Source of the DNA: Microthyrium microscopicum
Taxonomy: Eukaryota > Ascomycota > Dothideomycetes > Microthyriales > Microthyriaceae
NCBI GenBank assembly: GCA_010405405.1
Contig: MU004244.1
Span: 375,895 to 439,894, forward strand
Length of the DNA: 64,000 nucleotides
Direction of reading: 5' to 3'
Positions 1 through 64,000 of this stretch are shown piece by piece. The notes beneath the pieces were generated by a model. It saw nothing but the letters and a program-made list of their open reading frames with translations, was not told where the DNA came from and did not search any database. A program made the position numbers and the translations under genes. Positions within the stretch are counted from its first letter, which is position 1. Each line of letters opens with the position of its first letter.

Positions 1-1140
1 GTAGATACTAAAGTTCTAACAACGTCATCAGTTCTAATAGTAGTACTAAAAGCTTCAAAGGAAAGGATCAACATAAATATTAGCTTCCAATCCCAATAAG
101 AAGTAAACTAGGAGTTAATCTTATCGTCAAGAGGCCTAAATTAATCAAGTTCTTCTCCATTATCTTATTATAGAGGGTGTTTAAGCAAAGGGCAAGCAAA
201 TTCTAGTATAATCTTCCTTAAAATTACTAACGTTAAAGAATATAGGATTAGGTCTAAAGAGATAGTATATGCATACCATAGACATCCCTTAATAGCAAAA
301 TGCTAATCTTGAAGGCGTATAATCTTCTTGTAGGCTAAAAGGATAGTACTAAGGTTATAAAAGAAGATATAATTAAATTCACCCTTCAAGATAATGCCCT
401 TCCCTTAACACTTTACAAAATATTTAACGACAATATTGAAGTCTTTAGGAATCTCAACTTTATCGTTTGCAGCGTTCTTAGCCTCTGATTAGTCTAATTC
501 TGTCTTATTAGATCTTACAGATTGTGGTAGTAGGGACGCAGGTGTTTAAGATTATAGAGGATTAATTTGAAGGCTCAAAGAACTTAACGGTGAGGGTAGA
601 ATACAATTATAGTTTAAAGGTACTAGCGTTACTAGTATAGAAGATATAAAAGAGCTAATAGTAGTATTTGCTTTAGCTTTAGCTAAAGGCTTTTGAACGC
701 GTCCACTAGCACGTTTTTAGGGAGCAGAATAAACAAAAGATTTAGCTTTACGACCTATATTGAGCGACGGTAAGGTTGAATTACGATTAAATTTAATAAA
801 GGAACGAGAAAGTTGAAGTGATGGTAAAGTAGCAAGAATACGTACTTCACTATTAAGATAAATTATATATTTAGTATATTTAGCTTTAGTAAGAGCTAAT
901 ATAACTTAGAAACAGCTAAGATAACTTAGAATAAGCATGGTAGAAGAGTAGACATTAATTATTTAGTAGACTAGAAGAAGCTAATTATTGTAGTTACTAT
1001 AACATAATATAAACACCAAGATCTGGCATACTAACGCCTAAAACTAGCACCAAAAGATCTAGCGCCAAAAATAACCAGAGTTTCACAGATTCCAGTTCTA
1101 CAGGCTATTTTACGTGTGATTGGTGGAATCTGTGAAAATC
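1..1140. repeat. AT-rich, RIP-like block, element not identified
   Basis: This stretch is strongly A+T-rich and has no open frame of useful length. Its look (TA-rich words, little CpG) matches the RIP-mutated element further along. I see no LTR pair or terminal repeat that names it. It probably continues beyond the left edge of the window. Composition returns to normal at about 1,140. Confidence 0.6.
1081..1137. repeat. 14-bp inverted repeat at the edge of the AT-rich block
   Basis: TTTCACAGATTCCA at 1081-1094 is matched by its exact reverse complement at 1124-1137, with a 29-bp spacer. It lies at the switch from AT-rich to ordinary composition. It could be the end of a degraded DNA transposon or a small hairpin. 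No target duplication is visible. Confidence 0.45.
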
Positions 1141-2875
1141 TAGCAATTACTACATACAAGGGGGTGTCTGAGCGACCATCACTTTTCGATTATGGGTGTA
1201 GGAGGTGGATGGATGAGTGTGTAAGCCCGGTTCAGCCGACCGTGGATGGTAAATCTAAAGCCCGTCGGATTCTCGGACGCGAAGGGTGAAGATGCCAAAG
1301 CAGACGTCCCAAAGCAGCCAAGCTAAGCGGTGTAGGCTTGTTGGATCTGTGATTCAGCAGTGATTCTTGTGGTCGCCTGGCTCCAAGCTTGCCCAAGCTG
1401 GCTTCGGTGTCGGTCAGACTTCGTACCACCTCGCTAAAACCTCTCCAAATCCCCCCTAATAACTCTAATCTTCTGCGGCGTTTACTAATGTCCCGTCCAC
1501 TCAGAAGCCCGCATTCATCGCGTCATCTCAACTCATCTCAGTTTTGCATTCCAAAGCAGCTTGGTAGGGCGCCCTTCTGACTGTTGTCATTGACTCTGTA
1601 GTGCTGCTTGTACTGCGACTGGTTCATACATTTCTAATCCAAAGCCCCGAAGTCAACCAACCACACACTGTTGCTTTCGGCCTCATCATACGCTCCGATC
1701 GGATTCCTAAACTCCTCTCTCAGCGACACATATTACCCCATTGGGGATTTATGCCTCTATTCTCGTTATCTCCTCCATTACGATAGCTTGCGTTATGCTT
1801 TGCACACTCGTAGAATTGACTGTCCGATCGACCAATCTAGTGGTGATTTAACTTCACAGCCTAAACTGCGGGTACTGCGTCGTCACCAAGAGTTTCATTG
1901 TTCATCCACAAGCCATGGCGTTGTATAGGAGCAACGAGTCCTTTGCAGATATTCAAGGCAGCTATTTTTCTTCTGCTTGTCCAAATTAGGTGTTCTTGTC
2001 GCGGCCCTCATTTCTTTAACTTGGCTGCCTTGTGTCAGCCCCTGTCATCGAGTGCCAATGGCATGGCTCCAAGCTTGCTTGCTTCGCCCGCTTCTCGGAT
2101 TCAATTTCCAACGCGAGGGGCATTGTGCGAGAATAGAAGATCTTTGAGGCTGGAGTTTGCATCGCAAGCTCAATTATTAGTCTTGAGACTTTTGCAGAAT
2201 ATCCATTGACTCAATCCCTCTATGTTTGGGGCATTGCTGCTATCCAAAATCGTTCCGACCCACAGATCTTGATCTGTATCAATGATGGCATGATACCATC
2301 AAGAAGTACGGAGGTAAGGAGGGGAGGTTTGCTGAGTAAAAGGCGAAACACAGGGGTCGAGCTCCCCTGCTCCCGTGCCGCTAAACGTGGCACCATCTCT
2401 CAACTCTGGGCAGGTGCTATCTCAAGTCTCAAGTTTATCGCTGCCTGCTTCCAAATACGCCTAATTTATCCTTAGGAGTGTGCGTACTCCCATAATATGG
2501 TACATGAGCTCCATCAATCTCGCTCATTGATACCATGTAGTAAAGAGGAGCCACAAAATGCTCCTGAATCCTTGAAATCCCGAATTCATTAAGTGTCAGT
2601 CCATTTACAGACATTAGACAATACTGTTTACAGTCTCAATCTTGCTTACTATCAAGGCAGAAACTCCAGCATCGATAGCAATGTCTCAAATCTTCACAAG
2701 ACAGTGAATAAAGATGAGCCATGGGGGAACTGTCTTCGCTTCAAGCCTTCAACCCATGAAAAGAATGAGATACAGAGTACGTGCTGATTATTCAATGCCG
2801 CACACTAGATGATGCCACTGTTTGATCGTAGGTAAACGTTAACGAACCATATATACAGACACGATATCTGCTTAT
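1141..2875. other. Gene-free island between two RIP blocks
   Basis: Base composition is ordinary here, in contrast to both neighbours. Open frames are short (up to about 103 codons) and none shows a recognisable domain, splice pattern or signal peptide. I see nothing that can be named. It may be flanking sequence or a decayed gene. Confidence 0.4.
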
Positions 2876-2880
2876 ATGAG

Positions 2881-3032
2881 TGTTGTGATAAAGAATATGC
2901 CAAGGGATTAGATAATCGTAGGACCTAATTAGGGATAATATAATTCCCTAATTAGCGTGTCCTAAAAACTATATTAGGCCCTTAGACTCTTATAGTAATT
3001 AACTACGCTTTATTTCTTATATTCTTATAATA
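2881..3032 (+). repeat. 5' LTR of the Gypsy-like element
   Basis: A 152-bp repeat that aligns without gaps with 13642-13793. The differences I can see are transitions, as RIP produces. It starts TGTTGTGAT, and the target duplication ATGAG ends one base before it. Its outer part is less mutated than its inner part. Confidence 0.85.
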
Positions 3033-5650
3033 TTTAGTAGTAATAATTTAATTTAATTAGGACCTCTAGATAATAGACCTCTTATAAAAATTCCTAAATT
3101 TACTTTATTATTAATAATTACTTAGAATTAATATCTAGTAAGATATACTCTAAGAATACTATTCCTTAATTAGCTAGCCTTATTATAGCTTAATGCCTAG
3201 TAACTATATATTAAGAAATAATTCTTAAGATTTATATATAATAATATTCTTTACTACTATATATTTTAAAAATATCTTAAATTATTTTTAATTTAAACTA
3301 CTACTTTAAGAATTATTAAATATATTATAAGAATTATCTCTTCTATAATAATACTCTCTTTATTTCTACTAATTTCTACTATATTAATTATATAGCTATT
3401 AGATAAAATATAGAAACTTCTTCTTAAAAAATTCCTTAGAATAACGTTATAGGAACTTTACTATATAAATTAAAGCTAATAAGTAATAATATAGACTTTT
3501 AGCCTTAGGTTATCTTAGGAAATTAGATTAAAATTTTATTTATACTAAGGAAGTATAAAAATCTATTTTAGAATAATTTCTTAACTCTAAATTCTATTTA
3601 ACTAACTTTAGTATAGAAACTTTTAGATTTTAAGACTTTTTTTTTACCTTACTAAGATTATACTTTTTATTAAAACTATTACTTTCTTTTACTAAAATAA
3701 ATAACTAGTATAATAATATTATAGCTTAAGCTATAAAATAAGATACTTAGTAAATATAATACTAAGCTTAAATTACTAATTTAGGTTTTTAAGATAAGTA
3801 ACTTACTCTTATATTACTAAATAACCTTTCTAATATACTAAATCTTAGTCTTAATCTTATAACTTAAGTTATTAATATTTAGTAATTAAGGCTTTAAGCT
3901 TTAAATTATTCTATTAATATATATTAAGTTAATTCCTAGACTATTAATTATCCTTTTACTAAACTATAAACTCTCTTTTAGGCTTAGAACTATATTTCTA
4001 AGGAACTTAATTACGTTCTTTAAGCTTATAACTAAACTTTCTAATATAATAATAATAGAAATTAGTAGTTTATAAATAGGCCTATTCTTTTTTAGAGAGT
4101 ATTATTTTACCTTATTACTAATAGGTAAATTAAATAAAATTATAGCCTTAAACTTATAGAGAACGTTTAATATACTTAGTAGTAAGAAATAGTAAATTAT
4201 ATTACTAAATTAATCTCTTGCCTTAATATAAGTAAGTTTATCTTATATACTTAAGATTACTAAGTAAATAAAATTAAGGCTTATATTTAGACTTAGGCTT
4301 TAACCTAAGAAACTTTATAAATAGATATTACTTACTTAAACTTTATAAGAAAGCTAAGTAAGGAGTTAGATAAGACTATTAAATTACTTTTCTAAACTTT
4401 TAGTCTCTAAAAACTTATTAAGATAATAAGGAATATTCCTTAGAAATAGAAATAATATTTAACTAAGTTTAAGATACCTCTTAATAGTTTATTCTCTAAG
4501 AAACTAAGTAAGTATAATACTTAGGCTAAGAGCCTCTTTTATACTTTTAAGGCTAGTAAAGATATTCTTTTATTAAATTTTGCTCTACTTAAGTAGTAGA
4601 AAATTATTAAGGTTAAAGAATATCTTCTTATTAAGTAATGTCTTTTATAGGCTAACTTAGCTTAGTAATAGACTATAGAGAAGTTTAAGATACTTAAAAG
4701 TTTATCTTATTTCTTTACTTACTTTTAACCTATATTTAGTATTAAAAAAAATATACTTAAGATTAGTATTTAGTAGGATTATATATTATAGGTTTTATTT
4801 ACTAAGAAATTTATCTATTATTTTTATATTCTATAAACTTAAATAAATTCTATACTTACTAATTATAAAATAGGTATTTAAATCTAAGGAGGCTTTAAAG
4901 AATAAGTTATCTTTAAAGCTAAGTATAAGTATAGTACTATTCTTAACCTTATAGTTAATATTTTAGCTTTTAAATAAAAAATTATTAAATATAATATAAA
5001 CTTTTATAGAAATGCGTATAATACTTATAATGCTTATAAGCTAGAATAGCTTAATAAAATCTTTTTTAGTTTTAAAAAAAATAAAGAGCCTATCCTAAAT
5101 ACTAATTTTAAGAAATATCTTAAGAAAGTTAATAATAAAAGCTATACTAATAATAAGCTTAAGTTAAATAATAAAAATTTAGGATAGCTTAATACTATAA
5201 ATAGCTATAATTATTATCTTAAAGAATAATATAATACTTAATACTTTAAGAAATTTAACTTTAATAAAAAGTTATATTCTTCTTATAAAAAGGATTCTAA
5301 AAATAAAAAAGCTTCTATAGATAACTTTAAACTTAAGTACTAGAATTATAGTAAACTTAGCTACTATACTATAAATTATAAAAAACCTAACTAGTAATAA
5401 TAGAGTTTAAAAAACTACTATTACTAAGAAATAAATAAGAATTTTTTAGCTTAGAACTAAAATACTTTACTTATCTATATAATAACTAATAAGTTTTTCT
5501 TAACTATATAAGTAAATATAGTAATACTCTTTTATATCTATCTATTTACTTATATTATAAAAATTATTCTATTAAGACTATAGCTTTTTTAGACTTAGGA
5601 GCTAATTCTATTTATATTAGTTAAAAGATTATTAAGAAACTTAAAGCTTC

Positions 5651-5828
5651 TGTTAGAAATAGGTATAGATATTTAACTCGAACCTGTACTAAAACGGGTG
5701 CATAAAAAGCACGTTAGTGTCCACTAAGATTAGCAAAACACCTTGAATATTCCGTATAAGTAGAGTATATTCGTAAAGATTTAGACCGTTGCAGGAATTG
5801 AACCCGCGACCTGTTCCGATTCCTGACA
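5651..5828 (-). repeat. Left terminal repeat of the TRIM-like element
   Basis: A 178-bp repeat almost identical to 6445-6622. On the minus strand its first about 50 bases contain a tRNA-like T-arm with a B-box-like GGTTCAATTCC. Confidence 0.85.
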
Positions 5829-5966
5829 TTATCACCCTTCTTAAGGGCTGGCGTCCCGACAGCCCCGCAGCAGAATAACATCAAAACATTAGGCAGTTGC
5901 ACATAAACAACACACTACCGCAACTTCTACTCCTAGCCACGTACGCTTGCTTTATCAAAAATCTTG

Positions 5967-6205
5967 CCTGCTTCTACCGTAGCTAATCCTGCATCTGCAA
6001 CATTAGCTAGCCTGTTTGGGCTAGCCTTGATTCCCAAATTTAGTGATTCTCCTCACTGACTTTAGGGGACCCTCCACTCCGGAACTCAGATCGTGTTAGG
6101 TAGGGTCGCCTAAAATTAGTGATCGGAATCACTAAATTTGGGCATCAAGGCTAGCCCAAAGAGGCTAGCTAATGTTGCAGATGCAGGATTAGCTATGGTA
6201 GCAGG
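5967..6205. repeat. Long hairpin inside the TRIM-like element
   Basis: Arms of about 105 bases (roughly 5967-6073 and 6101-6205) are imperfect reverse complements around a loop of about 27 bases. Shared blocks include AGCTAATCCTGCATCTGCAA and GGGCTAGCCTTGAT. It could be a foldback or MITE-type insertion carried by the element, or a structural part of the element's RNA. I see no target duplication that would decide. Confidence 0.7.
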
Positions 6206-6444
6206 TCTTGTTCTGTGCCTCCTACGCTTTTTGGAGAAGGACTTTCAGTGCTGCTTGATCAAGGCAGGCTTGTTCTTGCCTTTACGACCAATCCAGGCTA
6301 AAGGACTTTCTTGTTCTTGCCTAAAATAAGGGCGCCCCTTCCCTGAGGGGCTGAAGCAAGCGTCATCACCTTTCAGGGTGTGTGAACGCTAATTTGGGGA
6401 CGGTAATTCCATACTGTTGGGCCCAAATGGATTAGCGGACACTA

Positions 6445-6622
6445 TGTTAGAAACAGGCACAGATATTCAACTCGAACCTGTACTAAAACGGGTGCATAAA
6501 AAGCACGTTAGTGTCCACTAAGATTAGTAAAACACCTTGAATATTCCGTATAAGTAGAGTATGTTCGTAAAGATTCAGACCGTTGCAGGAATTGAACCCG
6601 CGACCTGTTCCGATTCCTAACA
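6445..6622 (-). repeat. Right terminal repeat of the TRIM-like element
   Basis: A 178-bp partner of 5651-5828, with the perfect terminal inverted hexamer TGTTAG/CTAACA. The GCTTC target duplication follows at 6623-6627. This copy appears slightly less mutated than the left one. Confidence 0.85.
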
Positions 6623-9600
6623 GCTTCTATAATATTTATCTTAGAGAAAGAAATTACTCTTATAGATAGCTATATAGTTATAACTTCCTTTAGGATTTAC
6701 TTATTTTATTATATTAGGACTTTTTATAGCTACTTTAAGATATATATTCTAAATATTTTTAATCTTAATATTATTTTTAGACTCTTATAGTTTTAGTTAT
6801 ATAATCTATAAATTAATTAAATAATAAAGTAAATTAAGCTTATAGAGTAATACTTAGGAGGCCTTTATACTTATAAGCTTACTATAAGACGCTAAATAGA
6901 GCTTCTTTAGAATAAGAAGAGCTACTTAGAATAAATAGAGTAATTTATAGTTAGCTTTCTTTATATAATCTTTTAAGTACTTTAGAATAGAGTAAAAAGA
7001 GTAAAAAATAAAGTTAAGAACGTTCTTTAGCTAATTTAAGGAATATAAGAATAGCTTAATATTCTCTTAATAACTAATAATCTTAATATTAATAAACTTA
7101 CTCTAAAAGATAAAGGTATATAAAAACTTTTAAATAATTACTATAAGTTCTTTTATTATATCCTTTCTAAACTTTTACTATATTCTAAGTTTAATTATAA
7201 AATCTTTATAAGAGATACTTTTCTTTATAACTAGGCTTATTATTAGATATCTAGCCTATAACTAAAAAAGTAGAAAAAGTAGATTTAAGAATTACTTACT
7301 AAAGAACTTATTAAAGTCTTAAGAAGTCTTTAGAGTTTCTCTATCCTATTTATATTAAAGCTAAGAAAAAAATAGAGAATATATATTAACTATTATCTAC
7401 TTAATATAGTTATATATAAGGATACTTATCTTTTATTATAAATTAATAAGTATCTTAATACTATTAATAGAGTAAGATTCTTCTCTAAGCTTAACTTCCT
7501 ATTAGGCTATTAATAAGTCTATATAGTAAAAAAAAATATTAAGAAAATAGCTTTTAATACTAAGTTTAGGAAGTATAAGTTCTTTATTATACTTTTTAGA
7601 TTAATAAATACGCTATTATTTTTTTAGTATATAATAAATACTCTTCTCTAGCTCTTCTTATTAACTTATATAATTATTTACTTAAATAATATTATTATTT
7701 ACTTAGATACTATAGAAGAATATTATAAGTATATTACCTAGGTTTTAAAGATTCTTTAGAATAATAAGCTCTATGCTTATTTTAATAAATATATCTTTAG
7801 AATTAAGAAAATTAAATTCTATAGCTATAAAGTAAGAAATTAATAAATCTAATCCTTATATAAAAAGACTACCTTAATTAAGTCCTAGCTTATACTTAAG
7901 AATATATATAAAGTACGTTAATTCTTTAGTCTTACCTTATACTATTAGTAGTATATTAAAAATTTTACTAAGATTACTACCTCTATTTTTAATCTCCTAA
8001 AAGAGGCTAATCTAGATATTAAGAAAAAGAAGTACTACCTTATTACTTAGACTTATTAATATACTATAGCCTTTAATAAAATTAAGACTTTATTAACCTT
8101 ATTACTTATCTTAATAATATATAATTTATAAAAGCCTATAAAGCTTTAAATAAATGCTTTAAATTATATAATTAGTTATAAGCTAGTATAAAAAAATAAC
8201 TAAAGTAAATAGTACTTAGTTACTTTTAATAGCTATAAGCTAAGTAAAGCTAAACTTAATTATTTAGTATATAAGAAAAAGCTTCTTATAGTTAAGAATA
8301 TAATTAGGAAATACTAATACTACTTTCTAAGAAAAACTATTAAAGTAATTATAAATTATAATAGCTTATAATATATAAATATAATTAAGAATAATACTTA
8401 ATATATTACTTAATAAATTAAAGAGTTCTAAGAATTTAATCTTATTTTTATATATTATAAGAGTTTCTAAGTAGTAGTTCTTAATACTCTTAGTTATTAT
8501 CTAAACTTTTAAAAAGGATAAATTAATATTATCTAGAAAATAAAGCTTAAAGATAGTAATAATAATTTATCTTTTAAAGCGTAAGCTACTTTATTAGAAT
8601 CCTTATAAGAGTAAAAAGAATAAGAAGCTCTTTATATATAGAGCTTATAAAAAGTATTAGAAAAGAAAAATTATATTATCTCTACTAGTATATAAAAAAG
8701 ACTCTAAAAAAGTATTCTTAATTATTTTTAGATTAATCCTAATAAAGATATTAGAAGAAAATATAAGTATTTATTCTTAGAGAAAGATTCTATTAAAGCT
8801 AAGATACTTACTAGTTTACTCTATATTTATTTCTTTTATTACTAAGACCTTATTAAGAAAGTATATAATTAATATAGGTATTTATTATATATAGGCTTTA
8901 CTAATATCTTTAAACTAAAGAGTTAATAGCTAAGAATAGAGAATAACTTTTAAAAATTTATTAAGTTCTATCCTATATATTAAGTTTAATAAATAGATTA
9001 AAGTAGGCCTAAATATAGGTTTTACTATTAAGTATAAAACTTATAGCTATTTAAGGCTTAGAAAATTAACTTAATTAGTAAACTTCTATAAAGTCTTCTT
9101 AAGAACTAGTATATTATTTATATAATTAACTATATTATAAAATAGCTTATTATAGAAGTAGTATTAAATATTATTACTTCTATAGTTATAGAATTTATTT
9201 ATAGAAAAATTATCTTAAAATATAGTTCTTCTTAATTATTAATCTTAAATAATAGACTTTAGTTTATTTTAGACGTAATTTTATTTTTATTATAATAGAT
9301 AAAGACTAAGTACTACTTAATAGCCTTATATAACCCTTAGTCTAATAAAAAGATTAAGAAATTTAATAGCCTACTAGGTATATTCTTAACTAAGTTTCTA
9401 AAAGGAAAACTTATAGCTAGCTAAGATCTATATCTAGATTAAGTAGTTTATACTATTAGGATATAAGCTTATACTATATTAGAAATATTTCTCTTCTTCT
9501 TTATTTATAAAAAAAATCCTAAAGATTTTAAAATAAGCTAGGTAAAGGAAAATAAATAAGCTAAATTAACTAGTACTATACTTCTTATCTATATAATTAT

Positions 9601-12600
9601 TAAAGATTACCTAAAGAAGGTTAGAATTATTAAGTAAGTTTATTATAACGCTTTATTAAAATAAGCTATAGCCTTAAACCTTATTAATAGTAATATAATT
9701 TTAAAAGAGGACTCTATTATTAAGTTCTCTATAAGTTTTTATATACTTCTTAAAAATTTAAATAAAACTAAATTCTAGGTAGTATAGTTTAGCTCTTATA
9801 AAGTCTTAAAAGCTTACTTTTTAAGAATATACGCTTTTAAGATACTTAATAAAAGAATACTTAGAAACTTTATCTATAGAAATTACCTTATATAAGTATA
9901 TATATAAAAAGAAAATAAATATTATTACTAGAACTAGCTATATTTTAAATATAAGTAACTAAGTAAGAATAACTTTAAAAACGTTCTAAATAAAGAATAT
10001 AAAAGTAAAATAGATATATCTACTATAACTAAGAAAGACTAGCTTAATAGATTAAGAAACCTTTTAGTAGAGTTAATTAATATTAAGAAGTTTAGTATTA
10101 AGAGATATTACTTAAGTTTACTTACTATCTCTTTTAACTTTATAAGAAAAGTTTAAGAAGCTAAAATAGGTATTTATAAATAAAAAAAAAAAAATTCTAT
10201 AATAACTATTTATAATCTAAGTAGTAACTTAGAAACTTCTATAATATTAGAATATATTTCTTTTAACTTAATTTTAGCTTTAGTATAAAGTAATTTAAAA
10301 TAGATAGAGTAAATTATATAGAAGGTAGAATATTTTATAGTACTATAAGATTTAGTAAAAGAGAAAAATAATAATATTTCTATTCTTCTAAATTAAAACT
10401 TAGTAAAAAAGGAAATTCTTCTAGCTATAGTAAATTAAGAATTAATCTTTATATTATTAGAATAATAAGAGTAAAGAAATAAATTATTAAAGCTAAAGAG
10501 CTATAATAAGATTACTACCCTAATTGCCTATATATCTATACTAGAAGTAATAAATCTATATAAATAGGTATCTAATCTTAAAGAAGATTATTAAAATATT
10601 AATCCTTTATTACTAAATACTATAGAAGTAAAGGTTTTTTCTATAGATTATCCTAAACCTAGTCTACTATAAGAGATAAATATAACTAAAGGATTCTTAT
10701 AGAATACTAATATATTTAGGCTAATTATAACGCTTAGTAATTCTATATACTTTAGTACTAGCTTATAATATTTAGAATTAAGATAAAAATAGTAGAAGAC
10801 TACTTCTAAATAAGAAATTATTCTATATATAGATATAGGTAAGGTACTTATAAGAAAAAAAAGAAAAATTAATCTTTTATTATTTCTTTTATAACCTTTC
10901 TTAATTATATTTATTTAAGGAAACTATTTATAAGAAATTACTTTTATTTATTATTAATTTAAGTAAACTATTATAAGTAATAATAACTAAAATTAAACCT
11001 TTAAATCTCCTTAGTAATCTCTAAGACTATTACTAAGGTTATTTAAATATAATAAGCTATCTTTAGATCTCTCTAGTAATTCCTAAGACTATTACTAAAA
11101 GCCTTTTTATAAAATATTTAATAGTAAGAAATAGGAAACCTAAATAACCTAAATTCCTAAGCTAACTTACTACTTTCTAATTTTAAAGTAATATAAGCTT
11201 AATACTACCTTTCTCTATTTCTTAGAAAATAACTAACTCTAAGAGTCTAGTCTTATTTCTTTCTTTATATAAGTAAGCTAATATACTTCTTCTCTATTAA
11301 AACTAAATATAGTTAGTAAAGCTTTTAGATAATTAGAAATAGTATAAATAATAGGCTACTAGTAGAGCTATAAATAGAAGTAATAAGTAGTTTAGTAATT
11401 ACCTATATTAATTATATAGTACCTATGCTTATCTTCTTTATTATAAATAAATAATTTTATTTACTATTTAGAGTATAATTTATATAAGCTCTATTAAATA
11501 TAAAATTACTCTTTATATCCTAAAAGACTATATAATTATACTAAGTAATAACTTCTTTATCTAAGAGCTTAAGTATATAGTAGTATTTATATTTATTATA
11601 ATATTAATTAGGTTAGTAACTTTAAATATAAGCTATAGCTACTTATAACTTATTACTACTAAATAATAAGTTAGTTATTACTATAGTAGCTAGCTTAGTC
11701 TAAGTAAGATTATACTTAATATAATATTTAAGTAATACTAAGATCTTTTAAAAGATTTTAATTCTCTAATTTTAAAGATTCTATAAGACCTAGATAAGCT
11801 TATTCTAAGTCTTTTTCTTATATATTTATAGCTAGTAGTTTAAATAGATTAATTAACTACTTATTATAGTATAAGCTATATTATTAAGTAAATACTTATA
11901 AGTTTACTTATTAAGCTTCTTTAAGAAAGCTAAATAATAACTTAAATTAAGCTCTACTTTAATTTAAGGCTTAGGTAAGGTTTTATATATACTACTTTAT
12001 TTTTTTATAAGCTAACATAATAGCATCTTTATCTTTTCCTTACTTAAAAACTTAACGTACTTTAGTTTATTCTTAAAAATATTTAAGAAGCTAGTTTTAT
12101 TAACTATATACTTATATACTTATAGAATATTATAAGTTTATTCTAGCTTAAGTATTATATAATAGTAGTAGCTTTAGCTATACTCTTAGTTAATAATCTA
12201 GTATAAGATTATTTTAAAATATACTAAGCTATTTTAAATACGCTAGAATATATCTTCTATTACTTAAATCTAAAAATATATTATATTTTACTTTATACGT
12301 ACTTATATAGAGTTAAGTAATATAGTATTTAAGAAGTTATAATTTAGACTAAAGGTATTAGTAATATAAGTACTAAATATTATAAATAGCTTAATCTTAT
12401 TTTAATCTAGAAAACTTATTTCTTAGAGCTATTAAAGCATTACTTACGTTAGAGTATTCTTCTTAATAGAACCTATTTTTCGTTTAAGTATTTCTTAAGT
12501 AGCTTATTTATAAGCTAACTTCTACTAGTAAAAGAACTTATTCTTTAAGACTAGAAAATATTATTTAAACGTAAGTAATTATTTATAAGATTATCTTATC

Positions 12601-13641
12601 TTAGAATTAATATTATAGTAGCTTATAGAAGCTTACTAGTAAGTCTTCTTAGGAAAAGGATTTAAATAGCTAATACTTTATTAATAACTAAATTTAGCTA
12701 AAGAAGGTAAAAAGTAGTTATTATTATTCTCTATACTTAAGAATTTTAATATACTACTTTATTAGCTATAAGCTTTAGCTAGAGAAAATAAATATATAAG
12801 TATATTTATAAATAATTATAAATATTCCTTAGAATAAAGTTAAGTAACTAGACTTAAAGATTAAGTAGTAGAACTTAAAGCCTACTATAAAGATTTAGCT
12901 TAATTATATTAAGCCTAAGAAACCTAAGAGTAAGTACTACGCTTTCTAAATAGCTTTAAAGATAATATAATTAATTTAGTATAAAAAGCTATTTTAAAAA
13001 GCTTTTATAATTAAGAGCTTAAGAAGAATTAAGAATTAAAGAAGGAAAATATATAAAGCTACTTATACTTAATAATATTAAAAGTATAAGAGGAAATTTA
13101 CTTCTACTAGCTTAAAGTATTATAAAAGTATAATAAAGAAGAAGAAGAGAAAATAATAGATTATAAAGCTTTATAGATATAAGATTAAGTCCTTATCTTA
13201 TATTTACTTAAACTAGTAATTATTACTTAGTTCTTTATTACTACCTATATATTACTTTTTATAAACTTTATTCTTTAAAACTTTAAAGTATAGGTTATAT
13301 ATATTTTTTACTAGATTAAGTAGCCTTAGTATATTTATATAAACTTCTTATAATTTCTTAATTTATTACTACTAATAGCCTCTATATAAATAAACCTTTT
13401 TAAAAGGATTAGGAACTATAAACGCCTAAGTACTATTTATAATAATTTAACCTAAATTTTAAGAAAAATCTTAGAGAGATAATTCTTTAGAGATTACCTT
13501 ATAATATAGCTAAGGTAATAGCCTTAGACCTTAGATAAGTTCCTTATTAGTTATTATAATGTTCTTTTTATTTTACTTATTTATTAAAGCTATAACTATA
13601 GGATTTATAATCTTAAAAGAGTTTATGCTAGTAAGAAAGAA

Positions 13642-13793
13642 TATTATAATAAAAAATATACTAAGGAATTAAATAATTATAGGACCTAATTAAGGATAAT
13701 ATAATCTCCTAATTAGCATATCCTAAAAACTATATTAGGCCCTTAGACTCTCGTAGTAATCAACCACGCTTTATTTCTCATATTCTTGCAACA
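13642..13793 (+). repeat. 3' LTR of the Gypsy-like element
   Basis: A 152-bp partner of 2881-3032. It ends in CAACA and is followed at once by the second ATGAG target duplication (13794-13798). Here too the outer end is the better preserved, and composition returns to normal directly after it. Confidence 0.85.
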
Positions 13794-13798
13794 ATGAG

Positions 13799-14827
13799 CA
13801 TTCCCAACGTCCAGAGTGTTCTCTTGCATGCCATCCAGCCTATCAGGGCTCAGAGACCTTATGCATGCCTCTGGTTTGCTCACTAATCCTCCCTGTTCCT
13901 TACGCTTTCATTGAATCTGAGCTCGGGGCCTCGGAGCAACCGCGGATTCAAGGTTTGGTCAGCGGCCCAACCCATGTTCCAACACCTTTTAGAGACACCA
14001 CGAACTCCTTAACGTTATCTCATCCCTGATTACTTCCTGATTACCTGGTCCTGATCAGCACTTTGTCTTGATGACCGACCGCTTCTTCGGTGCAACTCAC
14101 AGCTGTTAGACGATCAGGTCCCGAGCGTTTTGCGACACCACAGTCTCCACCAGTTCAGATCATGCACTCACCCACAGTCGCCAATGTCTCACAAACACAC
14201 CAGAATTCTTATCGCGCGATGCTCACATGCACAGCGCCCTAGACGACGAACCATCGTTATTGAATAAATGATCAGTTACTCAAAAGCCTCCTAATCTCGT
14301 TTTCTTTTCCCGCCATGCACAACGTCCGGTCTTGGGCGCGGCTGGCGGTGAGATTGTATATTTTATTTTTCTCTCCGCAATCTGCGCAACACGAATTGTA
14401 CACGTATCTGGGATCCAACTCCCCTTTTCAGACTGCTGGGCGTACGGGGCGCATGGCGCAGCTCTCCCCAGATAACAGAAATGCCTTGTCGCAAAATGAT
14501 TCCGCAAATGCCCTAGTGTCTAGTCTGACACACCTTCTTTTCCTTCCATGCGCCTTCTAGCGTGTTTCCTGGCCAATGCGTGTACTATTCTTGTACCGCA
14601 TGATTCGGCGCCGAAGCAGTTCTACTTGCGACCTGTATTCCTCAATGGGTTGTGGCAGAGTCAGCTGCGGATAATAGATTTTGACTTGCATGTTTTGTGC
14701 AATGTTCTTTTTTAGAGTACATTCCATTGAGGCGCATAATAGGCGGGAGCTTGAAAATGCCTTAGAGTCATCCTCAGTGTCACAGATTTCTCGGAAATGG
14801 CTTCCAAATTCCGAAATGTTTTCTACC
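13799..14827. other. Gene-free flank to the right of the LTR element
   Basis: Composition is ordinary. Overlapping short frames on both strands near 14.3-14.5 kb show no recognisable domain. A 55-codon plus-strand frame at 14548-14715 has a hydrophobic start but no other support. I call no gene here. Confidence 0.4.
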
Positions 14828-15526
14828 TTAGGAAAAGCACTGTAAGACGATGCATATCCATACCAACTGAGCAGTCCAGTGAGCTAGTCTTTTGGGATAC
14901 ATCGGGTACTCACGTGTATTATCTGGTATTTTAACGCATTGACTGAAGTTACGCCAGCAATTAGATGCAAAAAAATCGCCGATTTCACAAGCAAAAAGAA
15001 CTATTCTAACAGTCATTCGGTCGACTTGGAAATCAGTGGCTTGAAAGTGCAATGGAAGAAAAAATATGCAAAACAGCTTTGCAAAAGCTAACTTCGTCGA
15101 GATCATGGTGTATGCGTTCAGCAGGTACAAAGGTCCAGCTGAAAGCCTCACAGATTTTTAACCATTTTCTTTCATTGATACCGTACCTCTGACATGACCA
15201 AAAGCACTAGGAATTTCCGTCGTTGGCCGTCGTATAATTGAGACCACAAGAAACTGAGGATCGATGGCATGAACCCTGATATCGCCAGGAAGAACAAGCC
15301 AGAGCGACCTACATTGATGCTCCGGGCGATCCATATCAAGACCCTCATCATCCACGCTGGAGATATCTCCGGCTAACGCTGGCTGATTATGATTATGATT
15401 CCGATGACAGCATTGAAATTTGACGCGAATGGCTTCAACGAAGAAAACTGTAGCCCAGCGAAGCCCGATGAGGAACATCCAGAATATATAAAAATGGCAC
15501 ATGCATCGGAATGGAAGCTGGGCCAC
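14828..15526 (-). CDS. Possible hypothetical membrane protein, weak
   Basis: I do not recognise this. Two minus-strand frames can be joined by an intron of about 40 bases near 15,145-15,185 with GT and AG ends. The product would have two hydrophobic stretches, one near the N-terminus and one just after the join (around LAFAKLFCIFFLPLHF). It has no domain I can name, and it overlaps the start of the plus-strand F-box-like frame, so at most one of the two is likely real in that overlap. It may be a shadow reading of decayed sequence. Confidence 0.2.
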
Positions 15527-16071
15527 GAGCCACGCATTTGGAACCCTTCATATTCCTGCACGAAGCCCTCTTACCCTACAATGATACGCTGGAGCATTTC
15601 AGTCTAAAGACAACTCCATCATATAATGCCTTCTTCCTTGCGAGCTGGGACCTCATATCGGATTTCACGAAATTGCCCAGGTTGAGATACTTAGAGTTTG
15701 ATGCCCATGTTCTACGGACCCAAAAAGGCGAGCAAGATGAAGTTCCCCCGTCAGGCATACCATCTTCTCTTGCCAAGATTCTTCCAGCTTCTATTGAGGA
15801 TGTGCGAATGCTAGCATATAATTCGAAGTTCCAGATATTACATGCGATGCTGAGGAGCCTTCCTCATCGAAGGGCGCGATACCCCAACCTGCGGACCTTC
15901 GAGATCGCCATGAATGGAGTATCAAGTATCCACACGCTAAGTCGTTCATTCGAGTCCGAAGAGCGATTGATAACGTTACAAGCAGCACTAGAAGACTTCG
16001 GCATTCAGCTAGCATTCCAAAGGATCGTTTTTGAGCGAAATATGCTTCACATTAGGCGTTGGGAATACTAG
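15511..16071 (+). pseudogene. F-box/LRR-like C-terminal fragment
   Basis: A 186-codon frame whose layout resembles the C-terminal half of fungal F-box-associated leucine-rich proteins: repeated segments such as LPRLRYLEFDAHVL, LPASIEDVRML and YPNLRTFEIAMNG, spaced as degenerate leucine-rich repeats. No F-box is seen. The upstream plus-strand sequence (about 15,150-15,510) is interrupted by stops and I found no convincing splice into it. The fragment may be a real short gene, the 3' exon of a larger one, or a decayed copy. It converges on the glycosyltransferase gene, ending 91 bases from that gene's stop. These proteins usually act as substrate adaptors of SCF ubiquitin ligases, but nothing here shows activity. 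Confidence 0.4.
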
Positions 16072-16162
16072 CATTGATAGGAGCTTCCAAATCAAGCTCG
16101 CTATCGAATGGGCCTTCGCACGAGCCTGGGAAAGTAGGCAACTAAAGAGAGAAACACATACA

Positions 16163-17655
16163 TCAAAGTCGATGATTTTTATTACACTTAACAAGGTAGT
16201 TCTGAGCTCTGGTAGCATGAATACCAAAGACCTTCCCACTACAACTATCGCCAGCGATCATCCATGGACTAATGCTACAGCTTCTACCTCTCGTATCCCA
16301 AGTCCATGCTGGACAGTTATGATGTTTGTCACAAGCTTTCAAACAACTGAAGGCGACCCGGACATCGTGTTCTGATACAATCAAATCTGTTCCTCCAACA
16401 TAATCTTCATTATATCTGACGGGCATATGGTGAAAACTTGAGAACGCTGGCCGCTGATAGATATTCCATATATGATGCCACTGAACCAGATTTTTGAGAC
16501 GCCTCATCAACTCTCCAAGCTGCCGCATATCATGGGGTCCCGATACATGATGGAAAGAAACAATAGGTAGGCAAAATCGATCTCTCATGATACGGGTAGT
16601 ATTGGGGCTCGCTCCATTGAACAGTAGCTCAAATCGTTCGTCCAAGTGTATGCCAATCTTGAGCAAGGTCGTGGCGAGGAGTTTGTCGCCCCAAGTCTCT
16701 GTAAGCGAATTTGAGTATGCCTCAGATACTATCTCTGGATTCTTTGTGAAGAGATCACATAACTAGTACCGGACCTGATAATAGGATAGCGGACCCTCCG
16801 TAAGCGAATCTGCCTTTGAAATCACCCACCGGGCCTCCAATATAGTGGTGAGCTGTGGGGTCAAGATACTGGAGAAGCCAGGTCAATGATGACTTGACCA
16901 GATAGGTATCATCATCCATGAGAATGCACCATTTCTTTCTCGGCATGGTATTGAAGGCTAGTTGCAGACCGGGGATGAACTAATATCGGTTAGTCAGTTG
17001 GATAGACTGCGTCGTTCAGAAAGTAGGAAGGTATTTCACCTTCATGGCGTCAAGCTCCCATCCTACAGTTTTACCAATTTCGAGGGCTGTTGTTTCAACG
17101 CCATTGGTAATGGCACTGGTCAAACTCCTGAAAGACTTCAATCTCAGTATTGAGCTCGTGCGGTTGAAGTCTCCATTCTCTATCGAGGCAGATATAACAT
17201 CATGAACCTGTATCCTTTGTCCGTTGCAGGTATATTTGGTCCTCTGTTCCGGCGTCCAGTCGGCAACTACCACTATATGCTCAGAAGCGAATCCATTTCT
17301 CAGTGCTGCTAGCGATGCTGGTAGTCGATCCCGGTTTCCATATCCAGTTTTAGTGATTACACTGATGTCTTTCAAAGTGTCGACATTATATCGAAGGCTT
17401 TGTTGAAGCCAGGAACTGTCAGTAACAGTGGGCCGGAATCTGACATTGAAACGGGTGTAGTGGAATCGAGCCCACTGCTTGACTGATCAGTTGTGGAATA
17501 GTATCGTGATAAGTAGGAGCGTGGATGCAATCACAGCAACTATAGTCCGCGATCATAGGCGTTTGTTGAGGAAGTTCATCATAAAGTATGACCAGTACTA
17601 GAAAACAGGAACGGAACCTGCAAGCTTGGTCCCTAGGGGCATGGAAGAACTTCAT
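16163..17655 (-). CDS. GT31-like glycosyltransferase with Cys-rich C-terminal tail
   Basis: A fungal glycosyltransferase of the GT31/DUF604 type, expected to be a Golgi type II membrane enzyme that adds a sugar from a nucleotide donor. The core is read from three exons in phase: 17474-17040, 16979-16770 and 16732-16163 (about 404 residues). Features in order are a Rossmann-like start (ISVITKTGYGNRDRLPA), the metal-binding motif DDDTYL in KKWCILMDDDTYL, the GGPVGDF...FAYGGSAILLSG segment typical of GT31, and a last part with paired cysteines (SCLKACDKHHNCPAWTW...C...C) like a PAN/apple module. The 5' exon is uncertain: a frame from ATG 17655 has a short hydrophobic stretch (FLVLVILY) but no clear donor joins it to the core. 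The donor sugar and acceptor cannot be read from the sequence. Confidence 0.75.
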
Positions 17656-18408
17656 GTTAGCTTTTAATGCTTCATTGAAAAGTCGAGTTACACGATATTA
17701 GATCTGCGTGGCTCACTGTGTAACTCAATGAAGCCACAGAAGTTTACTGAAAGAGTGGAATACACTGTACAGTTGACGTCTTGGAATTTCGAAGATCTAG
17801 TGAAAACGCGTTCTGCGCAGGTTAAATTATGCCAACTGCCTTTCAGAATTTTATACCGTTGGAAGTTCTTTTAGACATAGAGATCCGCGTAGATTGATCA
17901 TGTTGAAAGAGAGGCCGACGAGGATATTATATCAGAGATGTTTTGTAAAGTCAAAATCTCCATGGAAAGTGTCGCTATCTTGTGAGAAGTGTGTATGATT
18001 TTTTTGAGTTCAGTCAACTAGCAGTGTATCTATGTGATTTCTGCTGGCTTTGAGGGTTTACTGTGCCTCTCAGTAATCAATACCTAAACAGCTGGGCCCT
18101 TCTGATGAAGCCATATAGCAAATCATTGAACTTTGAAGGATCCGTAGGATTCAAAAGAGTCGATTAACTATTGATTGACAATGTTCAATTTGGCTTGCCC
18201 GAGCGAAGCCTGAACTTATCCATATATCGATAGAGCATGTTCCCAAGTTCTACGATGGTACTGTCATGATGAGAGCATAATAGCCAATGAAGGCTTGACC
18301 TGGATTCTCAAGGGCCTAGCTGATTGTCACAATAGATAGAACTTCCGAATGTACTCGATGTGATCGGCAGGTTATGTACGCAGCATTAGACAAACGATCT
18401 ATTCGTCT
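17656..18408. other. Intergenic, nothing recognised
   Basis: About 750 bases between the 5' end of the glycosyltransferase gene and the 3' end of the transporter gene. Slightly AT-rich, with no frame or repeat that I can support. It should hold the glycosyltransferase promoter. Confidence 0.4.
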
Positions 18409-20134
18409 CTATTCTTGTATCGTAGAGTCGTGTTGTAAGCCTCCCCTTACCGACCTGTCTCTTTTCAGCATGTTCAAGAAAGCACTTGCGCCACCAACTA
18501 GTAGCAATAGACCATTAAATCCAGCCATGATAAAGAACGGTATCCCTGGATCCACATTATCAAACAGCACTCCTCCAACCTTGGTAAGCAGTAGAATGCC
18601 TGCTCCGCCAGCAAGTGAGTATACTCCAGCAATCGAGCCTTTGAGATACGCTCTCGTCGACATCTTCTTCGTTGTTCCCACCGGCCGAATCAACGGTGTC
18701 GCCTCCGAGTCCACTGCTTCATGCAGCCCATTCCCACTTCCAGTAGCAACCTGCTCCTCTTCCGTATGAATCCCCCTCGCCAACAGCCCCAAACTGCATA
18801 CAATAGCCCCAATCTGACCAATTCCCATCATCATCACCAATAGATAAATCGCCACCCCACCACCCTCGCCGGGATCTGGACTCGTCAGCCTTCCAAACGC
18901 TGCATTGCCTGCCAGACCTGCGACAGCTGCCACCAGCAACGGCGCGTTGCTCGAGCGGTAATGTGCGCCCAGATATCCAAAAAGCGGCGCACAAAGTAGA
19001 GCCACAAGCTGCGATACGCCTGTCAATTTCGCAGCAACGATATACGCTGTCCGACACTCATCCTTGATCACCGACGGTGGAGCCCCGGGTTCTGACGTTG
19101 GACATCGTCCACTCTTGATGAAATATGCGTTCACGTATAGCGGTATGAACAGCGAAATCGCAACAGATGATGCGCGCGCTACAAAACCACCCACATACGC
19201 GAGACCAACATCACCATCTCTAAAGCCCAACGCAACCGCACGTACCAACAGCGCCGGATATGCAGTTGGCGGCGGATGCTCGCCTCGTAGGTCGGAGCGA
19301 CGACTTATGATATGGCCAATAGATTTCGGTCCTTCTCCGGGTAGATTTGCCAGACCGAAGATGCAGATGATGCCGACGGCGAGAGCGACGCTGGCGACGA
19401 TGTAAAAGCTACTGGCGACTGCTTGGCTACGCGACTGGCCGATTGCTTGGAGGTGTGCGGGGAGCGGAAGGAAGAGGAAGAGAGCGAGGAGGGCGCCGAG
19501 ACCAGTGGCCATGCCGACATAGCCTGCGAGACGGGAGCTGGATGCTTGCGGGTCGTGGATATTGGAGGATGGTGGTGAGAGGAGGGTTCGGGCGGGTGTG
19601 ATGGTGAGTTCAGAGGAGATGGAGGGTGTGAAATCTGGATCGGATTGAGTGTGGGTGGGAGGATCTGGTTTGGACTTCTGGGTCATGCTTGGTAGTATTG
19701 CTGTTACCATCGTTGATCTGACAAAGGTTAGATGTGGTTCTTAGATATATCTTGGTATACGAGACTTACGTTGCTGAACCCCCAATGGCAAAGAACAGCC
19801 TCGCCAACAACAATTGTGGATAGACATTCTTTGCAAATGTCACGGTCACCAGAGCCAGACCGACAATGGTATAGCCCGAGACAGCAACCCACCGTACACC
19901 TATTCTGTCACTCAATACACCCCATATTGGACAGGCGAACAGAGCAAGTAGCTCGTCCGCAAACCCCAATGTGCCTACAGCATCACCAACATGTTTCTTT
20001 TGTCCGATGCGCTCGGTGATGACAAAGGAAATTGCGCTATTGAGGAATACGAGAAATGATATGCTGAAGAGACAAACGCAGAGAAAGTAGGTTGCAGCTT
20101 GAGATGGTGTGGCTGTGATTCCGAGATATGTCAT
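18409..20134 (-). CDS. Major facilitator superfamily transporter
   Basis: A 557-residue membrane transporter read from two exons (20134-19770 and 19717-18409; the intron starts GTAAGT and ends GTCAG). The first hydrophobic helix is at about residues 15-39. Residues 72-81 (GVLSDRIGVR) are MFS motif A between helices 2 and 3. Further helices follow, with a polar central loop (about 130-165), a glycine-rich second half and a long cytosolic loop near 430-470 (EAVDSEATPLIRP) before the last two helices. The C-terminus is short and charged. Fungal MFS proteins of this shape move small solutes or drugs by proton exchange. The substrate is not evident, and no biosynthetic cluster surrounds the gene. 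Confidence 0.85.
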
Positions 20135-21767
20135 AATTGATAGAGTGGGATGTGATGTACCCCGAACATGGCGCAGCGTTGGTTGAAGCTGGTGGGGTCA
20201 ATGAGATCAAGAGACGGGTCCAGGTTGTGATGCAATGGATTCAGATCAGGTGTAATTATTTCGATATTGTTAACAGTGCTATCTTGCTGAATTCCGAGTA
20301 TTGGATGATGATGTCGTGACGATGTTCTCTCAAGCCGGAAGTTATACACCAGAGGAGCCTTGCAGCCTTATCCGGTCCCGGTTGCAACTTGTACTAACCT
20401 TCAAGTTATGAACCATTCACCTTCCAGCCAGGATCCCTGAACTCTAGTGTCTGGAACAATATCAATCTTCAACTAGTTCAACCAGTAATGATCGAAAGAG
20501 CAACTAGCCAAAGAGGTCAAGTTGAGCGCTGGGAGGCTGGGCGAAGCCGTTGTAAACTTGTAAACAAGGAGGCAGTGCGGTTGTGGAGACGGATCATGGA
20601 CTGTTGCTTGATGTCCGTAACTTCCCGGCTATTGGCTCTTGAGACATAAGAATAGATTTAAGTTATGTTTGTGTCCCGTCTAAGCTCTAAACTGTCTTGA
20701 CTGTCCAATACACATGAGGCTTGGTCAAAAACAGTCCTTGTTTCTGCACATACCGTAGCGTGGAGGGGGGAGTAAAGGACTTGATCTTTTGATGAAACTA
20801 CATTATCTTTTGAACTTTTTTTAGAAGCCTATTCTTCTCTAGAATATAATGTCTTGAGTAGATCTTATGTTCTGTGAATAAAAGCACTTACGACTAAAGA
20901 TGAAGAAGGTACGATAGTATGTTAGAAGGAACGAGGGCTATAAAAGGGGAGGCTTAAAAGTTATCTAGCTATATCCATTTGCCCCGCAATTCTGATTTAG
21001 TAATTGTGATTATCCTAGTAAATCTAAGCCGTAATTATGCCTCGCCTGACTAAGCTTTAACGTATCGATCTAGCCTCTTTTGTAGTTCGAATTGTAATGT
21101 ATAAAAATAAATAAAATAATTATTTCTTGATCTTCTTTATCTCTAACGTAATTCAACCTTATTGCCTATTTTTTTGCTTTTAGAACATGATCAAAACATA
21201 GCTAGAAAAGAATGTTTTTAAAGAATGCTTTTCTTACCAAAAAATACTTCTTTGAAAGAGTGCGCACGATGCACCACTATAAGAAACATATATTTTCTGC
21301 AAAAAAAGCATAATAGTATAATTACTAGTCGATTTCTGTTACTGCCCGTCGCGCGCTACGGTACATAAGTAACTGTAGACAGACACACATCATTTCCAAC
21401 CATCAAATGTGAGCGGGCGAAAGTATTATCTAATGCTAATCTGAAGTATCATAAGCCCATATTTGGTTAGTGATATTTGAACGTTTCAAGTGGCGGCTTT
21501 CTACCAGATTGATAGCAAGGTAGTTCGTCCCTTTCAACGCGACCCAAGTAGCCAAGATACCAACATGGTATCGTGTAAGAGCTAGTCCTGTCCCCTTCTG
21601 TAGATCCTTTATCCGTATAATAGCGACTTGTGTGCCTGCACGCTATCTTACTTCTCCTCCTCCCCTCGCTTTTAACTCTCGTTTATTGTCTTGAACCTGT
21701 CGCAATACCTCCACAACGCCATTGTTCCTCGCGATATTAGTCTGATAAACCCGACATATCCATACAA
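20135..21767. other. Long intergenic region with an AT-rich core
   Basis: About 1.6 kb between two divergent genes. The core at about 20,740-21,340 is AT-rich and may be a RIP-worn repeat relic, but no terminal repeat or coding trace could be confirmed. The outer parts should hold promoters of the MFS gene (left) and the surface protein gene (right). Nothing else was recognised. Confidence 0.4.
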
Positions 21768-22803
21768 ATGATTTTGGAATCAATAGGCTTTTGCCTACTA
21801 GGCCTCGTAGGCCAAACTCTTGCCCAGAAAACCGGGCAAGTAAATTTCTTCTACTCACCACGTAAGTTATCACGCGACATGTCGAAACATCATTGATGTC
21901 ACATCCTAACGTACTATCTATAGTCAAAGACTCCTGCGAATGGGGACCAGCGAATACCTTCCCAGCATCAAACAATACCGCTAACGGCGGTCTCTGCGCA
22001 TATTTACCCAACACAAACAGACTCTACGCCTGCCCTGCACCGGACCCGTACGTTCTACACTCTTACACCTTATAATATACACATCACTGACCTCATTCTT
22101 CAGAACATGCTGGGCTTTCAACCAAAGCTGCAAAGGCGGTACCAACACACCCAGTGCCGATCAAATCCTCTGCGGAGCATCCAACAGCGCCGACCAGTGG
22201 TGTTGCGCCCAATACGAAACCTGCACCACTTCAGTAGGCCAAATTAATGTCTGCGTAAGCAGCTTCAACAGTCCAAATAAAGGAACTACTCCAGCCGAAG
22301 CGCGCGCAGCAGAATATAAAGATCTTCCCTCCGCTTCGATAAAAACTGACGCGCCCACTGCTACACCCAGCGCGTTTTCTACCCGCCAACTTGGCGCCGC
22401 AGCCAAGAGTTCAGACTCCTCCTCGTCGCAGTCTTCGGGCAGCAGTAGCAGCACCTCATCCTCAGGCTCAGCAGCGACATCTAGCAGTGCATCGTCCAGT
22501 TCTGGAATATCTGGTGGTGCCATCGCTGGCATCGTGATTGGCGCTCTCGCTGTATTGGCCATTGCGATCGGCGCGATTGTATTCTTTATGATGCGACGGA
22601 AAAAGAGAGGTTACGCAGCAGCATCTACAGGGCCACATGAGAAGCCTGCTGCAGGTGATGGTGGATACTATGGGCCAACGTCGTATGACGCGGGCGGATA
22701 TCAAGCAGGAGAGACGTATGCGAAGGTTCAGCCAGGAACGAGTCCGCATGTTGCGCCAGCGGAATTACCAGCGCAGGAGAGGCCGCAAGAATTGCAAGCG
22801 TAG
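21768..22803 (+). CDS. Single-pass cell-surface protein, WSC/Mid2-like layout
   Basis: A 305-residue protein from three exons (21768-21861, 21924-22047, 22104-22803). In order it has a signal peptide (MILESIGFCLLGLVGQTLAQ), a cysteine-rich outer part of about 110 residues (DSCEWGP, CWAFNQSC, QWCCAQYETC), a Ser-rich stalk (about residues 165-210), one membrane helix (GAIAGIVIGALAVLAIAIGA and following) ended by MMRRKKRG, and a cytosolic tail of about 75 residues rich in Gly, Tyr and Pro. This is the layout of fungal wall-stress sensors (WSC, Mid2), which signal to the cell-integrity pathway. The Cys pattern is not clearly a WSC domain, so sensor function is an inference. The family appears common in filamentous ascomycetes as unnamed membrane proteins. 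Confidence 0.8.
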
Positions 22804-23182
22804 TTACTCTCGGTTGCCGGATCTTTGTCTTTGGAGCGTTGGCGTAGCATAGCACTGTTTTGATTCCTTCTCACTGATGAATGGGGCACTTGTCATGATG
22901 CATGGCAGAATTGTCTCAATAAAACCTCGATTGGAAACACTAATACACTGCTAAGTAATACAAAGATCCTACTGCTCAATACCTCATCAGAATAAAGATT
23001 TGATTTTGAAGACATATTATTAGCAAGAAATACATGGTCCGACTGACTGAACTCAAGCCAGGGGTATTTTTTCAGCACGGACCATATCGCGATGCCAGAT
23101 TTCTAGATTTCCAGTCTCCAATCCATCCCTTCTCACAAATCCACCGTCTTTCTTTAAATCTACAACGTCTAAAACCGCCAAA
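22804..23182. other. Intergenic, nothing recognised
   Basis: About 380 bases holding the 3' region of the surface-protein gene and the DPM3 promoter. No repeat or other signal was seen. Confidence 0.4.
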
Positions 23183-23558
23183 ATGACACGCGCATCCCAA
23201 ACAATCGCCTTCCTCGTCGCTCTCGTTTCCGTAAGCCCGTCTGTTTGCTGCCATAGCTCTCTCTAACATCCTACAGGTCTGGCTAGCTTTGTTCCTAGGC
23301 TACATCCCAACATCAACCAAAGTACAAGACGAAATCGTCCCAGTCGTACGTCCCTTCCCCTTGAAAGATACAGATACATGCCTAACAACGCGATAGCTTC
23401 CCTTCTGGTCGATCGTATCCTTTGGCGCATACCTCCTTGTAAAACTCGGCTACGGCGTACTCACCTTCAACGACGTCCCTGAAGCGCATAAAGAATTGAT
23501 GGCTCAAATTGAATCAGCACGCGAAGAATTACGCAGCAAGGGCGTTGAAGTCGATTAA
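23183..23558 (+). CDS. DPM3: Dolichol-phosphate mannosyltransferase subunit 3
   Basis: A 92-residue ER membrane protein that anchors and stabilises the catalytic subunit of dolichol-phosphate mannose synthase, which supplies mannose for N-glycans, GPI anchors and O-mannosylation. It comes from three small exons (23183-23230, 23277-23345, 23397-23558) with 46- and 51-base introns. Two hydrophobic segments (IAFLVALVSVWLALFLGYI and LPFWSIVSFGAYLLVKLG) are followed by the conserved cytosolic tail GVLTFNDVPEAHKELMAQI. Length and tail match the DPM3 family closely. No other gene of the synthase lies in the window, although the GH47 mannosidase at 46 kb acts in the same general glycosylation area. 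Confidence 0.93.
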
Positions 23559-23870
23559 GTAGCTCGATGGGACAAGGGCGTATAAATCAGGTCGGATGTA
23601 TAACAGGGACGGCTTAAGTGTGTAAGAATAATTTCCAAGAGCATGGTATGAAAGCATCAGGCGTAGGATAATTGGGTTGCATTAAAAACTATGGAAGAGC
23701 GCGCGTGTGCTAATAAACTCAAAGAATAACGAAGTCATTTCGTGCTTGAAAGATGCATCTTGGGAAAATATCATTAATTACCACCATCATTTCATCTGCT
23801 GTCTGTCATCCCCCGATTCCTTCTCATCATCGATGATCGACTTTGCTTCCCAAGTGGCCTGGAAGACTAA
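23559..23870. other. Convergent 3' region, nothing recognised
   Basis: About 310 bases between the ends of two converging genes. No frame or repeat was identified. Confidence 0.4.
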
Positions 23871-24454
23871 TTATAGGGTGTCGTGGGCGGGATCTGCGAC
23901 GAGCTTACTGCCCGAGCGAGTATGACGACCTGGTGCCTCAACAATAACCGGCTTGTGCTCGAATGGTGCCCAAGCAGGTCGTAGGTAGTAGCGCCAGCCG
24001 CCCCAATTCCAAGTTCGTGGGTCGAGATCACGGATCGGGCGGTGTGAGAAGAAGATCCAGTGGATTACGAAGATGCTGAGTAGAAGAGCCATATTGCCTA
24101 AAAAACACATTAACATTCGTCCCATCAACTCGTCCAGAGACCTTTCAACTTACCGACGATAAAGGCAAACAGATGCTCAACAAGTGTCCCAACAGCATGA
24201 AGCAGCGCGCCAACAAGACTAGCAAAGTGCTTCACAATATTCTCCGCCGTGAGCACAATGGCATTCAGCAGCGCAACGAACGAATAAATGAACTGGATGA
24301 GAATATGCCATACGGACTGTAGCAGGTGTTCGCCAGCCAGGACTAGTTCTTTCATGATAGAGTGATCGAATACTTTTGGTACTGGTGGTGGAGGTAATGG
24401 TTTGGAGTGTAGTAGTAGATTGTTTGAAAAGGCGCGGAGGTTGTTGAAGACCAT
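23871..24454 (-). CDS. Hypothetical multi-pass membrane protein
   Basis: I do not recognise a family. The 175-residue product comes from two exons (24454-24154 and 24097-23871), joined through a Gly codon by a 56-base intron with GTAAGT and TTTTAG ends. It has a proline-rich N-terminal stretch (LPPPPVPKVFDH), a long hydrophobic and amphipathic part (about residues 45-100), a clear membrane helix (MALLLSIFVIHWIFF) and a Trp/Tyr-rich polar tail (TWNWGGWRYYLRPAW). The clean splice and ordinary codon use argue for a real gene. It converges on DPM3, and its 5' end faces the oxidoreductase-like gene across about 460 bases. No function can be assigned. Confidence 0.65.
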
Positions 24455-24917
24455 GGCTGCGGGTTGTTGTTGGGCTTAAAGAGCTATGACGGGTGGTGTA
24501 TGATGTAAATAACAGAGAATCCTGTTTTCCGTTTTCAACAAAGGAATGGGTGGTATGAGGGTCATTTCATTGTTCGCTTGGTCACTGGGGGGATTCTGAA
24601 TCGAGATTCAATGAACGCGGACTAGGCGGCCAATTAGATGGGGTTGCGGGCAGCCTTATGCTTGCGGAATGGAGTGTAGGAATTTCAAAGCTCGATGTCT
24701 GTTTTTTGATCACGAACATAGAGCTTATTTTGGAATAAATAATAGGGTGTTCGGATGAGAAACAATTTTTTTGTCTATGCTATTTGGGGTTTGGGATGTT
24801 ATCCTTGGACTGACAAATTGGCAAGGCTAGAACTTACTAGTAGGGATACACTTTTTGGGTTGGTAGATTGGCAAGAAAATGATCATATTTTAGATCTATA
24901 TCAGAACCACATTAGAC
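24455..24917. other. Intergenic, nothing recognised
   Basis: About 460 bases, AT-rich toward the right. It should hold the promoter of the membrane-protein gene to the left. No repeat or conserved frame was seen. Confidence 0.4.
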
Positions 24918-25688
24918 TCATGGCGCTGCCTCTGCCGCATGTCTATCCTTCAGCATCTTCTCCGTCCTCATGAACTCTCTGATCCCCACCGGTATATCCT
25001 TAAATAAATCAGCGCCTGGTTTTGGCGGTCCACCAGCTCCTCCCACCCAATTCGTCTCGCTCCCACCCCCATCATCGTCCATACTCGCAGGCCCACTCGC
25101 TAATCCTGCTCCACTTGTCCCACTCGCCTTGAAATTGCGCAGCCGTTGCTCATCTTTTTTGCCCCCTCCTTGTGCTGCTAGTGCTGCCTGTGCGATCGCT
25201 GCTTGTGCAGCCCATTCTTCAATGTCTTCCCGATAGACATCCCAAACGCAGTTGACGCACCCGCTCATACAGCAGTTGTCCGGCTCTGTAGGTCGGGGTG
25301 GCACGAGAATGCCGGCGATGTTTGTAGATTTGCGCTCGCGGTCTGCGCGGCGGGCAGCGGGACCGGCGAGACGGGAGCCAAAGACGATTTTTGCGCGGGC
25401 GCGGACGTCTTCTCGAGCTGCGTCCTTAGAGGCTGTGTTGGGGGATGATGGTGAGGTTGGCGGACGTGATCTTGTGGCAGAGTGGGTGGTGGAGGATGGA
25501 TGATTGAGGAGGGCTTCATAGTAGCCGGTCAGGGGAGTTGCTTGTTCGCCGGGACGCGCAATGTTGCTTCGTTGGCGGAATTGGAGATAGGAACCGAGGG
25601 GACCATTTTGGCGGCGCAGGGTTCGTAGACAGGAGGAGCAGATTGAGAAGCTTTTTGACCAGGGAAGAGAAGCCGATAGAGGGGACAT
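24918..25688 (-). CDS. Oxidoreductase-like (OXLD1-type) mitochondrial protein
   Basis: An intronless 256-residue protein. The N-terminus is basic and Ser/Arg-rich with an early FSICSSCLRTLRRQ, which fits a mitochondrial import signal. The diagnostic part is at about residues 135-160: PDNCCMSGCVNCVWDVYRED, with cysteines at 139, 140, 144 and 147, the core of the oxidoreductase-like domain (Pfam Oxidored-like; human OXLD1, yeast YPL107W). An Ala/Gln-rich helix and a Gly-rich low-complexity stretch follow, then the conserved end (DIPVGIREFMRTEKML). The biochemical role of the family is poorly known, and the cysteines suggest metal or redox binding. It is head-to-head with the gene at 25,978, sharing a promoter of under 300 bases. 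Confidence 0.85.
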   Translation of the reverse strand: MSPLSASLPWSKSFSICSSCLRTLRRQNGPLGSYLQFRQRSNIARPGEQATPLTGYYEALLNHPSSTTHSATRSRPPTSPSSPNTASKDAAREDVRARAKIVFGSRLAGPAARRADRERKSTNIAGILVPPRPTEPDNCCMSGCVNCVWDVYREDIEEWAAQAAIAQAALAAQGGGKKDEQRLRNFKASGTSGAGLASGPASMDDDGGGSETNWVGGAGGPPKPGADLFKDIPVGIREFMRTEKMLKDRHAAEAAP

Positions 25689-25848
25689 TGTCTATCTTGG
25701 TTGGCTGGCGAGGGGAATTGAGCTGGTGGCGGTCGTCGGGAGCTCTGTATGAAGATGCGGTTCTTAAGAAGATATCAAATTGAGTAGAAAACAGGGATGT
25801 TCGTCACTCTAAGACCCGCTAGGCAAGAAGGCTCCAAGGCCACAAAGT

Positions 25849-25866
25849 CCCACGTGCGCACGTGGG
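25849..25866. promoter_or_regulatory. 18-bp palindrome with two CACGTG boxes
   Basis: CCCACGTGCGCACGTGGG is a perfect palindrome in the middle of the 289-base promoter between two divergent genes. It holds two CACGTG E-boxes, 2 bases apart. In fungi such boxes are bound by bHLH factors (Cbf1 or Pho4 classes). Which factor acts here is unknown. Confidence 0.6.
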
Positions 25867-25977
25867 GTAGCAGGGGTCAGGACCAACGCGTTGAGCCGCA
25901 AGTTGCAACAACGCGCCTGGCTTTTCACCTTTGCGACTGCTCAATTCTATTGTTTACAAGCACATATCCTATTCAAG

Positions 25978-27663
25978 ATGGACTCGGATCCACCGCCAGC
26001 GGCACGGCGCACGACTATGCAACACGTCGAAGCCCTTAGTCCTTCCAAAGAACCATACCCACCATATCAGTCTCCTACGCGCGCCAGTCTATCACGATTC
26101 AATCCAGAGTTATTGCCCGAGCCAAGATCTTCGCCTTCAAGAATCATGGTATCCAAGGATCAGAAAAAGCGCCGAGCTGGACCAAATGACCCACTGTCTT
26201 ATGTTCTGGGAGGCAAGCGACGAAGAGTCTCAGAACCGCAAATACATCAAGATGAGACGGAAGCGGGCGCAGGGGAAGCTCCAGCAGACGAATTGGGATC
26301 CAGTATATTGGGCGACACATCTCTACAACAGACGCCCTCCCGGCGCGACAAACAGACTGAGAACCGTCAAACAGAAGGAGGAGATCCCGATGGAGAAGAT
26401 CTCCCGGAAACACCACAGCATCTTCGAGAGCGCCCAGAATATCAGGACACTCCCCCTCGTGGAGTTCTCTTCGCTGCCACACCAAAGCGGCGCAATGGCA
26501 AGCAAAGAAAATCGGTCAGCCGGAGTAAGAGCCGTAGTAAAAGCCGTAGCAAGACTTCAACACCAGCTCTTGGTGAAGGGACCAGTAGTCAGACCACAAC
26601 GCTCCCTCGGAAACCACCGCCAAATCCAGTGGAGGTTGCTCAAATGAAAGAGAAGAAGAAAGAATTGGCAACTCTACAAGCGACTCTCAAGAGCCTGCAA
26701 TCAGACATCGCCGATTTCGAGGAACACAATTCCCTTCTGGAAACTTGGCAATCAAACACCACCTATCCCAAGCTCCCAAGCCTGATCTCACTCATAAATC
26801 GCACCCACCCAAAGAAGACCCAATCCACAACTGCGACTCCCCTTCCAATATCCACACTCCTAACATCCTTCCTCCCCTTCTCAATTCCAATCCCCCAACC
26901 AGAACCAACCACATCAGCCCTCCCATCTCACGCACCCCTCCCACCTACACCCGCACTTCTCCAGCTCTTCACGCCTCTGAAGACAATATCAACCATCTCC
27001 CCACCAGCCACATCCAACGACCCGGACACACTCACCACACAAGTCCACACAATCACTGTCTCTGCCCCCCATGGCCTCCTCAATGCCACCATAGCGCTCA
27101 CCATCTCCTCCACGCCAACATCCGCGCGTGCTCCATCAATCGGTGAATTATCTATTACAAACCTGAGTCCCTGGGCGGATCGCTCCGTTGGCGCATGGGC
27201 ACGCGCACATGCACATACAGGAAACGTCGCTGCAATCGGCTATGGACTCGCAAGACTGTGGGAAGTCAACGTGAAGCGTGCGCGTGTATGGGCACATACT
27301 TGTAAACGCTACGCAAACTTGCGCCCGCGCGTAGCCGGTGTACTCGCCGAACGGACTGAAGTCAGTGGAACAGATGATGGCGAGGGAGACATGAAAGGCC
27401 TATCACGGTATTTGGGCTGCGAGACGTTGGTGCTGGGTGATGGAAGCAGCGAAGTACGCGTCGCATGGCGCGTGCGGTTAGACTGGGCAGACGAAGTGGA
27501 AAGTCGAGTGAGCATAAGCCTTGTGATACGCAAGCGAGGCGACGCGGAGCGAGCAGAGGAGAAGGCGTTACGGACGAGTACGGAGGCGGTGTTTAAGAAG
27601 CTTGTTGCGAAGCGGGGAGTGACGTTTGCGCTGGAGCAGGTGTTAGGTACGCTTTACGAATAG
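25978..27663 (+). CDS. Coiled-coil nuclear protein, possible inner-kinetochore subunit
   Basis: An intronless 561-residue protein. The start is the ATG at 25978 because upstream in-frame sequence has only non-ATG starts. The N-terminal 220 residues are polar and disordered, with short fungal-type motifs (NDPLSYVLGGKRRR, DTPPRGVLFAATPKRR) and an SR-type repeat (SRSKSRSKSRSKT). A coiled coil follows at about 225-260 (KEKKKELATLQATLKSLQSD). The last 280 residues alternate hydrophobic strands and helices (ITVSAPHGLLNATIAL, LSPWADRSVGAWARA) and look globular. Disordered head, coiled coil and a C-terminal domain pair is the layout of CENP-O/P-like (Mcm21/Ctf19) kinetochore proteins, but I cannot confirm the family by eye. 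Treat as unknown with that as the first hypothesis. Confidence 0.7.
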   Translation: MDSDPPPAARRTTMQHVEALSPSKEPYPPYQSPTRASLSRFNPELLPEPRSSPSRIMVSKDQKKRRAGPNDPLSYVLGGKRRRVSEPQIHQDETEAGAGEAPADELGSSILGDTSLQQTPSRRDKQTENRQTEGGDPDGEDLPETPQHLRERPEYQDTPPRGVLFAATPKRRNGKQRKSVSRSKSRSKSRSKTSTPALGEGTSSQTTTLPRKPPPNPVEVAQMKEKKKELATLQATLKSLQSDIADFEEHNSLLETWQSNTTYPKLPSLISLINRTHPKKTQSTTATPLPISTLLTSFLPFSIPIPQPEPTTSALPSHAPLPPTPALLQLFTPLKTISTISPPATSNDPDTLTTQVHTITVSAPHGLLNATIALTISSTPTSARAPSIGELSITNLSPWADRSVGAWARAHAHTGNVAAIGYGLARLWEVNVKRARVWAHTCKRYANLRPRVAGVLAERTEVSGTDDGEGDMKGLSRYLGCETLVLGDGSSEVRVAWRVRLDWADEVESRVSISLVIRKRGDAERAEEKALRTSTEAVFKKLVAKRGVTFALEQVLGTLYE

Positions 27664-27746
27664 ATGGCACGCGGAGAAGAACGAAATGGAAGAAGATTAA
27701 TGCATTTGATTGGTTCGCTTGTGCAAAGGCTATCTATTGGTGCGCG

Positions 27747-30700
27747 CTATGCCGTATTCTTGCCAATATACAAACGGGCTACGGAGTGGAAGAGGTCTTG
27801 AATGGGCGGTAGAGCGTATGATGGAGCGCTGGCGAAGATCTCTGCCAGTTGGTGACTTCGGATGACTGTTTTATCATCCTCGAAATCACTCTCGTTATCC
27901 TTCCCGTCTTCTCCTTGGTTTTCATAAGTCCCATTGACGACAGCTTCCTGGTCTTCTTCGATTTGTGTGAGAGCACCCTCTTCTGTCACCTGCGATGCAC
28001 TTCCGGGCAGGACAAGACCAAGAGTCGTGCCAGTGGGTGGTACGATGAACCGGGCTTCAGAGTTGGCATCAATAGCGACAAAACCTTGACCCCCGACCAA
28101 AGCAGTCAAGGCAAGGACAACTGTCTTGTTGTCCGTACTCAAAAGCGGTTGGGCGTTTGATGGATTGAAAACCAGTATGCGAGAAGCAAAGTCGGAGCCA
28201 TTTTGTACTGGACAAGAAAGTGCAAAAGTTCCGTGATCCGGGTAAACGGCCAATAAGCCTAGCTGTTTGATAGCGCTAGGAACTGAGGTCTGTATTTTGG
28301 CCAAATCATAGCCAAAAACAAGTCTGTTCAGTACGACATCCCAAACTCTGAGTTGACTTGATAGTGTGATCAAGTATCGATCAAGAAATTGCATCCCTAA
28401 CAAGCCATGGCTGAACATCAATGGATGTGAGTTTTGCAAGCGTCCAGTCTCAGCATCTAGGAAATGAACGACACCATGCGGGTGATCAAGAGCAACTGCA
28501 AGTACCGAGCCATCATTCGAGTACGCAATTTTCGCAAATTTGGGAAGACCATGGAATTGTCGATCGCTCTCTTGTTCGTCCAGAGGGGCAACTTTTGCAA
28601 TGTCGATTGTTTGTGAGGCTGTCCATGTGGTGGTTCCCTTTGATCGAGCACCACGGACAATCCGTCCATTCGGCAGATGAGTTTTTGGGTTCCAGATACG
28701 CACAAGACCATCCTCACCAACGGTTGAGAAGCCTGTACTGCATGGATCAGAGGCTATGTCCAGGACTCTGCTGGCTGAGTGATCGAAGTGGGCCTTGTGA
28801 GGCGAATCAATTCTTGTGTCAAGTTCCCATTGCTTGTCTCTTTGATTCCACTTCCAAAATTTGATGAAAGACTCGCGACGTAGTTTGGCCTCCCATTTTA
28901 TCCGCGCTGATTCAGCATAATTGCTGCCACTCGACCGGCCAGTGAGATAGGAGATATCCTGCATTGGAGGTTCCCATTCTTCAGCAGTTGCAAGCCAATG
29001 TCCGTCGCTACTCGTTTGCATATGCACAACATCGGCTTCGCTAATTTGTGGAGCAGAGGCTTTCTTCTGGATAAACCCCACGACATTATTTCGAGCAAGA
29101 GCTTGCCGCGAAACGCTTCTGTTTGCAGAGATATCATAAGTCTGTAGGAATGGAGCAGCTTGACGTGGCTGGTTCTTGAGACGATTTTGTCGTTGAGGAA
29201 CTGCTAGTAGTAGGTGATCTGGCGCAAGACAATGAGTTGTGACAGGGCTCAAGGATGGTTTTGACCAGGGCTCGATGTTTTCGTACGCCTTCGTCTGAAG
29301 ACCGGTGAAGACCGCTTTTGCAGCTAATTCGGTGGTTGACAATATCATTACCGTATTGTCGGCAAATCTGATACCGTACGAAGATCCTGCAGGCGAGACT
29401 GCAAGACCTTCGATATCAGAGGTGAGATTTGGTAAATCTTGTCTATGACCTGTGTTGAGTTGCCATAAACATAGAACGGTTTCCTGACCACCAGAAATGA
29501 TATAGTTGCCTAGTGAAGTTAATACAAGTTAACAAATAGTGGCGAAGTTATTCATACCATCTTTAGACCATCGTACTGCACCAACTGGAAGACGATGCCA
29601 ATGTAGCCGGCGAGATATCAAGTCAGACTTTGCCTGCAACTTTTGTACTATATCGTTATAGACAAAGATGGAACCATCTCCAGTACCAACTGCAAGGTTG
29701 TAGGTGAATGTAATTTTGCTCTCGGCTTTGTCGATGTTTGCGCTCGGTTTCATTATTGGGCTATCCTGCCGTACATCAAAACACGTCACGCCGTCGGTGA
29801 CAAGCATAGGAAACCAGTCGTGTTGAAGTGAATTAGTTGAGATTTCAGGATCATCCTCTTTAGTCGAGCCTATGACCAACCCGGTTGGTGACATTGCAAA
29901 TATGGTTTGTCCATGATCAAAGATCTGAATTCGTGACAGGCTTTGCTCGCTCTCCCAAAGCACAGCGGGGTTTGAGGGACCATCCTGCGCGGCCAGTGGA
30001 TCTATTGTATGAAGTGCGATGGTGCTTGTACCGTTTGATGTTTCGGTTTCTGGGTGGACAAATACTAGAACAACTTGTTGCTCATCTTTACTTAGGCAAG
30101 TCGCAAAAGCAGTGATTTGGTGCCCGATTTGAACAGAAGCCAGTTTTGATGGTGCCATCCAGTCCCAAACTTGAACCTCGCCATTTGAAAGAGCGACGTA
30201 GATAATGTTGGAATTTTGAGGAGATATCTTGACATCGATAATGAGTTGGGAATCATCTACATGAAAACTATGCTTCAATAAGGAAGCATGTACGTAGTAA
30301 ACATGGATCGATTGGCGGGTTGCAAGTAGCACCAGTCTAGTACAATTAGTATCGTATAACAAATGGGAATGGGGATTTTTACTTTGAGTTGTAGGAGAAT
30401 ATCGGATCTATATCTCGAAACCGGCCACCACTTGGGGACGAAGCGGTCCAAGATGGAGTAGAGAGAGGTCGTTTGGGTTTGACTGTCCGAAGTGTGGGTT
30501 CAGGAGCTGAAATAGCAAGCAAAGTATCGACATTGCTCTTTGAAGCCTCCGCAACACCATCCTGACCCTTCTTCTGCTTCTTTTGCTTCTGCTTCTTCTC
30601 TTTCTTGTCCTTTACGGGTGCTTCTAGCTCTTCGCCTTGACCCTCCAGACTTGCCGGCTTCACCGCCAAACTATCTTTTGTCTCATTTGTCTCGGTGCCT

Positions 30701-30873
30701 GGAGCTGAAGCATGACCATTTAATGCGCCATTGGTATCGGATGGTGTAGAATCGCCTTGCAAAGCTTTGTGGGACTTCTTAGACTTTTTAGTCTTCTTGG
30801 ATGGATGGATATCGCTTGTGGGTTGAGTGTGTTTTCGCTTCTTGCCCGGGAGCGCAGGGACAGGCGCAGACAT
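27747..30873 (-). CDS. UTP17: U3 snoRNP/t-UTP subunit Utp17 (Nan1, WDR75)
   Basis: A WD-repeat protein of the t-UTP complex, which binds nascent 35S pre-rRNA in the nucleolus and starts small-subunit processome assembly. It has 1,010 residues from three exons (30873-30383, 30336-29558, 29509-27747). Residues 1 to about 165 are Lys-rich with nucleolar-type basic clusters (KKTKKSKKSHK, KKEKKQKQKKQKK). Two WD propellers follow, seen as repeats such as NIIYVALSNGEVQVWDWM, FSTVGEDGLVRIWNPKTH and LAVALDHPHGVVHFLDAET. The C-terminus is acidic, then a conserved LAEIFASAPSYALPPIQDLF typical of WDR75/Utp17. The basic N-terminus is longer than in yeast. It is head-to-head with RPB10. Confidence 0.88.
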
Positions 30874-31077
30874 TTTCTAGATCTATATGGGATGCTTTAG
30901 CCATTCAAGAGCTGGAACAAGGGATTTGAGCGAGTGAATCAGTATGAGAGCGTAGGTAAAGGCAGCCGTAGTCGAGCATCAAAAAGTTTTGGCGGGGCGG
31001 GAACTTTTTTTCGACCAAAAATCTCGAGACAAAATTCGACGCTAGTGGTAAGTCCAAGCGTCCAGCACGCTAAACTG

Positions 31078-31083
31078 CACGTG
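31078..31083. promoter_or_regulatory. CACGTG box in the UTP17/RPB10 promoter
   Basis: A CACGTG hexamer lies about midway in the 416-base region between the divergent starts of UTP17 and RPB10. Both genes serve RNA polymerase or ribosome production, so a shared factor is plausible but unproven. Confidence 0.4.
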
Positions 31084-31289
31084 ATATCGATTTTCCAGCA
31101 GTCACTTCTTGATCTGAGTTGATCAAAACCTTTGATATCCTTTGTCCTTGAACCTGGAAAATCAGTAACCACATTCTGATCTTCATCTTCCAATTCAAAA
31201 ACACCTCTCAGTTCGTACGGGCGTCAATCGGATCATCAACTCCAAGCCCTGCCATCCCTTCTTCACTTTCCAACCCGACATCAGCAAAC

Positions 31290-31668
31290 ATGATTATTCC
31301 CGTTCGCTGCTTCTCCTGCGGCAAGGTAGATAACCATATCATTCTGCGCGCCGCGTCTTTTTACTAAGTGTCTAGGTCATCGGCGATCTTTGGGAGCGCT
31401 ATCTTGAAATGATCGAGAACGAGGATAAGAGTGATGGGTAGGTTATGCGCTCTAAGCAAAATGCCCAAAGCTGACTCTTTCAGGGACGCCATGGACGAGT
31501 TAGGTCTCCATCGCTACTGCTGTCGACGAATGGTCATGACCCATGTCGACCTTATCGAGAAACTTCTTCGGTAAGAGCTTTCTTTTAGATCGCGCCTGCA
31601 ATGCTAACGTGCCCAGATACAACCCAGCTGAAAAGGAGATGCATGGCCAACTCTCAAAACAAAACTGA
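31290..31668 (+). CDS. RPB10: RNA polymerases I, II and III subunit RPABC5 (Rpb10)
   Basis: A 78-residue zinc-binding subunit common to the three nuclear RNA polymerases. It is split into four exons (31290-31325, 31376-31437, 31484-31570, 31617-31668) by three introns of about 46-50 bases. The zinc site is the invariant [18 protein letters not shown] (Cys 7 and 10) with RYCCRRM (Cys 45 and 46). The end [14 protein letters not shown] is also invariant in the family. Length is slightly above the yeast protein because of a polar tail. Four exons in so short a gene is notable but usual for filamentous fungi. Confidence 0.96.
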
Positions 31669-32420
31669 AGACCTCTCCGAATTGCATTCAATGGCGTTTG
31701 GGCAGCATTTCTTTTGCAATCTGATATGAACACGGCTGTTGTGTTTGAATCTCTTGTGGTTTGATGGACTGTGAGCGTGAGTTTACCGCTCAAAAATAAA
31801 CTCGTCAACCCTGTCAGTGCAAAACTTATACACCAGCTTTATGATACCGAATACCCGGGGATTATTCTAGCTTTATCATCCGTTTGCCCCCTGTGAGTTT
31901 TGTACTTTGAGGGCCCACGAGTGCCTCAGCTCAGACCAGAGGGTTATGTGGTATCGTGCTATACTTGTCAGACAGGGCTAAAGGAATAGATGAATTTACG
32001 ATCGAAAGACCTACGCAAGCTTATGCATTGAAATATAATCTCTGGGGATATAGTTCAACGAGTTATCGCTCTCGGATTTAACCAATCTCGACAATTCTTG
32101 CTCAACCACCTTCTAGAGGCACTACTTATTATTAGGATCTAGACGCAATATCCACTATCTCTCCCTCCGCTCGCCATGACCTGGACCCAATAAAATGCAA
32201 TTGCCACAAAGACCCATGGAATTCGCTGATAGCTAGTGGTGCAACTTCCTCTGATTTTCCGCGTGGAAGTAGCTATACGCTGGTGAGCAGGAACGCTCTC
32301 CAGGTGGTAGGACCGAAAACAGCTGGATCTGGACATAGGATTTCTCTCACTGAAAGCTTCCGAGCTCAACCAATCAACTATCGCCACTTATTCTTGAATC
32401 TTATTCCTAAAGGCGCAAGA
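31669..32420. other. Intergenic, nothing recognised
   Basis: About 750 bases between RPB10 and the peptidase gene, which are read in the same direction. It should contain the RPB10 3' region and the peptidase promoter. No coding trace or repeat was identified. Confidence 0.4.
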
Positions 32421-35002
32421 ATGCGACTCTTCCTAGCACTGGTGGGTTCCATCGCCTGGTCAGCGTTTGAGGTCAACGGCGCTGCTCAGCTTCGACAAGA
32501 TCGACAAGTCCCATTTGGTAAAGGCTCCAAGTTGCTATCTTTCAGAGATGCCGTTTCGCAGTAAGTTCTACACGCTGAAAGAAGTAAGCTTTATTTTACT
32601 AATGCCGGTACAAAAGTCCGCAACCAGCATTGCAACCGACCACAATCAGTGTCAATTGGATAAACCATGGTTCCCTTGGAGACGGCTTTCGTGCCTTTGT
32701 ACACCCTCAAAAAGGCTTGGTGGTAGAGAACTTTGCGACTGGAACTCAGCAAGAACTGCTCAGTTTGGCTGATATCCCACCAAATAATGGCTTTAAACTC
32801 AATGTGGACAACACTTTCGTGGTGTGGGCCATGAATGTGACTAAAGGTTATCGTCACTCTTACAGCGCGAATTATATCATCCAAAATGTGAAAACCAAGG
32901 AGATCAGACCATTGGTTCCTGGTCAAAACGGGGATGTACAGCTGGTCGAATGGAACCCCAAGTAAGTTGGTTGTTTCCGGGGGAGGAATTGTCGTATAGC
33001 TAACGAGAAAAGAAACCCACTAAACCTTGTCTTTGTCTGGAAGAATAATATTTACTTCTGGGACAGTGCAACGATAACGCCTGTGACTACGGATGGAAGT
33101 CCTGCCGTCTATCATGGCGTTCCTGATTGGGTATATGAAGAAGAAGTTATCGAAGGGCGCTCCACGCTCTGGTACTCGCCTGATGGTGAGTACCTAGCTT
33201 TTCTCAGCTTTAACGATACCAACGTTCCGGTCTACACCGTACCATACTACATGGACAAGAATAGGAAGCCAATGCCATATCCCAGAGAACTCAAGATCCG
33301 GTATCCGAAACCTGGCTTTCCAAACCCAATCGTGAAAGCTAGTGTTGTGAAAATCGATGCTCCTAAGGATATCCAGGCTGTTCCAGTTGAAAAAGCGTTT
33401 ACGGAAGACAACCTGGTTATTGGAGAGGCTGCCTGGCTGACAGACAAACATGATCAGATCATTTTCCGATGCTTCAACAGACCACAAAACCACGATCGAC
33501 ACTTGCTCTATAAATTGAGCTCCAAAACAGCGGACATAGTCCGAGAGAGAGATGCAAAAGATGGCTGGCTAGAGAATACAAAGGCCATCAAGTATGTCGG
33601 AAAATTGGATGCTCAATCAGGCGATGGAGAGTTTTATATTGACCTCTCGGATGTCGACAACTGGATGCACATATACTTATATCCTGTCAATGGGGGAAGT
33701 CCAAAGCAACTCACCGAAGGGGAATGGGAAATTCGGAAGATCAATTCTGTTGACTTGGCCCGTAATATTGTACACTACACATCCAGTCAGCCGCATCCTA
33801 CAGAATCCAAGGTCGGGAGTGTCTCAATAATTACGGGCGAAACTAAGTCTTTGGTTCCCAATGATGCAGCCTTCTGGTCCGCATCTTTCAGTCCCAATGC
33901 GAACTACTATGTCCTGAACTACGAAGGGCCAAACGTGCCATATCAAGAACTCTACGCAATCAATCAAACCGACAAACCAATTCGCATAGTCAACAATAAC
34001 GCTCGCGCATACACCGCCTTACAGGAACTCGCTCTCCCTACCACTCAATTCTTCGACCTCAAACATCCATCGGGTTTCAATCTCTCCGCCAAACTTCAAC
34101 TTCCCCCGAACTTCGACGAGACGAAGAAATATCCCGTCCTCCTGACACCATACGGCGGTCCCAACTCGCAAGAAGTCACCAAAGGCTTCAGCGGCGGCAC
34201 TGGTCTTGGTAACTTTGCCGTAAGCAGCCCAGATCTTGGATATGTAGCCTTTAGCGTTGACAACCGAGGCACCGGCTTCCGCGGTCGCGCTTTCCGAAAC
34301 ACCTACTACAAAGCCATGGGTACCGTCGAGCCCGAAGACCAAATCTGGGCCGCCGAATGGCTCGCGCAAACCTATCCCTGGGTTGACCGCGACCGCATCG
34401 GCATCTGGGGCTGGAGCAACGGCGGCTACGTGAGTGCCAAAGTGGTCGAATATGCATCTAAGATCATCAGCTTTGCCATTGCGACAGCACCTACGGACGA
34501 CTGTCGCTTATATGACAGCATATATGCGGAGCGGTACATGGGGCTGCCGCAGGAGAATGCGGCAGTATACGACCGCGCGATGATCCGCAATGCGACGGGC
34601 TTCAAGAATATCGCAGGCGGCTTTTTGCTTCAGCATGGAACGGGAGACGATAATGTGCATTTCGCGCATTCGGCCTCGCTGGCGGACTTGTTGATGGCGG
34701 CGTCCGTGCCACCGTCAAAGTTCCAGGCTCAATTTTTTCCGGATAGCGATCATAATATCAATACACATAATCAACAATCGTTTTTGTATGCGCAGGTGGC
34801 GGAAATGCTACAGAAGCAGAAGCAGCGTGTGGTTGGCGCGAAGAAGAGCGCTTGGGAAATAGACCAAGAAGCTAGGGAGGATGCTGAGGATGATCAAATG
34901 GACTTTACTGGCTGGGGCAAGAGAAACATATTCGTTGAAAACATCGGCATGGGATATAGGAAAGGAATGGGTGGTATTAACGCTATGGCTTGGAATCTCT
35001 GA
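32421..35002 (+). CDS. Secreted dipeptidyl-peptidase IV (S9B)
   Basis: A serine peptidase that removes X-Pro or X-Ala dipeptides from peptide N-termini outside the cell. It has 824 residues from three exons (32421-32560, 32617-32961, 33013-35002). A signal peptide (MRLFLALVGSIAWSAFEVNG), not a membrane anchor, points to the secreted DPP-IV rather than the vacuolar form. The propeller domain holds GVPDWVYEEEVIEGRSTLWY, whose Glu pair binds the substrate N-terminus. The hydrolase domain has the catalytic set by my count at Ser630 (GWSNGGY), Asp707 (GTGDDNVHF) and His742 (DSDHNINTH). In the nucleophile motif Asn replaces the usual Tyr of GWSYGGY. The C-terminus carries an extra tail of about 60 polar residues. 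It converges on RDH54. Confidence 0.92.
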
Positions 35003-35342
35003 ACCTATTTTCTCTTAACCATAACTATCTACATTACACCTATATGGCCTAGAATTAATATGTCCTAGAATCTCCTTGCCTCTCACCAGCCTAGTCTGTG
35101 ACATTGTGTCATGGTAGTATCATTCAGAATGCTCTGGAAAGAAGCGATTATTCTGGAGGCAATGTAAAGCATATCATTAGTCTGGAAACAAGTACTCGCA
35201 AGCTATGCTATGTGTCGGGTATAAAATACTACGGCGGGTTCGAAATTCTGGGCCATCACCAGTTTTGTCAGATAATTCCAGCCATATGTACTGTGCGCAT
35301 AACCATACTTTTCATCTAAGAATCGTCATTCTGATGTAACAA
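35003..35342. other. Convergent 3' region, nothing recognised
   Basis: About 340 bases between the ends of the peptidase gene and RDH54. No recognisable feature. Confidence 0.4.
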
Positions 35343-38081
35343 TCAGCCCGTTGTCTTTGAGAAGAAGAAAGACACTGGACAATTCGGTTCCTTGATCATG
35401 TCCAGTAGAATCCTATCTTCAACCAATGCGTCCAGCTCCTCATTGCCTTTCTTGATTTCGTCCGCATCAATATGAAGATTTTGCATAAGAGCAAGCATCT
35501 TCTTGTCGCCTTGGGCCTTGCGATTGATCTTGCGAATTTTCTTCTCTTGTGCTTGGATGTCCACCTTGTTGGCATTGGTGAAAGCACGCAGCTGAGGCAC
35601 ATCGGAGTCTGAGCCCGAGTCTTCATCTGGTGAACTAGCTTCTGAAGCACGCCAGGTAGCGTTGGAGAGAATGCCATCATCGGGTTCATTCTCGGGTAGA
35701 ACTTGGGCGTTTCCCAACCCTTCACAATCGCAGCCCAAGAGTTCATGGGTTGGGCATTTAGGATTGTCGTCCAAGCGGAATAGATCACGAAGTTCCTCTG
35801 TCGTGAAGCCATGCGCGGTCTTTTTGGAGTCCACAACCGCATCTGCCAGGCTAGTCTTCGTAACCTGTCTTTGATAGATCTTCTCTTCTATAGCTCCTTG
35901 CACAATGAATCGATAAATGAAACATTGCTTTTTTTGCCCATCTCGATGAATGCGAGCCATGGCCTGCTGATCTGTAGCCGGATTCCAATCGATATCAAAG
36001 AGAACCAGTCGAGAGGCACCAATGAGATTGAGACCCATACCTCCAGCTTTGGCAGAGAGAAGAAAGGCGAAGCATTTCTCGACCTTGGATTTGTTGAAGT
36101 TATCAACAAGGCCTTGGCGTTTGGCTTGTGCAGTATTTCCATCTAGACGAAGGAAACCATAGCTGGATGCAGTGAGAAGTCTCTGGATCAAGTCGAGAGT
36201 GGATGTGTAATTGGACACGATCACGATTTTTTCATCTGTCTCTTGACGAAGATGATCCAGCAGCGTCTTGAGAAGTTGCATCTTGGCAGATGCTCTTGGA
36301 TCCCACTTGAAATAATCTGTTGGAATTGCCTGCAAGACACTCGCAATCGCCTCGCTGGGGGTAGAGACTGCGTTTTCGTTTGAAAACAGCGAAGGGCTGT
36401 TGCAGACTTTCTTCAAAATACTGATCAGTTGAAGCGAGGCCTCGGATGAGCTCAGTATAGAGCCATAGACTGGTGAGTCCAGAATGAGTCGGTATATCGC
36501 GGCCTGAACCTCCGTTGGTCGACAGAACAAGACCAGTTCCGTCTTTGGTGGCAGATACTTTGCAATCACATCAGCAGTACGGCGGAGCAGGAATTGACTA
36601 GTTATGGACTCAAGCTCTTCACTCCGAGCTTGACCTTTCTCGACGGCTTTCGCCACAGCACCCGGTTCTCGTCCTTTCACGATGACATTTTCGAATTGAG
36701 ACTTGAAGGCGCTGTATTTGCCCAGAATTCCAGGGTTAACAAGATCAGCCATGTAAAAAAATTCACCCAGATCGTTCTGCAGCGGTGTACCAGTCAACAG
36801 CACTCGGCGATCTGTGTCAAAGGAACCGATCGCAAGAGCTGCCTTATTTTTGGCGGTCTTCAGACGGTGTGCTTCATCTGCAATAATCAGATCAACCCCT
36901 GATCCCTTTTTGAGCTCGTCTTGAATAGAACGCAGCTTTTCGTAGCCGACTATCATGACGTTGTAAGACATTCCCATCGTAAAATCGCTGAGCTTGTTTC
37001 CTTTGTCGTCTAAAACAAAGACGCCTATACGATCGTTTCCCAACCATTTCCGAAATTCTTTGCGCCAGTTGTTGATCAATGTGACGGGGCAAACAATCAG
37101 AACCTTCTTCACGACTGGCCCAACCTGATATAACGGATTTTGTTTGAGTAAAGTCCATATTAGAGTTATCGTCTGAAGAGTCTTCCCTAGACCCATCTCA
37201 TCTGCCAAAACAGCGCCTTGACCCGAATCGACTCGCATGCCCATCACACATTCGTAAAGGAACTTCACGCCCTCACGTTGATGTTCACGTAAATGACGCC
37301 CGAGTATTGGGTCTATCACCACATCCACTATTTGTTTGCCCCTTGGAGCTGAAGCTGGCCGTTTCATGACAATTGCGTCGGGGGCTTTAGGGTCATGACG
37401 TGGAGTTGGCTCGGGTTTGGCTGTCGTTGGTACTGGTTTTGGACGATCCGAGTAGGGATTTTTGTACTTGGAGACTGAAGCTTTGCTAACTGCCACTACT
37501 GGCTTTGAAATCTCTGGGAGATCTTTGGTGGGTTTTTTGAATACCTCTTGACGAGATACTGGTTTTGGAAAGGATCCGCTCAGGAAGTGCTTTCCGGACA
37601 AGTACTCTGCCTTTGGTATCACAGAGTCTACTTCAATCTCCTTTCCTGCAACGGAAAGGCTTGAGCCAGGTTCAAGATCGACTTTGCAGGCAGATCTTCC
37701 CATTTCTTTTCCAGAGATATCGACCAATGTGGCATAGCCGTTTCTAACAGCCAATATGCCATCACCATCCCATGTCTTGTGCTTCTTGTTGGTGAATTTG
37801 CGCCTAGTATTAGGTTAGAACACTTGATTTCTCAAAGGGAGATTGTGCACTTACCAAAGCACCATAAAGTAAACCTCGGGTTTAGACTGGCCATTAGCTG
37901 GTGATGATGAGATGGCTGCATTTCCCGCTGAGCTGGAGATTCTATCAAGCGGCTTTCGAACAGGCGATACAGCACGACTGTTGTTAGTAGTTGGCGGATC
38001 AAGACGCGGCTTCTTGGAAGGCGGTTCAGAGCTGTCAGCAGGTCGCTTCAAGAATGGTGTCTTGAAAGGTTTTCGAATCAT
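35343..38081 (-). CDS. RDH54: Rad54-family DNA translocase Rdh54/Tid1
   Basis: A Swi2/Snf2 ATPase that moves on double-stranded DNA and helps Rad51 and Dmc1 in homologous recombination; it also removes recombinase from unbroken DNA. It has 895 residues from two exons (38081-37855 and 37803-35343). The basic N-terminus starts MIRKPFKTPFLKRP, typical of Rdh54/RAD54B. Motifs in order by my count are Walker A DEMGLGKT (about 277), DEAH (about 385), LLTGTPLQNDLGEFF (about 411), then the second RecA lobe with SAKAGGMGLNLIGASRLVLF and QQAMARIHRDGQKK. A conserved Cys-rich stretch NPKCPTHELLGCDCEGLG lies near residue 770. The C-terminal Lys/Glu-rich helix completes it. It shares a 257-base promoter with VPS36 that holds an ACGCGT box. 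Confidence 0.93.
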
Positions 38082-38146
38082 TGTTATTTGCGTCTCATGT
38101 TAACTCGAGCCTTGAGGAGAGTAAATGGACGTCTCGAAGACGGAAG

Positions 38147-38152
38147 ACGCGT
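38147..38152. promoter_or_regulatory. ACGCGT (MCB-type) box upstream of RDH54
   Basis: ACGCGT lies about 65 bases upstream of the RDH54 start. This is the MluI cell-cycle box bound by MBF in yeasts, which drives replication and repair genes at G1/S. Function here is inferred from the motif alone. Confidence 0.45.
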
Positions 38153-38186
38153 GGTCGAGGAGCAAATCGCGCTAGAGTCACGGTAG

Positions 38187-38192
38187 CACGTG
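38187..38192. promoter_or_regulatory. CACGTG box in the RDH54/VPS36 promoter
   Basis: A CACGTG hexamer, within GCACGTGAC, lies about 105 bases upstream of the RDH54 start and about 150 upstream of the VPS36 start. The binding factor is not known. Confidence 0.4.
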
Positions 38193-38338
38193 ACTCAAAA
38201 GATCGTCATCCAGCCAAGGCTCTAATGTTTCTTATCAATCCTCGAACATCTTGGACACTTCGTAACCTTCTCATTCTTCATCAGCACCTACCTAGAGGTT
38301 GGATGGACTATACCATCGGACACTCGCCCTCATGACGA

Positions 38339-40187
38339 ATGTTCCTTCATCAGATAGACCTCACAACTGCTCTGCGGCCCTACCTTCTGCCAGGTGAAGC
38401 CCTGATTTTTGTCCAGGATGGGGTGGGTTTGTATGAAGGGTATGTTGTTCTCATGATGCATGGGAATTTTTGTTAATATTAGACAGGAAATACAAGATCC
38501 CGCAGTATCAAAATGGACACGCATATCTGACCTCACATCGAGTGTGTTATGTGGATAACGAAGATCCTCGGCAAAACGCTGTAGGAGTTGACCTCAAAGA
38601 TGTCGAAAAGACAGAATTCTATGTATGAACTTCCTCATGCTAGACAAACTACTGGTCTAATGTGCGCAGGCTGGCTTTTTAAAATCATCAGGCAAGGTTA
38701 CTCTTACACCGGCTGCGAACAAGAGAGGATCTATGCAACCTCGTGGCCAATCGCCTCAGATAGCCACTGGAGCTGGTCGTAGGGAAAGCTCAAGTCATTC
38801 CGTCGCTCCATCCCCTGCACCGAGAACAAGTGCGACTTGGGTCTGCGTTATCTGCACATTCTCCAATCTTATTCCACAGGGTTTTGATCCTGCCAGTGCA
38901 AACTCTAGGACCTATCTTCCGCCATGTGAAAGTTGCGGCATCAAGCCAGAGTTGATACATGTCGTGAAGGCAGCGATACAGGCATATCGCCAATCCGCTG
39001 CGAGTTCAGATCAAAGCAATGATGTCCAATCGCCATCTTCGAATACCAAAAAACAAACGACAAAGATCATATGTCCTAGGTGTACCTTCGCCAATCATCT
39101 CTCAATGCGGCAATGCGAAATATGTGATACTTCCCTGGCGACCGCTCCAGACCCTCGTCTGGATCTCACACGCCATGAAATTCGAGCTGCTTCTCCAGGG
39201 CCTGCATTAGTGAATCTTTCTCTCAACGACGAGTCTATTAAATGCATCAAGTTGTCATTTCGAGTGGGGGGAGAGAAGGTGTTCTTTGAGCGTATAAACA
39301 CTGCGATGCAGCAACGGAAGTGGCTTTTGCATGGCGCTCCACCAATTCCTCAACCAAACGAACAATCCGCAAATGGGGACAACTCCTCTGCATCAGACCA
39401 AAAGGTACGAAAGCTAGTCGGTATCGCAGGACTAGAATTGCGAGAACAAACTCAGCGAAAGAACAATGAGTTGATTATCGGAAATGCATTTGAGGATCTG
39501 GAAGCCCTCATCACCTCCGCGAAAGATATAATTGCACTTGCAGAGTCATTCTCATCTACGGCGAAAGCAGATGGCAGCGTCAGTGCTGAAGCAGATTCTC
39601 TGGTTTCCCAGTCAGTTTCCCAATCACTGGGTTTAATCACAACCAAGGATATGCTTGGATCGGACTCTCTTTATATCTCAGAGTTGTCAAGAAACCTTGC
39701 AGAATTTCTTACCGATGACACCAAAGGTGTTCTTAAGAAAGAGGGAGGAATTATTAGTCTTGTGGATTTGTGGTCCGTATTTAACCAAGCACGAAATGGA
39801 GTCGAGTTGGTCAGCCCAGTGGATTTCGAACACGCAGCACGAATGTGGGAACAACTGAAATTGCCTGTGCGACTTCGACGCTTCAAGAGTGGACTGTTGG
39901 TGGTTCAAGGATCTGACAGAACGGATGAAAAGACTATTGCCAGTATCATGTCTTGGCTGAAAGATCTTCATGAGTTTCCTCCAGAAGAACCTGTGCCATG
40001 GGATTGGCGGACCTACGGGAGAGGTGTTACCGTACAAGAGACTGCCGTCAGGTTTGGCTGGAGTATGGGAGTCACCACAGAAGAACTAGAAATGGCTGAG
40101 GAGAAAGGTGTACTATGTCGAGATCAAGGCTTGGACGGGATACGTTTCTGGGAGAATTTCATCACAGAAGATCCGCCGCAGGTCTAG
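38339..40187 (+). CDS. VPS36: ESCRT-II subunit Vps36
   Basis: The GLUE-domain subunit of ESCRT-II, which binds PI3P and ubiquitinated cargo on endosomes and links ESCRT-I to ESCRT-III for multivesicular-body sorting. It has 584 residues from three exons (38339-38439, 38487-38622, 38670-40187). The start MFLHQIDLTTALRP...GEALIFVQDGVGLYEG is the GLUE (split PH) domain. The domain is interrupted, as in yeast Vps36, by two NZF-type zinc fingers: Cys138/141/165/168 and Cys214/217/228/231 by my count. GLUE resumes with INTAMQQRKW near residue 325. The C-terminal winged helices (EAP30 fold) include GGIISLVDLWSVFNQARNG and GVTTEELEMAEEKGVLCRD. Start choice is supported by the GLUE N-terminus. Confidence 0.93.
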
Positions 40188-40267
40188 TATGCAGCAGACG
40201 CAGTGCTAGCTTTAGACTTGATTCCGCAATTCATTCATTCGTATCGCATGATTGCTTTCATATCATT

Positions 40268-40799
40268 CTATAGTTTTGACCACTCCCTTCCGGCGAGTTT
40301 GAGACCATCCTCGCCATCAACAAGCACACACCAGCCTTCATCCCCACTGGTACCTCCCTCTGTTCCACCGATGGCGGCATCAAATTCTTTTCGAGCAAAG
40401 GCCATGACTTCGTCATTGTAGCTACCCGGCTGTAGCCAAACGGCTGGAACACCGGCATCTTTGGCTTCTTGTAGAACTTTCATTGTCGCCGCTGGAGGAG
40501 TGATGATTGAAAGGGAAGTATCGCCAGGGGAGCTTAGGTTGTTTGGCGATGCAACTGTGACATAGTTGCTTGACTTAACAGATACCTCGGGTACTCGCGG
40601 GTTGATAGGGGTTACTGGAAGATTGTGTTGTAGATACCAGACAAATACTGTTCTTCAATTTGTAGGTACCCCATTGAAAAAAGAAGCTCGACTAACCTTT
40701 ATGTCCAAACTTGGCCGTGTCTGATGAAGCTCCCACGACGGCAAATCGTGACGAAGAGAAAAAGGTCTTGAGGGCGGCCTCCATGGCTGCAGCTGGCAT
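40268..40799 (-). CDS. CoA-binding domain protein (YccU-like)
   Basis: A 160-residue single-domain Rossmann protein of the CoA-binding family (Pfam CoA_binding_2), read from two exons (40799-40697 and 40647-40268; the intron joins at K-V). The dinucleotide-type loop FAVVGASSDTAKFGHK, then VTPINPRVPEV, SIITPPAA and AGVPAVWLQPGSYNDEVM mark the four conserved parts of the fold. Members bind CoA or a related nucleotide, and the physiological role in fungi is not known. The start MPAAAMEAALK offers two in-frame ATGs (40799 and 40784), either usable. It is head-to-head with LON. A mitochondrial location would fit that pairing but no clear import signal is seen. Confidence 0.88.
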
Positions 40800-41193
40800 T
40801 CTGGTAGCGTGAGACCGTGATTAATCGTGGATGCTTCAATAGTTTTCAAAGATATTGGATCTTTAAACAATCCGCGGATCAATGGAGCTTCAGAAGGAAG
40901 ATTGGCTTGGGTTGGTAAGGAAGCGAATGTAATCGAAGCTACGCGGGATTTAGACGCCACTGGGACTTTATCTCCGTGGACTCTTAGATTTTGCTACTCA
41001 ACTGGTAATCGATCTTTGCATCTCCTTTACGACCCATATCTTGTTCTTTAGTGGTTGAATTCCTATAATTGGGTGTGCTGTGGTTTTTCGTCAATCCCCT
41101 TTCCGCCCTACTGGTCGCTCGTCCTTCCCTCTCCTTATCTCGCCATTGAGACTGCCAATTCGCCGGCTAACTCATCCCAATCCATCACCCGAG
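40800..41193. other. Shared upstream region of the CoA-binding gene and LON
   Basis: About 390 bases between two divergent starts. It must hold both promoters. No CACGTG or MCB box was found. The plus-strand reading frame of LON is open upstream of the chosen ATG, but without another ATG. Confidence 0.4.
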
Positions 41194-44100
41194 ATGCTTT
41201 ACAGCCAGAATCTACCATGGCGACATACCCTCCGACACATACACACTTCATCCTCAAGGGTGTTACGATCCTCATTTCACAATAGCGCGCGATCCGCCTT
41301 ACGGATACCCCAGCCACAAGCGCATCACTACGTCAAGTCGCAAACCATATCATCAGTATCTCCTATATTACGAACTTTTGCCACTTCGGTGCCTCGAAGA
41401 CGGGAAGATACAGACAAGAAAGCAAGTGAAGAAGCGGAAGATGGCAAAAGCGTCGAGTCCAAGAAGGAGGTAGAGGAGGAAGTCCTCGACAAAGCCGAGT
41501 CCGTTGATGCCAAGTCCAAATCTCCCGATACAATACATAGCGAGAAATCATCAGATGGACGTGGCTCAAGTGCCGGAGGTGGCGACTCTGGCAACAATGA
41601 TAGCAGTGGTAATAGCAGCGGTGGCGGAGGAGGTGGTCGCAAAAAGAAAACCACCACGAACCAGGCGCTCCAGAAGCCAACAGTTCCGGATGTGTACCCG
41701 CAAGTAATGGCGATACCGATCGCAAAGCGCCCACTCTTTCCCGGATTCTACAAGGCCATCACGATTAGAAATCCTGAGGTCATGGCTGCGATTGATGCTG
41801 CGATGAAAATGGGTCAACCATACATTGGCGCGTTTTTACTACGCGACGAGAACGCCGATATCGATGTCATTGAAAAAATGAGCGACGTGCACGAAGTTGG
41901 CACATTCTGTCAAATCACAAGTGCTTTTACGGTACAAGGCGATGAACCTAGCATGACTGCCGTACTGTACCCTCATCGGCGGATAAAAATGAGCTCATTA
42001 CTTGCTCCAAATCGAGACGAAGGAAAGGAAGTTGCGACGGCGGAGGTCGCCCCCGAAGAAAACAAGCCTGTAGCTGCTGAGCCGACAGAACCTGCCCCGG
42101 AACAAGACGAGAAGAAGGGTGATGTAGTGGCGAGCTTTGAGGAAAATAGCGCGGATGCAAAAGCGCAGTCCAAAGACTCCAAGCAAGTTCAACAATACGA
42201 GCCGGCCTCATTCCTCAAGAACTTCAAAGTCAGTCTTGTAAATGTGGATAATCTCCTTGAGGAGTCATACGACAAAAAGAACCCGACAATTCGAGCACTA
42301 ATTAGCGAGATCGTCAATGTTTTTAAGGAAATCGCCAACATGAACCATATTTTCAGAGATCAAATTTCTGCATTTTCGATGAGCGCAAATGCTGGCAACG
42401 TTGGCGAAAACCCGGCCAAGCTTGCGGACTTTGCTGCTGCTGTATCGTCTGGAGAACCTAATGAGCTGCAGGAGGCACTGGAATCTCTCAACATGGAAGA
42501 TCGGTTACACAAAGCACTCTTGGTGCTGAAGAAGGAACACATGAACTCTCAACTTCAGACAAAGATATCGAAAGATGTCGAAAGCAAGATCCAAAAACGT
42601 CAAAGGGAATACTTTCTCATGGAACAGATGAGAGGTATTCGAAGAGAACTTGGTTTAGAGTCTGACGGCAAAGACAAACTCATCGAAAACTTCAAAACCA
42701 AAGCATCCAAACTGACAATGCCAGATGCTGTTCGCAAAGTTTTCGACGAAGAGATTAACAAGCTCGCGCATATCGAACCGGCAGCTTCAGAGTTTAACGT
42801 CACTCGCAACTACCTAGACTGGCTTACACAGATTCCCTGGGGCCAAAGGAGTGTCGAGAATTTTGATATCAAGCATGCCGTGAAAGTCTTGGACGAGGAT
42901 CATCATGGTTTGCAAGATGTCAAGGACCGCATCTTGGAATTCATTGCAGTTGGCAAGCTACGCGGCACAGTCGAAGGCAAAATATTATTTATGGTTGGAC
43001 CTCCCGGTGTTGGAAAGACCAGTATTGGCAAGTCCATCGCCAAAGCACTGAATCGTCAATACTATCGATTTAGTGTTGGTGGCATGAGCGATGTCGCAGA
43101 AATCAAGGGTCACCGAAGAACGTATGTTGGTGCACTTCCTGGACGGATGATACAAGCATTGAAGAAATCACAAACCGAAAATCCTTTAATCTTAATCGAC
43201 GAAGTTGATAAGCTCAGTCGAGGTTATCAAGGCGATCCTGCTGCGGCATTGCTCGAAATGCTGGATCCCGAACAGAACAACTCTTTCCTCGACCACTACC
43301 TCGATGTCCCCGTTGATCTATCCAAGGTGCTGTTTGTCTGCACAGCCAACATGACCGATACGGTACCGCGTCCTCTTCTTGACAGAATGGAGACCATTGA
43401 GTTGTCTGGTTATGTCGCTGACGAGAAGATGGCAATTGCCGAGAAATATCTGGCCCCCGCTGCAAAGGAGCTCAGCGGTCTCAAAGACGTAGATGTGATT
43501 CTTGAAAAAGACGCCATCCAAGAACTCATCAACAAATACTGCCGAGAATCAGGAGTGCGGAATTTGAAGAAACAGATAGAGAAGGTCTACCGAAAGGCAG
43601 CACTCAAGATTATAAGAGACCTTGGGGAGGAAGCGCTACCCGAAGAAGAAGCACTTACAACAGAAGGGAAAGCAGCGAAGAAAGAGTCCGACAAAGATGA
43701 CAGCGACGCCACAGCAACGTCAGATAACATCGAAAATGAGACAACAGAGAAACCACGCGTTGCTCTCAAGGTTCCCGATCACGTCAAGCTAAGAATTACG
43801 AAAGAAAACCTCAAAGATTATGTCGGCCCGCCTGTTTTCACAACCGATAGGCTCTATGAAACCACGCCTCCTGGTGTAGCCTTGGGACTTGCCTGGACGA
43901 ACATGGGAGGTGCTGCTTTATATGTCGAGTCTATCCTCGAAAATGCTTTATCTTACTCATCCAAGCCTGGGTTTGAAAGAACTGGAAACCTCAAGCAAGT
44001 CATGAAAGAGTCCACACAAATCGCATACAGCTTCTCAAAGGGTCATCTTGCTCGCGAATTCCCCGAGAATCGTTTCTTCGAGCATGCCCGAATCCATCTA

Positions 44101-44562
44101 CATTGCCCAGAGGGTGCAGTACAAAAAGACGGGCCCAGCGCTGGAATCACAATGGCAACGTCACTGCTCAGTTTGGCTCTCGATCAACCACTAAACCCAA
44201 CGATCTCTATGACAGGAGAACTCACAGTCACCGGAAAAGTCTTACGGATTGGAGGATTACGTGAAAAGACTGTAGCAGCAAGACGAGCGGGAGCGAAAAC
44301 GATCATCTTCCCCAAGGACAATCTCAGCGACTGGTTGGAACTTCCAGAAGTAAGTCAAGAATAATCTCGCGTCATCGCCCATGCTAACCCCTGCAAACAG
44401 AACATCAAAGAAGGCATGGAAGGTAAACCCGTTGAGTGGTATTCAGACGTATTTGAAACCGTCTTCCCCAACATCGACCACGATGCTGCAAATTCTGTTT
44501 GGAAGAAGAAATTGAGCAAACCTCCCAAGTCGGAACGCGATGACAACGACGACAAGGACTAA
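41194..44562 (+). CDS. PIM1: Mitochondrial Lon protease (Pim1)
   Basis: An ATP-dependent serine protease of the mitochondrial matrix that degrades damaged proteins and helps maintain mtDNA. It has 1,105 residues from two exons (41194-44349 and 44401-44562). An N-terminal import signal, rich in Arg and Ser (MLYSQNLPWRHTLRHIHTSS), is followed by an acidic Gly/Ser-rich linker ending in GGGGGGRKKKTTTN. Then come the LON N-domain (PLFPGFYKAITI), helices, the AAA+ module with Walker A GPPGVGKT (602-609) and Walker B LILIDEVDK (Asp669-Glu670), and the protease domain with the Ser982-Lys1025 dyad (DGPSAGITM and GGLREKT), 43 residues apart as in other Lon proteins. An acidic insertion, Glu/Ala-rich (about residues 280-335), lies in the N-domain. 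The last exon gives the conserved LPENIKEGMEGKPVEW. Confidence 0.96.
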
Positions 44563-46023
44563 TATAGATATATTTTCGAATTCATTCGATGAGAATCAAC
44601 CTTCCGCATTTTGAAGCTCTCACGCAGACTACCGGAGTCCATCGACGTGATGAGCTGGCGTATTGGTCAACTTCATAAGCATCATTGGCAATTAGATCTG
44701 TTGGGCCACGATCACCATCCACCCGGTGATTATATCAATATAGACTCCGCTCATGTAAAAATATATAGTAAGCAGATGATTCTGCAACAGATACATCCTA
44801 TACAGCACAAAGACTGCTTCTCGAACACAGACCGTTAAAAGGCCTTCTCTTTTGGCAACAGCCTTTATTGCTGCCGCCCCAAATGTACCGTGTCTAAATT
44901 TCCGAGATCAGGGCGACACTAACTAGAAAGAGCGATCTCGAGATTTTTGGGGCTATAGTTAGATCTCATTATCAAAGCCAAGGGCAGTAAACTATCCAAG
45001 GGTATAAATTCGGCCCCAGATGAAGTCTGAGCGGTCGTGTAAACCTTGATTCTAGAACTCGTCTAGCCTTTCTATTGAACTTCTTGCCTCTACTGAGACC
45101 TTCCGTCTCAATTGCAAGGTAAGGTCTTAAAGGCCGACCTTGGTTTCGGTCTACAACATAAAGTTACTATTAGCTTATACGACAAACTTTCCTCAGTGCA
45201 CGAAGTTCGCCATTGAATTTCTGGTCCAAGATGTATGCATAGCATGAGACTAAAGTATTTTTTGTTTTGTCCCTTCACAGACAAGTAATTCGCGAACAAC
45301 TCTACATTCACCATGACATTCACCATGACATTCACCATGAGAACCACCAGCTGGCGTTTTTCATACCCAACTCAAGTGTGGTAGACCAAAAGGCAGGAAT
45401 AATTCTAGCTAATGACGGGTACCCTACCCTGCTACTGTACCTTTATTTCATGTATCTTGAGTGCTGTTTCACTGAAGCCCCAGTGCCGGTTAGATGATCG
45501 AGAATATCTGCCAGGGCAATATCGAATTCCCTTCCATAGTTCTCAAAGCCCGCAAGCCTTGACGCTCTACCGGTGCTGAGCACGGCTACTATTGCTCGTA
45601 ATTTGTCCCTAGTTTCCGTTTGGTTCGCATTGTAGTAGTAATCTTCTCCACTTTCTTCTACTCTGCCTGTGTTTATACATTGCTTCTATCTACACCCTGT
45701 TTGATATGATACTCCCTGGACAATTATTGAGCAATTTGGATTCTCAGCAGCCTAGATTATTGCATAATGAGAATTAGTTTCTTTCTAAGTTTTGCGAACG
45801 GTATGCCAGCTGCTTCCAACTTCCAGTCCTTACCACAAGCCAGTCTTGCCAGTCTTTTCCAAGGTTCAACGCGAAATCGGTTCCAAGCTATGGATGGTGA
45901 AAAATAACTGTGCCATTTTCTTTTCAAGTATAGAGCAACTCACAGCCAGTAAACTGTTGTTCTTTCACAATCGTTTCTGTGGCTTTGACCGCACCTGGCC
46001 GAATCACTAGCTGGCCAGTCGCG
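44563..46023. other. Long intergenic region
   Basis: About 1.46 kb. It holds the LON 3' region on the left and the mannosidase promoter on the right. Apart from a small 12-bp tandem repeat at 45,304 I found nothing: no tRNA fold, no conserved frame. Confidence 0.4.
45304..45339. repeat. 12-bp tandem repeat, three copies
   Basis: ACATTCACCATG occurs three times in a row without change. It is short, non-coding as far as can be told, and probably of slippage origin. Confidence 0.7.
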
Positions 46024-47828
46024 ATGTATCTCATTCATTCGTTATTTCTCATTCTACCACTGTTTGACGGTGCTAGAGCCGCACCAAAGCCTTTGGCACA
46101 ATCGCCGTCACCGCCGACAAAGCCGCGAAATCCAAATACCCCCAAAGCATACGTCGCGAACGGCTCAAGGGCGGAAGAGATACGAACGGAATTCCGATGG
46201 GCATGGAATCGATATAAGGACGCTCCCGGCAACAAGCCTCTAGCAGATGCTAAACAGAGTGTGAAATGGCATGATGAAGTGGTTGCATCCGATGGAAGCA
46301 TTTATGATTCAAGGAACGGATGGGGTGCCACCCCGATTGATGCTCTGTCCACGGCAATCATAATGGGAGAGAAGGAGATCGTGAAGCAGATTTTGTCATT
46401 CATTCCAACAATCAAGTTCGGGAAACAAATGTACGAACGAAATACTGTTAGTCTATTTGAGACAACAATACGCTATTTAGGAGGACTTTTATCCGCCTAC
46501 GACTTGATAGGACCAGGTGGACCAAAAGCTGAACTTGCTCAAGGCATGGTGAGTTCTGCTTCGAGTTCATGCCAGTTTTGCATCGAGCATCAAACTAACT
46601 CGAGTACAGGATACCACAATCCTTTTGACTCAAGCGAAAAACCTGGCGGATTTCCTTGAATATGCATTTACTTACGTTACAAAACCAGGCATGGCGCCGA
46701 CAGGCATACCAAACAATGAACTTCGTTTTCCCGGCAACAAAACTGGAGATTTTGGTTTCCAAGATGGCCCCGACGGGATACCCTTGGCACAAGTAGGCAC
46801 TTTGATCTTGGAATGGACTCGTCTTGCGGATCTTACGGGAATCAAGAAATATGCCGCTCTGGTTGATAAAGCCCAAAGCTACCTCCTCAGACCAAGCGAA
46901 GAGATTCATCCAGGATTGATTCCGTCGATGCTGAATATCACGACTGGCAAGCTCTACGGTGGCGAAGCCTCTTGGGGTGCGAATGCAGACTCTTTTTATG
47001 AATATCTGATCAAAATGTATGTCTACGACCCAAAACGATACGGATTATACAAGGATCGATGGATCCTGGCGGCAGACTCCTCTATCAGCCATATGAGCTA
47101 CACCTCCAAGGACGCCAACGTCACATTCTTGGGACACCTTGTGAAGGACGCAAAGCCAGAAATGCAATATAATAGTCAACATCTGGCTTGCTTTGCTGGC
47201 GGAAATTTCATCTTGGGTGGTACGATCCTTGATCGGCAAGACTACATTGATTTTGGGCTACGGCTGACCGACGGCTGCCACAAAACGTATTCGAGTACCG
47301 CAACAGGCATTGGTCCTGAGCTTTTCAGTTTCGACCCCAAGCCCAAATTGCAATCTGCTGTGCAGAAAGACATGTTTTCAAAGGCTGGCTTCTACGTTGT
47401 TGATGGTTATGGCTATTACAACCTGCGACCAGAAGTAGTTGAAAGCATCTATTATGCTTATCGAGCTACTGGAGACAAAACGTATCAGGACTGGTCTTGG
47501 AATGCCTTCCAAGCTATCAAGAAGAAATGCAAGGTAGTAGAAGGTTATGGTTATGCCCTCTTGAACGACGTGACCAACGACAAAAGCGAAATACGGAAAG
47601 GTGGCTATCAAGAAAGCTTTTTCTTTGCCGAGACCCTGAAGTATCTGTACATGATCCATGCAGAGGTAAGTCAAACTACATCTTTTCAAGTCAAAATTGA
47701 CAATTTACTAACTCACCTGACAGGAAGCAGATTGGCAAGTCTCGGGACCGGGCCCTAACAAGAACCAAAAGTTTGTTTTCAATACCGAAGCACATCCCAT
47801 GAAGGTGTACTCTGAGCGTAAAAAGTGA
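46024..47828 (+). CDS. GH47 class I alpha-1,2-mannosidase
   Basis: A glycoside hydrolase that trims alpha-1,2-linked mannose from N-glycans, in fungi either in the Golgi or secreted. It has 561 residues from three exons (46024-46548, 46610-47665, 47724-47828). A signal peptide (MYLIHSLFLILPLFDGARA) is followed by the GH47 barrel: WAWNRYKDAP, GWGATPIDALSTAIIMG, VSLFETTIRYLGGLLSAYDL, YGGEASWGANADSFYEYLIK, HLACFAGGNFILGG, YNLRPEVVESIYYAYRATG and GGYQESFFFAETLKYLYM. These carry the family's acidic catalytic residues, and the closing FNTEAHP supplies the Thr that holds calcium. The last exon is short and would be missed without splicing. No transmembrane anchor beyond the signal is seen, so a secreted or lumenal enzyme is likely. 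Confidence 0.94.
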
Positions 47829-49267
47829 GTACCTTGATAACTTTTGTATAAGCTTGCATCAGTTTTGTCAGCGGTCATATTACCCCATGGAGTTTGTTGC
47901 TTGCATGTTCTGGCAATGCATTTGATAGCTGCTTATCGTATGATGCAGCGGTAGCCATCAAGTCTTTTAGTACATAATACATGTTAATTCGCATGCAAAA
48001 GTTTCTCGTTCGTAATATATCTTCAAGCTCTCAGATCTTGAGCATCTTAGCCGTATGGTTGCTTCTCACCAGCCTTGGGTACACTACTGGAATGACTACC
48101 ACAAAACACGGCTCAATTGCAGATCCCAACCACACTTGAGTTTACAATCATCGGAGTGTCTAGTTGAATGCTCAGGAGTACTAAGTGTTGCAACCGAAAT
48201 CGGCCCTTCGACTAGTGTAATCTACAATTCCCTCAGTTGCGAAATATCTCCTTACTGCGCAGCTGGAGCCTGGTTTCGATAGACTGGCGCGCAACTACAT
48301 CTGGTTGAACCACGGTACGCTCAATACAGCACATCAGATCCAAGGAACTATGACCTTTTTCTGCTTTGGAAGGCTCATACATAGCTCCCCCAACTGGGTA
48401 CATCTGGGGGTAAAGAAGCCCGTTGCCGAGTAGATTGACGCCTCGATGACCATGCAGGACCAAGGCATCTCAAACCCCAAAGGAGGGTATTGGTATCAAG
48501 CCTTGATGCTGGAGGAGGCAGAGTCTTTCACTTCCCTGGACGTTCATTGCAATTTGTACCGTGGAAGCTAATCTGGAGTTCCTGGAAGGGGATAGAACTC
48601 GAACAATGAGATCTGAGGTAGGCATGGGGCAATAGATGAAGCGCTGTTACCAGGCAAAACAAGTTGTTGCGAAAACCTTGATGCTCAACTGATGGTCCCT
48701 TCCAGATTTTCCTGAATTCAGTACCTAGATGGGGACGATGGAAACAATCAGAAGCGCACAGTCGCCGTCGTCTTTGACCATCGGTGGTTCCAAGGAGTCT
48801 CGTGAACGAGTTTTAGTGCAGTTACCGATTTGAGTACCGCTTCTTTGCTCGTAACTGACTGAAATGGTGGTTCTGGGGGATGTATCTTCCACCACGCTTG
48901 TATCAGCTATCGTGAGATATCTGAATGCAGTACCGTCGTTGTACTGGAAGTAAGATCAGCCCCAGTTAGGCAGTTGTATTCTTAAGGGTATAACTTGCCG
49001 TCATCGTGCAAAGATTGCTCTTTCCTTTCCTCCCCAGAACTCCTTTTGCTACTGCTGTAATGCTGCCAGTTTTGTAAACTGCAAGTCTTCAGTGCTTCTA
49101 CTCTTCATTCTTCACCACGCCATACTGGTTCTTCTCTCATCTCTAATTAATTTCTCATCTTCTATATACCTCCCGTTCATGTCCATTTCATTCCAACCCA
49201 TTCTTCCTTCTTCATTTCCCTGGACTTCAAGTTTTATTCTCCCCTTCATTCTAGCATCGTCAGCACC
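47829..49267. other. Long intergenic region, nothing recognised
   Basis: About 1.4 kb between the mannosidase and the duplicated family. A minus-strand frame of 76 codons near 48.2-48.5 kb has no family likeness or splice support. No repeat was identified. It should include the promoter of the first family copy. Confidence 0.4.
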
Positions 49268-50077
49268 ATGTGCTCTCGATCACCCATCCCGTCCTTTGCG
49301 ACGGCGATGACATTCTATCCCGGCGCACAAACTCCTGCTTATGGCAATCCTGGTTATCCATATGGTCAAACACCATCACCACCTGGATATTATCCATATG
49401 GTCAACCGCCATCACCGCCTGCATATTACCCATATGTGCAACAGCAGCCGGCGCCCTGGGCCTACGGGTACCCATATGGGCAAAATCAATCACATACGCC
49501 TGCAGTCTCCATTGCAGGCTTATTACGGGGTCGAATCGCGTGGTTGCCCAAAGACGCAACGAACATACATCCCAATGATCCGTTGTTTCAGTCCCCCGAA
49601 TTTGCCAGCCACCGTTCGCCTTTCAATCACCCAGTCGTCCTTCTGGATTACGACCCTATTACTACACGGGTCTTGTTCCGGCAAGTAACCAGTTTTGGTA
49701 GTCAGGGCATCGAGGAAAAGCACAAGGACGACCTCTTTACACGACTTGGCTACCTACTGATTCGGGATGCCGCGAGAACCAGTCACGATAACCTGCCTGA
49801 CCTGGAAGTGAGTCGTCCGATGTGCAAACCTTCCTACATCAATATTCGAGGAGGTGTGTGTAGCATCGAACTGCACCATCTTCGGTACCTTTGGCAGGGA
49901 CCACAGCTTAGTGCGGAAGCTGTAGACATCATGGAGGACCACGACCGCAGATACGATCAGGTTCAAGAAGGAGTTCGACAAGCTCGCCAGTCTGAGCCTC
50001 GAATGGACAAACAACAGCTGAACGCACTCTGTGATCGTCTCTACCATGATACCTTCCTAGACGATTCTTCGGCTTAA
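49268..50077 (+). CDS. Unknown protein with Pro/Tyr/Gln-rich head, tandem family copy 1
   Basis: I do not recognise a named family. The 269-residue intronless product has a low-complexity head (about residues 15-78) built from YPYGQTPSPPGY-like units, then a globular domain beginning LLRGRIAWLPKDATNIHPND and including PFNHPVVLLDYDP and LFRQVTSFGSQ. A second block follows (CKPSYINIRGGVCSIELHHL). Two damaged relatives lie just downstream, so this is the whole member of a local duplication. The pattern Gly-x-Ile-x-Trp, then His-Pro-Val-Val-Leu-Leu, then Val-Thr-Ser recalls the small SH3-like barrel of the MazF/PemK fold, but this is only a visual likeness. An alternative start at the ATG about 13 codons in would lose nothing recognisable. 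Confidence 0.65.
   Translation: MCSRSPIPSFATAMTFYPGAQTPAYGNPGYPYGQTPSPPGYYPYGQPPSPPAYYPYVQQQPAPWAYGYPYGQNQSHTPAVSIAGLLRGRIAWLPKDATNIHPNDPLFQSPEFASHRSPFNHPVVLLDYDPITTRVLFRQVTSFGSQGIEEKHKDDLFTRLGYLLIRDAARTSHDNLPDLEVSRPMCKPSYINIRGGVCSIELHHLRYLWQGPQLSAEAVDIMEDHDRRYDQVQEGVRQARQSEPRMDKQQLNALCDRLYHDTFLDDSSA
49355..49490 (+). repeat. 36-bp coding minisatellite
   Basis: Two 36-bp units that are nearly the same, followed by two degenerate ones, encode YPYGQ-x-PSPP-x-Y steps in the head of the family copy 1 protein. The unit starts TATCCATATGGTCAA. Differences between units are mainly at third codon positions. Confidence 0.75.
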
Positions 50078-50149
50078 TCGTGGCTTCCACCTGACTCTTA
50101 GCAACTCCCAGGCTCAAACACCTCAAGTATCTCTGGATTCAAGCGAAAG

Positions 50150-50345
50150 TCAACGTTCGTCCTCGAAATCAGTAGGCCGATGGACATATCTCCGTTTGTA
50201 AACATCCGAAGAGGCCTCTGTGACATCGAACTGCGCCATCTATCGAATGTGTGGAAGGAACCAAGGCCGAAGCAAGAAGCTTCAGCGTGGTACTCACCTA
50301 CCTCTTTTACGAGCTGCAGCGAGGCCAAAGAAGAGATTATAAGTC
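50150..50345 (+). pseudogene. Truncated family copy 2
   Basis: This stretch reads LEISRPMDISPFVNIRRGL, then CDIELRHLSNVWKEP, matching the second block of copy 1 (LEVSRPMCKPSYINIRGGV, then CSIELHHLRYLWQGP). The head and first block are absent, so it is a remnant of a tandem duplication lying between copies 1 and 3. Confidence 0.65.
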
Positions 50346-50547
50346 GGTTCAAGGGTCCATGGGTGGTCAGTTAGGGGTGCGCTTTCCCGACACGCCCTCC
50401 ATACCTACCATACCGCAGGTTTTCCCAGTTGGAAAACCGCGACCCGCGATGCTCCTTCTGTTTACTCTTAGCCCCAGGCTCTCCCGGTCCTCCCAACAGT
50501 CCCCACACAACCCTCGTCAATTTCATATTTAACATCCCCTTGTTATT

Positions 50548-51298
50548 ATGTTCTGCCAAACTTCTCCAGCAGAGATGCTATTATACTCGCCGAGCCGGTC
50601 CTCTTATACGACACAACCGACTGCCTACTCCTCCCCAGTGTGGCAAGGTCCTACATATGGGCAGGGCTTCTATAACCAGAACTTTTATGGCCAGATTGTG
50701 TACAGCCAGAGCCACCGAACACAGCAACAGGCTCCCTTGCTATATGGCTTCTCAATCAACGGACAGCAGCAATATCATCCTGCCGCTTATGGATACGCAC
50801 TATATAGTCAACATCGTCCACCTCCAATGTCGGGTCCGAATGTTCTACGCGGTATCGTTGCATGGTTACCAAGGGATAGAACGGGCATCGACCCCAGCGA
50901 CCTTCTCTTTGCCTGCCCAAGTTTCCACCCTACGAGGGAAGACAAACCCTTCAACCATCCGATAGTCATTCTCAATGAGCAAAATGCTTTGGGTCGGGTT
51001 GCCGTTTCTGCAGCTTACCAGCTGGAGAGGATTCCCTATCGAGCTAAAGCACCCCGACAGTCGTACACGAAAAGGGTACCTGCAGATCGAATCCTCCCAA
51101 AGAAGCGGCCATGACGGGTTACCAGTCCTTCAGCTCCAAAGTAGTGAAGAAATGCGATGGCCTTCGTACGTTGATCTACTCCGGGAGGTCTGCACTATCG
51201 AAACGAGGCATTTACACTGGCGAGGTCAGCAGTTGACGGAGCAGGCAACACGCTTTTTGGAGGGATACTACTGGAATTATCAGAGTGGTATTTCATAA
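50548..51298 (+). pseudogene. Damaged family copy 3
   Basis: It begins with a Tyr/Gln/Ser-rich head (about 90 residues) and the block LRGIVAWLPRDRTGIDPSD with PFNHPIVIL, equivalent to copy 1. The later blocks, including YVDLLREVCTIETRHLHWRG, are also present but the reading frame is not continuous; about one break is needed to explain it. The head has diverged strongly from copy 1 in sequence while keeping its composition. It could be a recent pseudogene, or the apparent break could be a sequence error. Confidence 0.6.
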
Positions 51299-52954
51299 GA
51301 AGTCGTGCTCAATAAAGAAAGAATCCTTCAGGCACTATACGTCCAAATCATCCACCACAGCTCGCTGCCAATCAACATCGCCAGGCTGGGCAGTTCATTA
51401 GTCCAAACCACCAAGAATGACCCGGCGCATGCGCTCAACTGTCAATCAGCTCTCTCACTATTCAAGCTCCTTCCAAAGGCTTCCTCGTTTGAAGGAAACC
51501 CTGATTCAAAAATATTCCGGGATTGAGCAGAGGCTGTATTGACTTTGAATGTTCGCGTCGCCATGATGAAGCTGGTGAAGATGAAAGTCAAAATCGACAA
51601 GGAAGGCATCCGCAGATGTCATCTCTCTCTCATCGCAAGGATGGTTACCATAATCGGCAGTGACCCTGAAACCGGTCCGGGCCCTTCTTTTCTCTCTCCC
51701 TCTCATGCGAAACTGGTCATCGTTTCTGAGCTTGCGATTGCAGCCACACGAATCACAACGTCCACAAAACGGCAGCACGATACTCGACTTCTTTTTTGGC
51801 TATCCGCCGCCTTCTTAACGAGTACTCCTTCCATCGGATTCGTCCTTTGGCCTTGGACTTTTCCCTCATCAACTTCTTCTTTTGTCTAAGCATCGGAGTC
51901 TGGGTTCTTATAATATTATAGCCTGAGATGGAATTAGTTCGGAGCATACTGAGCATTGGTTTGAGTTGTTTTGTTTGGACGCATTTTCTGATCGAAGTCT
52001 CCGGTTTATCATTTGGTTATTGCTCTTAAGTTACTGTATAATATTTGCTTGTGGATCATCACCAGTACCACCACGGCGTTCAGCCAGGTACAATACATTA
52101 TTCTATACAACTTCTTTAACCCATAAATGTCAACTTATACGTTGCTTAACATTGACAAAGTGATGTCTTTGTGTTTGTCCCAGCTAGTGGTAGAGTATCG
52201 TTGTCTTTCCCATTTACTAAAGTCTTTGTCTCTGACTTGTCAAGGAAGTACTAGAAACACTTTGTGCTTAGTGGCTTATAGCATCTTGTATAAACCTATC
52301 GTGTCATCGGAAATCCCTTGCTAAATCTGATTGTCATTTTTAAAGAATCTAAAAATTGTTAATGTATGAGTATGATAGTATTGAAGGTTTATGGAGAAGA
52401 GGGGCGCAAAAAGGCGTCGAGATCGACAGGGTTTATTGCTCTAGAGGACTGTAAGAGGCTAGCGCCCGCACCTTATCTCGACGTCAAACACCTCAGTGGG
52501 ACCTCAGAATTCATACTTCTTCGTGCCCAGTACTTCTCGCGAGAAATGTTCATGAGTCTGGATCTACCAGCTTAGCTTCCTAAGAAGAAAAGGCATTTCA
52601 ATGTATGTTGGTTAGCTATGAATTGTTCCTTTCGCAAGCCTACTTTCTTAAGTTCGACGAACATGATAGCGCTCAATCGGATCCGACTCAAGGGCGATAA
52701 ATATTGAGAAGTTACGTATTTTGAAAATGTACCATGGTCCTCGATATGACATAAATGTCCGATCTTCCAAGGAAAATGTTAAAAATTTCTGTACACTGCG
52801 CTGTAATAGCTTTTCTGGTTTCTGTCAATTGAATACTAAGGTATTGCATATTCCATGATAACATGTTCTTTTCATGTCGAACTTCACGCTTGAAACAGCA
52901 TATTTAGGACATCGGTTTTACCCCGTATGTAGTACAGAAGCTTCAATAATCATC
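51299..52954. other. Long intergenic region, nothing recognised
   Basis: About 1.65 kb, AT-rich toward the right. Short frames on both strands (such as 51,539-51,889) lack domain likeness. No repeat pair was found. It may contain further eroded remains of the tandem family, but I could not show any. Confidence 0.35.
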
Positions 52955-53659
52955 ATGCGGTTACTTGGCTACCCCAAACTTCTTTTGTTTACTGTCTGTG
53001 CTGCGATTGCAAATCATCAATACCTGTTAGTACCCTGGTCTTCAGCAACGTTGTAATATAATGTCCGAATCCTTCCAATTTGAAACCCTGCGATTCGCAC
53101 ATGTATGTACTTTAGTTTTACCACCTTTCAGGTTGAATTCGAATCAATGGACAAGTATCTAGGTTCGTTGCGCTTCCTGCCGCGCAAAAGATACCAATGA
53201 TTCCCCACTGCCCAGTAGATGCTTTGGTGGGAGACTGGGGGCCAAAGTGTTTTTAGAACACCCTTTACGAGTTATCAAGGCCTCTTTTCAGAGCGGCACA
53301 GCGGAAAGGTAATCGAGCCAGTCATAAATCAGCTGCTTCAACCACCTTTACCCCATTGTGACTAACATCTTATGCTCGAAACGATTTGTAAAGAGCCCGT
53401 TCTCAGCTCAGAGGAATTACTACGGCCCAAATGCGAAATTGGAGATCATTGTTCATACCAAGGATCACTTAGTACGTGTGCAGACACGGAAAATACACCC
53501 GAGAATGAAGGTTACCAGTTATCTTTGCGCTATCGGTGGCTGTAAAACTGTGTCAGGAGAGATCCTTGGTCAGTCCTCCTCACAATATGTCCTCGTGAGT
53601 ACCACAGGAAAAGAAATCTGATTGCTCCAAGTTGCTTCACATACTCTGAACTCTACCAG

Positions 53660-55767
53660 CATTACGAATGCCAGAGCTGCCTATCCACTTTCAACACATG
53701 ATCAGACAATAAATTCTACCTCTTCAGCGCCCGTTTATACTCAACCGCCCGCGAACTGCTCGTTTTCTGACTATGAGACTATCTCGGACCCAGGAATCAG
53801 GCCAGATGCTTTTTATGAGACTTACAAGTGGAAGCCTGAACAAACTGCAACTGTGGTGACCGAAGAAATTGCCACTGTGCTGTATGAATTGATAAGAACT
53901 ATGGCCCCAGGAGAGATTTACGAAGGAAGCGACGGAATAAAGAGATATCGCCCTACAGCATCGCCTACAGAAACAATATCCGAGACTGTGACTGTCTTCA
54001 AGACTCTCCACAACCACTACCGTGATAAGATATATAATGCTCAGGCACCTGTTCATCTTGTCATTCAGAAGAACTGTCGAGAGGAGCTTACAAGCTCATT
54101 GACAATGAATGACGAGTTAAACCCTCGAGGATGCAAGTCGGAACACTGCGAGTATGGAAGTCCAACTGCTCAAATGTTGGGCTCCTACGAGCGACCTCAG
54201 CTCGACTTTTATCCCTACAAGCATTGCGATATGCTTCCAATAGGTGAAGCCATTCTTTTCCATTGGCCGCCAACCAAAACATCATCTTCACCCGATACTT
54301 CACCAGTCATAATTGTCTCAAGCTCGATAATTTTTGACGGACAGGATATGTACCCTCGCGTTATGATAAAAAATGGTACTTCATCAGAGCTCCAGCGCGG
54401 TTATATCGCGGCATCCACACTACTAGGGCCTTTTACATTTACCTCACCGACGGTATACTTGGCTCACCGCGAAATAATGGCTCGGATTACCTCAATTAGT
54501 TCAAATCCCCCAGAATCTTCCCGGCAAAATTTCAACGAGGTTGTAGCAACTGATGTGCAACTACATCCAGCTGGATTGCGAGCCGTTGAACATCAGAACA
54601 TCTATTCCGTGCGACATTTTCCGCGAAATAATGCCACAGGGGCTGAATTCGTAAGCCTGGTAGCAAGTGGGAAATACGATCCAGGCTGGAACGATCAAAG
54701 TCATTATATGCAGCTACGTCCTATGAATTTCTCAGATCTTGCAAACCCGGTACCTGCATCCGTTTACTACGAAGCTAGATCGGAAGATTGCTATGGCCGC
54801 CAGACGCATTGCGCAATCATCACGGTATGACAAGTCTCTTGTTCATTCACTCTCTTAGCATTTCTAATATAAAACGCAGGATGATACGTACAGGCCAAAA
54901 CTTTTCATCAAGGACAAGTTCTGGTCACGCCTGTTCCCTCCAGGATTTGAATGTAATCTGCCATTGATCAACGATCCTCCAAGGACCATCAAGGGCCTGG
55001 TGGTTGAAGACGAATCTGACCTCGCACCGCCTACAGTTCCTTATCAAAACAACGCTCCGCGAATAACGCCTCCAGCATCGATAAATCTGCCTCACGTGTC
55101 AGCCCGGCCTCGCCCCACGAGAAGGCCACAACACGGGACATTGACAGCACCGCTTAGAGGATCAGCGACTAAAATGACTAATCCACCTTCTGGACAGAAT
55201 CGAGAGTCGAGGGGCAATAGAGGGAGTGGTGACGGGAAGAGCAACGAGAAAGGCGAGAATAAAAGTAATGGTCGTACAGGACGAGGTGGTCCAGGCAGAA
55301 GCGGGGGAGAGAGCGACAAGGAGCCAGGTGACAGCACTGATTCCGATCTTCCGCAAGACGGAACGAGTCAGGGAGAGAGGACGAAGGGTGGCAGAAACAA
55401 AAGTGACAAGAGAAAGGGAGAGAGAACACACGATGGAGAGACACAGCCAAGACAGCACGACGAGTCGGAAGAATTTGACGATGGGAGACCTAGCAAACCT
55501 GCACGAGGATCCAGCACACATTCAGGCCAGTCTTGGCCAGGAGAAGGCGAACAATCAGATGGTGCAAGTGTGCGTCCCGGATCTGGTAACGCCGCAAATT
55601 CTGTGGAAGATGATGGAGATCATCGCAAAAGCTCTTTGAATCATGGCTCTAGTCCACGAAAGAAGAATGATGGCTCGTCTTTAAAGATGAATCTCATAGG
55701 AACTCTGGAGCAACTTGTCTGGACATACTTCTTATATCGTTGCATCGTAGCAGGGATACTCGGATGA
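53660..55767 (+). CDS. Unknown surface or secreted protein, 5' end unresolved
   Basis: I do not recognise the family. The secure part is two exons, 53660-54824 and 54880-55767 (intron GTATGA...CGCAG). The first exon encodes about 388 residues with scattered cysteines, several N-glycosylation-type sites (NCSF, NGTS, NATG) and Ser/Thr/Pro-rich stretches, as in extracellular fungal proteins. The second adds DDTYRPKLFIKDKFWSRLFP, then a long hydrophilic region rich in Gly, Arg, Ser, Asp and Glu (about 180 residues) and a hydrophobic end (LEQLVWTYFLYRCIVAGILG) that could anchor it in a membrane. A signal-peptide-like frame at 52955 (MRLLGYPKLLLFTVCAAIA) is a candidate first exon, but the joins between it and 53660 could not be settled by eye. 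Confidence 0.6.
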
Positions 55768-56385
55768 GACATTGAAACGAGAGCTGAATATCGAGCTTCA
55801 CAACAGATGCAGCACATGTAATCCCAGATGAGGCTGGGTGGGAGGTTCGCCCTCTATTACTGCCAGAAAAAGATCATGCAGCATATCTCGAGAAACCATC
55901 TCGCATCCAGGTTAAGCCGAACAACCAGAATACCGATGCTCATTAAATGGCATAAACAGGAAAAGCAAGGAAGTGAAGCCACAACGAGATGCATAACCTG
56001 TAATCACAGGATCAACAAAGAGGTTGTGTATTGAATTTTATTTCATAAGAAGAACAGACACATAATGCAAATAAGCAACCTAAACACAGTTTTTGTCGTA
56101 ATCGCACGGAAGAACAACGCAGCCTAACTTACACAAAAGGCATGCCATAGCCATAGCAGTGAGAGAGCTCAGCTATTTGGAAAAATGTGGAAGATCCGAG
56201 AGCAATGGAAATCTGCTGATATCAGCTTTGATGACTGGAGAATCCAGAAGGGAGGTGATCTTAGAGAGCGATCGGTATGTAGTGAATCCAGGGGAACTGT
56301 AGCACAGAGTTCAGTGGTAACTTGGTTGTTCTCATCGAATCTGTAACATCAGCAACGAAGCTTTGTACCAAGGAGTGACGGATTC
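55768..56385. other. Convergent 3' region, nothing recognised
   Basis: About 620 bases between two converging genes. No frame, repeat or RNA fold was identified. Confidence 0.4.
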
Positions 56386-58306
56386 TTAGGCGCGAGTACG
56401 ACCGAACAAGCTGCTGTAGACGGCGTCAACAACAGGTTGGGCTGAGATGGTGCGGCCGCCAAAGAAGCGACCGTTGAGACCACGGATTGCGTTTTCGCCA
56501 CCATCGATGCGGTCGAATTTGACGTAGATGTCGCCTTGAGTGTTGGGATCTAGAGCAATGTGAACCACATGGCCATATTTCTCCTCACACTCAGCTTTGA
56601 CATCTTCTTCGAGTTCCTTGATCCAGGCGTCACCTTCTTCCCTAAAAATTTATGTTAGCAAGTGAGAATGAAGGAGGAGTTTGGAAAGACATACTCTGTG
56701 GCGTCAAACATGTTGCGAAGAACAACACATCGACTAGCTTGTGGAGCGTTGATAGCCACTGGTTTGGTTGGCTTGATCACACGGCTTTGAGAGTTGTTGG
56801 TTTCTGCGGGTTCATCAGTTCGGGCGAGTTTTCGCATCAAGGCGTCGCGACTATAGTTGTTGAAGTTAACTCCGGCAACATCGGTATCGTCGAGGGCACT
56901 GGCGCCACTTTGGCCCTTGTCTTCGCGGGCTCCACCTGCGCGGTCAAAGTTATTAGAGCCACCAGCATGGGTACCGCGGCCACCAGAGCCGGAGAAGGCA
57001 GAACCTTGATAGTGGCCGGGTGGACCGCCTGGTCCTCCAGCGGGGAATCGTTGAAGGAGGTTCTGTGTTGATTCGTTGGTGAATTTGTCGTTACCAAGGC
57101 CGACTCGAATGGGACGTCCTGCAAGGTCAAAACCGTTCATTTTTTCTAGAGCTTCTTTAGCGGCAGTGGGGTCACGAAATCTATGCAAATTAGTATAGTG
57201 AATACGAAAGCATATGAAGAGACATACTGAACAAATCCATATCCACGTGATCGTCCGCCATCTTCCTTTTGGAGCTGAACGAATTCAAGCTCGCCGAAAG
57301 GTTCAAAAACATTCTGTAGGTCGCTCTCAGTGATGGAGAAGTGTATGTTACCCACATAAAGTCGATGAAATGGAATTCCGCTGTTAGCGGAGCTCGTCTC
57401 GGTGGTGCGTGCTTGACGATTCTTTTCAGCTTCGGTAAGCTGAGCAATGATGGGGATGCCTAGTAGTTTCTGACCAGTAAGCTGGATGGCAAGGGATACA
57501 GACTCTTCGTTTCGAAACTCGACATAACCCACACTATAGAAGTTAGTATATAAGCATAAAATGGAAGTCGAGAGTGCTCACCCTTTAGATCTACCACTGA
57601 CTCTATCCTTTACGATCTGAGCCTCCTTGACGGGTCCGACTTTTTCGAAGAAGCCAATCAGCTCTTTGGTTCGAAGGCGGGCAGCGAGTTGCTGCACAAA
57701 CACTGTTCGACGATCACGCTCATCTTCGTTTAGCTGGGGACTCTTGCTACGAGACTTGCCACGGCTATTGCTTCGACGGCGTGCATCGCGACCGCCACCA
57801 CGACCTCCACGGCCCCGATCCCGTTCCCGATGACGAGTGCGGTCCTCATCTCGTTCACGACCGCCGACCGGTCGGTAATATCTATCAACATCTGGAGATC
57901 GGGAGCGGTTGCGTCCACCACCACCGCCGCTGCCACGGTAGAAGTCGCCGCCCGAGCCGCGACGTTCTTCACCTTCGGCTGATTCACGATGGCGACGATG
58001 TTCGCGGCTCCGGCTGCGACGGCGGCTGGTGGTGCTCCCTTTGGCACTGCCTCGCGGGCTTTTGGCTTCGTCTTCTGGTCCGTCAGCTATGCCATCTTTG
58101 GTGTCACGGCGGCTACGTTCTTTGCTGCGCTCACGGCGCTTGCGATCACGATCTCGATCACGGCTGCCATCTCGTGCGCGGTCTCGGTCACGGCGTTCGT
58201 TGCGGTCGGATTTGTGGCGGTCGTCTCGTTCAGTGGATTCGCGGGCTTCTTTTTTTACTTCGGCGGCAGCAGACTCTAGTAGAGCCTCGACGTCTAGACC
58301 TGACAT
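56386..58306 (-). CDS. RBM39/CC1-like SR-type splicing factor
   Basis: An RNA-binding protein of the RBM39 (CAPER, Rsd1) family that works with U2AF in 3' splice-site choice. It has 590 residues from four exons (58306-57582, 57533-57228, 57180-56695, 56641-56386). It begins with an Arg/Asp/Ser-rich RS domain (about residues 20-200), then RRM1 ([20 protein letters not shown] and GVGYVEF), RRM2 ([20 protein letters not shown] and SRGYGFVQ), a Gly-rich linker, and the C-terminal UHM-type RRM ([21 protein letters not shown]-like strand, [20 protein letters not shown]). The linker segment [18 protein letters not shown] is family-typical. Introns fall inside both the first and second RRM. Confidence 0.93.
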
Positions 58307-59474
58307 GATTGTTATGTGAGGAGTTTAGTGAGAAAGGAAGAGCTTAAAGTAGAGTACTTTGTCTGAGCGGATTTGATGAAGAAGACGGGTATGAGGAAAG
58401 TTTGAGAATGAGTAATGCAGATGTGGAGTTAGAAGTTCAACCACAGTTTTGCGCTCAGTCAGCTGGCGGTCTAGCCTTTCTAGCCTTAGCTTCACGTGAC
58501 CTTTTCGTGTTTGCACTTTTCAACAATTCTGAATTCATCACAATTAGTGAGGCGAGTGAACCCTTGCTATGACCAAGAGATGTCTATTAATAGAGACTGT
58601 TCATTCGTGGTGAGCTTGAAAGTGAATGTTACATTGGATCCTCAGTCAACACGCGCTCAACTGTCTTGATTCCACTCGACACGCAAGGCGCAGGAGTCAA
58701 AGTCGTTGACATTTTCAAAATCCTCACGCATTTTCCCTTTGTCAATTCGCCATCAATACTTCATTTTGGTAGAGCAAGAGTGCTGTCACACTGACCTCTC
58801 CTAAAGGCTCCTACGTTCACAAAGGGCTTGATCAGAACAGAATCATAAGACATCTCCACTGTCTGTACATTTTCACAATGCTACAGTATATCCAACTAAT
58901 AACAAATGGGTTCGTTGATTGAACTACCCTACCCAATTCCAACCTGTCATCAATCATCCCGTAAACCCAAAGAAAAGACCATCAGTCAAGGGAGACACTT
59001 CCCAAACTCTGTCACGAAATCCACCATGCGCTCTTCCCTGGTGATAAAACGTACCACTGAATCTCCGCCTCCTCAATCTTCTAATTGGTCCCCAAACGAA
59101 ACAGAAAACCAGGCCCGTAGGCACTAAAAACTCCGCAAATGCTGTAAATGCTGAAAAAAACACAACATAGGTATGAACATCTTTACAAACACTGAGGGGG
59201 TACTTGCGCATATGAAAACATAAAATACAAACACTGCCTTAGCAGATCTGCCAGTATAAAGCAAACAATGGGCCGTCTAGGCAATGTGAATGGAAATGTC
59301 AAACGGGTATGAAAACACCCGTCGCTGAATGGACGAGTGGTAAACTGCGTGTTCTATGACAACGCTCTGATCTCTAGGATGGCTGAAGTGAAGTGTTGCT
59401 GGTAGTAAAGACAAAGGGGAATATGGCGTATAATGGACTGGTGGGTATAATTTCGTAGCATAAAGGGTTGTTGT
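58307..59474. other. Intergenic, CACGTG box only
   Basis: About 1.17 kb containing the RBM39-like promoter on the left and the 3' region of the Ser-rich gene on the right. Apart from the CACGTG box no feature is supported. Confidence 0.4.
58493..58498. promoter_or_regulatory. CACGTG box upstream of the RBM39-like gene
   Basis: CACGTG in the 8-bp palindrome TCACGTGA, about 190 bases upstream of the start codon. It is the same hexamer as in three other promoters of the window. Confidence 0.4.
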
Positions 59475-61585
59475 CTAGGCGGATTCGATGACTCCCCAGA
59501 CGCTTTTGCGGTTCTCTGGCTCTTCGACTACGCAGAGATTCGGCATCATTGCGCGGTTGGATTGGACTTGCTCGTTGAGTTCGCGCTCACCCCAGATTTC
59601 ACGAGTCAGGTCTCGGTGGAGTACTTGTCGACGGAGACCACCCGGGCGTGCAATAGGTGCGCTGGTATCAGGTTGGCTGACAGTGATTTGTACTGGCTTG
59701 ACCATGACGGCTTTTGGAACTCCTGTAGCGACTACTTGTTCTGTGCTAGCGTTGGGATTGGCTTTACGTTGGCTGCCGACGCGGGTTGGTTTGACGGCGA
59801 GTTTCTGACGGGCTCCGGCTTTGGTTACTGAGAGACTGCGGGCGATGGAGATCTTGGGCTGCTCTTCGAGCCATTCGTCTGTGTCATCGTCCGGGGTCGC
59901 GACGGGAGGTGTGGCTGCTACTGAGGCAATGTGCGTGACGGGTGCGGCGCGGGCGAGCATGTCGCCTGGAGATAGCCGTTTGCCTACTGTGATCATTTCC
60001 CATGAGTGTTCGGAGAGGTTTTGGGAAGAGGTATTCTCCCACGAGTTCTTTCGTATTGATCTCGCTAGAGATTTGGCATCGTCTGGGATAGGCTCAGAGG
60101 GAATTGACTTTGGAGTCGATGGTGATGCGGGAGATGAAGGAGTGGGTGTAAGTCCATCCCGGTCGTCAAAATCCATTTCATCGGCTTCAAAGGCGGGAGA
60201 CAGTTTCTGTTCATGAGCAATAGGGGTTGGAAGAGCTGGCGGCGCAGAGTTATTACGCTTTACAGGTCTTGGTCTATGCAGACTAGATATGTGTGGAAGA
60301 GCTGGAGAGTTGGTGTTATCCGGGAAAAGTCGATACGATGGAGAATCTCGAGGCGATGGTTCTGTCGCACGCCTAATGAGACGACCAGGGGCAAGATCGA
60401 GATCCTATTTGAAGTCAGTATCATGAAGTAATACCAGCCAGAGATATGTTTTACAGTGATAGATGTTCCCGGCACTGGTTTACTTCCACCTCCTGATGCT
60501 TGCCGTCGTGCCAATAGACTCGATGATCGGGTTGGCCTGGTTGCGACTAGTGCTGGTCTATTGGGTAGAGCCGAAACCTCCTTGAAAAGCACGCTATACC
60601 TCTCCATGTTCGATTCAGGAATGCTTATGTCTAGTTTCGGAGTTCCAGGCGGATCTTTTGGTGGAGGTTCTGGTCGCATTTCCCGATTGGAAGGACTTCT
60701 TACTCTTGGCTTACGTTTTGTTACCCGTCTGAAAAGCCCAGGCGACGATGCTGGAGTGCTCTGGTTGCTAGACATGACAGCTGTCATACCTCTCTCTGAT
60801 ACTTCAGCCGCTGAAGTAGACCTTATCGGAATTTCCGTGTTCGGTGATAGTTGTCGTAGAGATCTGGTTTCGGTCATGGGTAGAGAGCGCTTCCTACCGA
60901 ATAATCCACCTAGTGACTTCCAACGACTCAATTTTGGTTTTGCCCCATCCATCTCTTCGTTCCGTAGTTCCTTGGTGGTATGTGCTCGAGCTGGGGTCAC
61001 CAGTATTGTCTGGTCTATCTCCTCTGGGGTCATTGCATATCTGCTCTGTATTGAAGGTGCGTAGAAAGGTGAAGGTTGATATAATTTTGGCTGGTTAGGA
61101 CTGCCAATTGCCATTCCAATTCCAGAATCCTGGGAAGAAAGTTTCATACTTCCAATATGTGGTGAACTGGTCGTTGATGTTGAAGGTCGCTTGACTGGTG
61201 TTGGGAAGCGGAACACGTCCTCGTCTGCTTTAATCTCAATGGGTGATCCCATAGCCAACCGAGAATCCACCCAATCCTTATTCTTCAAAATAGACTTTGT
61301 CTCTCCCGCAGTTTTCGGCCGATCCATATTTGGTGTTGCTATTGACATATCCGCTATATGCGCAGGTGTGCTTAATTTTGTTTCCATGCTATTTGTGGTG
61401 CCAAAGGAGAAGTTGCTGAAGGGCGAAGCGACAGACGTCGTCTCTGACGACAACTGGGACTGCATTGCGCTCGAGAAGCTGGCGAACGAAAGTGGTGTCA
61501 AGGAGGGAGCATTCTCACGATGGTCGGTCGTTGGTGGGCTCGGCGCAAAGGAGAGCTTATTGGAGCGGTAGACAAGCTTGGCCAT
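59475..61585 (-). CDS. Ser/Pro-rich protein of unknown function
   Basis: I do not recognise a family beyond similarity in style to uncharacterised filamentous-fungal proteins. The 686-residue product comes from two exons (61585-60455 and 60404-59475). It is almost wholly low-complexity in Ser, Thr and Pro, with many SP and TP sites (TPVKRP, SSPHIG, TPARAH, TPKLDIS) that fit regulation by proline-directed kinases. Short conserved-looking blocks are KSILKNKDWVDSRLAMGSP, KLSRWKSLGGLFGRKRS, NMERYSVLFKEV and NSWENTSSQNLSEHSWEMI. The end DLTREIWGERELNEQVQ...NRKSVWGVIES appears ordered. No membrane segment or catalytic motif. A scaffold or regulatory role is only a guess. Confidence 0.75.
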
Positions 61586-63175
61586 GAACAGACTGAAGAC
61601 AAGCTGAAACCATTAAAGACTGATATGGGTACCCCGTCGACGAGAGTCCACTATAGACTAGGGACTTTGTGATAAGCCAATGACGCAGCGAGGGCTAGAG
61701 TGTAAATGCGGGATCATTCAAGATAAATTGGTGTGCTCGAAAAAGAGAGACGATGACCCAAGACGAGGGACAACGGGTGATGCAAATAGAATGGATGGGG
61801 AACCGGCCAGCAGTACAGCAGTGCAGTAACAGAGCATGTATGTAAGGAGCGTCAGGAGTTCCGTACAGGATACTCGTTGGGTGAAGAACGGAAGTAGAAT
61901 CAGGAACAATAAGCAGAAGCCAAAGCCAGCATCAACATAGCCAGGTTGAGAAGATCAGGTAAGAAGGATGGTCGTTGGCCAAACACAGGGAGAGGCCTGT
62001 AGGAGTAATGATTCTAGAAAGGAAGGAGACAAGAGCACATCTCCGACTGCCAGGTACGAACTTGTTGGGCCGGTGAAAGAAGCAGAAATTCAATCAAATT
62101 TAATATTACAGGAGCGGGTAGAGGGATCAAGGAAGAGTGAGAGGCGGACGTGGCAGTAAATGGGGTCGGAATTACCCAAGGATTCTTTCTTAGCAATGTC
62201 AAATTCTACAGGTAAATTTCCATTATTTCAATCTCCGCTACTGTTAAAACACGAGTCTTGCGGAGACCACGACAAGACATATTTGGCAGACAAATCTCCG
62301 TATGGACCACTAAGCAACGTGGAGTGTGGAGGGACAAGCTTTTGGAAATTAACACCGTCCCAACGCTAAAGACGGCCGCCAATTCAGCCCTTTCTAATCC
62401 AATCGAGCTTAGCTGACAAGTTGGATGGAGTAGCAAATTTCGCTTGGACCGACTTGACAGCCCATCAAACCTAACAAGTCCCAGATGCAGCGCCGTAGAA
62501 ACAATTCTTCAAAACCTCTAAACTTGAGCCGCCAGGTCATGCTGTAGCCGCGTTTGTTCTCAAGAAGCCAAGCATCAAGCAATGATACCTGATCTCCAAT
62601 ACCTATCCGAAATACGTCAAATACCAACAGGTACCCAGGTAATACTAGGAAAGAACCCAGGTTGAAAATCTTGATAAACAATCTTATCCCGACTCCTGAG
62701 TCGCGTACGAATGCAGTGATGCAGTGAATGAACAGCTGTCATGGACTCATGGAAATTCCCACGCTGTTTGGACCTGAAATGTGCCGCCGATCCATCTTGA
62801 AACATGCGCTAACCAATGTCAACTGTCTGCAACGGCGCCTTCAGCCTTGCAAACCAAGCGTGGAAAAGCCACAACTTTTAGGAACGTCCCCTCCACTACG
62901 GGAACGGCGCGCTGAGCACGTCCTGGACTCCTGAAGGTCTTGTCAAATGCTTCCCCATCTTTTTCATCTTTTTGGAACTGGCAAAATGACTACCATCTGG
63001 CATCTAGTATACCAAGGATACACGCTGGACGATGACGGTCCTGACGGTGCGCACGAGATTTGTGTGTCGTGTTCATTCATTCTCAAGCATCGAGGAAAAA
63101 TATTCTAGAGCTACTTCAAACGCACCAGAAGCCTGGGCATGCCTCCTGCAGACAAGTATCATGTCTATGTAGACT
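61586..63175. other. Long intergenic region, nothing recognised
   Basis: About 1.6 kb. It should contain the promoter and 5' leader of the Ser-rich gene and the ARP5 3' region. Frames are short and unsupported, and no repeat was seen. Confidence 0.4.
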
Positions 63176-64000
63176 TTACATGCCATTGCCCAATTCATGT
63201 TCCTAAAAAACAAAACAAGTTAGCCACTGATCAAGCACGACACAACAGACCAGAGTACGCCAACAGTGGAATCGTTGGTTTGCGCTTATTAACATACCTT
63301 GATATACTCCGCACCCTTTTCAAGAAACTCCGCTCTCGAAACAAAATACTTTGTATTGCCAGCCTCCCCTGCCCACCGGGCGGCTCCTCGCCACGCATCT
63401 AGCGATGCATCCTGTGCACGCCGGACCCGCAGCGGAGAGCCCGCTTCCAGCACAGCCTGAAGTTCTCGGGCCAGACGCTCTTCGAATCCCTGAAAGGTGG
63501 TGTTGCCGCCGGTTAAGAAGACGTCCTTGAGGAGATCTGCGCGGCTGGCATGGTCGGCGAGCCGCTCGTTGAGAATGCCGCTAGCGATTTCGACTATGCC
63601 GGCTTGATCAACGCCTGCGATGGCTGGTTGGAAGACTACTTCTGGAACACGGATGCGCTCAACGTTCAAATGGAGTTGGTTGGCTTCGCGTTGGCTTTCG
63701 GGGTCAAAGGGCCAGGGACCGCGTAGGAAGGCGTGCATGAGGCTCTTTGTCCAGTCGGTTTCTGCATCGCGGGTGTTTTCTTCTGTAAAGTTGGGGTCAA
63801 ACTTTAGTAGTTGGGACTCCACCTCCTTGAGAGCAGCATCGAGATCTTCTTCCTCTTCGTCGTCGCTAACATCATCCTTTTGGATGGTACGATAGATGCC
63901 CCAATCATTGTCATCTGCTCCAAAGTTATCATCGTCCCCTCCACGGCGGCGTTTCTTGGTAGGTGTATCAGATGCTAGATTTGCAATGTTTTTCATTCGC
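63176..64000 (-). CDS. ARP5: Actin-related protein 5, C-terminal part
   Basis: The 3' end of a nuclear actin-related protein of the INO80 chromatin-remodelling complex, where Arp5 with Ies6 couples ATP hydrolysis to nucleosome sliding. The gene runs off the right edge of the window, so only about 243 residues are seen. The long exon (up to 64000, ending 63298) starts in the basic insert (MKNIANLASDTPTKKRRR) and the FGADDNDWGIYRTI segment specific to Arp5. It continues with the actin fold (NVERIRVPEVVFQPAIAGVD, DVFLTGGNTTFQGFEERLAR) and ends AEFLEKGAEYIK. A 27-base last exon (63202-63176) adds EHELGNGM and the stop, after an intron of 95 bases ending TTTTTTAG. Confidence 0.92.

Follow-up and report, generated by a model that had tools for sequence, protein, structure and literature searches.

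A TRIM-like element with a candidate Tf1-type self-primer in a RIP-mutated repeat of Microthyrium microscopicum

Introduction

Descriptions of small non-autonomous LTR retrotransposons usually include a tRNA primer site that matches the one of their helper. Among these elements, TRIMs are limited to less than 1000 bp with direct repeats of 100-250 bp, and bivalve TRIMs, like the element described here, come without a clear tRNA-complementary primer site, according to the available part of the respective paper (PMC6934838). The same part names Tf1-type self-priming for TRIMs lacking such a site and proposes no clear mechanism. In the literature found, as far as its available text extends, self-priming is described for autonomous elements of the Tf1 group only, and a TRIM with a self-priming site does not appear there. 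Fungal TRIMs are in print for Cochliobolus (PMC4112212), Venturia (PMC4646964) and, as Helenus, for basidiomycetes (PMC10886601), as judged from the accessible portions of these papers; the first-pass annotation of the present locus had called such elements little described in fungi. Here, a TRIM-like element from the ascomycete Microthyrium microscopicum is compared with these systems. All coordinates refer to the window, i.e. the whole stretch of 64,000 nucleotides that was analyzed.

Element architecture and insertion site

The element and its surroundings comprise the following features:

2888-13787, no strand: host repeat, mutated by RIP and bounded on both apparent ends by 139-bp direct repeats (repeat comparison)
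5646-5650, no strand: left target-site duplication GCTTC (sequence and uninterrupted host copies)
5651-5828, minus strand: 178-bp 3' LTR (repeat alignment)
5829-5842, minus strand: candidate polypurine tract AAGAAGGGTGATAA, adjoining the 3' LTR (12 of 14 purines)
5977-6198, no strand: nested fold-back MITE of 222 bp (genome copies, alignment, printed ends)
6445-6622, minus strand: 178-bp 5' LTR (repeat alignment)
6623-6627, no strand: right target-site duplication GCTTC (sequence and uninterrupted host copies)

The whole element spans 5651-6622, i.e. 972 bp or about 748 bp without the nested MITE, and these coordinates bear out the length, the 178-bp terminal repeats and the GCTTC duplication given in the first-pass annotation. 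Both direct repeats are 96% identical, with eight differences, and GC content amounts to 0.449 in the element versus 0.184 and 0.190 in the flanks. Coding capacity is nil, as had been claimed: the longest stop-to-stop frame comprises 68 amino acids and the longest ATG frame only 55. The reported ends TGTTAG and CTAACA are indeed both present on the outside, but the outer CTAACA is probably a product of RIP, since the left repeat ends in CTGACA on its inner side. The candidate polypurine tract is modest, as equal purine richness occurs in 11 of 603 interior windows. The initial description overlooked that 222 bp of the interior constitute a separate MITE, which is flanked by TA on both sides (5975-5976 and 6199-6200) and has five other copies according to a genome search. 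Plant miRNA matches in Rfam (best E 3.4e-5, 37.4 bits versus a gathering score of 85) were rejected as reflecting the long hairpin of this MITE.

The 139-bp repeats at the apparent ends of the host repeat (2888-3026 and 13649-13787) are 88% alike. The empty site was searched with a 400-bp query made of both flanks joined with one GCTTC. Sixteen other host copies span the full 1973-bp flank query, and all 11 of those fetched align gap-free over 399-400 bases at 88-93% identity. Host copies lacking the insertion carry a single GCTTC, or a variant differing from it in one or two bases, at the corresponding position. Precise insertion into the host repeat with a 5-bp duplication is thereby a solid observation. 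Size, repeats, 5-bp duplication, an empty site in all 11 host copies fetched and the lack of coding capacity make the assignment as a TRIM-like small non-autonomous LTR retrotransposon well supported.

All eight differences between the LTRs are RIP-type transitions (a chance of about 5e-5 with evenly distributed transitions). Hence, RIP acted lightly on the element after landing, and far less than on the host. The earlier characterization as almost unmutated is fair with regard to the number of differences, but RIP did act; insertion after the main RIP wave, as proposed, is supported. Dating by LTR divergence was dropped because every difference is of RIP type. Since the element occurs once and lies within RIP-mutated sequence, the events can be put in sequence: the old repeat came first, followed by RIP, insertion of the TRIM-like element and residual RIP. 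The host had also been called a Gypsy relic, which was left unconfirmed by a single protein comparison (tblastn with the gag and pol frames of the elements L046-L048, yielding no match at E 0.001). Few stop-free pieces are left in the host repeat, ten of them with at least 45 amino acids. A putative protease-like motif directly before the insertion was noticed by eye.

Copy number and search for a helper

A second copy of the element was found in the 36.9-Mb genome neither by DNA search nor with an exact pattern or two RIP-degenerate patterns. The genome search for the 178-bp repeat that had been suggested as a check thus returned one copy only, and a mobile family is not established. The autonomous LTR partner, the other suggested check, was sought among the five integrase-core matches of the genome: all five regions were fetched and none shares sequence with the element, the best match being 27 nt (E 0.041) in L049. 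L046 (C6), a young Gypsy-like element whose two 162-bp LTRs are identical and whose duplication reads AGACT, is at most a plausible type of helper. A 9-bp self-primer duplex can be folded in the RNA of L046, but is not significant (z -1.50, 14 of 200 shuffles). Relatives in viral contigs (searched with one 19-mer) and prokaryote genomes (one 33-mer) were neither found nor expected.

The single genomic copy recovered by the DNA search, the exact pattern and the two RIP-degenerate patterns fits an origin by internal deletion from one autonomous LTR retrotransposon, outside any TRIM family. This is unlikely, though it deserves serious consideration: no frame above 68 amino acids is left, the five fetched LTR/integrase regions bear no likeness to the element and a parent LTR was not found in the genome. 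A deleted copy, too, would need a full retrotransposition cycle.

Candidate self-primer

The following features, most of them in or next to the 5' LTR, bear on priming:

5715-5727, minus strand: second copy of the candidate self-primer TTAGTGGACACTA, in the 3' LTR
6382-6442, minus strand: alternative hairpin immediately following the 5' LTR (fold of a second sequence, z -3.38)
6432-6444, minus strand: candidate self-priming binding site TAGTGTCCGCTAA, adjoining the 5' LTR (duplex search)
6447-6486, minus strand: predicted U5 stem beside the binding site (minimum-energy structure)
6509-6521, minus strand: candidate self-primer TTAGTGGACACTA in the 5' LTR (LTR positions 102-114), at the putative RNA start (duplex search, fold)
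6547-6552, minus strand: TATA motif TATACG at LTR position 71, with the candidate self-primer 31 nt downstream

The site abutting the 5' LTR pairs at zero offset with LTR positions 102-114 in a 13-bp duplex that contains one G.U pair. In control searches with loose rules, 5 of 5000 shuffled LTRs equalled this duplex; with strict rules, 2 of 20,000 did so, and none of the mock sites at 49,900 window positions. The best predicted fold of a 147-nt RNA beginning at the putative start combines the primer duplex with the U5 stem, at a stability that 1 of 200 shuffles attained (z -3.68). Of the three duplexes in the Tf1 structure, the third has only a weak counterpart here, with 9 bp including four G.U pairs. 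Pairing and predicted fold suggest that the primer would be a Tf1-type self-primer and not a tRNA site. Together with the TATA motif, they also make the minus strand the most likely orientation of the element. The plus-strand orientation was rejected, as it offers no self-pairing of at least 8 bp within 5 nt of the LTR end and its matches to the 20 tested tRNAs do not exceed those of shuffles.

Several observations count against the self-primer. It is drawn from one element and the pair was first noticed by eye; moreover, the 13-mers are near-palindromic. Under the loose rule, 11 bp are found in one of three other LTR pairs, that of L049 in reverse orientation; with the strict rule, a single further position of the interior attains 12 bp. 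Furthermore, the binding site also forms a hairpin of its own, which starts 2 nt past the end of the 5' LTR and whose stability was reached in 1 of 200 shuffles. This hairpin invites a reading of the same TRIM-like element as not self-priming, with the hairpin replacing the primer site, as has been proposed for fungal GalEa Copia elements, and with mobilization by a Copia element. The LTRs of 138-311 bp, TGT..CA ends and 5-bp duplications of GalEa, as given in the available text of PMC5445492, match as well, and 13 RVT_2 (Copia reverse transcriptase) matches indicate that Copia elements once lived in this genome. All 13, however, contain internal stops, and the longer RNA prefers the self-primer duplex over the hairpin. 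In addition, the GalEa motif CTGATCAGT/CTAATTAGT, which in those elements pairs with a second 9-mer, is absent after the LTR, where the junction reads TAGTGTCCG, and the GalEa authors, in that same text, report no LTR complement to their site, whereas a 13-bp complement is present here. Overall, priming by such a hairpin appears improbable.

tRNA-like features

Each LTR carries a motif reminiscent of a tRNA:

5791-5807, minus strand: T-arm-like motif, second copy (motif scan)
6585-6601, minus strand: T-arm-like motif GCGGG-TTCAATT-CCTGC with B box (motif scan)

One perfect-loop T-arm copy per LTR compares with 0.0036 expected, and the B box agrees at 9 of 10 positions. With 24 LTR nucleotides ahead of it, this box sits only 25 nt into the LTR. 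The best matches to an A box of Helenus form within the element score 7 of 9 and lie mostly outside the LTR. A 13-nt identity links the LTR to a tRNA of the same genome, and a repeated tRNA-like locus aligns with LTR positions 1-35 at 78% (E 0.006). Two near matches of the T-arm stretch occur elsewhere in the genome (2 and 3 mismatches), and ARAGORN returned no tRNA there, nor in the window, the LTR or the LTR/interior junction. A Leu-like tRNA hidden across the left LTR/interior junction, suspected by eye, was discarded after ARAGORN found none and no Rfam tRNA family matched up to E 10. An Rfam tmRNA match (E 0.33) remained below the gathering score.

TGG does not occur within 15 nt of either LTR end. 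Among 20 of 32 listed tRNAs, the best primer-site matches were 7 nt (minus strand) and 6 nt (plus strand), which 169 and 199 of 200 shuffles, respectively, also reached. A half-tRNA may nevertheless act as primer, since this test covered 20 of the 32 listed tRNAs from a list that scored 63 of 1477 candidates. The first-pass annotation credited the element with every structural mark of a TRIM, which overstates the case in view of a tRNA-type primer site found in neither orientation with the 20 tested tRNAs, the modest polypurine tract and a family not established from a single genomic copy. A Helenus-type TRIM, with a tRNA-gene-derived RNA polymerase III promoter in the LTR, a tRNA-half primer and mobilization by Copia, would accord with the T-arm and B box, the tRNA similarities and the 5-bp duplications that fungal Helenus elements produce (PMC10886601, available part), but is highly improbable given the lack of a Helenus-form A box in the LTR, the B box position, the negative ARAGORN and Rfam searches and 20 tested tRNAs without a primer match.

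Proposed mechanism

With a probability of roughly 70%, we favor a minus-strand TRIM-like element of about 748 bp, extended by the 222-bp MITE and its TA, that was self-primed, helped in trans and is a lone survivor. Transcription would start at about LTR position 102, below the TATA motif, and the first 13 nt of the RNA would fold back onto the 13-nt site after the 5' LTR. Cutting of this RNA would then yield the self-primer that starts minus-strand DNA, as in Tf1, with the purine-rich stretch at 5829-5842 priming the plus strand. Reverse transcriptase and integrase would be supplied in trans by an autonomous, probably self-priming Gypsy element. Because it was short and low in copy number, the element may have been largely spared the RIP that erased neighbouring sequences.

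More tentative, and slightly short of an even chance, is the wider notion of a self-priming TRIM whose RNA of about 750 nt folds its 5' end onto its own site, needs no tRNA and could use the enzymes of many self-priming Gypsy elements, with a tRNA 3'-half motif kept in its LTR and present as a single short copy in a RIP-active genome. If true, a self-primed TRIM would be freed from matching the tRNA of its helper and thus open to many helpers, which could also account for TRIMs that yielded no primer site.

Comparison with known systems

With TRIMs, the element shares a size below 1000 bp, LTRs of 100-250 bp, the lack of coding sequence, a short duplication and, as a candidate polypurine tract, a purine-rich stretch before the 3' LTR. 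In contrast to them, no tRNA-complementary site and only a single copy were found, and a MITE is nested within it. Helenus elements, as described in the available part of PMC10886601, likewise carry a T-arm/B box in each LTR, produce a 5-bp duplication and are of similar size; their fungal members were reported from rusts and a few Agaricomycetes, whereas the element described here resides in an ascomycete, in line with RIP of the CpA type, and has no A box and no tRNA primer match. Fungal GalEa Copia elements (PMC5445492, available part) resemble it in LTR size range, 5-bp duplication and a hairpin just after the LTR, but the conserved motif of their Conserved Hairpin Site is absent here, a 13-bp LTR complement is present and genes are missing. 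Genes are also lacking in comparison with the Tf1/sushi group of Gypsy chromoviruses (Tf1, Tj1 and relatives), and the third duplex is weak. With this group, however, the element has in common that the site abutting the 5' LTR complements an LTR segment corresponding to the would-be 5' end of the RNA, next to an adjacent U5 stem.

Structure of the element and its insertion site

The element under study is a gene-less LTR element of 972 bp with a GC content of 0.449 versus 0.184 and 0.190 in its flanks, arranged as follows when read in its most likely orientation, on the minus strand.

2888-13787, RIP-mutated, AT-rich host repeat
5651-6622, minus strand, TRIM-like element
6445-6622, minus strand, 5' LTR
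6432-6444, minus strand, 13 nt directly 3' of the 5' LTR
5977-6198, nested fold-back MITE, 222 bp
5651-5828, minus strand, 3' LTR

The two direct repeats (5651-5828 and 6445-6622) measure 178 nt each and are mismatched at 8 positions, GCTTC is found on each side of the element, and the longest frame measures 68 aa between stops, or 55 aa when an ATG start is required, which confirms the terminal repeats, the target duplication and the lack of coding capacity described in the first-pass annotation. The outer CTAACA end is probably a mutated CTGACA. Within each LTR, the two ends are inversely complementary, and LTR RNA accordingly folds end to end (z -3.26; 2/200 shuffles as stable).

With the right host flank (1973 bp) as query, at least 44 genome matches were obtained, at least 17 of which, including the query itself, cover its full length; the other full-length copies, at least 16, are 85-91% identical. 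Eleven of these 16 were fetched for an empty-site test, using a 400-bp query composed of both flanks and a single GCTTC. All 11 align with it gap-free across 399-400 bases at 88-93% identity. Since every examined host copy is uninterrupted at the site, the element certainly came in by precise integration with a 5-bp duplication. Direct repeats of 139 bp, 88% alike, lie at the apparent ends of the host repeat (2888-3026 and 13649-13787) and are perhaps its own LTRs.

The MITE has five further copies, on C2, C5, C19, C9 and C7 (L002, L003, L004, L008 and L009), with 85-97% identity, the closest two (C2, C5) being 96-97% identical to the window copy. In the alignment of all six, TA flanks both sides in five, while L009 carries it on the left only. 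Without the MITE, the TRIM proper comprises about 748 bp.

RIP history

Nearly all CpA/TpG signal is lost from the host flanks (index 0.03 and 0.02), whereas three parts of the element interior retain 1.24, 1.56 and 1.39, the gene-bearing remainder of the window reaching 1.28; the LTRs are in between (0.64 and 0.71). All eight LTR differences are transitions of CpA/TpA type, for which about 5e-5 is expected by chance if transitions are spread evenly, as such sites make up 52 of the 178 LTR positions. With TpA taken as the mutated state, the left LTR received six RIP hits and the right one two. Five of these eight (left 10, 14, 16 and 24; right 175) are no more than 24 nt away from an outer edge of the element, a pattern to be expected of leakage from the flanks. 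Insertion thus took place after most of the host's RIP and before RIP had ended: the earlier view of an almost unmutated element that moved after the main RIP wave is supported, but RIP still acted on the element. As their differences are all of RIP type, LTR divergence is unusable as a clock.

Copy number and candidate helpers

In a genome search up to E 10, the LTR matched only the element's own two LTRs. The interior left of the MITE found itself and the other LTR, and that to the right itself alone. The exact 13-mer TTAGYGGACACTA occurs three times in the genome, always in the element, and a RIP-degenerate 35-mer (up to 3 mismatches) recovered the two LTRs only. Besides its own site, a RIP-degenerate junction pattern (up to 1 mismatch) picked up five further ones. 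Four of these, at L025, L026, L027 and L028, have the same 22-mer, one mismatch from the pattern, and probably represent another RIP-mutated repeat family. Neither exact nor RIP-degenerate DNA searches of this genome thus revealed a second copy, and the multiple copies that, according to the first-pass annotation, would establish a mobile family did not appear in it.

An autonomous partner was sought among the genome's five integrase-core matches, and no partner sharing sequence with the element was found in the five fetched regions (best match 27 nt, E 0.041). The Gypsy-like element at 303-7889 of L046, apparently young within a RIP-active genome, is bounded by 162-bp LTRs of identical sequence, ends in TGTT..AACA and is flanked by duplicated AGACT; all that it shares with the TRIM are end letters of this kind and a duplication 5 bp long. 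Gypsy-type pol frames stay open over 1325 aa in L047 and 1247 aa in L048. Neither showed an LTR pair in the fetched 10 kb, where direct repeats of at least 70 nt are absent from L047 and solely tandem in L048; L047 runs out into AT-rich DNA. All 13 Copia RT matches carry internal stops.

Priming

In minus orientation, the 13 nt directly 3' of the 5' LTR (6432-6444) pair with LTR positions 102-114, the inferred RNA start, with one G.U. This pairing was first spotted by eye, and both orientations were tried. Shuffled LTRs equalled it in 5/5000 cases under loose rules and in 2/20,000 under strict ones, which required zero offset and allowed no more than one G.U; mock sites in the window did so at 0/49,900 positions. 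With the strict rule, 12 bp are also reached at one further interior position, located at the edge of the MITE. Three other LTR pairs were tested with the loose rule: the longest pairing was 11 bp for L049, in one of its orientations, and 9 bp for L046, and L050 formed none of at least 8 bp. LTR positions 102-114 are preceded, 31 nt upstream, by a TATA motif, and the best fold of a 147-nt RNA from the inferred start contains both the self-primer duplex and a stem in U5 (z -3.68; 1/200 shuffles as stable). Purine-rich AAGAAGGGTGATAA adjoins the 3' LTR, 11 of 603 interior windows being equally rich. Together, pairing and predicted fold make a Tf1-type self-primer probable.

Against this reading, the sequence following the 5' LTR can fold by itself into a stable hairpin (z -3.38), whose location, though not its motif, is comparable to that of the hairpin site just after the LTR in fungal GalEa Copia elements (PMC5445492). 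A half-tRNA outside the set of 20 compared (of 32 listed, from a listing that had scored 63 of 1477 candidates) might also act as primer; within the set, complementarity reached 7 nt in minus and 6 nt in plus orientation, equalled in 169/200 and 199/200 shuffles. TGG is missing from the 15 nt next to each LTR end, an argument against priming by the 3' end of a tRNA.

Both LTRs do contain a T-arm pattern, GCGGG-TTCAATT-CCTGC, on the minus strand, having 13 nt in common with a tRNA of the same genome. Positions 14001-64000 of the window contain one such pattern over both strands, for an expectation of 0.0036 per LTR. In a comparison with 20 short sequences, LTR positions 1-35 align at 78% with a repeated tRNA-like locus (E 0.006). 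L061, L062, L063, L069 and L070 (C1, C2, C11, C5 and C3) hold tRNA-like genes, possibly a tRNA-derived repeat family: nearly identical ones with an intron of 24-25 nt, three of them called Glu-CTC by ARAGORN, and two variants, called Cys and Lys, that look RIP-mutated.

Comparison with known elements

The element works like a TRIM, and its insertion is certain; of the "every structural mark" initially ascribed to it, a tRNA-type primer site (20 tRNAs compared) and several copies (in this genome), both tested, were not found. TRIM-type elements, initially called little described in fungi, are on record there: nine are annotated in Cochliobolus heterostrophus (PMC4112212), Venturia has them at effector-like genes (PMC4646964), and Helenus TRIMs occur in rusts and three Agaricomycetes (PMC10886601). 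According to the latter source, Helenus carries boxes A and B inside the LTR. The B box/T-arm is common to both, whereas box A is absent from the present LTR, and the element is therefore not assigned to Helenus.

In the literature searched, which lacked most subscription papers, no self-primer was described for any TRIM, either as demonstrated or as predicted. For bivalve TRIMs, which have no clear tRNA site, Tf1-type self-priming was raised, with no clear mechanism proposed in the text available (PMC6934838), and for a Tcn1-like element neither of these kinds of priming was identified (PMC2864245). Self-priming is described for Tj1 of fission yeast (PMC4600332). Tf1-group elements are described as combining self-primer and U5 duplexes with a third duplex (PMC10085805); the first two are in the best fold predicted for the present element, and its third duplex is weak (9 bp, 4 of them G.U).
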